NCBI GenBank assembly: GCA_030695565.1 | Contig: JAUYRZ010000118.1 | Location: 1 to 45,628, forward strand | From: Archangium sp. | GTDB taxonomy: Bacteria > Myxococcota > Myxococcia > Myxococcales > Myxococcaceae | Direction: 5' to 3' | Length of the DNA: 45,628 nucleotides | Shown here: piece by piece, positions 1 to 45,628 of the stretch | Layout: each line of letters starts with the position of its first letter | How positions within the stretch are numbered: the first letter of the stretch is position 1 | Notes under the pieces: generated by a model | The model's input: the letters and a program-made list of their open reading frames with translations, nothing else | Database searches by the model: none | Told to the model about the DNA's origin: nothing | Position numbers and translations under genes: made by a program

Positions 1-51
1 GACTCGGCGGCGGCGGAGATCGGCACGCGACGAAGAAGAGAACGAGAAGAA

Positions 52-93
52 GGCCCCCTCTCCCCCCCGGGGCGAGGGTCGGGGCGAGGGGCC
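52..93 (-). terminator. GC-rich hairpin, likely terminator of the barrel-like gene
   Basis: The outer arms GGCCCC and GGGGCC bracket an imperfect C-rich/G-rich stem. Read leftward it is followed by TTCTTCTCGTTC. It lies 25 bases past the stop codon of the leftward gene, where an intrinsic terminator would sit. The tract following it is pyrimidine-rich rather than a clean T run, so termination is inferred. Confidence 0.45.
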
Positions 94-117
94 AAACACC
101 TGCAGCGCCGAGACGAA

Positions 118-1218
118 TCAGAAGCGAATGCGAACGCCCGCGCCGATGCGCGAGTCACCGCGAGAGTCGTGGCTGGCCGACAGCGCGAAGTCGACGTCTT
201 TGTTCACCTTCCACGCGGCCTCGGCGTTGGCGGTGGTGTGGTCGGTCTGGAAGTTGTGATTCACGCCGGCCGACAAGGTGAGGTTGTCGTTGGGGCGGTA
301 GACGACGTTGCCGCCGACCGTCTCCATGCCCTGGCGGTTGGCCGTGGCGTACGCGGAGAGGTTCAGGTTCGGGCGGTTGAGGTCGTACTGCACGCGCGCG
401 TTGTCGAACCCGGTGGCCGAGTTGGCGGTGACCGAGCCGGTCAGCCGGCCCGAGTCGCCCAGGTCGACGTGGCCGGTGACGGTGCCGGTGGCCTTGAAGT
501 TCTTGAAGTGCGCGTCCCACTGGCCGCCGAGCTTCACCTCGAGCTTGTCGTCGAAGAACTTCGTCTTCACCTCGGGCTTGATGCCCAGGCTCGCGAGCTT
601 GGCGCTGCCGCCCGTCCACGCCACCACACCCGCCGCGGCCGCGAGACCACCGGCCAGCGAGTAGTACGCGGTGGGGGAAGCGGCCTTGAGGTCCTTGATC
701 AGATCCTTGGCGATGTCGCCGCCGATGCTGCCGAGATCGCCGAGCTTCGTGCTGGCGAGGTCGCGCGTGTTGATGCCCGCGCCCTCGAGCTTCGACTGGA
801 TGCCGGCCGCGAGCTCAGGGCTGAGCGCACCGATGGGGAGGTTCTTGAGGAAGTCGGTCGAGGCGTTCTGCAGCTCGGTCTGCTGAGCGGGCGAGAGCGA
901 GTCGCCTTCACGCACCGGCGTGCGGCCGCGCGCCATGCTCATCGCGTCGTGACCCAGCGTGGTCTCGATCTTCGCGGTGTACGTGCTCAACGCCGTCTCG
1001 AGCTGCGCGCGTACGGGGTTGGGCATCGAGGCGCGAACGTCGGCCTCGCTGGAGACGTGTTTGGGGAGCGAGAGGTCGAGCGGGCGCTGCCCGTTGTTGC
1101 CGGCAGCCCATCCAGGCGTCTGCGGCGGCGGCGTCGGGCCGACGGTGGTCGCAGGCTGGTTGCTGGTGGGGCTGACGACGCGCGGCGCTGGTTTACTTCC
1201 AATCCCGTTCACAGGCAT
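118..1218 (-). CDS. Outer-membrane beta-barrel-like protein without signal peptide
   Basis: A 366-residue protein I cannot assign to a named family. Residues 1-50 are Pro/Thr-rich and look disordered, beginning MPVNGIGSKPAPRV. Residues 60-180 look helical. Residues 185-205 form a small hydrophobic Ala/Gly segment. From about 215 to the end the sequence alternates polar and hydrophobic residues in short strands separated by Gly/Asn/Asp turns, and it finishes in RIGAGVRIRF, the C-terminal Phe typical of outer-membrane barrels. There is no Sec signal peptide at the chosen ATG. That start lies inside a 170-bp sequence repeated near 13.1 kb, where only the first residues of a sister protein survive. 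A barrel fold is inferred from pattern only; an adhesin or secreted-effector-like protein is possible. Confidence 0.6.
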   Translation of the reverse strand: MPVNGIGSKPAPRVVSPTSNQPATTVGPTPPPQTPGWAAGNNGQRPLDLSLPKHVSSEADVRASMPNPVRAQLETALSTYTAKIETTLGHDAMSMARGRTPVREGDSLSPAQQTELQNASTDFLKNLPIGALSPELAAGIQSKLEGAGINTRDLASTKLGDLGSIGGDIAKDLIKDLKAASPTAYYSLAGGLAAAAGVVAWTGGSAKLASLGIKPEVKTKFFDDKLEVKLGGQWDAHFKNFKATGTVTGHVDLGDSGRLTGSVTANSATGFDNARVQYDLNRPNLNLSAYATANRQGMETVGGNVVYRPNDNLTLSAGVNHNFQTDHTTANAEAAWKVNKDVDFALSASHDSRGDSRIGAGVRIRF

Positions 1219-1347
1219 ATGGTCTCCACCTTAACCCCGAACACCCCGGAGCTGCGCAATGGCTACGCCGCTCGTCGTCGATCTCGCCGCCCTCCTCGAC
1301 ACCAGCAAAGTGGGAGCCGAAGCGGCCAAGGGGGTGGAGAAGACCTG
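1178..1347. repeat. 170-bp direct repeat, left copy
   Basis: This segment matches 13073-13242 in the same orientation without gaps and with about 16 mismatches by eye (roughly 90% identity). It contains the start of a leftward gene (MPVNGIGS), a short divergent promoter region, and the start of a rightward gene (MAT-LVVDLAALLDTSKVGA). In this copy the leftward gene is intact and the rightward one is truncated. Confidence 0.85.
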
Positions 1348-1348
1348 A
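1259..1348 (+). pseudogene. Truncated copy of the Skp-like gene
   Basis: The ATG at 1259 is preceded by a good GGAG box. It opens a frame of 29 residues that ends in TGA directly after VEKT. The residues match the N-terminus of the 109-residue Skp/OmpH-like protein at 13154-13483 almost exactly. Homology stops at the TGA, where the intact gene continues with WAEAKKLP. It is therefore a 5' stub left by the duplication or insertion that made the direct repeat. Expression of a 29-residue peptide is possible but probably meaningless. Confidence 0.8.
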
Positions 1349-1349
1349 A

Positions 1350-1667
1350 TCGCCCCTGCCTGGAACCCGCGTCGCGGCACTGACGGCGGCTGACCTCAAC
1401 GTGCTCGACGAGAACGGAAACGCCATCGCTGGCCCGACCTGGCTCGAGCCCGACAGCACGGGTGGTGAACGTGGTGCTGCGCCGCGCCGGCCTCCCCCGG
1501 GGCCATACGGCTTCTTGATGTTGAAGAGCGACGCCTGGCTCGAGATCGATCGCGTGCTCGAGGCGCGTGGCCCGCTGCAGCCGGGGGAAAGCGTGCAGCT
1601 CTACGCGTCGTTGGTGATCAGAGTGCGCCTTCGAGACCCCGCAGGGCCCCCGCGTGAGCAAGATTGA
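1350..1667 (+). pseudogene. Open fragment of an unknown gene after the repeat edge
   Basis: An open frame follows the left repeat copy and ends in TGA at 1665-1667. It reads like real protein (LDENGNAIAGPTWLEPD, then GFLMLKSDAWLEIDRVLE and LQPGESVQLYASLVIRV). It has no convincing start: the first candidate is a GTG at 1401 without a ribosome binding site. I recognise no family. Its position at the point where homology to the Skp-like gene breaks off suggests it is the 3' part of another gene, cut when the repeat formed. The rest of 1668-1865 holds only the hairpin at 1785. Confidence 0.35.
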
Positions 1668-1784
1668 AGCGCGAATCAAAACAATATCGGTGTGGCTTCA
1701 TGTGACTCCCGGCGGCCAGCCGCACGGAAGTTGAGCCGCTGGGCCACTTCTACGAAACACCGAAACGAATTTAATGAGGGCAGT

Positions 1785-1807
1785 ACTGTCAGGTTCGCCT
1801 GAACAGT
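1785..1807. terminator. Hairpin with TTCG loop
   Basis: ACTGTCAGG and CCTG-A-ACAGT pair around a TTCG tetraloop, with one bulged A. It lies 59 bases past the stop of the leftward mscS-like gene and has no T tract on either side. A structured 3' end or a binding site are equally possible. Confidence 0.35.
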
Positions 1808-1865
1808 GTCTCACCCTGCGACACAGCGGTGATCCTGATTTCGACCGACCTGATCACGCCAAGAG

Positions 1866-2798
1866 TCATTTACGCGGTTGGACTTCTGGCGGGGAGGAGG
1901 CGTCGCGTGGTCCTGCAGGCCAGCCTTCGCGCTGCTTCCGCCGGTCGCCGTCGGTCGCTTCGGTCTGATCGTGGAACAAGATTTGCCGGGTCGGGAAAGG
2001 CAGGTCGATGCCATTCTCACTCAACGTGTTCTTGATGGCTTCGAGCACCCGGTCCTGCGCGTCGAGCACGTCGGCCTGTCGGGGAGGGTCTATCCACCAC
2101 CGCGCCCGGATGTTCACCGAGCTTTCGGCCAGGTCCATCACCAGCGCGTCAGGGGCTGGGTGCTCGAGCACTCCCGCTGTCTTGCGCATGGCTTCGAGAA
2201 TCAGCTCCCGGGCCCGGGCGATGTCATCGCCGTAACCAATACCGACGTCGTACTGCAGGCGGCGCTTGTCATAGGCCGTGTTCACGGTCACCGCGTTGGT
2301 GAACAACTCTGCGTTGGGGATGATGACCCGGCGGCCGTCGTAGGTTTTGACGGTGGTGGCCCGGGTCTGAATGTCTTCGACCGTGCCTTCGAAGTCCTTG
2401 TACTTGATTTGGTCGCCGAGCTTGAAGGGCTCCGTGAGCAGCAGCAGGATGCCGGCCAAAAAGTTCTGAAAGATGTCTTTGAAAGCAAAGCCGATGGCCA
2501 GGCCGCTCACGCCCAGCGCGCTGATCAAGCTGGCGGGCGTGAACCCCGGCAGCACGATGGTCGCCGTCACGAGCACCCCCAGGACGAGCATGATCACGGA
2601 GGTCAATCGGCTCAGAAGCAGCGCCAGGCTGTGATTGGTGCTCTTGCCCCGCATGATGCGCTTCACCAGCGAACGCGCTCCCCGTGACAGCAGTACGAAT
2701 CCCACGAACACCACCAGCCCGAAGACGATGTTGGGCAGGGCCAGCATCAGGTCGTGGCCAGTCTGGGAGAGCTTCTGCCAAGCAGGGGATAGATCCAT
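1866..2798 (-). CDS. MscS-family small-conductance mechanosensitive channel
   Basis: An inner-membrane channel that opens under membrane tension and releases solutes during hypo-osmotic shock. The 310-residue protein has three hydrophobic segments (about 22-42, 62-84 and 88-121). The last is the Gly/Ala-rich pore helix containing SALGVSGLAIGFAFKDIFQN. It is followed by the beta-domain signature FKLGDQI and GTVEDIQTRATTVKTYDGR with IIPNAEL, typical of the family. Length is close to E. coli MscS (286). The last 35 residues are a hydrophilic Lys/Arg-rich tail unlike the core. No gene is coupled to it; the neighbour upstream is a decayed membrane protein gene. Confidence 0.93.
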   Translation of the reverse strand: MDLSPAWQKLSQTGHDLMLALPNIVFGLVVFVGFVLLSRGARSLVKRIMRGKSTNHSLALLLSRLTSVIMLVLGVLVTATIVLPGFTPASLISALGVSGLAIGFAFKDIFQNFLAGILLLLTEPFKLGDQIKYKDFEGTVEDIQTRATTVKTYDGRRVIIPNAELFTNAVTVNTAYDKRRLQYDVGIGYGDDIARARELILEAMRKTAGVLEHPAPDALVMDLAESSVNIRARWWIDPPRQADVLDAQDRVLEAIKNTLSENGIDLPFPTRQILFHDQTEATDGDRRKQREGWPAGPRDASSPPEVQPRK

Positions 2799-2892
2799 CG
2801 TGACGGATTAGGCGCGCACCCGGATAAAATCAGGTGGACCGAGCAGTCCCCCCCTCTTCGGTGCGGCGTCCACCCGTCATTGGGGGGCACCA

Positions 2893-3147
2893 CGGAAGAG
2901 GCGCGCTCCCCGGCCTCGAGGCACACGCGATCGATCAGCACCAAGAGGGCCGCGGCGGTCTGGGCGAAGGTGGCGCTGGGTGAGAGCAGCGCCGATGACA
3001 GCGAGGAGCCCATGGCCACCGTCACCACCAGGTCGAAGGCATTGACGTGCGTTTGCCGCTCACGCGCAGGAACAGAATCAACAAGGGGTAGCAGGCCGCG
3101 CCCATCAACAACACCCGCAGCACTTTGTTCCAGTCTTCGAACCACAT
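2893..3147 (-). pseudogene. Frameshifted, truncated DUF421 (YetF-like) membrane protein
   Basis: Two pieces of one protein sit in different frames. The first, from ATG 3147, reads MWFEDWNKVLRV and continues through a transmembrane segment to FLRVSGKRT at about 3046. The second resumes at about 3043 as NAFDLVVTVAMGSSLSSALL. DUF421 proteins carry an SGKRT-xxx-MNAFD junction here, so about ten bases are missing and the frame is broken. The C-terminal cytoplasmic domain is also absent; recognisable sequence ends near ALLVLI. The assignment rests on the GKRT/NAFD signature. The surrounding bases to 3238 hold nothing else I can support. Confidence 0.65.
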
Positions 3148-3238
3148 CTCCAGGGCCTCGAAGTACCACCGCCGGGATGGGAAGGGCTCCCTCTGACCCC
3201 ACTCTCAACAGCTCAGCGCTGTCACCGCCCGTCGGTGG

Positions 3239-3655
3239 TCACACACGTTGAGCTCGTGCTCGCGGCTCGCGACGTCGCCGCTTCACGACGACCGCAGCCA
3301 GCGCAACGAGCGCGACCGGAGCCGTCGAGCAACCGCCGGGCGGATTCGACGAGCCAGTCCCCGCATCGGTCGGCATCGAGGCCCCGGCATCGGGTCGAAC
3401 ACCACCGTCACTCGCAACGCACACGTTGAAGTTGCAGACGAAGGTGCCGCAAGTGCCCGAGCCGCACTGCGAGTCTGAGGCGCAGTAGCCCATCTGCGCG
3501 GGCCGACACTGACCTGAGGCGCAGAGCTCTCCGCACGCACACGCGCTGACCCCGCACGCGCAAGGGGGTGAGGTGCAGAGGTCGTACGAGGGAAGGCCGG
3601 CTTCGGCGAACGCGCTCGTTCCCAACAGACTCAACGTCAGGAGCAGTGATCGCAT
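3239..3655 (-). CDS. Small Cys-rich exported protein with MYXO-CTERM-like tail
   Basis: A 138-residue protein of unknown function. Residues 1-17 (MRSLLLTLSLLGTSAFA) are a Sec signal peptide. A compact Cys-rich segment follows (CTSPPCACGVSACACGELC, then CASDSQCGSGTCG), then an Asp/Gly/Thr-rich linker. The end is GGCSTAPVALVALAAVVVK plus an Arg run, resembling the MYXO-CTERM sorting signal used for cell-surface proteins in myxobacteria. The start was chosen at the Met that gives a clean signal peptide; longer in-frame starts read as noise. The tail after the Arg cluster is longer than usual for MYXO-CTERM. Confidence 0.72.
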   Translation of the reverse strand: MRSLLLTLSLLGTSAFAEAGLPSYDLCTSPPCACGVSACACGELCASGQCRPAQMGYCASDSQCGSGTCGTFVCNFNVCVASDGGVRPDAGASMPTDAGTGSSNPPGGCSTAPVALVALAAVVVKRRRREPRARAQRV

Positions 3656-3774
3656 GGTGAGACTTTGACACCGCGCTCCTGACGGGTGGGACATTCGCGG
3701 CGTCATGGCTTTCGTTTCGCAGCCGCGATGCCGGCGTCCTGATCGTCGCGGCTGACGCGGATACGTACGGCGTC

Positions 3775-4347
3775 TCAGGGCGAGGGAGGCGACACCAGCT
3801 CGAGCTGCACCTCGTTCTTGCGCAGGAACCACGGAGTCCACGGCGGGTCGTACCGGGCCCAGGTCGGCTCACCGTCGCCGCTGTTGAGGCCTTCTCGCTT
3901 CAAGCCTTCTTGGAGCTTGGTGAGGTGTTCCTGGAAGTTCGCCTCGGACCAGGTGCCGGAGTAACGCATCACCGCCACGACCCGCTCGGGGACGATGCGC
4001 AAGGTGACGCGTGGGTCCTGCGGCTTCGGAAGGGTTTCCATCGTCCACTTTGCGGGCATCGAGAACTGCACCTTCCACACCGCGCCGCTCTGCGTCTGCG
4101 TCACCGGTGAGGTCATCTCGATTTTCTGCGACTGGACCTTCTGGGTCACCGGGGCCGTCATGTCGATCTTCGCCGACGAGGTGTTGGCGCCGAAGATGTA
4201 GCCGGCGAGCACCCCGAAGGCCGCGTTGCCTGCATCACCCCGCGTCCCGTCGACCTCGGTCTCCGCCACCACGTACGAGCCGTACCGGCGGACTTCGAAG
4301 CCGTCATACGTCTTCAGCACTTCGTATTTGGGGCTTTCGATGGCCAT
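3775..4347 (-). CDS. SOUL-family haem-binding-like protein
   Basis: The 190-residue protein begins with the SOUL/HBP pattern: YEVLKTYDGFEVRRYGSYVVAET, then IFGAN and the paired motif KIDMTAPVTQ / KIEMTSPVTQ. It continues through FSMPAKWT with the LPKP region and RYSGTW. The family binds tetrapyrroles in animals and plants; the role in bacteria is uncertain. No signal peptide is evident, so it is probably cytoplasmic. It is divergent from the Cys-rich protein at 4541, with about 190 bp between the two starts. Confidence 0.9.
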   Translation of the reverse strand: MAIESPKYEVLKTYDGFEVRRYGSYVVAETEVDGTRGDAGNAAFGVLAGYIFGANTSSAKIDMTAPVTQKVQSQKIEMTSPVTQTQSGAVWKVQFSMPAKWTMETLPKPQDPRVTLRIVPERVVAVMRYSGTWSEANFQEHLTKLQEGLKREGLNSGDGEPTWARYDPPWTPWFLRKNEVQLELVSPPSP

Positions 4348-4540
4348 GGAGGTCGAGCTCGAGAGGATGACGAACAGCGCTGCGAAGGGGCCCCGCTTGG
4401 TCAGTGCTAACCGTGGTCACTCTCGAATGGTCCACAATCGCCAGGAAGCTCTCGCGCGAGAGCTCAACCGCGCGCGTGTGAAAGCTCGGCCTCTGAACAG
4501 CTCACGCAGGCCGATGAGGGTGCGTGGTAAGCGCTCGGCC

Positions 4541-5485
4541 ATGCGAGTGATGGTGGTGATGGGCGTGCTGGGGTGGTGTGGGTGCCACGTCCCGCTCGAG
4601 TCGTTCTGCGATGAGAACGCACGCGCACGGTGTGCAGCGCTCCAGCGGTGTGGCGTCTCGAGCGCGACCATCGATTGTTCACGACGGCAGTGGATTGGTG
4701 ACTGCCTGGAGAATGATCGAACGGGACTTGAGACAGGCCTCCTGCGCTACGACCCTCGAGCGGCGGCCGACTGCATCGCCGACCTCAGGGCCGCACCCTG
4801 CGCCGACTTCGTCGCGACACCTCCCGCGTGCCAGTCCGTGGTGACTGGTTCAAGAGCAGCGGGGCAATCCTGTGGTGGCGTCCAGGGCAGCAGCGGGGGC
4901 TGTGAGGCCGGCTTCTTCTGCAGTGTTTCCTCGGCGTTTGGGTGTGGGCAGTGTGAGCCGTACCCCGCTCGTCCTCAGCCGAGCGAAGTGGGGGAGGCGT
5001 GCAGCATCAGTGGCGGCCTTCAACCACCTTGCGTTGAGGGACTCGCGTGCGTGGCCGGCTTCTGCGTGGCCCGGGTGCCAGCGGGGGCTCAGTGCACCTT
5101 CAACGAGTGCGCCGCCGGACTCTTTTGCGCCCTCTCGAGCCGCTGCGCGCGCTTGCTCGAACGAGACGAAGCGTGCGACGAAAACGCGCGGTGCAAGCGC
5201 GGGCTGCTCTGTGGAGCCGGCCGCTGCGTTGCCATCGCGCACCTGGGCGAGGCCTGCCCGAACGCAGACCAGTGCGTCACGGGGCTGTGCGTCGACGGAC
5301 TGTGTCTCGAGCGCGGCCAGCGGGGAGAGGCGTGCCACGAAAAGAGACCCTGCGAGTCCCTCCCGTGCGTCGGAGGAATCTGTGACCCGGGGCCCCAGCC
5401 AGGCGAGCCTTGCCGCGACCTCTCCTGCGCGCCGGGTGGCGAGTGCAAGAATGGGCTCTGCCAGGCTGTCGTCGACTGTCGTTGA
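4541..5485 (+). CDS. Cys-rich exported protein, probable lipoprotein
   Basis: A 314-residue protein with a hydrophobic leader (MRVMVVMGVLGWCGCH) in which either Cys could be lipidated, though the -1 residues are not textbook. The rest contains more than thirty Cys in repeated units of the form GEAC...CxxGLxC..GxCV, like Dickkopf/EGF-style disulfide modules seen in myxobacterial surface proteins. An in-frame ATG at 4514 would add nine residues; neither start has a clear ribosome binding site. Function is unknown. No downstream gene is coupled, because the next 970 bases are gene fragments. Confidence 0.75.
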   Translation: MRVMVVMGVLGWCGCHVPLESFCDENARARCAALQRCGVSSATIDCSRRQWIGDCLENDRTGLETGLLRYDPRAAADCIADLRAAPCADFVATPPACQSVVTGSRAAGQSCGGVQGSSGGCEAGFFCSVSSAFGCGQCEPYPARPQPSEVGEACSISGGLQPPCVEGLACVAGFCVARVPAGAQCTFNECAAGLFCALSSRCARLLERDEACDENARCKRGLLCGAGRCVAIAHLGEACPNADQCVTGLCVDGLCLERGQRGEACHEKRPCESLPCVGGICDPGPQPGEPCRDLSCAPGGECKNGLCQAVVDCR

Positions 5486-5505
5486 GCCAGCTGCGCTCGC
5501 GCGCA

Positions 5506-5589
5506 TGCTCGGTCTCGCTCGCCGTGTACTTCGAGCAGGACCTCGACACGAAGACGGTCTGGCGAATGACCGTCACCGATGGGCGCTGA
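5506..5589 (+). pseudogene. Possible C-terminal gene fragment
   Basis: A short open stretch reads CSVSLAVYFEQDLDTKTVW, then RMTVTDGR and TGA. It looks like genuine coding sequence but has no start and no upstream continuation, because the preceding gene stops at 5485 in another frame. I recognise no family. It is listed because it opens the run of gene fragments to 6452. Confidence 0.25.
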
Positions 5590-5710
5590 GGTGACGCGGC
5601 GACTCCAGCATCTCTCGTGCCCGACATCACAGCGGTGAGTCTGCGGGGTTTGCACGCGCGGGCAGGGAACGACCGGTGACGGCTCGAGGAGGGCCTGCCA
5701 TGTTCGTCGC

Positions 5711-5884
5711 GTGAAGGACCGTGACCTCAAGCCCCGCAAGGCGCCCCAGCAGGAGCGCTCCCGTGAAACCATCGACGCCGTCTTTGAGGCGATGCTGCAG
5801 GTGCTCGAGCGGCAAGACGCGAACGATCCGTCGATGCAGGCCATCGCCGACCGGGCGGGCGTCAGCGTCGGCTCGGTCTACCAG
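5711..5884 (+). pseudogene. TetR-family regulator, N-terminal DNA-binding part only
   Basis: From GTG 5711 the frame gives KAPQQERSRETIDAVFEAML and QAIADRAGVSVGSVYQ, the helix-turn-helix of TetR-type repressors. The family continues with Y-F-x-S/N-K after this point. Here the sequence changes abruptly after VYQ at about 5884 into DNA that codes on the other strand. The ligand-binding domain is gone, so the gene cannot make a normal dimeric repressor. The reading frame runs on by chance to 6151. Confidence 0.75.
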
Positions 5885-6079
5885 TCGCGCGCCCGAGCGG
5901 AGGTTCTCGTAGATGTTCGCCTCCAGGTCGCGCAGCAGCTTCTGGTTCGGGTCTTCCGTGGGGATGATGTCGACGTTCGCGCTGTTGCTCGCGCCCGCGG
6001 GGAACGCGCCGAGCGAGCGCCCGGTCACCAGATCGAAGGCGAACACGTCGGCCGCCCAGGTGCCCGGCACGAACCGCGG
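5885..6079 (-). pseudogene. Reverse-oriented internal fragment of an unknown secreted-type protein
   Basis: On the minus strand this block reads RPRFVPGTWAADVFAFDLVT, GRSLGAFPAGASNSANVDI and EDPNQKLLRDLEANIYENL. This looks like a real protein interior, resembling strands and linkers of propeller-type or lipoprotein C-termini. There is no start or stop of its own. It is inserted exactly between the TetR remnant and the receiver-domain remnant, both on the opposite strand. Family unknown. Confidence 0.5.
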
Positions 6080-6080
6080 G

Positions 6081-6452
6081 CGGGTGTTGATCATCGACGA
6101 CGTCGAGAACGTGGGCCTCTCGCTGCAGCGGCTGCTCACCAAGGAGCATGACGCCGAGTACACGACCCGGTCCCGCCAGGCGCTGGAGGCCACGCGGCGC
6201 GGCGAGCGGTGGGACGTGGTGCTCTGCGACCTGATGATGCCCGAGCTCAACGGCATGGAGTTCGTCGCGGAGGTCGAGCGGATCGCCCCCGCGTTGATGC
6301 CACGGATCGTGATCATGACCGGCGGGGCGTTCACCCCCGGGGCGAGGGAGTTCCTTGCCCGCTGGCCGCACCACACGCTGGAGAAGCCGTGCGATCCCGA
6401 GCTGCTGTCCCGGGTGATCGCCCAGGTGCTGGAGCTCGCCCCCGAGCCGTGA
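6081..6452 (+). pseudogene. Receiver domain fragment, C-terminal part of a hybrid histidine kinase
   Basis: The frame from 6081 to the TGA at 6452 gives RVLIIDDVENVGLSLQRLL, the phosphoacceptor segment VVLCDLMMPELNG, IVIMTGGAFTPGAREFL and LEKPCDPELLSRVI. These are the DD, D, T and K positions of a complete CheY-like receiver. The GAFTP-AREFL and LEKP wording is typical of receivers at the C-terminus of myxobacterial hybrid kinases. There is no start codon with a ribosome binding site (a GTG at 6084 is the only candidate) and the sensor and kinase parts are missing. It might be expressed as a stand-alone receiver, but a cut gene end is more likely. Confidence 0.7.
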
Positions 6453-6613
6453 AGGCCTCAGGTGCGGGTCTCGGTCGATTCGGTCGGTCCTCGACGGCGT
6501 TCGAACCAGGGAACCCTCCGGAGATACCCGGTGTATCCGTGCTCACTGGAACCGCGTACTGGATTTCCTGAGGCGGGGCCGCCGTGCTTGAATTTGGTCC
6601 TGTCCCTAACCGC

Positions 6614-8131
6614 ATGTCTGAATCGCCTTCACCGACGCCCCCGACGCCCTTGCTGACTGAATCGGCCCCTGAGCCGACGCTCGTTCGCAGGCGCGATCAC
6701 ATCACCCGGCCGCCGTTTCTGGGCGATGGGCCTGTCGAGCCGTCGGGCAGTCTGGTGGGTCTGAAGCTCGGTGAGTACGACGTCATCTCGCAGCTGGGTG
6801 CGGGGGGCATGGGCATCGTGTACCGGGGGCTCCAACCGCAGATCGGCAAGTCGGTGGCGATCAAGGTGCTCAAGCCGGAGATCGCCACGGGCACCGACAG
6901 CGTGCAGGCGCTGCTGGCCGAAGCGCGGGCGGTGAACTCGATTCACCACCCCGGCATCGTGGACATCTTCAGCTTCGGCTCGACGCCCGACGGCCGGCCC
7001 TACGTGGTGATGGAGCTGCTCGAGGGGCAGTCGCTCGACGAGGTGCTCCGCAGGGTCGGCCGCTTTCAGGCGCTGGAGGCGATAGAGCTGCTCGAGCAGA
7101 TGCTCAGCGCGCTCGACGCCGCGCACGCCGCGGGCGTGATTCACCGCGATCTCAAGCCTGCCAACATTCACCTCACCCAGCTCAACGACGGGAAGTGGCG
7201 GGTGAAGCTGCTCGACTTCGGTCTGGCCAAGCTCACCGCGCCGGGTGCTGCCAGCGCGGCGCAGACCAACGCGAACGTGGTGCGCGGTACGCCCGAGTAC
7301 ATGTCGCCCGAGCAGGCGCGCGCGCAGAGCGTCAGCTCGCGCACCGACCTCTACGCGATGGGGGTGGTGGCCTTCGAGCTGCTCACGGGGACGCTGCCGT
7401 TCAAGGCGGACAATCCAGTCGAGCTGTTGATGCAGCACATCAGCCAGCCGCCGCCAGCGCCCACGTCGCTCGAGGCAGACATTCCGGCCGAGTTCGAGAC
7501 GCTCATTCTGCAGTTGCTCGAGAAGGACCCCGAGGCGCGGCCCGCGTCGGCGGTCGGGGTTCGGCGCGAGCTGCTGAAGCTGAAGAAGCAGTTGATCGAA
7601 GGCGGTACGCAGATTCGCCGCCGTCCCGTCGCGATGGCCCCGGTCGAGGTGGTCTCGGAGCCGGTCGCCCCTGCCGCCGCTTCGAGCACGCCGAAGTTGA
7701 TCGCCGCGCTGGTGGTGGTCGTGCTGCTCCTCGTCGCAGCGCTGGGGGTGCTGCAGCGGACCCAGGTCATCGAGCCGCCAGCCCCCGCGCCCGTCGTCAT
7801 CGAGCCGCTGGTGGAGACGGTGGAGAAGCCGGTGGAGAAGGTCGTTCAGCAGGTAGAAGAGCCCGTGGAGCCGCCGCCGGCCCTCGAGACGCCCGTCGAG
7901 CCCGTGGTGGTGAAGCCGCGCGATCCTCCGAAGCCGAAGGCGAAGCTGCACACCGCACAAGACGTCAAGAAGCTCCTGTCGACCCTCGCAGCGGAAGCCA
8001 GCAAGCGGCCGCCGGGTGAAGCCCGCTCGAGAAAGCGCGCGCTCGACGACTTCCGCGACGAGCTCAACGCGGGCGGAAAGCCGGAAGAGCTGTGGCAACA
8101 GCTCAAAGCGTACGAGCGCAACTCTCAATGA
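6614..8131 (+). CDS. Membrane Ser/Thr protein kinase (PknB/Hanks type), first gene of a five-gene operon
   Basis: A 505-residue kinase. Residues 54-320 carry all Hanks motifs: glycine loop GAGGMG (62-67), Lys84 in VAIK, Glu103, catalytic HRDLKPAN (177-184), DFG (201-203), and GTPEYMSPEQ with SPE at 231-233. Residues 362-380 form a single transmembrane helix. About 125 periplasmic residues follow, with Pro/Glu/Val-rich repeats and a basic helical end. A cytoplasmic kinase would thus be linked to an envelope-facing tail. The start is ATG 6614 (MSESPSP); an in-frame GTG at 6584 is possible and neither has a strong ribosome binding site. Its TGA overlaps the next ATG (ATGA), so the downstream genes are probably co-translated. 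Confidence 0.93.
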   Translation: MSESPSPTPPTPLLTESAPEPTLVRRRDHITRPPFLGDGPVEPSGSLVGLKLGEYDVISQLGAGGMGIVYRGLQPQIGKSVAIKVLKPEIATGTDSVQALLAEARAVNSIHHPGIVDIFSFGSTPDGRPYVVMELLEGQSLDEVLRRVGRFQALEAIELLEQMLSALDAAHAAGVIHRDLKPANIHLTQLNDGKWRVKLLDFGLAKLTAPGAASAAQTNANVVRGTPEYMSPEQARAQSVSSRTDLYAMGVVAFELLTGTLPFKADNPVELLMQHISQPPPAPTSLEADIPAEFETLILQLLEKDPEARPASAVGVRRELLKLKKQLIEGGTQIRRRPVAMAPVEVVSEPVAPAAASSTPKLIAALVVVVLLLVAALGVLQRTQVIEPPAPAPVVIEPLVETVEKPVEKVVQQVEEPVEPPPALETPVEPVVVKPRDPPKPKAKLHTAQDVKKLLSTLAAEASKRPPGEARSRKRALDDFRDELNAGGKPEELWQQLKAYERNSQ

Positions 8132-8889
8132 TGACCCTGTGCCTGAGCCTCGCCCTCGCCGCGCTTCCGCCCCGGGTGGCGTTGATGACGGCCTCTCGCG
8201 TGAACGTCTCAGAGCGTGACGCCGCCGCGCTCAACGCTCGCCTCGCCGCCGAGCTGAAGGACGCGGGCCTGGTGGTGCTCGAGGTGAACCTGTCCTGCCA
8301 GGGTGAGCTCGCGTGTCTCCAGGCCCAGGGCCGCGGGGTCGACGTCGAGGCGGTCGTGTCCGTCACGCTCGCCACTGGCCCCAGGCAGATCGCCGTCGAC
8401 GTCGAGACCGTCTCGGTGCGCTCGGCGACGTCGATCGATCAGCGCGGGTTCGCCTGGAAGAGCAAGCAGCCGCTCGAGTCGGCAGGCAAGTCGATCGCCG
8501 AGTGCGCTCGCGGCATCGCCGCCCGGGTGCTCGCGGCGCGCCCGCCTGAGACCGCCGAGGTGGCTGGCGATCGACCGGCGAAGGTCGAGCTCACTCCCGC
8601 GCCCCTCGCCGCGGTGCCCGTGGTGGTGGTGACGCCGCCCGTGAGCCGGGTGCCCGAGGTCATCACCGGAGGTGCTGCCCTCGCCCTGGGGGTCGCGGCC
8701 GCCGTGCTCACCGGGCTCGCGGTCGATCAACAGGCGCGGCTGGCCGCCGAGCCGCCGTATTCGCTGACGCTCGAGCAGGCGACCGCGCGCCGCGACGCAG
8801 CGAACGGCACCTTCACCGCGGCCGGCGTCACCGGGGGGACTGCCGGCGCGCTCGCCATTACCTCGCTCCTGTTGTTCATTGTGCGCTGA
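8128..8889 (+). CDS. Exported two-segment envelope protein A, paralog of the next gene
   Basis: A 253-residue protein beginning MMTLCLSLALAALPP, a short signal-peptide-like leader. A domain of about 130 residues follows, containing ALNARLAAELKDAGLVVL and CQGELACLQAQGRGVDVEAV. A Pro/Val linker leads to two hydrophobic segments near the C-terminus (about 187-206 and 235-252), separated by a helical stretch rich in Ala, Gln and Arg. The next gene has the same architecture and similar wording (CDGERACLVELGKNEAHEAV), so the pair are diverged tandem duplicates. The ATG overlaps the kinase stop. I do not recognise a family; a sensory or membrane-anchored partner of the kinase is inferred from coupling only. 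Confidence 0.72.
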   Translation: MMTLCLSLALAALPPRVALMTASRVNVSERDAAALNARLAAELKDAGLVVLEVNLSCQGELACLQAQGRGVDVEAVVSVTLATGPRQIAVDVETVSVRSATSIDQRGFAWKSKQPLESAGKSIAECARGIAARVLAARPPETAEVAGDRPAKVELTPAPLAAVPVVVVTPPVSRVPEVITGGAALALGVAAAVLTGLAVDQQARLAAEPPYSLTLEQATARRDAANGTFTAAGVTGGTAGALAITSLLLFIVR

Positions 8890-8891
8890 AC

Positions 8892-9665
8892 ATGGGTGCC
8901 CGGCTGCTGGTGATGGTGTGTCTCTTCCCCCTGACCTCGTTCGCTGCGGGGAAGGTGCTCCTCACCGCCACCACCCGCGTCGGGCTGAGCGAGAAGTTCG
9001 CCAACGACCTGCTCACCCGCGTGCAGGCCGAGCTCATGAAGGAAGGCCTCACCACCAGGCAGGTCACCCAGTCCTGCGATGGTGAGCGCGCGTGTCTGGT
9101 CGAGCTCGGCAAGAACGAAGCGCACGAGGCGGTCGTCGCGGTGTCGCTGGTGATGAGCGTCAAGTCGATCGTCGTCGATCTCGAAGGCGTGTCCGTCGCC
9201 AGCGGCACGGTGCTCGGTCAGACCAACTTCAAGTTGAAGAACGCCGACGCCCCCTTTCCCGAGAGCGTCACCACGTTCGCGCGGGGCCTGGGCCAGCAGC
9301 TCGAGGCTGAGAAGAAGGCGAGGCAGCTCGCCCTCGACGCGCCGGTCAAGCCCGTGCTCGAGCCGGCTGAGATGCAGCAAGTCGAAGTGGTACCGCTTGC
9401 GGCTGCGCCGACGAAAGGGCCGGTGATGGTCACCAGCATCGCCGCAGGAGCCGCGCTCATCGCCGCAGTGGTGTTGTTCGGAGTCGGCGCCAGCCAGCAA
9501 GCCCAACTTCCGCCGCGCGAGTCCATGCTCCCGCCGCTCGCGCCCGAACGCGCGCAGCAGCTCATCGATGGCGCGAACACCGCCTACACCGGCGCCGGCA
9601 TCGCGGGTGGCGCGGCGGGTGGGCTTGCGGTCACCGCCTTCATTCTGGGCGTGACCTCGAAATGA
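8892..9665 (+). CDS. Exported two-segment envelope protein B, paralog of the preceding gene
   Basis: A 257-residue protein with a signal peptide (MGARLLVMVCLFPLTSFAAG). Its soluble domain includes LTATTRVGLSEKFANDLLTR, a single Cys pair region CDGERAC, and a strand region VVAVSLVMSVKSIVVDLEGV. It ends in two hydrophobic Gly/Ala segments (about 177-195 and 234-254), matching the preceding gene in order and spacing. It starts two bases after the previous stop and its own TGA overlaps the next ATG (ATGA at 9662). Presumably it is exported and anchored by the C-terminal helices. Function unknown. Confidence 0.72.
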   Translation: MGARLLVMVCLFPLTSFAAGKVLLTATTRVGLSEKFANDLLTRVQAELMKEGLTTRQVTQSCDGERACLVELGKNEAHEAVVAVSLVMSVKSIVVDLEGVSVASGTVLGQTNFKLKNADAPFPESVTTFARGLGQQLEAEKKARQLALDAPVKPVLEPAEMQQVEVVPLAAAPTKGPVMVTSIAAGAALIAAVVLFGVGASQQAQLPPRESMLPPLAPERAQQLIDGANTAYTGAGIAGGAAGGLAVTAFILGVTSK

Positions 9666-11230
9666 AGCGCACGTGGGTGTTCGTCAGCCTCGCTACGTTG
9701 AGCGCCTGCCACTGCGTGCGCCTCGAGGACTACCGCGTGTGCGACGCCACGGTCGATTGCAGCAGCACCGCCGACGCCAGCATCGACGACGCGGGTGGCC
9801 CGGTGAATGACGATGGTGGAGTCGATGGAGGCGCCTGTGTCCCCGACGGCCTGGTGGATCAGCTCGACCCGCTCGGCCTCGACACCGACTGTGACGGCGT
9901 CGATGGTGTGAAGGGCCGGCAGCTCTACGTCGACCGCGATCAAGGCAATGACAGCCGGGCGCTCCCCGGCGACCCCCTGCAGCCGTTCGCCACCCTCACC
10001 GCCGCGCTGAACTTCGCGGCGAGCGCTGACGGCGGTACCTGGGACGCGGTGCTGGTGACGTCTGGCGGCTACGACGAGCTCGGCGTGGTGTGGCGCGCGA
10101 ACGTCGACCTCTGGGGTGGGCGCAGCGGGAGCGGCACCTGGGCGCCGACGGCCTCCATGTCGAACCTGCGCGGTGGGAGCGTAGCGCTCGTCATTCAAGA
10201 CGTGCAGGGGCGGACGATGCGGGGCTTTCAGGTGCGTGCCGGGAGCGGACCGCCGCTGTCGATCGCCGTGCTGGTGGAGAACGCCAGTCCCCGCTTCGTC
10301 GACGTGCAGCTCTACGGTGGCGCGGGCGGAGCGGGTGCGACCGGCGACCTCGAGCCCCTCGCCGACGCGGGCCCGGGAAACGCCGGCTTCGCGGGCGTGG
10401 CCTCCGGGTTCACATTCAACCCCGGCCCGCCCGGCGTGTGTGGTGGTGAAGCGGCCTACGCGGGGGGCGCGGCGGCCAAGAATTCGGGGGCCTTCGGCTC
10501 TCGAGGTGAGGGCCCCGACGGCGGCGCGCCGGGTGGCCCGCCCCTCGGGTGCACCATGCCCAGCGTGCAGGCTGAGCGCGGCTCTGATGGAGATGCGGGC
10601 GCCGACGGGGCGCCTGGTACGCCGGCGATGGCCTTCGGTTCGCTCGCGCCCCCCAACGAAAAGCTCGAGTGGCTCTCAGCGAACGGGGCGGCGGGTTCGT
10701 TCGGCACCTCGGGGCTGCCGGGCCAGGGGGGGGGCGGTGGGGGTGCGCCTGTGCTCACCTTATCTGATTCGTCGAGCGGCGGCTCGGGCGGGAGCGGCGG
10801 ATGTCCCGGCGCGCGTGGGCTCGGCGGTTCGACGGGTGGCCCCACGTTCGGGCTCGTCGTGCGCGGCGGCCGGCCCTTCCTCGGTGCAGACACCTTCGTT
10901 CTCGCCGGAGCGGGCGGCGTCGGTGGCCAGGGCGGCCCCTCGGGTGCGGGGTTGCCTGGCGGTGCAGGTGGCGCCGCGGGCCCACCTCCTGCGCTCCCCG
11001 AGTGCACTTTGTTTGTCTACGGCAGCGGGGCACCGGGCGGCGCGGGTGGGCGAGGTGGCCATGGAGGCCGCGGCGGTGGTGGCGCTGGCGGTCACTCGGT
11101 GGCCATTTATTGCGACCTCGACGGCGGCTTCGAGCTCGACGGGGGCTCGCTCATGACGGGCCCTGCGGGCAGCGGCAGCGACGGAGCTCGCGACGGAGTT
11201 TCGATTCCCACGCGGGGTTGCGCGCTGTGA
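9662..11230 (+). CDS. Collagen-like Gly-rich lipoprotein 1 with DUF1565-like N-terminal domain
   Basis: A 522-residue surface protein. The leader MKRTWVFVSLATLSAC is a lipoprotein signal with LSAC as lipobox. After a Cys- and Asp-rich region comes LYVDRDQGNDSRALPGDPLQ followed by PFATLTAALNFA. This is the opening of DUF1565/right-handed beta-helix proteins, in which parallel records are listed. Residues from about 215 to the end are very rich in Gly with Ala/Pro in GGAGG, GAPG and GxxG runs, recalling collagen-like or PE-PGRS-like surface stalks. The next gene is a diverged duplicate of the same design. It is coupled at both ends by 4-base overlaps (ATGA, GTGA). No catalytic motif is visible; adhesion or matrix binding is a guess. 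Confidence 0.8.
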   Translation: MKRTWVFVSLATLSACHCVRLEDYRVCDATVDCSSTADASIDDAGGPVNDDGGVDGGACVPDGLVDQLDPLGLDTDCDGVDGVKGRQLYVDRDQGNDSRALPGDPLQPFATLTAALNFAASADGGTWDAVLVTSGGYDELGVVWRANVDLWGGRSGSGTWAPTASMSNLRGGSVALVIQDVQGRTMRGFQVRAGSGPPLSIAVLVENASPRFVDVQLYGGAGGAGATGDLEPLADAGPGNAGFAGVASGFTFNPGPPGVCGGEAAYAGGAAAKNSGAFGSRGEGPDGGAPGGPPLGCTMPSVQAERGSDGDAGADGAPGTPAMAFGSLAPPNEKLEWLSANGAAGSFGTSGLPGQGGGGGGAPVLTLSDSSSGGSGGSGGCPGARGLGGSTGGPTFGLVVRGGRPFLGADTFVLAGAGGVGGQGGPSGAGLPGGAGGAAGPPPALPECTLFVYGSGAPGGAGGRGGHGGRGGGGAGGHSVAIYCDLDGGFELDGGSLMTGPAGSGSDGARDGVSIPTRGCAL

Positions 11231-13038
11231 CGGCCCGCTCCCCGACCTGGCTCTTCGTCTCGAGCGTACTTTTGCTCGGGGCGTGTCAGTGCGTGCCGCT
11301 CCCCGCCGAGCTGCGCTGCACTGCGAGTTCGTGCGCGCCGGGTGAGACCTGCGGTGACGATGGCCGCTGCGCCGTGCGCGTGGGGGATGCAGGCTGCACG
11401 CCCCTCACCGACTGCGTCACCGCGGGGCGCGAGTGCGGCCTGCTCGAGACCGGCTGCGGTGAAGTCGCGTGCGGCGAGTGTTCGATGGGCACCACCTGCG
11501 GCGCCGTGGTGCGCGGCCGCTGCGCTCCGTGCGACCCGGCGGCCGCCGACCTGCCCGACCCCGACTTCGTCGACAGCAACTGCGATGGCCTCGACGGCAC
11601 CATCGACGGCGGGCTCTTCGTCGACCCCGAGTCGGGCAGCGATCTCAACCCCGGTACGCTCTCGCGGCCCCTCTACTCTCTGGCGCAGGCCGCGGTGGTC
11701 ATCGAGGCCAACCCCGGCTTTCACACCGTCTTCATCTCGCAGGGCACCACCGAGGGGCTCACGTGGCGTTCGCCCGTGTCACTCGCCGGTGGCTACCGCA
11801 CGCCGGAGTGGTCGAGGAGCCGCTCCCTCGTCTCGCGGGTGCGCGCGAGGGGTACGGGCCTGCGGCTCGAGAAGCTGCCCTCGAGCGTGAGCATCTCGCA
11901 GCTCACCATCGAGAGCACCCCGGGCGACGCAGGCACGGCGAGCATCGGGTTGATGGTGTTCGAATCGCCCGTCACGTTGCAGCAGCTGGTGGTGCTCGCA
12001 GGCGATGGCCCTCCGGGGCTCCGCGGGAGCGATGGCGTCAGGGGGGCCAACGGCGGCGCGGGTGGCGCCGGCGTCATCGGCACCTCGGGCCAGCTCTGTG
12101 ATGCGGGCTGCAGCGAGTCGCCGGTGGAGGGCCGCGGCGGTGACGGTGGGGTGGGCCCCTGCGGCGAGGGTCGGCCGGGCCTCGCGTCCGAGCTCTCGAC
12201 GGTCGATGAAGTCTCGAGCCTCGACGGGGTTCTCTTGCGCCCCGAGGGCGCCGGCTGCGGCGAGTGCCCCTGCGTGAGCGGCCGCGGCAACTTCGAAAGC
12301 TTGCTGGGCCTCGACGCCCCACCCGTCAGCAGCGTCCCAGCGCCGGGTGATGCGGGGCTCGATGGGCTGCCCGGGCCTCGGGGCGCAGGTGGGCTCGATG
12401 GCGGCCAGTGGCTTCCCCTCGTCGGCGTGTCGGGTGGCGCGGGTGCTCCAGGCCGTCCCGGCGAGGGCGGCAGCGCGGGGGGCCGCGCGGTGTACGGGCT
12501 CAACCTGGACGACGGCGGCCAGAGCCTGCTCTCGGTCGTGCTCGGCTCGAGCGGCGGTGGCGGCGGCGCCCCTGGCTGTGGCGGCAGTGCGGGTGGAGGC
12601 GGCGTGCAAGGCGGCGCGAGCATCGGCCTCGTCATCTTCGGTGCCAGCCCGCGGTTGCAGGACGTCGGGGTGATTGCGGGGCTGGGTGGCGCAGGGGGCG
12701 CGCCAGGCCTCGGAGGCGAGGGCGGAAGTGGGGGAGCCGGGGGGGCTGGTGGCCCGCGCCTGAACGCCGCGTGCGAGCCGGCGCCGATTCTCTCTCGCTT
12801 CGGGCTGAGCTGGCCGGGCGCGCCGTCGGGGAGCGACTCGTTCTTCAGCGGCGGCGCTGGCGGAACTGGAGGCATGGGCGGCGTTGGCGGCCGCGGCGGT
12901 GCAGGCAGTGCGGGGGCTCCGGGGCCGAGCGTCGGCGTGTGGTGCGAGCGCAGCACGGTGTCACTGGCGCAAGTGCAGGTGCTGGTCAGCCCCGCTCGAG
13001 ACGGTGGGGTCTCGGTGGTTTCGCTCGACTGCCAGTGA
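11227..13038 (+). CDS. Collagen-like Gly-rich lipoprotein 2
   Basis: A 603-residue protein. The start is GTG 11227, overlapping the previous TGA (GTGA). It gives a clean lipoprotein leader ending LLLGAC with Cys+1; longer in-frame starts are out-of-frame translation of the previous gene. A Cys-rich block follows (CTASSCAPGETCGDDGRC; CGLLETGCGEVACGEC), then a DNCDGLDG-like acidic motif (DSNCDGLDGTIDGG). Next comes the same parallel-helix opening as lipoprotein 1 (FVDPESGSDLNPG) and long Gly-rich collagen-like runs (GGAGAPGRPGEGGSAGG and others). It is the last gene of the operon; 115 bp separate it from the Skp-like gene. Probably outer-membrane anchored and surface exposed. Confidence 0.8.
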   Translation: MTARSPTWLFVSSVLLLGACQCVPLPAELRCTASSCAPGETCGDDGRCAVRVGDAGCTPLTDCVTAGRECGLLETGCGEVACGECSMGTTCGAVVRGRCAPCDPAAADLPDPDFVDSNCDGLDGTIDGGLFVDPESGSDLNPGTLSRPLYSLAQAAVVIEANPGFHTVFISQGTTEGLTWRSPVSLAGGYRTPEWSRSRSLVSRVRARGTGLRLEKLPSSVSISQLTIESTPGDAGTASIGLMVFESPVTLQQLVVLAGDGPPGLRGSDGVRGANGGAGGAGVIGTSGQLCDAGCSESPVEGRGGDGGVGPCGEGRPGLASELSTVDEVSSLDGVLLRPEGAGCGECPCVSGRGNFESLLGLDAPPVSSVPAPGDAGLDGLPGPRGAGGLDGGQWLPLVGVSGGAGAPGRPGEGGSAGGRAVYGLNLDDGGQSLLSVVLGSSGGGGGAPGCGGSAGGGGVQGGASIGLVIFGASPRLQDVGVIAGLGGAGGAPGLGGEGGSGGAGGAGGPRLNAACEPAPILSRFGLSWPGAPSGSDSFFSGGAGGTGGMGGVGGRGGAGSAGAPGPSVGVWCERSTVSLAQVQVLVSPARDGGVSVVSLDCQ

Positions 13039-13072
13039 GCTGAAGCGAACCCCACCGGTGCAGGGGTTGAAC

Positions 13073-13113
13073 ACGCGCGGCGCTGATGGACTTCCAATCC
13101 CGTTCACAGGCAT
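13073..13113 (-). pseudogene. N-terminal stub of a second MPVNGIG protein
   Basis: Reading leftward from ATG 13113 gives MPVNGIGSPSAPRVF, matching the first residues of the barrel-like protein at 118-1218. Similarity ends there, and the frame continues only as antisense of lipoprotein 2. The remainder of this sister gene is absent. The stub shows that a complete divergent pair (barrel-like gene and Skp-like gene) once existed around one copy of the repeat. Confidence 0.7.
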
Positions 13114-13242
13114 ATGGGCCTCACTTTCACCCCGAACACTCCGGAGCTGCGCAATGGCTACCCTGCTCGTCGTCGATCTCGCCGCCCTCCTCGACACCAG
13201 CAAAGTCGGAGCCGACGCCGCCAGGGGGTTGGAGAAGACCTG
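13073..13242. repeat. 170-bp direct repeat, right copy
   Basis: Partner of 1178-1347, offset 11,895 bases, same orientation and no gaps. Here the rightward gene (Skp-like) is intact and the leftward gene is only a stub. The GGAG box and ATG of the rightward gene are identical in both copies. Confidence 0.85.
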
Positions 13243-13483
13243 GGCCGAGGCAAAGAAGCTGCCCGATGAGAAGCGCCAGGAGCTCCTGGCCGAGCTGCAG
13301 AACAAGCGTGATGCGCTGCGAGAGGCCCTGTTCGCCCGCGCGCGCCCCTTGCTCGCGGAGATCGCCAGGGAAAAGAAGGCCGACGCGGTGCTCGATAAGA
13401 GCGCGGTGTTGTGGGGCAAGGGCGACGACGTGACCAAGGTGTTGATCAAGAAGATCGACGCCGCAGGTCCGCTCAAACTCTGA
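13154..13483 (+). CDS. Skp/OmpH-like helical protein without signal peptide
   Basis: A 109-residue protein. The opening LLVVDLAALLDTSKVGADAA resembles the first strand and helix of OmpH/Skp chaperones. A charged helical middle follows (KKLPDEKRQELLAELQNKRD and onward), and the ending VLDKSAVLWGKGDDVTKVLIKKID matches the family's closing strand and helix. True Skp is periplasmic, about 160 residues, and has a signal peptide. This protein is shorter and its ATG has no leader, so it is probably cytoplasmic or not a chaperone. GGAG lies seven bases before ATG 13154. A truncated copy of its 5' end is at 1259-1348. Its stop is only two bases from the stop of the convergent tesB-like gene. Confidence 0.7.
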   Translation: MATLLVVDLAALLDTSKVGADAARGLEKTWAEAKKLPDEKRQELLAELQNKRDALREALFARARPLLAEIAREKKADAVLDKSAVLWGKGDDVTKVLIKKIDAAGPLKL

Positions 13484-13485
13484 GC

Positions 13486-14343
13486 TTACCGCTTGCGAAT
13501 CAACCCCTGCTGCGCAGTCGACGCGACCAGCCGCCCATCTCTCGAATAGATCCGCCCGTTCACCAAACCCCGCGCACCTGAAGCGCGAGGGCTCTCCATC
13601 ACGTGCAGCAGCCACTCATCGGCACGGAACGCGGCGTGAAACCACACCGCATGATCCACGCTCGCGACCTGCATGCCCGGCGTGAGCCACGTCGCCCCGT
13701 GCGGCTTGAGCGACGTGGTGATGAACGAAAAGTCTGACGCATACGCCAGCAGCGCCTGATGCAGGCCCGGCGTCTCGGGGACCACGGCAGTCGCCTTGAA
13801 CCACACGCACCGCTCGGGGGGGTTCTTCCCGGTGAGGAACACATCAGGCTCGCCCACGGTGCGGATCTCGATCGGCCGTTCGGCCAGCGCCCGGTCGCGC
13901 ATGAACTCAGGCAGCAGGTCACCGGCCTTCGCGAAACGTTCCTGATCGGTCGGAACCTGCTCGGGAGGCGGGACCTGCGGCATGTCGATCTGATGATCGA
14001 AGCCCGGCTCCACTTTCTGGAAGCTGGCCGACATGTCGAAGATGGGGTGACCGTGTTGAATGGCCTTCACCCGCCGCGTGGTGAACGACGAACCATCGCG
14101 CGAACGGTCGACGTCGTAGACGATGGGCGCGCTCACATCACCGGGCCGCAAGAAGTACGCGTGCAGCGAGTGCACCGGGCGATCTGCCGGCACCGTGTGC
14201 AGCGCGGCGAAGAGCGCCTGGCCGATCACCTGCCCGCCGTACACCGTGCCCCAGCCGAGATCCTGGCTCTGCCCGCGGTAGAGATTTTCTTCGATGCGCT
14301 CCAAAGAGAGCAGCTTGATCAGTTCGTCGAGAACGGTCGCCAC
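13486..14343 (-). CDS. tesB: Acyl-CoA thioesterase II
   Basis: Hydrolyses acyl-CoA to free fatty acid and CoA in the cytoplasm. The 285 residues match the double hot-dog TesB family length. Residues 1-110 hold the first hot-dog, with WGTVYGGQVIGQALFAALHT, PVHSLHAYFLRPGD and DGSSFTTRRVKAIQ. Near the C-terminus are SVDHAVWFHAAFRADEW, carrying the catalytic Asp region, and LVASTAQQGLIRKR, carrying the Gln region known in E. coli TesB. It is convergent with the Skp-like gene and divergent from the NHL lipoprotein, with 89 bp between starts. No operon partner. Confidence 0.95.
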   Translation of the reverse strand: MATVLDELIKLLSLERIEENLYRGQSQDLGWGTVYGGQVIGQALFAALHTVPADRPVHSLHAYFLRPGDVSAPIVYDVDRSRDGSSFTTRRVKAIQHGHPIFDMSASFQKVEPGFDHQIDMPQVPPPEQVPTDQERFAKAGDLLPEFMRDRALAERPIEIRTVGEPDVFLTGKNPPERCVWFKATAVVPETPGLHQALLAYASDFSFITTSLKPHGATWLTPGMQVASVDHAVWFHAAFRADEWLLHVMESPRASGARGLVNGRIYSRDGRLVASTAQQGLIRKR

Positions 14344-14432
14344 GAGGGCCCTCTAACCGGCGGGTCACGCGAAGGCGCGAGAGAAATTCGAGAGTGGTTG
14401 CGTGGCTCCACCTCGGCCGACATGCTCCGCCC

Positions 14433-15650
14433 GTGATTGCACGCCTGTCTCGACTCGCCGTTGCCACGCTCGTGCTGAGCAACTGCGCGCAGCCCTCCGT
14501 TGTCGATGCGGGCCCGCGAACGACCATCGCCACGATCGCCGGCAGCAATGGGGCGGCCGGCGCGTTCGCAGACGGGCCCGCTGCGGAGGCGCGTTTCGAT
14601 CTCCCCGAAGGGCTCGCGCTCGACACGGCAAACCAACACCTGTTCATCGCCGACTCCGTCAACCACGTCATCAGGCGCCTCGAGCTGGCGACCGGCGAAG
14701 TCACCACCGTCGCTGGCACGCCCTCGCAGTCGGGCTTCGCTGACTCCGACGCCGACGGTGGCACGCGGCTGCATCTGCCCCGGAACCTGGTCTTCGCACC
14801 CGGCGGGCGCAGCCTCTACTTCACGGACACGGGCAACTCGGTCATTCGGCGCCTCGATCTCGAGACAGGGCGCGTGTCGACGAAGTACGGCGTCGCGCGA
14901 TCACCCGGCACCGATGATGGCCGCGGCCTCAACGCGCGCTTCGGCAGGTCTGGCCTCTTCGGAGCACTGCCCTGGGGCGGCGGGCTGGTCATCGACGCGC
15001 AGAACGACGCCGGGCCCCGCATGTACGTGGCCGACTCGGCCAACCAGACCATTCGCTCCATCGACCTCGTCACGGACGACGTCACCACCATCGCCGGAAG
15101 GCCCGGAGTGGAAGGCGCCGCCGATGGCCCCGCCCTCAGCGCGGCCTTCAACAAGCCCTCGGGGCTCGGCCTGAGCGGAAGAAAGCTCTTCATCACCGAG
15201 GCCAACAACCTCACCATCCGGCGCCTCGACCTCGACACGAAGCAGGTGATCACGGTCGCAGGCAAGGCGCCGGAGAACCCCAAACACTTCTGCGAGAACA
15301 TCAGCCCGGTCTTGCCGCCCGAGTGTGGCTCGACCGATTCCCCTGATGGGCTGGAAGCGCGGTTTCGCTTTCCCTTCGGCGTCGAGCCCGATGATCGCGG
15401 CGGTTTCTTCGTCGTCGATTCGCACAACAACCTCATTCGACGTTTCGACCCTGCCTCGTCAGCGGTCACCACGGTCGCGGGCACCCAGCTGACGGTGCTG
15501 CACGATCTCATTCACCCCAGCGAAGACACGGGGGCGGGGCAGGAGGGCACCTTCTCACACCCCTCGCACGCGGTCTTTCTGCCCCCTCGCACGCTGTACG
15601 TGTCGGATCGTTCGGCGAACTGCATCAGGCGCGTCGAGCTCGCGGACTGA
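14433..15650 (+). CDS. NHL-repeat beta-propeller lipoprotein
   Basis: A 405-residue protein. The GTG at 14433 gives a lipoprotein leader (IARLSRLAVATLVLSNC) with LSNC as lipobox; an earlier in-frame GTG would spoil it. Six NHL-type blades can be counted by their repeated ends: IADSVNHVIRRLEL, FTDTGNSVIRRLDL, VADSANQTIRSIDL, ITEANNLTIRRLDL, VDSHNNLIRRFD and VSDRSANCIRRVEL. Most are followed by VTTVAG-type turns. A six-bladed propeller facing the periplasm or cell surface is expected, for binding rather than catalysis. Its last 96 bases overlap, convergently, the end of the amidoligase-like gene. Confidence 0.88.
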   Translation: MIARLSRLAVATLVLSNCAQPSVVDAGPRTTIATIAGSNGAAGAFADGPAAEARFDLPEGLALDTANQHLFIADSVNHVIRRLELATGEVTTVAGTPSQSGFADSDADGGTRLHLPRNLVFAPGGRSLYFTDTGNSVIRRLDLETGRVSTKYGVARSPGTDDGRGLNARFGRSGLFGALPWGGGLVIDAQNDAGPRMYVADSANQTIRSIDLVTDDVTTIAGRPGVEGAADGPALSAAFNKPSGLGLSGRKLFITEANNLTIRRLDLDTKQVITVAGKAPENPKHFCENISPVLPPECGSTDSPDGLEARFRFPFGVEPDDRGGFFVVDSHNNLIRRFDPASSAVTTVAGTQLTVLHDLIHPSEDTGAGQEGTFSHPSHAVFLPPRTLYVSDRSANCIRRVELAD

Positions 15651-16565
15651 CTCGAGGAACGCGCTCGCGTCAGAGAGCGCCTGGAGCGTCGCTTCGGGAT
15701 CGAGTGAACCCGGCAGACACCGCACCTCGATCGTCGGCTGTTTGGGAAAACGCTCCACCAGGCCGAGCAGGTTGAGATCGACGGCGCGGTGCAGACCGGC
15801 GAGCAGCAAGCCGGCAGCCAGCGTCTCGAAAGGCAGCTCGTCGGTGGCTTCTGTCGCCACCCTGACCACGTCGGGGGGAAACGGGCCCAGCTTGCGGCAC
15901 CGCGGGTTCGGCTTGAGTCGACTGAGGTAAACCGCGCGCTCCTTCGACCAGGCCAGCACGAGCCTGCGCAACGACGCCGTCGAACGAAACGGAGCCGCAT
16001 CGAAGTGCGCGTGCACCGCTGCTTCTGCGGGCACGGTGAAGCCGAGCGAAGTGGCGAGCTTCATCACCCGGCGCAGGGTGGGCGCGAGCTCCTTCTGCCC
16101 GAGGGGGCGCAGCACCACCTCACACACCCGCGCGCGTTCAGCGGAGACCTGATGCCAACGCACCAGCGGCTGCCCCCAGGGATCGACGAAGCCGGCTTCG
16201 TCTTCCGTCGCGGCGAAGGTCTTCTGAAGCGGGCGAAAGTGACCCGGGCAGCTCCGTTCGATCCACGCGGCGAGGCGCACGTCATCGGTGCGCGCGGCCC
16301 GCATGAACTCAGGAGTTCGAGCGAGATCGTCGACGATGGTGGGATCATCGACCACCGAGGCGAACCACTTCCCGCGCACCAGCACCCGCGCGGCCGGGGT
16401 GAGGTGACAGTCGGGCCGGCCATCGGGCAGCACGCCTTGTCCGTGGTACTTGAACGAAAGACGAAGCGCGCCCCCCGCTTGTTTCGCGAGAGCGCGCGCC
16501 AGGTCGAATCGAGTTTTCCCCGCCGGGGCCAACAGCTCGAGCTCGAGCCCGACGGGAAACCGCAT
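15555..16565 (-). CDS. Amidoligase_2-type enzyme (glutamine-synthetase-like fold)
   Basis: A 336-residue putative ATP-dependent amide ligase. It opens RFPVGLELELLAPAGKTR, the G-x-E-x-E metal/ATP-binding start of the Amidoligase_2 family. It carries AVHAHFDA (His185, His187), corresponding to the family's HVH motif, and closes with TIEVRCLPGSLDPEATL, corresponding to the conserved IEFR-x-x-PGTLD strand. Family members are predicted to form amide or isopeptide bonds on peptides or small metabolites. ATG 16565 overlaps the stop of the upstream repeat protein as TGATG, so the two are translationally coupled. An alternative GTG lies one codon earlier. Substrate is unknown; the coupled repeat protein is the obvious candidate by inference. 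Confidence 0.8.
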   Translation of the reverse strand: MRFPVGLELELLAPAGKTRFDLARALAKQAGGALRLSFKYHGQGVLPDGRPDCHLTPAARVLVRGKWFASVVDDPTIVDDLARTPEFMRAARTDDVRLAAWIERSCPGHFRPLQKTFAATEDEAGFVDPWGQPLVRWHQVSAERARVCEVVLRPLGQKELAPTLRRVMKLATSLGFTVPAEAAVHAHFDAAPFRSTASLRRLVLAWSKERAVYLSRLKPNPRCRKLGPFPPDVVRVATEATDELPFETLAAGLLLAGLHRAVDLNLLGLVERFPKQPTIEVRCLPGSLDPEATLQALSDASAFLESVRELDAPDAVRRTIRHVQRARGQKDRVRGV

Positions 16566-17281
16566 CACGGAATTTCGTGACGGTCGCGAGCGGCGGTGAT
16601 GCCCTTCTCGGTCATCATCGAGGTGTAGTCGTTGAGCACCTTGAGGCCCATGTACTCCTTCACTTCCTGCGTGGAGGCGCCCTTGAGGAAGTCGAACTTC
16701 TTCTTCGCCTGCTCGACGTCGCCGGCCGAGTACCCCGAGCGCTTGAACGCCGCGAGCATGTCGTGGCTGTCGAACTCCGAGCGGGTGACGCCCACCTCGG
16801 TGAGGATGTCTTCCGTCTTGTTGACGACCTTCAGGCCGATGTACTCCTTGGCCTCAGCGAGGTTCTTCAGGAAGGGCAGCTTCTTGAGCGCCTGCTTAGC
16901 GTCGGCCTCGGAGTACGGGCTGCGCTGGAACGCCACGGTGCAGTCGTGGTTGTCGTACCGCGCGCGGCTGATGCCCTTCTGCTCCAGCGGGCCTTCGTTA
17001 CGGGTGATCACCGCGCGGCCGATGAGCTCCTTGGCGGCGTCGATGCTGGGGAGATTGAAGGCCTTCTTCGCGGCCTTGGCGTCGGCGTTCGTGTAGGGCG
17101 AGTGCCAGAAGGCGGTCCGCGCGGTCTTGCTGTCGATCGACGCGCCACCGATGCCACCGGGCGCGGCAGGCTTGACCCAACCGCTGCTCGACGTCGCAGG
17201 CTGAGGCTTCGCGGGCATGGTGGCGGCTCGGGGGGCGGGCTGCTGCGTGACTGCGGGCGTGTTGCGTTTGACAGTGGGCAT
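16565..17281 (-). CDS. Protein with three tandem ~60-residue repeats, coupled to the amidoligase
   Basis: A 238-residue protein of no recognised family. Residues 1-50 are Pro/Ala/Thr-rich and likely disordered. Three repeats then follow, each built as AF-x-x-SxY-x-x-xDAKxAxKxF, a Leu-rich helix, EAKEYIGLKV, a short helix, and GxxRxxxDxHD. Examples are TAFWHSPYTNADAKAAKKAF, VAFQRSPYSEADAKQALKKL and AAFKRSGYSAGDVEQAKKKF. A strong AGGAG lies six bases before ATG 17281. No signal peptide. Each repeat has conserved Lys, Glu and Asp/His residues that could serve as acceptor sites. A structural, adaptor or substrate role for the amidoligase is inferred from coupling. Confidence 0.78.
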   Translation of the reverse strand: MPTVKRNTPAVTQQPAPRAATMPAKPQPATSSSGWVKPAAPGGIGGASIDSKTARTAFWHSPYTNADAKAAKKAFNLPSIDAAKELIGRAVITRNEGPLEQKGISRARYDNHDCTVAFQRSPYSEADAKQALKKLPFLKNLAEAKEYIGLKVVNKTEDILTEVGVTRSEFDSHDMLAAFKRSGYSAGDVEQAKKKFDFLKGASTQEVKEYMGLKVLNDYTSMMTEKGITAARDRHEIP

Positions 17282-17362
17282 GGTGACTCCTGAGAAAAAT
17301 GGCGTGGTGTGAGGAGATGACACTTCGGGCAAGCAGAACGCGCAACAACTAGAAGGGAAAAG

Positions 17363-18673
17363 ATGATCACCCTCGACTCTCAGACGATGAGAACCCTGCA
17401 AGAACGTTTGACGTCAGCGCAGAGCAGCTTCGCGTCTCGTTTCCCGGGGGAGTCGAGCGCGCGGCAGCCCGTGCACGTGCTCTATGGCGGTGCCCACCTG
17501 TTCAAGGCGGAGACCGCGGGCAAGCTCGGCGAGCTCGCCCGCCAGGCGCTCGCCACGTACGCGCCCGATTCTCTCTCACTGGGCGACGCGCTCGATCTCG
17601 AGCTGGAGCTGTCGGCCCGCGTGTACCCGCGCGTGCTGGCCAAGCTCGAGCGTGAGCCGGTGGAGGATCTGCGCATCGACTTCGAAGACGGCTACGGCCA
17701 TCGCAGCGACGAAGAAGAAGATGGTCACGCCATCGAAGCGGCGCGTCAGGTGGCGCGCGGTCTTTCTGAAAACCGGCTGCCTGCGTTTTACGGAATCCGC
17801 ATCAAGCCGCTGTCGGCCGAGCTCGGTGCCCGCGCGATTCGCACGCTCGATCTGTTCCTGACCGAGCTGAAGCGGCCGGTGTTGATCACCCTGCCCAAGG
17901 TGGTCTCGGTGGCGCAGGTCGAGCTGTTCGTCTCGGTGCTCACAGAGCTGGAAAAGAAGCTCGGCTTCCCGCCGCGTTCCCTGCGCGTCGAGTTCATGGT
18001 CGAAGCAGCACAGGGGCTCATCGATGGAGAGGGGCGTCACGTGCTGCCGCTCCTGCACGCAGCGGCAGACGGCCGACTGCAGGCGGCGCACTTCGGGGCC
18101 TACGACTACACCGCTTCGCTCGACATCACGGCCTCGCACCAGGCGATGCGGCACCCCTCGTGTGATCTCGCGCGCTCGGAGATGAAGTGGGCCTTCGCGG
18201 GCACCGGCGTGTTCTTGAGCGATGGCGCGACGACCCGCATGCCCATCGCTCCCCATCGCGGCGCGAAGCTCACCGAAGGTCAGCTCGCTGAGAACCGCCG
18301 CGTGGTGCACGCCGCGTGGCTCACCTCGGCCGAAGACATCCGCCATTCCCTGGCCAGCGGCTTCTACCAGGGGTGGGATCTGCACCCGGCGCAGCTGGTG
18401 GCCCGGTACGGCACCGTCTTCGCGTTCTTCCTGGAGAGCCTGGCGCCGGCCACCGAGCGGCTGGCTCACTTCGTCAAGCGGCTGGGGCAGGCCACGCTCT
18501 CGGGCACGATGTTCGACGACGCCGCCACGGGGCAGGGGCTGCTCAACTTCTTCCTGCGCGGGGTCGCGTGCGGTGCGCTCACGGAAGCAGAGGTGGCCGC
18601 CACCGGGCTCACCCCCGCCGAGCTGCAGAGTCGATCGTTTTCGACCATCGCTCGAAACCGGCGCGGGGGTTGA
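17363..18673 (+). CDS. HpcH/HpaI aldolase / citrate-lyase-beta-like protein
   Basis: A 436-residue cytoplasmic enzyme of the phosphoenolpyruvate/pyruvate TIM-barrel superfamily. Visible landmarks are DLRIDFEDGYGHRSDEEED (acidic metal site region), FYGIRIKPL, LITLPKVVSVAQVELFV, LRVEFMVEAAQGLID, and FGAYDYTASLDITASHQAM, which recalls the DYTADLG of citrate lyase beta. It is longer than CitE (about 290) and fits the large uncharacterised branch annotated in databases as DUF6986. GAAGGGA sits before ATG 17363. It is divergent from the repeat-protein operon and 13 bases upstream of the GH31 gene. Proximity to allantoin genes suggests a role with glyoxylate-type products, which is inference. Confidence 0.8.
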   Translation: MITLDSQTMRTLQERLTSAQSSFASRFPGESSARQPVHVLYGGAHLFKAETAGKLGELARQALATYAPDSLSLGDALDLELELSARVYPRVLAKLEREPVEDLRIDFEDGYGHRSDEEEDGHAIEAARQVARGLSENRLPAFYGIRIKPLSAELGARAIRTLDLFLTELKRPVLITLPKVVSVAQVELFVSVLTELEKKLGFPPRSLRVEFMVEAAQGLIDGEGRHVLPLLHAAADGRLQAAHFGAYDYTASLDITASHQAMRHPSCDLARSEMKWAFAGTGVFLSDGATTRMPIAPHRGAKLTEGQLAENRRVVHAAWLTSAEDIRHSLASGFYQGWDLHPAQLVARYGTVFAFFLESLAPATERLAHFVKRLGQATLSGTMFDDAATGQGLLNFFLRGVACGALTEAEVAATGLTPAELQSRSFSTIARNRRGG

Positions 18674-18686
18674 GTAGACGAGAGGC

Positions 18687-20444
18687 ATGCGAAAGCACCT
18701 CGCGCTGCTCCTGTTGATTGGCTGTTCGCCGGCGAAGTCGTTGTCGATCGACGTCGGTACCGATACCGATCCCGCCACGCTCCCGCGCTACACGCCGAGG
18801 TGGGCGTTCGAGCCGTGGATCAGCAAAGACATCTCGAACGGGCCCGACACGTATGCGTTCGTCGATGGCTTCCGCGAGCGCGACATTCCGGTGGGCGTGG
18901 TGGTGCTCGATAGCCCCTGGGAGACCAACTACAACACGTTCGTCCCCAACCCGAATCGTTACCCCGAGTTCCCCAGGCTCGTGAACGACATGAAGGCCCG
19001 CGACATTCGCGTGGTGCTCTGGACGACCCAGATGATCAACGAGAGCTCGTTCGACGCAGAGTCGGGCGGCGATCGGTACGTGGGCGCTTCGCCGAACTAC
19101 GGTGCGGCCCGGCGCAACGGCTACTGCGTCAACGACGCGGCGCTGGAGACGTGGTGGAAGGGGCAGGGCTGTGCACTCGACTTCTTCAACCCCGAGGCCG
19201 TGAAGTGGTGGCGCGCGCAACAAGACCCGCTGCTGGCGCTGGGCATCGCCGGTTGGAAGCTCGACTTCGGCGAGAGCTACATCACGCGCACGCCCATCAA
19301 GACGTTCGCCGGTGAGAAGTCGCTGCAGGAATATTCAGAGCAGTACTACCTCGACTTCCTCACCCACGGCCTCAAGCGCCGCGGCCGGGAGGAGTTCGTC
19401 ACCATGGTGCGGCCGTACGACAAGTCGTACGTGTTCGAAGGGCGCTTCTTCGCGCGGCCCGAGCACACGCCGGTGGGCTGGGTGGGTGACAACCGGCGCG
19501 ATTGGATCGGGCTGGAAGACGCGCTCGACCACATGTTCCGCAGCGCGCGCGCGGGCTACGTGATGATCGGCAGCGACGTGGGCGGCTACCTCGACATCGA
19601 TGACGTGAACATGTCGATCCAGGTGCCCTTCAGCCAGACCAACTTCGTGCGCTGGGTGGCGGTGGGCGCGATGAACCCGTTCATGCAGCTGCACGGCCGC
19701 GGCAATCTCACGCCGTGGACGGTGAACGAGCGCGTCGACGAGACGGTGGCCACGTACCGGTACTGGGCCAAGCTGCATCATCAGCTGGTGCCGTTCCTCT
19801 TCAGCATCTCTGAAGCCGCGTACGCGGGCGCTCCGGTGCCGATGCAGCCGGTCGGTGAGCTGGCGAGCTGGGCAGGCGACTACCGCTACGTGCTGGGTGA
19901 TGCGTTCCTGGTCGCGCCGATTCTGAACGACACCGGCATTCGTGATGTCGTGCTGCCGGATGGCTCGCGGTGGATCGACTGGTGGTCTTCGGCGGTGCAC
20001 GATGGTGGCACCACGCTGGCGGCGTACGACTCGACGGATCGTTCACGCATTCCGATGTTCGTGAGGGAAGGCGCCGTGATTCCGCTCGAGGTCTCCGACG
20101 ACTCGACGGCGCTGGGCTCGTCGACCTCGGCGGGGCGGCTGACGGTGCTCGCGTACCCGGCGACGACGCAGACGAAGTTCAGCGTGCACGAGGTCGACGG
20201 TGAGCTGACCGAGCTGACGGCGGTGCGTGATGCGACCTCGACGACGGTGACCTTGAGCCGCGCCCCTCGTGGAACCGTGGCTCGCATCTGGACGGACACA
20301 CGCGTGGTGACGGCGGTCGCTGGGTTGTCTGAGCAGACCACCCGGGCCGCGTTCGATGCGGCAGAGGGCGGCTGGTTCAAAGACGGTGCGTACACCTGGG
20401 TGCGAGCTCCGTCGGGCGTGACCGAGCTGCGGCTCACCCACTGA
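18687..20444 (+). CDS. Glycoside hydrolase family 31 lipoprotein
   Basis: A 585-residue alpha-glycosidase-like enzyme. The leader MRKHLALLLLIGC gives a lipobox with Cys13, so it should be anchored facing the periplasm or exterior. The GH31 barrel shows DSPWETNYNTF, a nucleophile motif GWKLDFGES (Asp193), VGWVGDNRRDW (acid/base Asp268), and GYVMIGSDVGGYL. These are followed by MQLHGRGNLTPW and the proximal beta domain with DAFLVAPIL and RIPMFVREGAVIP. It lacks the long N-terminal beta-sandwich of many GH31 enzymes, since the barrel begins near residue 35. Substrate specificity cannot be read. It follows the aldolase-like gene closely and converges on the 5-hydroxyisourate hydrolase gene. Confidence 0.93.
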   Translation: MRKHLALLLLIGCSPAKSLSIDVGTDTDPATLPRYTPRWAFEPWISKDISNGPDTYAFVDGFRERDIPVGVVVLDSPWETNYNTFVPNPNRYPEFPRLVNDMKARDIRVVLWTTQMINESSFDAESGGDRYVGASPNYGAARRNGYCVNDAALETWWKGQGCALDFFNPEAVKWWRAQQDPLLALGIAGWKLDFGESYITRTPIKTFAGEKSLQEYSEQYYLDFLTHGLKRRGREEFVTMVRPYDKSYVFEGRFFARPEHTPVGWVGDNRRDWIGLEDALDHMFRSARAGYVMIGSDVGGYLDIDDVNMSIQVPFSQTNFVRWVAVGAMNPFMQLHGRGNLTPWTVNERVDETVATYRYWAKLHHQLVPFLFSISEAAYAGAPVPMQPVGELASWAGDYRYVLGDAFLVAPILNDTGIRDVVLPDGSRWIDWWSSAVHDGGTTLAAYDSTDRSRIPMFVREGAVIPLEVSDDSTALGSSTSAGRLTVLAYPATTQTKFSVHEVDGELTELTAVRDATSTTVTLSRAPRGTVARIWTDTRVVTAVAGLSEQTTRAAFDAAEGGWFKDGAYTWVRAPSGVTELRLTH

Positions 20445-20462
20445 GTCGAGATGCCAGGTAAC

Positions 20463-20488
20463 GCCCTCTCCCCCGCGGGGGAGAGGGC
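20463..20488. terminator. Perfect 26-base palindrome between convergent genes
   Basis: The sequence GCCCTCTCCCCCG is followed immediately by its exact reverse complement. It sits 18 bases after the GH31 stop and 23 bases past the stop of the convergent hydrolase gene, a natural place for a bidirectional terminator. No T tract follows. It also belongs to the CCTCTCCC/GGGAGAGG family of hairpins seen at 20874 and 26744. Confidence 0.55.
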
Positions 20489-20511
20489 TGACGCGCAGGT
20501 CGCGCGGTGAA

Positions 20512-20844
20512 TCAGCTGCCCCGGTAGGTCGAGTATCCCCACGGGTTGAGCAACAACGGCACGTGGTAGTGCGCCGCGCCGTCGACGATCTCGAAGACGA
20601 CTTCGACGTACGGGTAGAAGGCCTTCGTTCCGATGGCCGCGAAGTACTGCTTCGTGTCGAAGCGGATTCGCCAGAGGCCGGGCTCGACCGGGCCCGGCGG
20701 AGTGAGCGTCTTCAGGCGACCATCGTCATCGGTCTGCCCCGAGCCGATCAGCTTCCAGTCAGTGCCTGACTGTTTTTCCAGTTGGATGGGTACGGCTCGC
20801 GCTGGCTTGCCGAGTGTCGTGTCGAGAATGTGCGTGGTGATCAT
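20512..20844 (-). CDS. uraH: 5-hydroxyisourate hydrolase (transthyretin-like)
   Basis: Hydrolyses 5-hydroxyisourate, the product of urate oxidase, to OHCU. The 110-residue length is typical. It has the N-terminal HILDTTLGKPA motif, RIRFDTKQYF, YPYVEVVFEI, and the diagnostic C-terminus HYHVPLLLNPWGYSTYRGS. Active-site His and Arg plus the terminal YRGS are all present. It is the last gene of the leftward purine-catabolic group, 64 bases after the fused allantoicase/decarboxylase gene, with a repeat hairpin in between. It may therefore be read from the same transcript at a different level. Confidence 0.96.
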   Translation of the reverse strand: MITTHILDTTLGKPARAVPIQLEKQSGTDWKLIGSGQTDDDGRLKTLTPPGPVEPGLWRIRFDTKQYFAAIGTKAFYPYVEVVFEIVDGAAHYHVPLLLNPWGYSTYRGS

Positions 20845-20859
20845 CGTGGGCCCCTCACC

Positions 20860-20899
20860 CGGCCTGCGGCCGACCTCTCCCCGCGGTCGCAGGGAGAGG
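20860..20899. repeat. Double hairpin of the CCTCTCCC/GGGAGAGG family
   Basis: CGGCC-TGC-GGCCG (20860-20872) is followed by CCTCTCCC (20874-20881) pairing with GGGAGAGG (20892-20899). Leading bases CCCCTCACC and trailing GTGAAAAAA give the look of a dispersed REP-like element. It fills the gap between the decarboxylase stop and the hydroxyisourate hydrolase start. Confidence 0.55.
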
Positions 20900-20908
20900 T
20901 GAAAAAAG

Positions 20909-22399
20909 TCATGACGCGTGCTCTTCGAGCCACTTGTTGAGACGGAGTTGCGTGATTTTGGCCTGCTCTTCGGCCGCGGTGCGGATCTCGGTCGCGCGAT
21001 CGTTCGGCAACCGCGCCTCCAACAGCGCCAGCATCTCGTCAGCCGACTTCCCCGTCGCGCAGACGATGAAGATGAACCCGAACTTCGCGAAGTACGCGTC
21101 GTTCTGCGTCTTCAACTTCTCCAGCGTGGCGTTGGCTGCCGCGGCAGCGCCTGACTGCTCCTGCGACGCCCACTTCGCTGCGCTCTTGTCACCGATGCGC
21201 GGATGGGCCGCGAACGCTTCCAGGAAATCGGCCTCCCCCGACCTCCACCATTCGCGCTCCGCCACGCGCATCAACGCCGCCACGTTCTCGAACGGCCGCG
21301 CCCACGCCATGCCGGTGGCCCACTTCTTCGAGCCGCACGCCTTCAAGAACTCGGTCGCCGCCGCGTCGGTGGAAAGGCCATTGAGCCGCGTCAGCCCCGC
21401 ATGCGGCGTCTCGGTCAGCTCGCCCCACACGCGCAAGCGCGCGATGCCGCCATCAGGAAACACCGAGAGCCGCACGTGCGTGACCGGCCCCACCCGGCGC
21501 AGTTGCTCATCGAACACATGCCGCGTGTGCGGCTGCAGCGGGCTCTCCACCACGGTGCGCCAACCCGTCAGCGCATCGGGCTTCGCGTCACGCGGGCCCG
21601 TGCAGGCCTCGATGAGACAGCGGCCCGGCGCGTTGCCCTTGAAGTGCGTGGTGTCGACCTCGATGCGCTGCACCGTACCGGCCGCGGCGAGGCGAACGAG
21701 TGACCAGTCGTGACCGGGGCCCCGGCGGCGTTTGGTCTCCCAGCCATCGCCCATGTTCACCGAGCGGTCGGGCTTGATGAGGTTGTGCCGCGAGCCGAAG
21801 AACATGTCGCTGCAGGCGAGCACGTAGGCGCCGTTCTCCAGGGCCGCGAGATCCACCAGGCCTCCGAACACGCGCAGCTTCGTCCAATCGGGGACCACTT
21901 CGCCGTGCACGCGCAGCCGGGCCACGCCGCCGTCAGGGAAGATGTTCAAACGCACGTGCGTGAAGCGCCGCCCGTCGTTCACCGCGAAGTAGTTCTTCGA
22001 GTCGCCCTGCAGCTTCGCTTTGGGAACCAGCTCGACCCACTCGGCGTTCTGCGACTCCTTGAGGTCGAGCGGCCCTTTCAGAGACGCCGCTTCGATCGAG
22101 CACGACTCGGGGAAGTTGCCGCGGAACCACTTCGTGTCGACCACGAAGCCCTTGAGCACGCCGGGCAGCCCCAGGCGCACCACGCACCAGTCGTAGCCAG
22201 CCTCGCGGCGACGGCGCGATTCCCAGCCGTCCATCCACTTGCCCTTGTGGGTGTACTCGTGGTCCGTCCACACGGCTTCGTGCGCTTTGAGCAGGTTCTC
22301 CTTCTCGGCGAAGAAGTCGTCGTTCGTGCTCAGCGCCGCGCCACCGACACGTTCGGCAGCGAGGTCCGGGTAGTCGACGAAATCAGGAGGCTGGCTCAC
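20909..22399 (-). CDS. Fused allantoicase / OHCU decarboxylase
   Basis: A 496-residue bifunctional purine-catabolic enzyme. Residues 1-335 hold two allantoicase repeats, each with GDGWE/MDGWESRRRR, DW-x-x-VRL, VDTxxFxGN and FPDGG-ARLRV(H/W)GE. Allantoicase splits allantoate into ureidoglycolate and urea. Residues 338-496 form an OHCU decarboxylase with AHPRIGDKSA (catalytic His399), the FIVCATGKSADEML strand, and the final Leu-rich helices; it makes S-allantoin from OHCU. The two steps flank allantoinase in the pathway and are normally separate proteins. The start is GTG 22399, which overlaps the allantoinase stop as GTGA. No frameshift at the join. Confidence 0.95.
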   Translation of the reverse strand: MSQPPDFVDYPDLAAERVGGAALSTNDDFFAEKENLLKAHEAVWTDHEYTHKGKWMDGWESRRRREAGYDWCVVRLGLPGVLKGFVVDTKWFRGNFPESCSIEAASLKGPLDLKESQNAEWVELVPKAKLQGDSKNYFAVNDGRRFTHVRLNIFPDGGVARLRVHGEVVPDWTKLRVFGGLVDLAALENGAYVLACSDMFFGSRHNLIKPDRSVNMGDGWETKRRRGPGHDWSLVRLAAAGTVQRIEVDTTHFKGNAPGRCLIEACTGPRDAKPDALTGWRTVVESPLQPHTRHVFDEQLRRVGPVTHVRLSVFPDGGIARLRVWGELTETPHAGLTRLNGLSTDAAATEFLKACGSKKWATGMAWARPFENVAALMRVAEREWWRSGEADFLEAFAAHPRIGDKSAAKWASQEQSGAAAAANATLEKLKTQNDAYFAKFGFIFIVCATGKSADEMLALLEARLPNDRATEIRTAAEEQAKITQLRLNKWLEEHAS

Positions 22400-23733
22400 A
22401 GGAATTGTCCCTTCAGTTCGCGGGCGTGTTCGCCCTGGTGGAAGACGCGCTGGCCGCGCACATACGTCGAGGTGACCACGCCCGTCAGCCCCGCATCGGC
22501 GTACGGCGTCAGTTTGTGTTTGTGCTGAAGGCGCGCGAGGTCGACCTGGAACTTCGCTTCAGGCTCGAAGATGACCAGGTCTGCGTCGAAGCCGGGCGCG
22601 ATGCGGCCCTTCTTGTGTTCCAGCCCCGCGAGGCGAGCCGGCGCTTCGCACATCCACTTGACCACCTGCTGCAGGGTGAAGCCGCGCGCGCTGGCGCCGC
22701 TCCAGGTGACGGAGAGCCCCAGCTGCAGGCCGCTGATGCCGCCCCACGCGGCCATGAAGTCGCCCAGCTCCTGTTTTTTCAGCGCGGGAGTACAGGGTGA
22801 GTGATCCGAGGCGACCAGCTCGAGCACCCCTTCACCCAGCGCAGCCCAGAGCAGCTCCCGGTTGCTCCGCTCGCGAATCGGCGGCGCGCATTTGAACGCG
22901 GTGGCGCCGTCGCGAATGTCCTCGGCTGCGAAGTGGAGGTAGTGCGGGCAGGTCTCGGCGGTGAACGGCAGCCCTTCAGCGCGAGCGGCGCGGATGAGGG
23001 GCAGGGCCGTCGCAGCCGAGTGATGCACGATGTGCGTGCGCGCGCGCGTCTCGCGGCAGAGGCGCGAGACCAACTTGATCGCGTCTTCTTCGGCCGTGGG
23101 CGGGCGCGACGCGAGGTAGGTCATGTACGAGCGGGGATCCATTCCCTTGACCTGCTCGGCGACGGCGTCGATCGGCGCTTCGACCTCTGCGTGCACCAGG
23201 AGCGGGCGGCTCAAGCGGCGCAGCTCCATCATCGCGGGCTGCAGGTGTTCTTCCTGCACGCCGGGAAACTCTTCGACGCCCGAGTAACACATGAAGGCTT
23301 TGAACCCGCGCGCGCCTTCACGCACCAGGCCCTCGAGTTCACGGGTATTGCCGGGCACCACGCCGCCCCAGAAGCCCACGTCGATGAGGCATTGGCCGGC
23401 CGCTTCCTGGCGCTTCTTGCGCAGCGCTTCGGCCGTGGTGGTGGGCGGGATGGCGTTGAGCGGCATGTCGACCAGCGTGGTGACGCCGCCGCTCGCCGCG
23501 GCCCGGGTGGCGGTGAGGAAACCTTCCCACTCGGTGCGGCCGGGCTCGTTGACGTGCACGTGGGTGTCGACCACGCCGGGCATCAACACTGCTTCTCCCG
23601 CGTCGATGCACTCGTAGCCTGCGGGGATCGCTTCGTAGTCGGCGATCGCGTCGATGATTTCACCGCGGACATGCACCGTCGCCGGGCGGATGCCCTCGGG
23701 GGTGACCACGCGTTTGCTGCGGAAGACCTTCAT
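22396..23733 (-). CDS. allB: Allantoinase
   Basis: Opens the hydantoin ring of allantoin to allantoate; a cyclic amidohydrolase with a binuclear metal centre. The 445-residue protein shows DTHVHVNEPG (HxH ligands), GFKAFMCYSG (the Lys that is carbamylated), LVHAEVE and IVHHSA (His ligands), and VASDHSPC (Asp). All catalytic positions are therefore present. ATG 23733 gives MKVFRSKRVVTPEG, the usual N-terminus; a longer frame upstream reads as noise. It is the first gene of the leftward operon. A urate oxidase, xanthine dehydrogenase or transporter is not in this window. Confidence 0.96.
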   Translation of the reverse strand: MKVFRSKRVVTPEGIRPATVHVRGEIIDAIADYEAIPAGYECIDAGEAVLMPGVVDTHVHVNEPGRTEWEGFLTATRAAASGGVTTLVDMPLNAIPPTTTAEALRKKRQEAAGQCLIDVGFWGGVVPGNTRELEGLVREGARGFKAFMCYSGVEEFPGVQEEHLQPAMMELRRLSRPLLVHAEVEAPIDAVAEQVKGMDPRSYMTYLASRPPTAEEDAIKLVSRLCRETRARTHIVHHSAATALPLIRAARAEGLPFTAETCPHYLHFAAEDIRDGATAFKCAPPIRERSNRELLWAALGEGVLELVASDHSPCTPALKKQELGDFMAAWGGISGLQLGLSVTWSGASARGFTLQQVVKWMCEAPARLAGLEHKKGRIAPGFDADLVIFEPEAKFQVDLARLQHKHKLTPYADAGLTGVVTSTYVRGQRVFHQGEHARELKGQFL

Positions 23734-24017
23734 GCGACGGAATCTGCCACGGGGCAGGCGAGATACGGAGAAGACAACGGCCCTGGGGAGGATGGGTTCG
23801 AGGGTGAGGGGCCGTGCCCTGCCCAAATGGGCCCTCCGCGCGAGGGCTTGTGTGCGCTGCTGAACGCAGCTTCGGCCCGGTGCGACCTGCCCCGGGCCAG
23901 CGTGCGCTGAAATTATTCCCTCAGGCGAACTGGTCGTACTTCTCGTTGACGTCGAGCGCGCGCGGTGGTGTCTCCTCGCTCGTCGCCTTCATCCAACCGA
24001 AAGCAGGCCCTCACCGC

Positions 24018-26732
24018 ATGTTGCTCTCTACGCTCGTCGCGATCTCGCTCTCGGCCGCGCCTCCGCCCAAGCCGTTCACCGCCGGTCCTTCCATCGAAGG
24101 CATCTCTGAGTACGCGCTGCCCAACGGCCTGAAGATTCTCTTCGTGCCGGACCCGTCGAAGCCGACGGTCACCGTCAACCTCACCGTCTTCGTCGGCAGC
24201 CGCCACGAGAACTACGGCGAGAAGGGCATGGCGCATCTCTTCGAGCACATGCTCTTCAAGAAGACGAAGAAGTTCGCCGACGTGAAGGCCGAGCTCACCA
24301 AGCTGGGCGGCTACGCGAACGGCACCACCTGGTTCGATCGCACCAACTACTTCGAGAGCTTCCCCGCTGACGACGCGAAGCTGCGCACCGCGCTCGAGCT
24401 GGAGTCGGAGCGCCTGCGCAACGCCATCATCTCGCGCGAGCAGTTGGTCACCGAGATGACCGTGGTGCGCAACGAGTTCGAGATGGGCGAGAACCAGCCC
24501 GAGGGCGTGCTCGAGGAGCGGCTGATGGCCGCCGCCTTCCAGTGGCACAACTACGGCAACACCACCATCGGCGCGAAGAGCGACATCGAGAAGGTGCCCA
24601 ACGAGCGGCTCGTGGCCTTCTACGAGACCTACTACCAGCCGGACAACGCGATGCTGATCGTCGCGGGCAAGTTCGACGAAGCGAAGACCTTCAAGGCGAT
24701 CGCCGAGACCTTCGGCAAGCTGCCCAAGGCCAAGCGCGTGTTGCCCACCACGTACACCGAGGAGCCGACGCACGATGGCGAGGTCTCCGTGGTGGTGCGC
24801 CGCGTGGGGGGCACGCCCGTGCTCAACGTGGGGTACCACATCCCCGCCGCCTCCGACCCCGATGCCCCGGCGATCGATCTGCTCGACTCGCTCATCGGCG
24901 ACTCGCCGTCGGGCCGTCTCTACAAGGAGCTGGTCGAGACCAAGAAGGCCGCCAAGGTCGGCTGCACCAGCTACACCCTGCGCGAGCCGGGCTACTTCCT
25001 GTGCAACGTGCAGCTCAACGCGAAAGATGCTCCCGGCCCCGCGAAGGACGCGTTGCTCAGCGTGCTGGAAGGGTTCGCCAAGAAGCCGCCCACGAAGGAA
25101 GAGGTCGATCGCGCGCGCACTGCGCTGCTCAAGCAGTACGAGCTGCTGCTCAACTCGTCCGACCGCATCGGCATCTCGCTCTCGGAGTTCGCGGCGGCCG
25201 GTGACTGGCGCCTCATCTTCCTCTCGCGCGATCGCCTCGAGCAGGCCACGGTGGAAGACGTGGTGCGCGTCTCGAGCAAGTACTTCAAGCAGGCCAACCG
25301 CGCCTTCGGCGAATACGTGCCGACCGACAAGCCCGAGCGGGCCGACATCGCTCCGGTGGCCGATCTCGCGCCCGTCTTCAAGAACTACACGGGCAAGGCG
25401 GCGATGGCGCAGGGTGAGGCGTTCGACGCGAGCCCCAAGAACATCGACGCGCGCACCACGCGCACGGCGCTGAGCAACGGCATGAAGGTCGCGCTGCTGC
25501 AGAAGAAGACCCGCGGCGAGACGGTGCAGGTCGCGCTGCAGCTCAAGTTCGGCAACGAGAAGACCCTCAACGGCCAGCGCGCCGCGGGTGACTTCGCCGG
25601 CCGCATGTTGCTGCGTGGCACGAAGACCAAGACGCGCCAGCAGGTGAAGGACAAGCTCGATCAGCTCAAGGCCCAGGTGGGCGTGCAGCCGGGCCCCACT
25701 GGCGTGACGGTCACCATCGAGGTGCGCAAGCCGCAGCTCCAGGAGACCCTCGAGCTCGTCGTCGAGTGCCTGCGTTCGCCGGCCTTCGACGCGAAGGAGT
25801 TCGAGCAGCTGCGCCGGGAAGTCATCGCCAACGCCGAGCAGCGCAAGGACGACCCCTCGGCCATCGGGCAGATCGGCCTCCAGCGCATGCTCTCGCCGTT
25901 CCAGACCAAGGGTCACCCGCTCTATGTGCCCAGCATTCCGGAGCTGATCAGCGACGCAACGGCGCTCAAGCTCGACGAGGTGAAGGCGTACCACGCGAAG
26001 TTCTACGGAGCGCAGGCGGGCTTCGCGGCGGCGGTGGGTGACTTCGAAGGCAAGGAGCTCTCGGCACAGCTGGAGACGCTCCTTGGCAACTGGAAGGCGC
26101 CCGAGGCGTTCACCCGCATCCCCGTGCCGTACCAGCCGCTGGAGCAGAAGGACGCGACCATCGAGACGCCGGACAAGAAGATGGCGTTCTACGGCACCGG
26201 CACGAACTTCAAGCTGAAGGAAGGCGACGCCGACTACCCCGCGATGATGCTGGCCGACTACATGCTCGGCGGCGGCTTCCTCAACGGCCGCGTGCCGCAG
26301 CGCCTGCGTGAGAAGGAAGGCCTGTCGTACGGGGCGGGCACCTTCATGAAGGCGGGCACGCACGACGACTTCGGTGCAATCCTCGGCTACGCCATCTACG
26401 CGCCGCAGAACCTCGACAAGATTCAGAAGGGTTTTTCCGAAGAGCTCACCCTGGCCGTCGACAAGGGCTTCACGGACACCGAGCTCAAGCTCGCGCGTGA
26501 AGGCCTGCTCAAGCAGCTCGAGCAGGGCCGCTCGGAAGACGAGAACCTCGTGATGGATCTCGTGCAGCAGCTCGACCTGAATCGCACCACCGCGTTCGAT
26601 CAGCAGGTCGAAGACAAGCTGCGCGGCCTGTCGGTGGCTGACATCAACGGGACGCTCAAGAAGTACGTCGACCCGAAGAAGTTCAGCGTGGTGAAGGTCG
26701 GCGACTTCAAGCAGTCCGCCGTTCCCAAGTGA
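24018..26732 (+). CDS. M16-family zinc metallopeptidase, two-domain single chain
   Basis: A 904-residue protein beginning with a signal-peptide-like MLLSTLVAISLSAAPPPK, so probably periplasmic. The active half carries the inverted zinc motif HLFEH (His73, Glu76, His77) with the distal ligand Glu153 in VVRNEFEMGE. It also has the R/Y-type substrate region later on (DSLIGDSPSGRLYKEL). The second half, from about residue 480, repeats the fold without HxxEH, as in pitrilysin-type and LptL/PqqL-like fusions. It ends with the conserved RLREKEGLSYG. ATG 24018 was chosen because upstream in-frame sequence is not protein-like. Its TGA overlaps the next start (GTGA). Confidence 0.95.
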   Translation: MLLSTLVAISLSAAPPPKPFTAGPSIEGISEYALPNGLKILFVPDPSKPTVTVNLTVFVGSRHENYGEKGMAHLFEHMLFKKTKKFADVKAELTKLGGYANGTTWFDRTNYFESFPADDAKLRTALELESERLRNAIISREQLVTEMTVVRNEFEMGENQPEGVLEERLMAAAFQWHNYGNTTIGAKSDIEKVPNERLVAFYETYYQPDNAMLIVAGKFDEAKTFKAIAETFGKLPKAKRVLPTTYTEEPTHDGEVSVVVRRVGGTPVLNVGYHIPAASDPDAPAIDLLDSLIGDSPSGRLYKELVETKKAAKVGCTSYTLREPGYFLCNVQLNAKDAPGPAKDALLSVLEGFAKKPPTKEEVDRARTALLKQYELLLNSSDRIGISLSEFAAAGDWRLIFLSRDRLEQATVEDVVRVSSKYFKQANRAFGEYVPTDKPERADIAPVADLAPVFKNYTGKAAMAQGEAFDASPKNIDARTTRTALSNGMKVALLQKKTRGETVQVALQLKFGNEKTLNGQRAAGDFAGRMLLRGTKTKTRQQVKDKLDQLKAQVGVQPGPTGVTVTIEVRKPQLQETLELVVECLRSPAFDAKEFEQLRREVIANAEQRKDDPSAIGQIGLQRMLSPFQTKGHPLYVPSIPELISDATALKLDEVKAYHAKFYGAQAGFAAAVGDFEGKELSAQLETLLGNWKAPEAFTRIPVPYQPLEQKDATIETPDKKMAFYGTGTNFKLKEGDADYPAMMLADYMLGGGFLNGRVPQRLREKEGLSYGAGTFMKAGTHDDFGAILGYAIYAPQNLDKIQKGFSEELTLAVDKGFTDTELKLAREGLLKQLEQGRSEDENLVMDLVQQLDLNRTTAFDQQVEDKLRGLSVADINGTLKKYVDPKKFSVVKVGDFKQSAVPK

Positions 26733-27343
26733 CCTCGCAGTCTCCCTCTCTCCTCAGGGGAGAGGGGTCAGACATCACGCTGCAACGAGCCACGGATCCA
26801 CAGTGGCTCGTGCTGGCCTTGTCACACTTCGACGAAGTGCTGATCGATCACGCGCACTGCGAGAAGAAAGCCGCCTCCAACGCGCTCTCCCTGATGCAGG
26901 CGTATCCCGAAGTGCCCGGCCTGCCATCGCAGATGGCGAGGCTGGCGCGCGAAGAGTCAGCGCACCTGGCGAAGGTGCTGCAGATCATGGAAGACCGGGG
27001 CCTGCTGCTCGGGCGCGACGGGGGTGACCCCTACGCGCAGGGGCTGCAGAAGCTGATGCGCAACGGCATGAAGGAGCGCCAGCTCGACCGGTTCCTGGTG
27101 GCGGGCATCATCGAGGCGCGCAGCGCAGAGCGGCTCTCCCTGCTCGCCGAAGGCCTCACCGACGATTCGCTCAAGCGTTTCTACACGGAGCTGGCCACCA
27201 GCGAAGACGGGCACCAGAGGTTGTTCCTGAGACTCGCGCAGGAGATCGCTTCTCAGGACGTGGTGCACGCGCGCCTGGCTGAGCTGCTCGAGGGCGAAGC
27301 GAAGTTGATCGCCGTGTTGCCCCTTCGGCCCGCGATTCACTGA
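26729..27343 (+). CDS. miaE: tRNA-(ms2io6A) hydroxylase, MiaE-type
   Basis: A di-iron monooxygenase that hydroxylates the isopentenyl group of ms2i6A37 in tRNA. It has 204 residues. Ligand motifs are visible in order: LIDHAHCEKKAASNA (Glu), REESAHL (Glu-x-x-His), IIEARSAERL (Glu) and SEDGHQRLF (Glu-x-x-His). GTG 26729 overlaps the M16 stop (GTGA). The first 14 residues are encoded across a CCTCTC/GAGAGG hairpin and are not part of the family; the conserved domain starts at LQRATDPQW. No downstream in-frame ATG before the domain was preferred. Confidence 0.93.
   Translation: MTSQSPSLLRGEGSDITLQRATDPQWLVLALSHFDEVLIDHAHCEKKAASNALSLMQAYPEVPGLPSQMARLAREESAHLAKVLQIMEDRGLLLGRDGGDPYAQGLQKLMRNGMKERQLDRFLVAGIIEARSAERLSLLAEGLTDDSLKRFYTELATSEDGHQRLFLRLAQEIASQDVVHARLAELLEGEAKLIAVLPLRPAIH
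26744..26766. repeat. CCTCTC/GAGAGG hairpin inside the miaE 5' end
   Basis: CCCTCTC (26744-26750) pairs with GAGAGGG (26760-26766). It is a third member of the same hairpin family as 20463 and 20874, here within the first codons of the miaE reading frame. In this position it could affect translation after the M16 gene. Confidence 0.45.
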
Positions 27344-27348
27344 GTTCG

Positions 27349-28206
27349 ATGAAGAAGACGCGCCCGATCGCCACGGACCATCCTGCGGCGCGAGGCAGGC
27401 CGATCACGGTGGCGCACCACGAGGACCATCAGGCCACGCCAGCCGCCACACTGGTGACCCACACCTACGCGGCGCTCGGCTTCTACACGGGGGGCCGCTC
27501 TCGGGTGGAGCTCAACGGGGAGTGGAACCTGCGCGAAGGCGACGTGCTGCTCATTCCCGCGGGGGAGCCCCATCGCATGTTGGAGGCCCGCGCCCAGGCG
27601 TTCTGGGGACTGTCGTTCTGCGTGCCGTGCGTCGGGGCAGATGGCTGCGCCGCGCTCCTCGCGCCGTTCGAGCGGGTGCGCGACGGCGGGTCAGCGGTCG
27701 TGCACATTCCCGCGGCGCGCCGGGAGTACTTCGCAGGGCTCTTCCGGGAGCTCGAGAACGTCGGCCGGGAGCAACGAGGCGCCAGTGAAACGCTCGACGC
27801 GGTGCAGAGAAGCCTGCTCACGTTGATCCTCGCCGAGGTGGATCGCGCCTCCAGCACGGAGCGTCGAGGCACGGGCGGAGGTGTGGTGGTCGACGCGCTC
27901 CGCTTCATCGAGCGCACCTGCCTGGGGCCGCTCACGCTCAAAGAAGTGGCCGCGGCGGTGCGAAGGAGCCCGGCCTACGTGACCACTGCGCTCACCCAGG
28001 CCACCGGCCGAAGCGCGGTGCAGTGGATCGTGAGCGGGCGCATGGCCGAAGCGCGGCGGCTTCTGCTCCACTCCGACGAGCTGATCGAGATCATCGCTGA
28101 GCGGGTGGGCTACGCCGATTCGACGCACTTCATCAGGATGTTCCGCCGCGAACACGGCGCCACGCCTTCCGCCTGGCGAGCGGCCCAGGCGCGGGCGCGC
28201 ACCTGA
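27349..28206 (+). CDS. AraC-family transcriptional regulator
   Basis: A 285-residue regulator. Residues 15-140 form a cupin-like sensing domain with GGRSRVELNGEWNLREGDVL and LIPAGEPHRM. Residues 180-285 hold the two helix-turn-helix motifs (TLKEVAAAVRRSPAYVTTAL; IIAERVGYADSTHFIRMFRR with EHGATPSAWR). The start lies five bases after the miaE stop, so it may be co-transcribed with the peptidase and hydroxylase. The N-terminal domain reads as a small-molecule sensor, and the target genes cannot be told from the sequence. The convergent methyltransferase gene begins its 3' end one base away. Confidence 0.93.
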   Translation: MKKTRPIATDHPAARGRPITVAHHEDHQATPAATLVTHTYAALGFYTGGRSRVELNGEWNLREGDVLLIPAGEPHRMLEARAQAFWGLSFCVPCVGADGCAALLAPFERVRDGGSAVVHIPAARREYFAGLFRELENVGREQRGASETLDAVQRSLLTLILAEVDRASSTERRGTGGGVVVDALRFIERTCLGPLTLKEVAAAVRRSPAYVTTALTQATGRSAVQWIVSGRMAEARRLLLHSDELIEIIAERVGYADSTHFIRMFRREHGATPSAWRAAQARART

Positions 28207-28815
28207 TCACGGTCTTCGCCGCGCCTTGAACACCATGTCCTGAATGGTCAGCGCGCGCCCCTGGTGATCCGTGCCGCTGCGCGGTCGTGTTCCGGCGAAG
28301 GTGATCTCCCACTGCGCAGGCACCAACGAGGCCTCGATCTCCTCGGCGGTGAAATACAGCTCCGCATTCGGCGCTCGGCCAACGGTCGTCTGGAGATCGG
28401 AAGCATGATGGGCGACCACCAGCATCGTGCCTCCCCGTCGAACTGACGAGCCGAGCCTCTCGAAGAGTGCAGACCGCTCGGAGGGAGCGACATGGAGGAA
28501 CTGAGACGAGACGAGATCGTACGTCTCCGAAGGCGGCTGCCACACGAGCGCGTCGCCGTGGATCCAGTTCACCTCGTGCGCCACGTCGACCTCGCGGGCA
28601 CGGTCGAGCGCGACGTTCGACATGTCGATGGCGGTGACCTTCCATCCCTGCGTGGCGAGCCAGATCGCATCGGCGCCCATGCCGCAGCAGACGTCGAGCG
28701 CGGTACCCGGAGAGAGCCCGGCGACCGTCTCCGCCAACACCCCGTTCGGCTCGGTCTTCCGGGGCCGCGAGCGGTACATCTGATCCCAGAACGCCGCGTC
28801 GTGTTCGTGCTTCAT
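28207..28815 (-). CDS. Class I SAM-dependent methyltransferase
   Basis: A 202-residue cytoplasmic methyltransferase. It begins HDAAFWDQMYRSRP and has motif I ALDVCCGMGADAIWLATQGW, the acidic end of strand 2 (VTAIDMS), and motif IV region YDLVSSQFLHVAP. This resembles the FWDxxY / thiopurine-tellurite methyltransferase-like group. ATG 28815 overlaps the stop of a deleted flavin oxidoreductase gene (ATGA). In actinobacteria such oxidoreductase and methyltransferase domains occur fused or adjacent, which supports an original two-gene unit. Substrate unknown. Confidence 0.9.
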   Translation of the reverse strand: MKHEHDAAFWDQMYRSRPRKTEPNGVLAETVAGLSPGTALDVCCGMGADAIWLATQGWKVTAIDMSNVALDRAREVDVAHEVNWIHGDALVWQPPSETYDLVSSQFLHVAPSERSALFERLGSSVRRGGTMLVVAHHASDLQTTVGRAPNAELYFTAEEIEASLVPAQWEITFAGTRPRSGTDHQGRALTIQDMVFKARRRP

Positions 28816-29003
28816 GTGAGCTCCATCATGAGGTCGACGTTGATCATCGCCGCGGCGTGCATGCCCGCAGCCGCCGAGATGATCGCCGCCTGCATGCGCG
28901 TGGTCAGATCGCCCGAGGCATAGATGCCGGGCACCGAGGTCTCACGCTTCATCGGGTCGACCTTCGCGGGTCCGCCTCCCACGATGACGATGTCGTATGG
29001 CAT
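28812..29003 (-). pseudogene. NAD(P)/FAD oxidoreductase with a large internal deletion
   Basis: From ATG 29003 the frame reads MPYDIVIVGGGPA, the N-terminal FAD-binding motif of thioredoxin-reductase-like enzymes. It joins without a frame change to KVDPMKRETSVPGIYASGDL and TTRMQAAIISAAAGMHAAAM, the C-terminal FAD-binding end. About 230 residues of a normal ~300-residue enzyme, including the whole NAD(P) domain, are missing, leaving 63 residues. It cannot be an active reductase. The preserved frame and 4-base overlap with the methyltransferase may still serve translation of that gene. Confidence 0.85.
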
Positions 29004-29215
29004 GTCATCTTCGTAATGACCTGGCCTCGCCAGCCGTAGAGCGCGGCCTTCGGTGGGATCGGCGTGGTTTTCGATCGCATTGCTCCCGCTGCCTTCGGGC
29101 CTTCGGGAGCCAGCCGCGCACACCGTGATGACGCGCGCCTGCCGACAAACTGGCAGCGCGCGGAAAGCGCCGCTCAGTGAATCCGCGCTTCTCCAAAGGG
29201 AGAGGAGCGCTCAGC

Positions 29216-30049
29216 TCAGACCCAGAGCAGCTTCTGAGCGCGACCCTGCAGGTAGCCGACCTTGCGCGCGATGCCCGCGAACGCGGTCGACTCGTCATCG
29301 ATGCGCACGGTCAGCCGCGGCAACGACGACATCAGGAAGCGTGAGATCTGCCCGAGGCACAACGTGGCGTGACCGCGGTGCCGCTCGTCGGGCACGGTGT
29401 AGAGCCCCTCGAGCTCTGCCCCGAACTGCGAGCGGCTGCCCACGTCGAGCTTGAAGACCAGCTTGCCCTTCTCTTCGAGCACGTACGTGCGCTGCGATTG
29501 CACCCGTTGCCGCACGCGCAGCTCGAAGCCGACCGCGTCTTCTTCGAGGGGATCGCGCTTCACCATCTCCTTCACGCACGCAGCCGCGATGGGCACCAGC
29601 TGCCCCAGATCAGCCACCGTGGCAGGGCGCAGCAGCGGGTTGGTGAACGGGCCCAGGTCGTTGGGCGAGACCGAGAAGAGCTTCTGCGGCTTGATGAACT
29701 TCGGGCTCAAGCTGAAGTGGCGAATCAACGAATCGACCACGCTCTGCTCGCCAATCGCCGAGCGGATGTCGATCTTCCCCGCGAGCTTCTTGGCGATGTC
29801 GCCGATGTGAATCGGGCTCGAGGCTGACGGCACCACCAACCCACCGTTCCCGCCCACGAAGAGCGCCGCGGTCAGCTCGTCATCGAAGAAGCGGCCGAAG
29901 AAGGTGAACGGCGCGCGCATGGGGCCGGACACCACGCCGAACTCCTCCATCAGCCCCAGGAGGTACATGTTGTGGGTCGTATCGCGTGACAACATCGTCC
30001 GCAGCGCGGCGACATGCGAAGGACCGAGGGGTTCGACGACCGCTGGCAT
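29216..30049 (-). CDS. GNAT-family N-acetyltransferase
   Basis: A 277-residue protein. ATG 30049 (MPAVVEPLG) was chosen; earlier in-frame codons overlap the upstream gene. The C-terminal half, residues 140-277, is a GNAT fold with LRPATVADL, GAELEGLYTVPDERHRGHAT containing the acetyl-CoA loop R-x-x-G-H-A, and a final strand with AFAGIARKVGYL. The N-terminal half is a degenerate GNAT-like domain of the DUF4081 sort. It lies 20 bases after the TonB-like gene and is probably in the same leftward operon. The acetyl acceptor is unknown. The 212 bases beyond its stop hold short hairpins (for example CGCGCCTGCC/GGCAGCGCG at about 29135-29161) and no gene. Confidence 0.85.
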   Translation of the reverse strand: MPAVVEPLGPSHVAALRTMLSRDTTHNMYLLGLMEEFGVVSGPMRAPFTFFGRFFDDELTAALFVGGNGGLVVPSASSPIHIGDIAKKLAGKIDIRSAIGEQSVVDSLIRHFSLSPKFIKPQKLFSVSPNDLGPFTNPLLRPATVADLGQLVPIAAACVKEMVKRDPLEEDAVGFELRVRQRVQSQRTYVLEEKGKLVFKLDVGSRSQFGAELEGLYTVPDERHRGHATLCLGQISRFLMSSLPRLTVRIDDESTAFAGIARKVGYLQGRAQKLLWV

Positions 30050-30069
30050 CGGAGACCCGGGACTGTACG

Positions 30070-30543
30070 TCAGTCGGACGAGGGCTCGAAGCTGAAGGTG
30101 TGGGCAGCCGGCGCAAAGGTCTGGCCGCCGTCGGGGTGCCAGGCGACCTCGGCGAAGACATCCTCCAGGCAGGCGGCGAGGTAGGGGTTCTGGTCGTCGA
30201 CCTCCACCTTCTCGAAGCCGCCGTCCCGGGTAGGGGTGAAGCGAACCTTCACCTGGCGGGGGGACTTGAGCTTCTGGTCGCGGAAACACTGCCGAACCTC
30301 CGGCAGGACAGCGGAAAGGGGGGCTTCCAGCTCCGGGGGGAACGAGGGTTCTTTCTCTGGCGGGGGCAGCTGCTTCACGTGGCCCTCAGCCTGACCCGCT
30401 CCCACAGGGAGAGGGGACTGCGGCACGACCACTGGTGGGACCTGAACGACGGGAGGCGGCTCCGGAGCAAAATAGAACCCCGCCGCCACCAGCACCGCAA
30501 AGGGCACCAACACCGCCCCGACGATCACCCACTCGCGCTTCAC
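30070..30543 (-). CDS. Single-pass envelope protein with TonB/AgmX-like C-terminal domain
   Basis: A 157-residue protein. Residues 6-27 form one transmembrane helix (VIVGAVLVPFAVLVAAGFYF). A Pro/Val-rich periplasmic linker follows. The C-terminal domain of about 85 residues carries VLPEVRQCFRDQKLK, VKVRFTPTRDGGFEKVEV and YLAACLEDVFAEVAWHP. That layout is found at the C-termini of myxobacterial AgmX/TonB-like proteins. The start overlaps the gluQRS stop (ATGA). Function unknown; periplasmic protein-protein contact is likely. Confidence 0.75.
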   Translation of the reverse strand: MKREWVIVGAVLVPFAVLVAAGFYFAPEPPPVVQVPPVVVPQSPLPVGAGQAEGHVKQLPPPEKEPSFPPELEAPLSAVLPEVRQCFRDQKLKSPRQVKVRFTPTRDGGFEKVEVDDQNPYLAACLEDVFAEVAWHPDGGQTFAPAAHTFSFEPSSD

Positions 30544-31478
30544 TCGACCACCGTCGCGGTGCGCTTGACCCGTTCCAGCGAAAACGAGCCCACCAGTTCA
30601 CGAGCTGAAACCGGCGCGCCGTCACCCAGACCACTCCACGCAGCCAGCTGCCCGAGCACCTTCTCGGCCGACCACCCCAGCTCGCGCAGCCCCGCCACCG
30701 TCGACGCACCATCTCGTTTGGCCAGCCGCTTCCCATCGGCCTGCATCAACAGCGGCACGTGCGCGTACTCCGGGGTGGGGTAGCCCAGCGCCCGCTGCAG
30801 CTGATTCTGCCGCGCGGTCGACGAGAGCAGATCTTCCCCGCGCAGCACGTGCGTCACCCCCGAGAGCGCGTCATCGACCACCACCGCCAGCTGGTAGCTC
30901 GCGACCCCATCGATGCGCCGAATGATGAAGTCACCCACTTCGCGAGCGACGTCCTGGCTCACTTCGCCGTGGATCAGATCTGTGAACCTCACCCCCTCGA
31001 GAGCAGTCGAGGGGTCACTTGCCGGGAGGACCGGTTCACCTTCGACCAGGAACCGCCACGACGGTTGCCGCCCCGCCTTCGGGCTGCCCCCCGCGCGACA
31101 CGTGCCCGGGTACACCGGCCCCTCTTCCCCAACATGCGGAGCCGACGCCGCGCGAGCGATCTCCGCCCGGCTGCACCAGCACCGGTACGCCCGCCCACTC
31201 GTTTCCAACTTCGCGATCGCCTCGTCGTAGACCGCCCCGCGCTCGGACTGTTTGAGCACCGGGCCATCCCAGTCGAGACCGAGCCATTCCAAGTCTTCGA
31301 AGATGCCGTCGGTGAACACCGGCTTGCAGCGCTCGGGATCGAGATCCTCGATGCGCAGCAGAAACTCGCCCTGTTCTGCCCGCGCCCAGAGCCAGCCGAG
31401 CAGCGCGCTGCGCACGTTCCCCAGGTGGAGCCTGCCGGTGGGGCTGGGCGCAAAACGCCCGCGGAACGAACCCGTCAC
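30540..31478 (-). CDS. gluQ: Glutamyl-Q tRNA(Asp) synthetase
   Basis: Glutamylates queuosine at the wobble base of tRNA(Asp). It is a 312-residue shortened GluRS-like catalytic domain without the anticodon-binding domain, the defining feature of GluQRS. It shows GRFAPSPTGRLHLGNVRSAL (HIGH-type motif), LRIEDLDPER, the zinc-site pattern YRCWCSRAEI with a later PGTCR, LRGEDLLSSTARQ, and the KMSKS-type GKRLAKRDGAS. ATG 31478 overlaps the stop of the PEGA protein gene, and its own stop overlaps the next gene. It thus sits in the middle of an envelope-protein operon, an unusual place for a tRNA modification gene. Confidence 0.93.
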   Translation of the reverse strand: MTGSFRGRFAPSPTGRLHLGNVRSALLGWLWARAEQGEFLLRIEDLDPERCKPVFTDGIFEDLEWLGLDWDGPVLKQSERGAVYDEAIAKLETSGRAYRCWCSRAEIARAASAPHVGEEGPVYPGTCRAGGSPKAGRQPSWRFLVEGEPVLPASDPSTALEGVRFTDLIHGEVSQDVAREVGDFIIRRIDGVASYQLAVVVDDALSGVTHVLRGEDLLSSTARQNQLQRALGYPTPEYAHVPLLMQADGKRLAKRDGASTVAGLRELGWSAEKVLGQLAAWSGLGDGAPVSARELVGSFSLERVKRTATVVE

Positions 31479-32734
31479 TGACGCTTGAGCGGCGCGCGGC
31501 GCTTCTCGAGCGGCTTGCGGGGGCCCTCGTCCTTCGCGGGTTCCGTCGGCTCGAGACCTTCCGCGCCTTCTTTGCCGGGCACCACGCCGTACTTCGCTTC
31601 GGCCAGCTTCGAGGGGCCGCCGGCGATCAAGGTCATCGACACCGACGAAGGCACCTTCACCGCTTCGCCGACCTTGTCGCCGTGTTTGGCGAGCTCACCT
31701 GCGAGGTTGAAGAACTCCATGCCGGCCGAGAGCAGCTCGGTATCGAACGAAGCGCGCGCCATTCTGCGCACGTCACCGGTCGACGCCGCGAAGAGGAAGG
31801 TGTCGAGCGCGAGGCCCTTGCCTTCTTTGGAGAGCGCGCCGAACACCACCAGGTCGGCCTCCGAGCTCGTCGCGTGCTCACGGGCCGCGGCCACGAGATC
31901 GGCATCGAGCTTGTTCTGCGCGAGCGACGAGAGCAGCCGCGACTCGGGATCCTTGCTGGCCGAGGCCGCCTTCGCGACCGCCTGCTTGCCCGGCAACACT
32001 TCGATGACCCCGCCCAACGCCTCACCCGAGGGCAGGGTGGCCTTCCAGAAATGCAGGCCCGGGGGCACGTCTTTGACCGACAGCGGGGTGGTGCCCAGCG
32101 CGAGGCCGTCGAGCAGCACGGGCGCGTTCGAAGGCGATGACTCCAGCATCAAGGTGCCCTTGGCGCCGTCTTTGAGAGCCTTGCGGGCATCGGTCACCAC
32201 CCGGGCAAAGAGCGCCGAGGTCTGCGCGAGGGGCAGTTCGCGATCGGGCGCGAGGGTGAGCGCCTGGTTCAGGCTCTTCGCGCCTTCTTCATCGCGGCCG
32301 GTGTTGTACTGCACGGCCGAGAGCAGCGCGTACGCGTCGACCACTTCGCCCAGCTCAGGCAACGCAGCGGGCGCGTTCTTGTACGCGGTGATCGCGCGCT
32401 GGAGCGCCTCTTCGGCCAGGCGGAACTTCTTCTTTCCGCGAAGCTCTTTGGCGTCGGCGACGGCCTTGCGAGCGGTCTCCAGCGCCTCTTCGGCACTGCC
32501 GGCCGCCTTCTCCTTCTTGGCCTCGACCAGCGCGAAGGAGTCAGCGCTCTTGAACTCGGTGGTGAGCATGCCCACCGCCTTGGTGCCTGCGCGCTGGGGC
32601 ACATCGCCGGTCAACGCGGCGAAGGGCATCACGGTCAGCTTCGGCTTGACGGCGGGAGCAGCGGCCGGGGGCGCTTCGCCCTGGGCAAACGCGACGGAGG
32701 CGAGAAGAGCGGTGAGCGTCGACAGGCGAGTCAT
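31475..32734 (-). CDS. Exported PEGA-domain protein with helical repeats
   Basis: A 419-residue protein with a signal peptide (MTRLSTLTALLASVAFA). Residues 75-190 are helical, TPR-like (LRGKKKFRLAEEALQRAITA; LLSAVQYNTGRDEEGAKSLN). A PEGA domain follows, with GTLMLESSPSNAPVLLDGLA and LGTTPLSVKDVPPGLHFWKA. A mixed domain comes next, and the C-terminus is basic (PLEKRRAPLKRQ). Such proteins are common in myxobacterial envelopes and often lie beside kinases or TonB-like genes. It is the first gene of the leftward group that continues with gluQ and the TonB-like protein. Confidence 0.82.
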   Translation of the reverse strand: MTRLSTLTALLASVAFAQGEAPPAAAPAVKPKLTVMPFAALTGDVPQRAGTKAVGMLTTEFKSADSFALVEAKKEKAAGSAEEALETARKAVADAKELRGKKKFRLAEEALQRAITAYKNAPAALPELGEVVDAYALLSAVQYNTGRDEEGAKSLNQALTLAPDRELPLAQTSALFARVVTDARKALKDGAKGTLMLESSPSNAPVLLDGLALGTTPLSVKDVPPGLHFWKATLPSGEALGGVIEVLPGKQAVAKAASASKDPESRLLSSLAQNKLDADLVAAAREHATSSEADLVVFGALSKEGKGLALDTFLFAASTGDVRRMARASFDTELLSAGMEFFNLAGELAKHGDKVGEAVKVPSSVSMTLIAGGPSKLAEAKYGVVPGKEGAEGLEPTEPAKDEGPRKPLEKRRAPLKRQ

Positions 32735-32756
32735 TCGCCAAGTCCTACTCAGCTCT

Positions 32757-32778
32757 TTCCCCCTGCGCCAGCGGGGAA
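32757..32778 (-). terminator. Stem-loop after the small Cys-rich gene
   Basis: TTCCCC-CTG pairs with CAG-C-GGGGAA around a CGC loop with one bulge. It starts four bases past the stop of the leftward gene at 32782 and precedes the PEGA gene start at 32734, so it could end the upstream transcript. No T tract. Confidence 0.4.
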
Positions 32779-32781
32779 GAC

Positions 32782-33075
32782 CTACAGCAACCCATCACAT
32801 TCGGGAGGCTTCTTGGCGCCGCAGTCTTCCTTCAGCAGCGCCCGCGCACAGGCGGCCTTCTTCTCTGCGCGGCCGGAGTCGACCGTCGCGTCGCGGTTGG
32901 TCGATTCGCACTGCTTGGAGACCGCTTCACAGCGCGCCTTGCCGTCTTTCTGGCAGGAGGTGGCGTGGCACTGTGCCCCCGCCCAGAGGTCGCAGAGCCA
33001 GCGCTCGTTGTAGGTGTTGGGCTTGGTGCCGGCCGAGGTGGAGAGCAGGAAGGCAGCAGCGGTCGCAAGGAGCAT
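32782..33075 (-). CDS. Small Cys-rich exported protein
   Basis: A 97-residue protein with a leader MLLATAAAFLLSTSAGT. The mature part of about 80 residues has ten Cys arranged as CDLWAGAQCHATSC, CEAVSKQC, CARALLKEDC and a final CDGLL. Secretion and disulfide bonding are likely. No family recognised. ATG 33075 gives the leader; longer frames overlap the divergent cyclase gene. It is divergent from the cyclase with about 60 bases between starts. Confidence 0.65.
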   Translation of the reverse strand: MLLATAAAFLLSTSAGTKPNTYNERWLCDLWAGAQCHATSCQKDGKARCEAVSKQCESTNRDATVDSGRAEKKAACARALLKEDCGAKKPPECDGLL

Positions 33076-33135
33076 GGGGCCTATTGTAGCCGGATCGTTG
33101 GCCACCTCATGTTCTCTGCTACTTTCTTGTCCCAC

Positions 33136-34737
33136 ATGGATGCCGAACTGACGTTCGAAGAGCTCAAGTTGCTCCGGCTGGTCTCCAGGACGGTCGACGA
33201 TCTCCTCGAAGAATCGCTCAAGGCCCGTGAGAGCCTGCAGCAGACCTTCAAGCGCCTCTTCCCCCCGATGCTGGCGGTGATCGGCGGCAAGGGCGCGGTG
33301 GTCAGCACGTTGGATGAGGAGCTGGCCCAGGCCACCTTCCACCATGGAGACTTCGGGGGTGTGTTCGCCGGCACCTATCTGGAGGCCGCGCGCTGGGGCG
33401 TGCGCAAGCTCGAGTCAGGCGACACGTTGTGCAGCCAGGCACTCGATCTGGTCGGTCACCAGGTGGGTTCGATCGGCGTGCTCTTCGCGGGTGATCGCAC
33501 CGCCGACGCCGCGCGCCTGGGCCGCCTGCTCGACGCCATCGCAGAGCAGCTCGATACCGTGCTCGCTTCGGTTCAGACCGCTTCCGAGAAACACCAGGTG
33601 CTGGTCACCATCAACCACTCGCTCTCCAACCGGGTCTTCGAGACCGGCATGGACGGCGCGGTGCGCGCGTTGTGCGAGCGGGTCAAAGTGCCGGGCTTCT
33701 TGCTGATGTACCGCGACGCCGTGGAGTCGGGCGCGCTGCACTACCGCTCGTACAAGTACGGTCAGCTCGAATACTCCTCGAACGGCCGCCGCGATGCCGA
33801 GCTCGACGCCGCCATCCGCGCGTATGGCCAGAACCTGATCATGCCGCACGACCGCCAGCTGCAGGCGGTGCTGGGTAACCGCAAAGCCGTCGAGACCGTG
33901 TTGATCTCGGGCGTGGCCGAGTCACACGCGCTGGGGAAGATCATGGTGTGGAGCAACGGCGAGGGTTTCTCCTCGTACACCATGGAGCTGCTGCGCCTGC
34001 TCGGCTCCACGCTCAGCCAGCGGCTCATCGACTACAACCGCGAGCGCATTCACCTCTCGCAGTTCTTCTCGGGCCGGGCGATCGACGAGCTGCTGCGCGA
34101 CCCCGACTACGAGCGCAGCTACCTCGCGCCGCGCGCCGAAGAGGTGGGCATCATCTTCGCCGACATCAACGGCTTCACCCGCATCTGCGAGCAGGTGCTC
34201 GAGCGGCCCGAGCGCATCGGCAAGTTCGTCGACGACTGGTCGGAAGAAGCGGTGCGCATCCTCCATCGGCACGGCGGGGTGTTCGACAAGATGGTCGGTG
34301 ACTGCGTGATTGGGCTGTTCGGGCCTCCGTTCTTCAAGGACGACGCGGCGTCGCGCGCGGGAGCGACGCTCAAGGCGGCCATCGAGATTCAGCGCTTCAC
34401 CAAGGACACCATGAGCGCGCACCCGGAGATCTCGCGCCTCTCCGAAATCCTCCAGGTGCCCGGCCTCGGCGTGGCCATCGGCGTGAACCTCACGCCCAGC
34501 TTCTGCGGCTTGTTCGGCCCCAACCGCAACTACACCTCGTTCTCCACGGGCATGAACCAGACGGCGCGGCTGCAGTCGTTGGGTGCGTTCAGAGAGACGC
34601 TGGTGATGGACTCCGCGATGAAGGCGATCGCCACCTCGAAAGATCCGTCGCTGGCCGGCCTCAAGTTCGGGCCGCTGGTGGAGACGCCGGTGAAGAACGT
34701 CGCCCAGCCGCTGCGCTACTACAAGCTGCTGGAGTAG
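33136..34737 (+). CDS. Class III adenylate/guanylate cyclase with N-terminal sensory region
   Basis: A 533-residue nucleotidyl cyclase. Residues 1-300 form a coiled coil plus GAF-like region (LVTINHSLSNRVFETGMDGA; FLLMYRDAVESG). The cyclase domain, residues 335-533, holds metal Asp343 in IIFADINGFTRI, Asp389 and Lys385 in FDKMVGDCVIGLFG, and the transition-state pair Asn474 and Arg478 in FSTGMNQTARLQ. All catalytic positions appear to be present. No transmembrane segment, so it is cytoplasmic. ATG 33136 (MDAELTFEEL) is preferred; ATG 33109 would add nine residues and neither has a clear ribosome binding site. The domain may make cAMP in response to a ligand. Confidence 0.92.
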   Translation: MDAELTFEELKLLRLVSRTVDDLLEESLKARESLQQTFKRLFPPMLAVIGGKGAVVSTLDEELAQATFHHGDFGGVFAGTYLEAARWGVRKLESGDTLCSQALDLVGHQVGSIGVLFAGDRTADAARLGRLLDAIAEQLDTVLASVQTASEKHQVLVTINHSLSNRVFETGMDGAVRALCERVKVPGFLLMYRDAVESGALHYRSYKYGQLEYSSNGRRDAELDAAIRAYGQNLIMPHDRQLQAVLGNRKAVETVLISGVAESHALGKIMVWSNGEGFSSYTMELLRLLGSTLSQRLIDYNRERIHLSQFFSGRAIDELLRDPDYERSYLAPRAEEVGIIFADINGFTRICEQVLERPERIGKFVDDWSEEAVRILHRHGGVFDKMVGDCVIGLFGPPFFKDDAASRAGATLKAAIEIQRFTKDTMSAHPEISRLSEILQVPGLGVAIGVNLTPSFCGLFGPNRNYTSFSTGMNQTARLQSLGAFRETLVMDSAMKAIATSKDPSLAGLKFGPLVETPVKNVAQPLRYYKLLE

Positions 34738-34746
34738 CTTCGCTGG

Positions 34747-36582
34747 ATGGGCGTGTTGCGGCGGTGGGTTCTTGGGATTGTCGTCGTGACGGCGCGCCTC
34801 GCGTTCGCTGATGGACGCAACGGGCCGCCTTCGGCCTTGGACCTGACAGAGCAGTTCGTTCGAATCGGCCCCAGTTCGTTGGCCTTCGCGCCTCAGTCGG
34901 TCTTCGACGGGGAGGCCACACAGCAACAGAACGTGTCTGAAGTGCGCTTCTACGTCGACGAAGTCCATCAGTCGGGCACGGTCGTCCTCTCGCACTCACT
35001 TGGTCTGAGCAGCACGGCGACTGTGACCTCGCCTGGGTGGGTATCCTTCACCTTTGCGCCTCTTACGCTGACGGTTGTCGGACCATTTCAACTGACCCTG
35101 TCGCCGCAAGGCTCTACAGAATTCACCTTGCGACACGTGCCCCACACGTTTGAGGGGAACCATCAATTCGGTGGATGGCAGGGCCCACTCGTGACGCTTC
35201 GGGAGAGCGCCCGGCTCTCATCGGCAAGATGGAATGTCTCGTCGGTGCTGCGACTCAGTGGCGTCGATCCCTACGCAGGCAGCGATTGTGGCTCGGCACA
35301 GCGCGACGCGGTCGCCGGTTTTCCGTACGTGCGTCTCTGGCATGCGCCTCTGTCTCAGACTCAGGGGCGGACGGAGAGGTTCTTCTTTCCGCACTATCAG
35401 CCCCCTCCGGTCTTTCTGGGTACGTGTGAAGTCCACCTGAACAGCGCAGTCACCGACTATCGGCGGCTGGGGTATGCGCTGCACGCGGGCGATGGTGGCT
35501 TCATCTCGGATGGTCCCTTCAGCCTTCAAGGAGCGCCCTATCCCGACTTCTATTGGACGCCGTTGCCGGTCGTCTCCTCCTTCGACGACGCGGGGTTCAG
35601 TGAGCCGTTCGAAGTCACCGTCACCACTGACGGGGGCGGAGCGTGGACGGTTCTCGACACCGGGGCCCAACTCCTCGACGAGTGTGATCCTGCTGTACGT
35701 GCGACTTACGGAGGGCATGGAGCCCGCGCAACCGATCTGCCGCCCGGCGCCGACTACCTGCTGCGGCTCATGCCTGAATCGGGCATTGCCGTGTACCAGG
35801 ATCAGGATGGTGACCGCTTTGGCGCTCCGGATTCTCGGAGGTGGATCCGCCCAGGCAGAAATCCCGGAGTGGTTTATGTAGGCGGTGATTGCGATGACAC
35901 TCGGGCTGACGCACACCCTGATGCGGGGGAGCAGTGCAACGGGCTCGACGACGACTGCGACGGCCTGATCGACGAAGCCGCAAAACTGCCGTCGATGCCG
36001 TGTGATCAACCTGGCGTGTGCCGGCTCGGCACCAAGGTCTGCGCAGCCGGCGCTTGGCAAACCTGTGAAGCCAGCCGCTTCGGCGTGACCTTTCACGAAG
36101 AGACCTGTGACGGGCTCGACAACGACTGCGACGGCGTCGTGGACGACGCTGCGCCCACGCCGCTCTGTGCCGAACAGCGCGGAGTCTGCGCGGGCTCGGT
36201 CGCCGTCTGCTCCAGCGGCACCGTATTGACCTGTGACGCGCTCCGGTTCGGTCCCGAGTTCCACGCAGAGACTTGCGACGGCCTGGACAACGACTGCGAT
36301 GGAGAGATCGACGAGGGCGGCCAGCGAGCGTGCGACCAGCAAGAGGGCGTGTGCGAAGGCTCGCTTGGAGCGTGCGGTGTTGCGTGCGGGGCCTCGAACT
36401 ACGGCAGCGCGTACGAAGCTGAAGAGACGACGCGCGACGGCTTGGACAACGACTGTGATGGCGAGGTCGACGAGGAAGCACCACCCAGGGGCTGCGGCTG
36501 CTCAGACGCAGGCGGACCTTTGCTGTTCTTGCTTTGCGGTCTCCTGCTCCGGCGCGACCGCGCTCACCAACTGGCGAAGTAG
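34747..36582 (+). CDS. MopE-like repeat protein with MYXO-CTERM tail
   Basis: A 611-residue surface protein. The leader is VLGIVVVTARLAFAD. Residues 20-370 are a beta-rich region of no recognised family. The C-terminal third has four MopE-type motifs: CNGLDDDCDGLIDE, CDGLDNDCDGVVDD, CDGLDNDCDGEIDE and RDGLDNDCDGEVDE. Cys-rich linkers separate them (CAEQRGVCAGSVAVC and similar). MopE repeats are Ca/Cu-associated in methanotrophs and are common, of unknown role, in myxobacteria. In the last repeat the first Cys is replaced by Arg. The end, GCGCSDAGGPLLFLLCGLLL then RRDR, is a MYXO-CTERM sorting signal. It starts ten bases after the cyclase stop. Confidence 0.88.
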   Translation: MGVLRRWVLGIVVVTARLAFADGRNGPPSALDLTEQFVRIGPSSLAFAPQSVFDGEATQQQNVSEVRFYVDEVHQSGTVVLSHSLGLSSTATVTSPGWVSFTFAPLTLTVVGPFQLTLSPQGSTEFTLRHVPHTFEGNHQFGGWQGPLVTLRESARLSSARWNVSSVLRLSGVDPYAGSDCGSAQRDAVAGFPYVRLWHAPLSQTQGRTERFFFPHYQPPPVFLGTCEVHLNSAVTDYRRLGYALHAGDGGFISDGPFSLQGAPYPDFYWTPLPVVSSFDDAGFSEPFEVTVTTDGGGAWTVLDTGAQLLDECDPAVRATYGGHGARATDLPPGADYLLRLMPESGIAVYQDQDGDRFGAPDSRRWIRPGRNPGVVYVGGDCDDTRADAHPDAGEQCNGLDDDCDGLIDEAAKLPSMPCDQPGVCRLGTKVCAAGAWQTCEASRFGVTFHEETCDGLDNDCDGVVDDAAPTPLCAEQRGVCAGSVAVCSSGTVLTCDALRFGPEFHAETCDGLDNDCDGEIDEGGQRACDQQEGVCEGSLGACGVACGASNYGSAYEAEETTRDGLDNDCDGEVDEEAPPRGCGCSDAGGPLLFLLCGLLLRRDRAHQLAK

Positions 36583-36631
36583 CCGCTGATTTGTCGCAGA
36601 CGTTGGGGAGTAGACGCGCGAGGGCCTCGCG

Positions 36632-36911
36632 TCAGGGAAACCCAACCCACGCACGCATCGCGAACCCCGCAACCAGTGCTGAACGCATTGGCAACCAGGC
36701 TCCAAACCAACGCCTTACCCCTGGACACCCCGTTGAAACGAAGCCACGCCGCTTCGGCCAGCACCGCGAAGGTCTTTGTCAGCGCCACCATCGGCCAGTA
36801 CCCAACGCCATGGTCCATGAGCATCGGAAACACGAACCAAACGATCGGGTGCGTCATCGCGTTCGCAGAGAACGCGACCCGCAGACTCCGCGTCACCTTC
36901 CAGCTGAACAA
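36632..36911 (-). pseudogene. Decayed copy of the small membrane protein at 41043-41372
   Basis: On the minus strand, LRVAFSANAMTHPIVWFVFP and MLMDHGVGYWPMVALTKTFA match the intact protein at 41043-41372. The N-terminal part differs and has no proper start. Near the C-terminus one extra G (GGTTGCGGGGTT against GGTTGTGGGTTT) shifts the frame. Restoring it gives the expected AMRAWVGFP and TGA at 36632. A block of about 70 bases around 36787-36856 is nearly identical to the intact copy. The rest of 36583-37003 contains only a short open tail beside the acyl-CoA oxidase gene. Confidence 0.75.
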
Positions 36912-36950
36912 GGCCGAGGGCCGGAACGGCGTGTTTAGGTAACTCGACCT

Positions 36951-37007
36951 TCAGCCCAGGCCGAGGGCGATCAGCGCCGACTCACGACCCGCGCCAGGAC
37001 CCTTCAC
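36951..37007 (-). other. 18-codon open tail resembling ribosomal protein uS11
   Basis: A GTG at 37007 overlaps the acyl-CoA oxidase stop and opens VKGPGAGRESALIALGLG before TGA. VKGPGxGRES-AL is the wording of the conserved central part of uS11. The match is only about a dozen residues, so it may be chance or a fragment. Confidence 0.2.
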
Positions 37008-39292
37008 CAGCGCGGGTGCGCCGGGTCGCTGTAGGCAATCGGGGCCGCCAGGCACGCGTCAGGAATGCCCCACGCCTCGACCAGCGCCAGCACGTCGGGC
37101 CGCACCTCGCCGAACAACGTGGGCACCAGCCGTCGCACCGCCCGCGCGCGCCCGGCCTCGAAGGCGCCGTTCTCGAGGAACCAGCCGGTGTGCCGCTCGA
37201 GCACACACAGCCCGTGCAGCTCGCGCAGCCGATTCAGCGCCTCGCGCTCCGGACCACTCGCCCGCTGAACGCCGTTGATGAAGGCCGACAACACCCGCAC
37301 CTCGACGTGCGCCTGCGCCGCGGCCAGCAGGTGTTCCTGTACCTCGAGGAAGGCCGTGGCCGAGTCAGTGCCCTTCGCCTTGAGGCGCTTGCTCAGGCGC
37401 CGCGCCACCGACGACAACAGCGACGCCTCGCGAAACCGCACCGCCGCCAACTGCATGTCTGCGCTGCGAAGCGACGCCTCGTCGGTGTTGCGGCTCGTGA
37501 AGGGGTTGGTCTGCGCGACGGTCGCGCGCAGTTGCCCCGCCACGAAGCGCACCGCGCCCCACGCCCCGCCCTTCGAGAACTGCTGCTTGAAGCCCGTCAA
37601 CAGCCCCTTGGCCACCAACTGCAGCAGCACGGTGTTGTCGCCCTCGAAGGTGGTGAAGATGTCTGCATCGGCGCGGGCGTCAGCGAGGCGGTTGACCGAC
37701 AAGTACCCCTGGGCTCCGCACGCCTCACGGCACGCCTGCAGCGCCGCCGAGGCGTGCCACGTGGCCGCCGTCTTCACGCCCGCCACGTGCGCTTCGATTT
37801 CGCGGGTGTCGTCGTCGGGGCCCAGCGCCAGAAAGGCCTCGCGCGCCTCGTCGATGGCGAAGTGCAGCGCGTAGGTCTGGGCGAGGTGCGGAAAGAGGCG
37901 GCGCTGGTGCGTCGGGTAGTCGAGGAGCAGCGTCTCGGGCTGCGACGTCGCCCCGAACTGCCGTCGCGCACTGCCGTAGCGCAGCGCGACCGCCAGTCCC
38001 AGCTTCGAGGCCGAAAGGCCCGCCGAAGCCACGGCGATGCGCCCACCCACCAGCGTGCCCAGCATGGTGAAGAAGCGCTTACCGGGGCTCTCGATGGGTG
38101 ACTGGTACTGGCCGTCGTCCGTCACCGTGGCGTAGCGGCCCAGCAGCGCGTCACGCGTCAGCTCGACGTGGTCGAACCACAGGCGCCCGTTGTCGACGCC
38201 GTTGAGGCCCAGCTTGTGGCCGCAGTCGCCGATGCGCACGCCGCGGTGCGGTTGGCCCTGTTCATCGCGAATGGGCACCACGAACGCGTGCACGCCGTGG
38301 CGCACGCCTCCCACCTCGAGCTGCGCGAAGACGGTGGCGTACCGCGCGTGCATCGCGGCGTTGCCGGCCCAGTCTTTGCGCGCCGACTCGGCCGGCGTGT
38401 GGAGAACGAGGCACTTCTTGCCTTCGTCCCACCGCACCATCGTCTCGAGGTCGGCGACGTTGCTGCCGTGGCCGACTTCACTCATGGCGAAGCAGCCGGG
38501 CGCCTCGAGGTTCGCCACCTTCGGCAAGAGCGCCTGCCGCTGCGCGTCGGTGCCGAGGTAGTAGATCGAGCCACCCCACAACCCGAACTGCACTCCGAAC
38601 TTCACCACCAGCGAGAGGTCGCCGGAGCCCAGCGTCTCGAAGACGGCGAGAAACGGCCCGAGGCCTCTCGAGGCGTCAGTGGTGACGCCGGGAAAAGCCA
38701 GCGCACCAAAGCCCCGCTTCGCGAGATCGCCCAGCCAGCCGAAGACCTGCTCGCGGTAGGGCTTCGGGGCGGTGCCGTACAGGGCGCGGTTGCCGGGCTC
38801 GCTCAAGAAGGCGCGCGCTGAAGCCCGGGCGTCGGCGAAGCGGCCATCCAGCACCGACTGCAAGACGCGCGCGTCGAAGCGCGGCGGCAGCGGAGGTGGC
38901 GGCGCGTCGGCCACCGGCAACTGCAGCGTGCTCAGCTCGAAGCCCAGCTCGTCTTCCAACGCGGCGACGGCGTCGCGCCCATTCGGGTCGAGGGCGGCCA
39001 TCGACTCAGCCAGGGCGGCGAAGCTGTGTCGCGCAGCGGCAGACAGCGTGGGCGCCGCGGCGACGATGGCCGATCGCAGCGACGCCAGCGCCTGCGCGTC
39101 GGGCGGCGAGGCGGGCAGCAGCCAGGCCGTCAGCGCCTCACGCAGGCGCGGCTTGAGCCATGGTTGCGCGGCGATGCGCGCATGAATCAACGCGCGCTCG
39201 GCGTCACTCAAGTCACCGTCGGCCCACGCCACGTACAGCAACGGGAGAAACGGGCGCAGCTCGGGTTCCTGCAGCAGGGGAATGAGGGCCAT
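37004..39292 (-). CDS. Acyl-CoA oxidase/dehydrogenase with extra N-terminal helical domain
   Basis: A 762-residue flavoenzyme of peroxisomal-type acyl-CoA oxidase layout, which introduces the alpha-beta double bond into acyl-CoA. Residues 1-110 are a separate helical domain (FLPLLYVAWADGDLSDAERA) resembling TerB/DjlA-type helices. Residues 190-560 are the acyl-CoA dehydrogenase core, with FGVQFGLWGGSIYYLGTD, CFAMSEVGHGSNVADLETMV, GHKLGLNGVDNGRLWFDHV, RRQFG, and QACREACGAQGYLSVNRLAD with FTTFEGDNTVLLQ. The last is the oxidase signature, and the C-terminal oxidase domain follows. ATG 39292 is used; a longer frame from 39319 reads as noise. Likely involved in beta-oxidation. Confidence 0.9.
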   Translation of the reverse strand: MALIPLLQEPELRPFLPLLYVAWADGDLSDAERALIHARIAAQPWLKPRLREALTAWLLPASPPDAQALASLRSAIVAAAPTLSAAARHSFAALAESMAALDPNGRDAVAALEDELGFELSTLQLPVADAPPPPLPPRFDARVLQSVLDGRFADARASARAFLSEPGNRALYGTAPKPYREQVFGWLGDLAKRGFGALAFPGVTTDASRGLGPFLAVFETLGSGDLSLVVKFGVQFGLWGGSIYYLGTDAQRQALLPKVANLEAPGCFAMSEVGHGSNVADLETMVRWDEGKKCLVLHTPAESARKDWAGNAAMHARYATVFAQLEVGGVRHGVHAFVVPIRDEQGQPHRGVRIGDCGHKLGLNGVDNGRLWFDHVELTRDALLGRYATVTDDGQYQSPIESPGKRFFTMLGTLVGGRIAVASAGLSASKLGLAVALRYGSARRQFGATSQPETLLLDYPTHQRRLFPHLAQTYALHFAIDEAREAFLALGPDDDTREIEAHVAGVKTAATWHASAALQACREACGAQGYLSVNRLADARADADIFTTFEGDNTVLLQLVAKGLLTGFKQQFSKGGAWGAVRFVAGQLRATVAQTNPFTSRNTDEASLRSADMQLAAVRFREASLLSSVARRLSKRLKAKGTDSATAFLEVQEHLLAAAQAHVEVRVLSAFINGVQRASGPEREALNRLRELHGLCVLERHTGWFLENGAFEAGRARAVRRLVPTLFGEVRPDVLALVEAWGIPDACLAAPIAYSDPAHPRW

Positions 39293-39481
39293 GGCCCTCA
39301 CCGTAACGCGGCACACCAATACCTCGCCGCTCTACAATCGCCATCACGCGAGGCGCAGGCGCCAGGGGAAAACCCGCCGGTCGCGTGCTGCTCTGCGGGC
39401 ATCGAGGCTCTTCGGGAGAGAATCGGGTGAGACGCAGCTCTGTCTTTGCACTCGCGATGTGACTCAGGTGTAAGGCTCCGC

Positions 39482-41011
39482 ATGAAGCGCCTCGCTCTCC
39501 TGATTTCACTCTCGCTCATCGCAGCGTGTGAACCCCCGGCGGAGCAATGCTCGGCCGCGACGTGCAGCACCGGTTGTTGTGACGCCGCCGGCGTGTGTCA
39601 GGCAGGTGTTTTCCCTCAGGAGTGCGGCATGAGCGGCTTGGCGTGTCGGGCCTGCGCCTCGGGCACGCTGTGTCAATTCGGTCAGTGCGTCGGAGGAGGC
39701 AGCACCGGTGGCGGTACCGGCGGCGGAGGAGGCACGTGCAACCCGCGCAGCTGTGTCACCCAGGGTAAGACCTGCGGCGAAATCGACGACGGCTGCGGTG
39801 GTCTGCTCATGTGTGGGCTCTGCGAGGTGCCCGGAGAATCATGCGGAGCGGGCGGCGTCGCCAACGTCTGCGCGATGGGCTCGTGCGTGCCGAAGACCTG
39901 CACGTCGCTCGGTCGCACCTGCGGCTCGGTGAGTGACGGCTGCAGCGCGCAGCTCAACTGCGGAACATGCGGCGGCTCGCAGGTCTGCGGCAGCGCAGGA
40001 ACCTGTGAGCAGAGCACCTGCACGCCGACGACCTGTCAGGCGCAGGGCAAGAACTGCGGAATGATCAGCGACGGCTGCAATGGCCAGCTCAGTTGCGGCG
40101 CGTGCATGGTTTCGGGTCAGACCTGCGGCGGCTCGGGCACCGTCAACGTCTGCGGCCAGGGCGCCTGCACGCCTCGAACCTGCACCCAGGTGGGCGCGAC
40201 GTGCGGCACCATCAGCGACGGCTGCGGCAACATGATTTCCTGTGGCTCGTGCACGGGCCCTCAGACGTGCGGTGGGGCCGGCACTCCGAACACCTGCGGC
40301 GCGCCGTGCATCGGCTCGTGCCCGACCGGGTTCACCTGCATGGCGGGTGACGGTGCCTGCGCCGGGGGGGCACTCGACAACATTGCCTTCGATGTGCCCG
40401 TGCCGGTGCAGCACACGGTGTCGGGTCGCATCACGCGCAACGGCGTCGCGCCTTCGTCAGCCAACTGCACCAGCGGCTACCCGTACGGCACGCTCGAGTT
40501 CGTGCATGCCACGGACACGCGGTTCAACGTCTCGGTCAGCCTCGAATGCAGCGGCACGACGACGTTCAACTTTTCGCTGCCGCTTTACCCCGGCACGTAC
40601 CGGGTGACGGAACAACCGACGAGCTATGTGAGCATGACCAACTTGCCGACGTGGAGCACCGTGGTGTCGACGGCCTTCACCGTCTCAGCGCCGCAGAGCA
40701 ACGTTGCCTTCGACGTCTCCGTGCCGGTGCAGATCACCGTCTCAGGTCGCATCACGCGCAACGGCGTTGCTCCGTCGTCGGCCAACTGCACCAGCGGCTA
40801 CCCGTACGGCACGCTCGAATTCGTGCACGCCACGGACACGCGGTTCAACACCTCGGTCAGCCTCGAATGCAGAGGCGCGACGACGTTCAACTTCTCGCTG
40901 CCGCTCTACCCGGGGACGTACCGGGTGACGGAGCAACCGACGAGCTACGTGAGCATGACCAACCTCCCGACGTGGAGCACGGTCGTCGTCAACGCGCTTC
41001 GGATTCAGTGA
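39482..41011 (+). CDS. Cys-rich lipoprotein with duplicated C-terminal beta module
   Basis: A 509-residue lipoprotein (MKRLALLISLSLIAAC, lipobox IAAC). After a Gly/Ser/Thr linker come four tandem Cys repeats of the form CxPxxCxxxGxxCGxISDGCGxxxxCGxC, ending in CGSC-TGPQTCGGAG. The C-terminus is two nearly identical modules of 107 residues, each starting at NIAFDV/NVAFDV. They contain TVSGRITRNGVAPSSANCTS, LEFVHATDTRFN, FNFSLPLYPGTYRVTEQPTS and YVSMTNLPTWSTVV. These look like carboxypeptidase-regulatory/transthyretin-like beta sandwiches. Surface binding is likely; the ligand is unknown. It is divergent from the acyl-CoA oxidase gene (189 bp apart). Confidence 0.85.
   Translation: MKRLALLISLSLIAACEPPAEQCSAATCSTGCCDAAGVCQAGVFPQECGMSGLACRACASGTLCQFGQCVGGGSTGGGTGGGGGTCNPRSCVTQGKTCGEIDDGCGGLLMCGLCEVPGESCGAGGVANVCAMGSCVPKTCTSLGRTCGSVSDGCSAQLNCGTCGGSQVCGSAGTCEQSTCTPTTCQAQGKNCGMISDGCNGQLSCGACMVSGQTCGGSGTVNVCGQGACTPRTCTQVGATCGTISDGCGNMISCGSCTGPQTCGGAGTPNTCGAPCIGSCPTGFTCMAGDGACAGGALDNIAFDVPVPVQHTVSGRITRNGVAPSSANCTSGYPYGTLEFVHATDTRFNVSVSLECSGTTTFNFSLPLYPGTYRVTEQPTSYVSMTNLPTWSTVVSTAFTVSAPQSNVAFDVSVPVQITVSGRITRNGVAPSSANCTSGYPYGTLEFVHATDTRFNTSVSLECRGATTFNFSLPLYPGTYRVTEQPTSYVSMTNLPTWSTVVVNALRIQ
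40379..40990 (+). repeat. Tandem ~300-bp duplication within the lipoprotein gene
   Basis: Unit 1 begins at 40379 (AACATTGCCTTCGA) and unit 2 at 40700 (AACGTTGCCTTCGA), a step of 321 bases or 107 codons. The units agree at most positions and differ mainly at third codon positions. This points to a recent duplication under protein-level constraint, or gene conversion. Confidence 0.9.
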
Positions 41012-41042
41012 GCGCTGGTCTTCACTGAAGGTCGACGAGCTG

Positions 41043-41372
41043 TCAGGGAAACCCAATCAACTCCCGAAGCGCAAACCCACAACCGACGCTGCACGAGTTC
41101 GCCACGAAGCTCCAAAGCAACGGCCGGGGCACGCCATTGAACCGAAGCCAGCTGGCCTCGCCCAACACCGCAAACGTCTCCGCGAGCAGCACCATCGGCC
41201 AGTACTCAACGCCATGGTCCATGAGCATCGGAAACACGAACCAAACGATCGGGTGCGTCATGGCGCTCGCAAAGAACGCGACCCGCAGACTGCCGCTCGC
41301 CTTCCAATAGATCGGCATCTCAAAAAGCTGCGTGAAGAAGAACGCGACCAGCCAGCCCCACAACTCCTTCAC
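41043..41372 (-). CDS. Small membrane protein, intact member of a repeated pair
   Basis: A 109-residue protein beginning VKELWGWLVAFFFTQLFEMP. It has about three hydrophobic segments, the conserved stretch ASAMTHPIVWFVFPMLMDHG, TFAVLGEASWLRFNG, and the ending GCGFALRELIGFP. The start is GTG 41372, overlapping the stop of the upstream membrane protein (GTGA). It is the last of three coupled leftward genes (42699 to 41043). No family name is known to me. A broken second copy lies at 36632-36911. Confidence 0.75.
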   Translation of the reverse strand: MKELWGWLVAFFFTQLFEMPIYWKASGSLRVAFFASAMTHPIVWFVFPMLMDHGVEYWPMVLLAETFAVLGEASWLRFNGVPRPLLWSFVANSCSVGCGFALRELIGFP

Positions 41373-42367
41373 CACGCGGGTCGTTTCCTCTCGACGAGAA
41401 AGAACGCGCCGACCGCGAGCTCGAGATACCCGTGAAACGCCGCGAGCCGCAGGTACCCCCAGCGGGCTCCCGCAAGATCCTCGAGTCCCCAGAACGCGAT
41501 GAACGCGGTGAGCCCGATGAACACCAGCAGCAACGGAAACCCGAAGTCCTTCACCAGCGCATCCCACGTGGCGCGGAAGGGGCGGGGCGCCGGGCGGGTG
41601 CGCGCGTCTTCAGGCACGAGCCGCAGCCACATCGCGTAGTGCACCGACTGCAGGAACGCGAACGAGAGCACCAGCCGCGGACCGAACGTGGCTCCCAAAC
41701 CCGGCGCCGCCGTCTCGATGAACTCCGAGAAGCTGGTGCCGCTGCCAGGAGCCGCCCACGCACCGAGTGCAGTGAGGAACGGATCCGCTCCGCCCGCGAG
41801 CAGGAAGCCCGTGCACGCGAGCACGAGCACCGGCAACACGAACGCCTGCTTCGTGCGCGGCCGCAGCGCCCACCACCACCCCAGCGCCACCAGATTGTGC
41901 GCGTGCAGGAAGACGAGCAGGAACGGATTTTCCCAGGCCAGTGAGAGCGCAGTGAGGCCGGCCCACGCCGTCAGTGCGATCACCTTTCGAGCGACCGAGC
42001 CCCGCGCCATGAGCACTGCCGGCACCAGGCAGAGAAGGCTGATCGCAGGCGGTGCACCAAAACCGGTGGCAAGCAGCGGGAGCGCCACCAGCCACGCCAG
42101 CGCTCCACGTTCATGCAGCTTCGGTTGAACGACGAGGTAGCGCGCGTCAGCCACCAGATGCGGCACGCCCAGCAGCACCGGACCCAACGCGAGGAGCCAG
42201 AGCGGAGAAACGAGCGTGAGCGTGAACGCGACCACCACCGAGAACACGCCCAGCCAGAGCACCCGGCTCGCGCGATCCGCGTACAGATGCGCGAGCCACG
42301 GGCGCAACGCGCGGTACACCCGCGAACGAACCGAGTCGATCCACCACGGCTGGGCGAGCGCAGTCAT
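41369..42367 (-). CDS. Polytopic membrane protein, distantly Brp/Blh-like
   Basis: A 332-residue protein with eight or nine hydrophobic segments. Conserved-looking polar sites inside them are LLGVPHLVADARY, FLHAHNLVALGWWWAL, LQSVHYAMWLRLVPEDAR and LAAFHGYLELAVGAFFLVER. The spacing of His residues in membrane helices recalls the Brp/Blh beta-carotene dioxygenase family, but no full signature is visible, so the link is weak. It starts at ATG 42367, overlapping the stop of the preceding small exported protein, and overlaps the next small membrane protein, so the three genes form one unit. Confidence 0.65.
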   Translation of the reverse strand: MTALAQPWWIDSVRSRVYRALRPWLAHLYADRASRVLWLGVFSVVVAFTLTLVSPLWLLALGPVLLGVPHLVADARYLVVQPKLHERGALAWLVALPLLATGFGAPPAISLLCLVPAVLMARGSVARKVIALTAWAGLTALSLAWENPFLLVFLHAHNLVALGWWWALRPRTKQAFVLPVLVLACTGFLLAGGADPFLTALGAWAAPGSGTSFSEFIETAAPGLGATFGPRLVLSFAFLQSVHYAMWLRLVPEDARTRPAPRPFRATWDALVKDFGFPLLLVFIGLTAFIAFWGLEDLAGARWGYLRLAAFHGYLELAVGAFFLVERKRPAW

Positions 42368-42699
42368 GCAGCTGAAGCGGTCGGCCCACGCGGCTTGAAG
42401 GTGAGCGCCGCCACGAGCGCGAGAAACGCGAGGCCCAAACCCACCCACGGCAGCATCGAGCGCGCAGAGCCCTTCGCGGTCGCCACGCAGGTGAGCATCT
42501 TCACCGCCTTGTACGTCGGAGGCACGCCGCCGCTGTAGTCAGGCCGGGTGATCGACGTCTCGATGCAGGTGCCCGCGTGGCCTTCACCGGTGGTGCACGC
42601 GGCGCCCGCGGCCTTGTTCCGGCAGGTGGCTACCTCCTCGGGAATGATGTCCGCGAACGCCGGCGCTGCGAGCACTGCGACGAGTACGTAGAGTCTCAC
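42364..42699 (-). CDS. Small exported Cys-containing protein with C-terminal membrane anchor
   Basis: A 111-residue protein. The start is GTG 42699 (RLYVLVAVLAAPAFADIIPE), a signal peptide cleaved after AFA. The mature part has CRNKAAGAACTTGEGHAGTC, DYSGGVPPTYKAVK and a second Cys. It ends in a transmembrane helix (SMLPWVGLGLAFLALVAALT) with a basic tail. It is clearly related to the protein at 43509-43829 (DIPP, CRDKAVGAAC, NDYSNGPPPT), which instead carries a MYXO-CTERM-like end. Its stop overlaps the next start (ATGA). Confidence 0.72.
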   Translation of the reverse strand: MRLYVLVAVLAAPAFADIIPEEVATCRNKAAGAACTTGEGHAGTCIETSITRPDYSGGVPPTYKAVKMLTCVATAKGSARSMLPWVGLGLAFLALVAALTFKPRGPTASAA

Positions 42700-42721
42700 G
42701 GCGCCGACTGTACACCTGACT

Positions 42722-43126
42722 TCACTCGACGGTTCGAACGGAGAGCCCGACGACCGCGCCCGCCTTCGGGGCGTCACAGGCTTCCTGATTGGAGAAGCTC
42801 GAGACCGGCATGTTCACCGTCGCGGTGCTCTGGTCCGCTGAGAGCTGGCCGCATTTGCGAGCCACCATCACAGCCTGGTTGGCGCACGTGATGGTCTGAT
42901 CCCAACACGCCTCCAGAGCGCCGGTGCCCGACGTGCGGCGCACCTCGCAGTCGACCCCGCTCGGCCCTGGTGTTCCACAATCCACCCGTGCTCCGTCGAA
43001 GTCACCATCCGCCGGTAAGAGCAAGGCCACGACGGACAAGCTGCAGCAGCAACCAATGGGAAGCATCGCGGCGAGGGCGACCCACTTCCAATTCCGGGAG
43101 AACCAGCTCGGGGTCTGCTCGGTCAT
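42722..43126 (-). CDS. Single-pass membrane protein of unknown function
   Basis: A 134-residue protein. Residues 1-14 are polar, 15-37 form one transmembrane segment (WVALAAMLPIGCCCSLSVVA), and the rest is periplasmic. The soluble part has Cys pairs (VDCGTPGPSGVDC; CWDQTITC; CGQL; CDAP) and ends VVGLSVRTVE. No family recognised. It lies 22 bases upstream of the small exported protein's GTG and could be first in its operon. The region upstream (43127-43177) has no recognisable promoter. Confidence 0.6.
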   Translation of the reverse strand: MTEQTPSWFSRNWKWVALAAMLPIGCCCSLSVVALLLPADGDFDGARVDCGTPGPSGVDCEVRRTSGTGALEACWDQTITCANQAVMVARKCGQLSADQSTATVNMPVSSFSNQEACDAPKAGAVVGLSVRTVE

Positions 43127-43177
43127 GTCGGCGACGAGTGTACACGCGGCACCGCACTCGAAGGACGGCCTCGATGC

Positions 43178-43447
43178 TCACTTCTTTCGGAAGAGATCGC
43201 TCAACGCCTTCGTCGGTTTGCCCGGCTTTTCGATGCGCCCCAGAATGCGCTCTCCGCTGTCACGGCTCACGACGAGACGCGGGGGAATGATGACCTCTGC
43301 AGGCAGCTCGCGGAGTGCACGAAGATGGTGCCGGAGCGCCGCTTCGATCACGACCCCCTGCTTCAGGCCGTAGCCCTTGGCGTACTCATCAAGCTCGCGC
43401 TTGGTGGATGCTGCGATGTGGGCTGACACGCGCGTTTTCGAACTCAT
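43178..43447 (-). CDS. Ribbon-helix-helix DNA-binding protein, orphan antitoxin-like
   Basis: An 89-residue protein. It opens SKTRVSAHIAASTKRELDEY, the beta strand and first helix of an RHH/CopG-type regulator. GLKQGVVIEAALRHHLRALR follows as the second helix. A C-terminal tail of 45 residues (PAEVIIPPRLVVSRDSGERI onward) could bind a toxin. No toxin gene is adjacent on either side. A perfect inverted repeat overlaps its ribosome binding site, suggesting autoregulation. Confidence 0.75.
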   Translation of the reverse strand: MSSKTRVSAHIAASTKRELDEYAKGYGLKQGVVIEAALRHHLRALRELPAEVIIPPRLVVSRDSGERILGRIEKPGKPTKALSDLFRKK

Positions 43448-43448
43448 A

Positions 43449-43462
43449 TTTCACCTGTGAAA
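43449..43462. promoter_or_regulatory. Inverted repeat TTTCAC-CT-GTGAAA over the RHH ribosome binding site
   Basis: The 14-base perfect inverted repeat lies one base upstream of the start codon of the RHH gene. In that gene's direction it reads TTTCACAGGTGAAA, so its AGGTG is also the likely ribosome binding site. RHH proteins usually bind short palindromes in their own promoters. An autoregulatory operator is inferred. Confidence 0.5.
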
Positions 43463-43508
43463 ACCTATTGGTCCGCGCGGCTCCGGGACAACACCCCAAC
43501 GGTCGGGA

Positions 43509-43829
43509 CTACCTGGCGCGTCGCCGAAGAAGGAGCAACCCCAACAACCCGGCGATGCCCTCAGCAGGCATCGTGGCGCATGACTGCTTCTTCGCGGGGA
43601 GCGCAGCTGCGTCACACGTGAGGCACTCGTAGCTGACCTGCGTCGGCGGCGGCCCGTTGCTGTAGTCGTTGCGCGAGCAGGTGGCTTTCACGCAGCCGCC
43701 TTCACCGCCGTCGTCGCGTTTGCACGCAGCGCCCACCGCCTTGTCGCGGCAACCACTCGAGTCGGGAGGTGGAATGTCACCCCACGCCACGCCCGCAAGC
43801 ATCGCCACCACCACTGCGAATCGGTTCAT
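43509..43829 (-). CDS. Small exported Cys-rich protein with MYXO-CTERM-like tail
   Basis: A 106-residue protein with signal peptide MNRFAVVVAMLAGVAWG. The mature part contains DIPPPDSSGCRDKAVGAACK, GGCVKATC, NDYSNGPPPTQVSYECLTC, and the tail GIAGLLGLLLLRRRAR after CATMPAE, a short MYXO-CTERM-type ending. It is a paralog of the protein at 42364-42699. Its ATG overlaps the stop of the preceding gene (ATGA at 43826). Confidence 0.75.
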   Translation of the reverse strand: MNRFAVVVAMLAGVAWGDIPPPDSSGCRDKAVGAACKRDDGGEGGCVKATCSRNDYSNGPPPTQVSYECLTCDAAALPAKKQSCATMPAEGIAGLLGLLLLRRRAR

Positions 43830-44188
43830 GCCTGCAGTCTGGGCCGCGTGTACGGCCGGGAGAAGTGAATCCACTGCCGCGCATCGATCTCCACGAACCA
43901 CTCGATGTTCGGAATGAAGGTGAAGCGCACGCTGGTGAACTGCTCCAGCAGCTCGGCCGCTTGCATGGGCGAGAGCTTGGGCCCCTTGAAGCTGACGCGA
44001 ATGAACGTCTCCAGCGTCGGCGTGACATCCACCGAAGCGCAGACGTGCACGGAGCCCACCCGGCAGGTGTTGTCGACCGTCACTCTGCGGCCCGGCAACA
44101 TCCACCGCTCGGGATCGATGGCGCGATCGAGCAGCGCGTCACCGGCCTCTTCCATCGATTTGACGCTTGGTACCGTCGCACGCTGCAT
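43826..44188 (-). CDS. Conserved-looking small protein of unknown function
   Basis: A 120-residue protein starting MQRATVPSVKSMEEAGDALL. It has a beta-rich pattern (RRVTVDNTCRVGSVHVCASV; FIRVSFKGPKLSPMQAAELL; SVRFTFIPNIEWFVEID). No signal peptide or membrane helix. A longer frame from 44278 is possible but its first 30 residues look like noise. It is coupled to the downstream exported protein by ATGA overlap. I do not recognise a family. Confidence 0.6.
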   Translation of the reverse strand: MQRATVPSVKSMEEAGDALLDRAIDPERWMLPGRRVTVDNTCRVGSVHVCASVDVTPTLETFIRVSFKGPKLSPMQAAELLEQFTSVRFTFIPNIEWFVEIDARQWIHFSRPYTRPRLQA

Positions 44189-44281
44189 TCGGGTCGGCCT
44201 CCGCGAAGTCGGAAAGAACGAAACCGCGCGCGCGCTTTTGAAACAAGCCCTGCACCCGCTTGACGGGGTCGATTTCACCGC

Positions 44282-45403
44282 TCACAACATCGCGAGGTCG
44301 TCTCGATGCACCGCTTCATCGAGCCCGCGATAGCCGAGCGCCGCTTCGATCTGCGTGGTGCGCTTGCCGGCGATCTTCCGCAGCTCATCCGCGGGGTACG
44401 CCACGAGGCCACGCGCGAAGACTTCTCCGCTCTCGTCGCTCAGGTCGACAGGATCGCCGTGAGAGAAGTTGCCCTTCACCTCGCGTACGCCGGAAGGCAG
44501 CAGGCTCTTCTTGCGCTCCAGCACCGCCGAACGCGCGCCCGCATCGACCACCAGGGTGCCCTTCGGCTTGAGCGCATGCGCGATCCACGCGGTGCGGGCA
44601 TCACGGCGGCCCTGTTGCGGCTCGAAGAGGGTCCCTTCGTGCTCGCCTTCGAAGACCCGGGTCAGCGTGCCCGGCTTCTGTCCCGCGGCGATGACGCAGC
44701 GAACACCCAGCTCGGTGACCTGCTGGGCCGCGCGCAGCTTGGTGATCATGCCGCCGGTGCCCACGCTGCTCCCACTTCCACCTGCGGCAGCGAGCATGGC
44801 GCGGGTGACCACCTCGACGGTGCTGATGAGCTTCGCGCCAGCGTGCTTGCGCGGGTCGGCGTCGTAGAGCCCATCGACGTCGCTCAAGATCACCAGCGCG
44901 TCGGCGTTCACCAGCCCCGCCACCAGGCCGGCCAGCGTGTCGTTGTCGCCGAACTTGATCTCGTCGACCGAGACGGTGTCGTTCTCGTTGATGACCGGCA
45001 CCACGCCATCGGTGATGAGTCGCTCGAGCGCGTGACGCGCGTTGAGATAGCGCCGCCGGTCTTGCACGTCGGAGTGGGTGAGCAGCACCTGCGCCACGAT
45101 GCGGGGCGAGAGCGCCTCTTCCCACGCGCGCATCAGGCGGCTCTGGCCCACTGCCGCGCACGCCTGCTTGCCGGGAATGTCCTTGGGCCGCGAAGGCAAG
45201 CCCAGCCGCTCCACCCCCAGCGCGATGGCGCCGGAGGAAACGATCACCAGCTCCCTCGTCTTGGCGAGGGCCAGCAGCTCGTTGGCCAGCCGCTCGAAGT
45301 GAGGTCGATGAAAACGGCCAGTGGTGTTGGTGAGCGCGTTGGTGCCGATCTTCACCACCACACGCTTCGCGTTCGCGAGCGCAGTTCTTCTCAGGGCTGA
45401 CAC
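44282..45403 (-). CDS. proB: Glutamate 5-kinase
   Basis: First step of proline synthesis: ATP-dependent phosphorylation of glutamate. It has 373 residues. Residues 1-265 are the amino-acid kinase domain, with RVVVKIGTNALT, VSSGAIALGVERLG, QVLLTHSDVQDRRRYLNAR, VVPVINENDTVSVDEIKFGD and SVGTGGMITKLRAA. Residues 280-373 are the PUA domain (KGTLVVDAGARSAV; REVKGNFSHGDPVDL; FARGLVAYPADEL). Start is GTG 45403. No proA is adjacent on this side; a prepilin peptidase gene lies upstream. Confidence 0.96.
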   Translation of the reverse strand: MSALRRTALANAKRVVVKIGTNALTNTTGRFHRPHFERLANELLALAKTRELVIVSSGAIALGVERLGLPSRPKDIPGKQACAAVGQSRLMRAWEEALSPRIVAQVLLTHSDVQDRRRYLNARHALERLITDGVVPVINENDTVSVDEIKFGDNDTLAGLVAGLVNADALVILSDVDGLYDADPRKHAGAKLISTVEVVTRAMLAAAGGSGSSVGTGGMITKLRAAQQVTELGVRCVIAAGQKPGTLTRVFEGEHEGTLFEPQQGRRDARTAWIAHALKPKGTLVVDAGARSAVLERKKSLLPSGVREVKGNFSHGDPVDLSDESGEVFARGLVAYPADELRKIAGKRTTQIEAALGYRGLDEAVHRDDLAML

Positions 45404-45413
45404 GCGGGCGACT

Positions 45414-45628
45414 CTAGCGGCCGAAGACGATCTCCGACATCAACTGCCACGGCGTGTGCGCCAGGCGCTCGACGAACCAGGGCCCCAGCATCATCACCTC
45501 GATGCCGGCCAGCCCAATCCACGGGCCGAAGGGAATGTTGTTCGCTTGCGGCACCCAGTCAGGAATCTCCCCGGTCGACTCGTCGGGCGGGGGCGAGTCG
45601 GGAATGTCCTGGAGGAAGATCGTGTACG
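45414..45628 (-). CDS. Prepilin peptidase, C-terminal part (runs off the window)
   Basis: Only the last 71 codons are present; the frame is open at the window edge. The segment has NNIPFGPWIGLAGIEVMML then GPWFVERL, which matches the family's C-terminal IPFGPFLALG transmembrane motif of PilD/GspO enzymes. The preceding loop is acidic and Pro-rich. The end is VFGR and TAG. The enzyme cleaves and N-methylates type IV pilin and type II secretion pseudopilin leaders at the inner membrane. Its catalytic Asp residues lie outside the window. Confidence 0.7.
   Translation of the reverse strand, partial: YTIFLQDIPDSPPPDESTGEIPDWVPQANNIPFGPWIGLAGIEVMMLGPWFVERLAHTPWQLMSEIVFGR

Follow-up and report, generated by a model that had tools for sequence, protein, structure and literature searches.

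A divergent Amidoligase_2 protein and a three-repeat partner are encoded as a two-gene cassette in myxobacteria

Amidoligases with the glutamine synthetase (GS) fold are widely annotated, and the substrate is known for few of them. Enzymes of the GS superfamily use ATP to turn a carboxylate into an acyl phosphate and then into an amide, and GS-fold amidoligases can act on small molecules too. GS-like amidoligases, among them Amidoligase_2 (PF12224), were reportedly predicted by Iyer et al. in Mol Biosyst in 2009. In the window (the whole stretch of 45,628 nucleotides that was analysed, contig C51 of genome G000), ORF calls give two overlapping genes on the minus strand, a repeat protein followed by a ligase of this kind. 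Here, we ask whether the repeat protein has a part in the reaction of the ligase, and which part that might be. The pair and the segments of the repeat protein are as follows:

16565 to 17281, minus strand: partner protein of 238 aa with three repeats, predicted to be helical (ORF call, AF2, self-alignment)
17123 to 17281, minus strand: P/A/T/S-rich N-terminal leader, residues 1-53, predicted disordered (AF2 pLDDT < 50 for residues 1-47), with a GW motif at 34-35
16940 to 17122, minus strand: repeat 1, residues 54-114, with AFWHSPYTNADA invariant in 10 of 10 orthologues and K84 at 17030-17032 (alignments)
16757 to 16939, minus strand: repeat 2, residues 115-175, with K145 at 16847-16849 (alignments)
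16568 to 16756, minus strand: repeat 3, residues 176-238, with K208 at 16658-16660 (alignments)
15555 to 16565, minus strand: divergent Amidoligase_2 of 336 aa, a putative GS-fold carboxylate-amine ligase (PF12224, AF2, VIA-align, hhalign)

At the junction of the two genes, CCG-TGATG-CGG, a single A both ends the stop codon (TGA) of the repeat gene and begins the ATG of the ligase gene, just as the first-pass annotation had read it. A stop/start overlap is found in G000, G003 and G005 (in the latter two, which are same-genus relatives, as GTGA), and short gaps separate the genes at the remaining adjacent loci. The final ~30 codons of the ligase gene run antisense to the 3' end of an NHL-repeat gene (14472-15650; overlap 15555-15650). 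Since they are not present in most orthologues in the alignment, where the ligase stops earlier, these codons probably represent a local extension. Purifying selection acts on both genes, with dN about one quarter of dS in same-genus species pairs, and the divergence of the two proteins is correlated (r = 0.955), as it would be for any co-inherited pair. We also observed, near a DUF6986 gene in the window, genes that resemble HIU hydrolase, allantoicase/OHCU decarboxylase and allantoinase (20512-23826, minus strand, and 17363-18673, plus strand); this is likely a purine (urate) breakdown cluster, which stands beside the pair in genus g1.

How firmly can the ligase be placed? The Pfam model PF12224 matches it with 33.8 bits (E = 4e-8, cut-off 22), whereas canonical Amidoligase_2 members of the same phylum score about 200 bits. 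Judging from its sequence, the protein is a true, though divergent, Amidoligase_2. The conserved motifs of the ligase are:

16536 to 16544, minus strand: ExE metal/ATP-site motif (E8 and E10 in GLELE), invariant in alignments A3 and A5
16119 to 16121, minus strand: E149 (in RVCEVV), which aligns with the E that canonical amidoligases conserve in EVVSP (alignments, hhalign)
16005 to 16013, minus strand: HxH motif, H185 and H187 (A3, A5, hhalign)
15720 to 15728, minus strand: ExR motif, E280 and R282 (A3, A5, hhalign)

None of the seven residues varies among nine orthologues and two remote copies from genome G014 (A3, A5). The motifs GLELE, VHAHFD and IEVRCLPGSLD, on which the enzyme had originally been recognised, are present with their key residues invariant in the nine orthologues, and the ATP- and metal-binding residues, whose loss had been named as grounds against the proposal, are retained when compared with the family (ExE, E, HxH, ExR). 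A comparison of the ligase with canonical amidoligases by hhalign (A5-A7) gave a probability of 97.6% over 165 columns that cover the E, HxH and ExR; the ExE corresponds there by motif only. In the AF2 model (pLDDT 86) the ligase is predicted to have the glutamine synthetase fold: the best VIA-align matches are glutamine synthetases (Z 11.7, 3.3-3.4 A, ~180 residues) and, among the 50 matches listed, every one is a glutamine synthetase or a homologue of it. Foldseek returned weak matches only. Taking the predicted fold, the invariant catalytic motifs and the hhalign placement together, we expect the ligase to be enzymatically active.

Next, we consider the repeat protein. The three repeats that had been noticed in the sequence, of ~62 aa by our count, are borne out by local alignment of the repeats with each other, with scores of 116, 73 and 129 that far exceed the maxima of 43, 51 and 44 from 1000 shuffles, and the disordered Pro/Ala leader likewise agrees with its composition and its low pLDDT. 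Each repeat is modelled by AF2 as four helices (pLDDT ~80), with the packing between repeats unsure (pTM 0.39); the repeats are thus predicted to be folded helical domains. There are three of them in 10 of 10 orthologues, and each is closer to its counterpart in other species than to its own sister repeats (identity 0.43-0.55 for the same repeat across genus groups, 0.21-0.44 between sister repeats). Alignment of the repeats across species had been proposed as a way to find conserved acceptor residues, and it points to one lysine per repeat. Across the 30 units of the ten orthologues, four residues never vary (F, K, G and G), and the lysine at unit column 35 (K84, K145 and K208) is the only invariant reactive side chain. 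The claim of invariant Lys, Glu and Asp-His positions holds for the lysine (30/30) and fails for the rest: the Glu of repeat 1 is kept in 10/10 orthologues, that of repeat 2 in 5/10 and that of repeat 3 in 0/10, and the Asp (25/30) and His (22/30) are missing from repeat 3 in half of the family. The least conserved stretch of the repeats is the end of repeat 3.

We found no match to the repeat domain in Pfam, NCBIfam, PHROGs, PADLOC or PDB sequences, so that the family is described in none of them. Structural searches with the repeat model (Foldseek against PDB and BFVD, and VIA-align) gave nothing usable, the best hit being a designed protein (Z 3.0), and plasmid and phage records and viral contigs held nothing relevant to repeats or ligase. 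A candidate distant match to the repeat profile on contig C131 of G000 was rejected as weak (E 0.02 to 1) in a region of WGR/PARP-like genes. In this region, at locus L129 (4195-7187, minus strand), two adjacent WGR/PARP-type-looking genes stand beside ExbB/ExbD-like genes.

The leader is a separate matter. P/T/A-rich N-terminal leaders of ~35-50 residues that end in G/A-W are common to unrelated proteins of these myxobacteria, where they precede repeats or DUF3298-like, C39-peptidase-like or barrel-like domains. Besides the repeat protein itself (16565-17281, minus strand), leader-bearing proteins are encoded in the window at 118-1218 (minus strand) and at the loci L132 (1498-2379), L133, L134, L137, L010 (4796-5623) and L088 (1547-2779). 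The shared leader is possibly a sorting or secretion tag. A search of G000 with a leader profile recovered only its own training members. We rejected the leader, as opposed to the repeats, as the main target of the ligase, because G155 has the leader but not the cassette, and because the leader is shortened in half of the repeat family.

Do the two genes belong together? Among 195 genomes of the phylum, a profile search found ten with the repeat family. The same ten, and G014, have the ligase subfamily at more than 200 bits, the next full matches in the 195 genomes being at ~31 bits. Whether the repeat family always neighbours an Amidoligase_2 gene can thus be answered: the ligase is on the same strand at all ten repeat loci and adjacent at nine, while in G002 it lies 2 kb away with two genes between and both kept. 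(In G004 a contig end splits the ligase.) A repeat protein that is widespread without an amidoligase, which would have spoken against the proposed link, was not seen in any of the 195 genomes. Fisher's test of the co-occurrence, which ignores relatedness, gives p = 6e-16 for genomes and p = 3e-5 for genera; the co-occurrence spans 3 to 4 genera that are not phylogenetically independent. In a wider genome collection, nine relatives of the repeat protein were found by a scan whose reach is limited to close relatives, and every named record with the pair is a metagenome assembly, all of them from one family-level group.

The pair is found in three unrelated contexts: with DUF6986/thioesterase in g1, at the lptB-rpoN locus in g5, and in another in g18. 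At the lptB-rpoN locus the g5 members G009, G156, G157 and G160 have the pair, and G155 and G159 have neither gene; neither is there in G000, G022 and G013. The two genes are gained or lost together, and from strict co-occurrence, adjacency, the three contexts and joint absence we conclude that the two-gene cassette is real. Near the ten pairs we found no conserved protease, exporter/transporter, GGCT, GATase or other biosynthetic gene.

More distant ligases are found in G014 and G192. G014 has two copies (40.6 and 55.7 bits against PF12224). The first overlaps tail to tail with the gene of a 410-residue protein, in which two N-terminal repeat-like units with 64-residue spacing (E ~1e-4 to 3e-4 among 189 to 407 genes, matched by the profile from repeat 1 only) precede a DUF3298/PdaC-like domain. 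By this match the two units probably belong to the repeat family; the arrangement is convergent, not operonic. Where homologues of the DUF3298-like domain occur in other genomes, they lack both the repeat units and a nearby ligase. The second copy (locus L089 on contig C150, 7109-8263, minus strand) lies tail to tail with the gene of a 1326-residue DUF4781/Fic protein (3106-7086, plus strand) that has no detectable repeats. In the distant genome G192, a still more divergent ligase (locus L172 on contig C63, 5802-7586, minus strand) lies 12 bp downstream of the gene of a 236-residue protein. This partner was rejected as a repeat relative, being unrelated by profile and having an N-terminal domain that recurs in proteins with no adjoining ligase. 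A repeated insert in the G192 ligase has matches at nine other places of the genome.

What we infer from the genes, their motifs and their joint inheritance, for catalysis, substrate, acceptor residue and biological role alike, is this. The repeat gene and the ligase gene would be translationally coupled; the ligase would use ATP to activate a carboxylate as an acyl phosphate, which would be joined to an amine to form an amide; and the three-repeat protein encoded upstream would be its cognate partner. The tight pairing argues that the partner belongs to the reaction, and joint inheritance suggests that the ligase modifies or works through it. Our first choice, held with slightly less than even confidence, is that the repeat protein is the substrate and receives a small carboxylate or amine group, with K84, K145 and K208, one in each repeat, as the first candidate acceptors. 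The first G014 copy, next to a protein with two probable repeat units that homologues of its DUF3298-like domain lack, speaks for this; the second, beside the DUF4781/Fic protein, counts against it, and the invariant lysine may be structural instead. A repeat protein that serves as scaffold, adaptor or regulator, binding the ligase or bringing it the real substrate while itself unmodified, would fit nearly as well, even if we rate it as somewhat unlikely. As for a subunit of a complex, the three-repeat architecture is fixed, the repeats have separate identities and are predicted to fold, the genes are translationally coupled and the two proteins diverge in a correlated manner, although any co-inherited pair would do so. 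On the other hand, the repeat gene comes first and its product may be in excess, and we know of no dedicated scaffold for a single enzyme of the Amidoligase_2 family.

It is less probable still that the product of the ligase is a small molecule, or that its target is another protein or a cell-surface polymer, with the repeat protein as carrier, binding protein or delivered effector. The leader does resemble those of other non-Sec proteins in these genomes, and canonical Amidoligase_2 genes stand beside gamma-glutamylcyclotransferase-like genes, which is consistent with small gamma-glutamyl-type products; but the neighbourhoods of the pair have no GGCT, GATase, transporter or other biosynthetic gene in common. 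The multi-core reading of the first-pass annotation, with the repeats as RiPP cores that are modified, cut and exported, is disfavoured and now very improbable. Repeats and a leader do adjoin a modifying enzyme, but the repeats number exactly three in 10/10 orthologues and are ~60-aa predicted folded domains with separate identities, rather than near-identical short cores that vary in number; half of the family has a shortened leader, and neither protease nor exporter is conserved nearby. What stands of that proposal is the enzyme class and the functional coupling (GS fold, motifs, strict co-occurrence, cassette-like gain and loss). A toxin-antitoxin or effector-immunity pair seems equally far-fetched: the distribution is patchy and cassette-like and one G014 ligase adjoins a Fic-domain protein, but neither window protein has a PADLOC match, both diverge at similar rates under purifying selection, and the repeat protein looks like a toxin in no library searched (Pfam, NCBIfam, PHROGs).

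Compared with known systems, the ligase shares with Amidoligase_2 the predicted fold, the ExE/E/HxH/ExR motifs and a Pfam score above the cut-off, and differs as a divergent subfamily. Canonical Amidoligase_2 copies at L090, L091, L092, L096 and L097 each have two gamma-glutamylcyclotransferase-like genes, named from sequence motifs, beside them; an Amidoligase_2 with such a gene is also seen in a phage (PMC10945688). Several canonical loci lie in phage-like or tail-like regions, and some of their genomes also hold the cassette (G003, G009). Unlike this amidoligase-GGCT operon, which we disfavour as a model because no cyclotransferase is conserved nearby, the pair has at its ten loci a repeat protein in place of neighbouring gamma-glutamylcyclotransferase or amidotransferase genes. 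Graspetide and microviridin RiPPs are made by ATP-grasp ligases acting on short cores. The likeness is an ATP-dependent amide-forming enzyme (here predicted) beside a repeat-containing product; here, however, we see a GS-fold ligase and long repeats in fixed number.

In actinobacteria, the GS-fold ligase PafA is encoded together with Pup, a small protein used as its substrate. The repeat protein matches nothing in Pfam, NCBIfam or PHROGs, and we detected no sequence relation of it to Pup; no Dop, Mpa or proteasome gene stands out among the called ORFs of the window. It is a doubtful idea that the cassette is an undescribed, dedicated protein-modification pair, which puts an amide-linked group on one lysine per repeat or conjugates the repeat protein to targets, and would be a functional analogue of PafA/Pup outside actinobacteria. 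While the enzyme superfamily is known, the partner domain is undescribed in the libraries searched, and, because the cassette is small and strictly co-inherited and offers one candidate acceptor in each repeat, the substrate question can be tested directly with two genes. What the cassette shares with PafA/Pup is the concept of a small protein encoded together with a GS-fold ligase, the substrate role being putative here; Pup is small and disordered, whereas the repeat protein is predicted to be a folded protein of three repeats.
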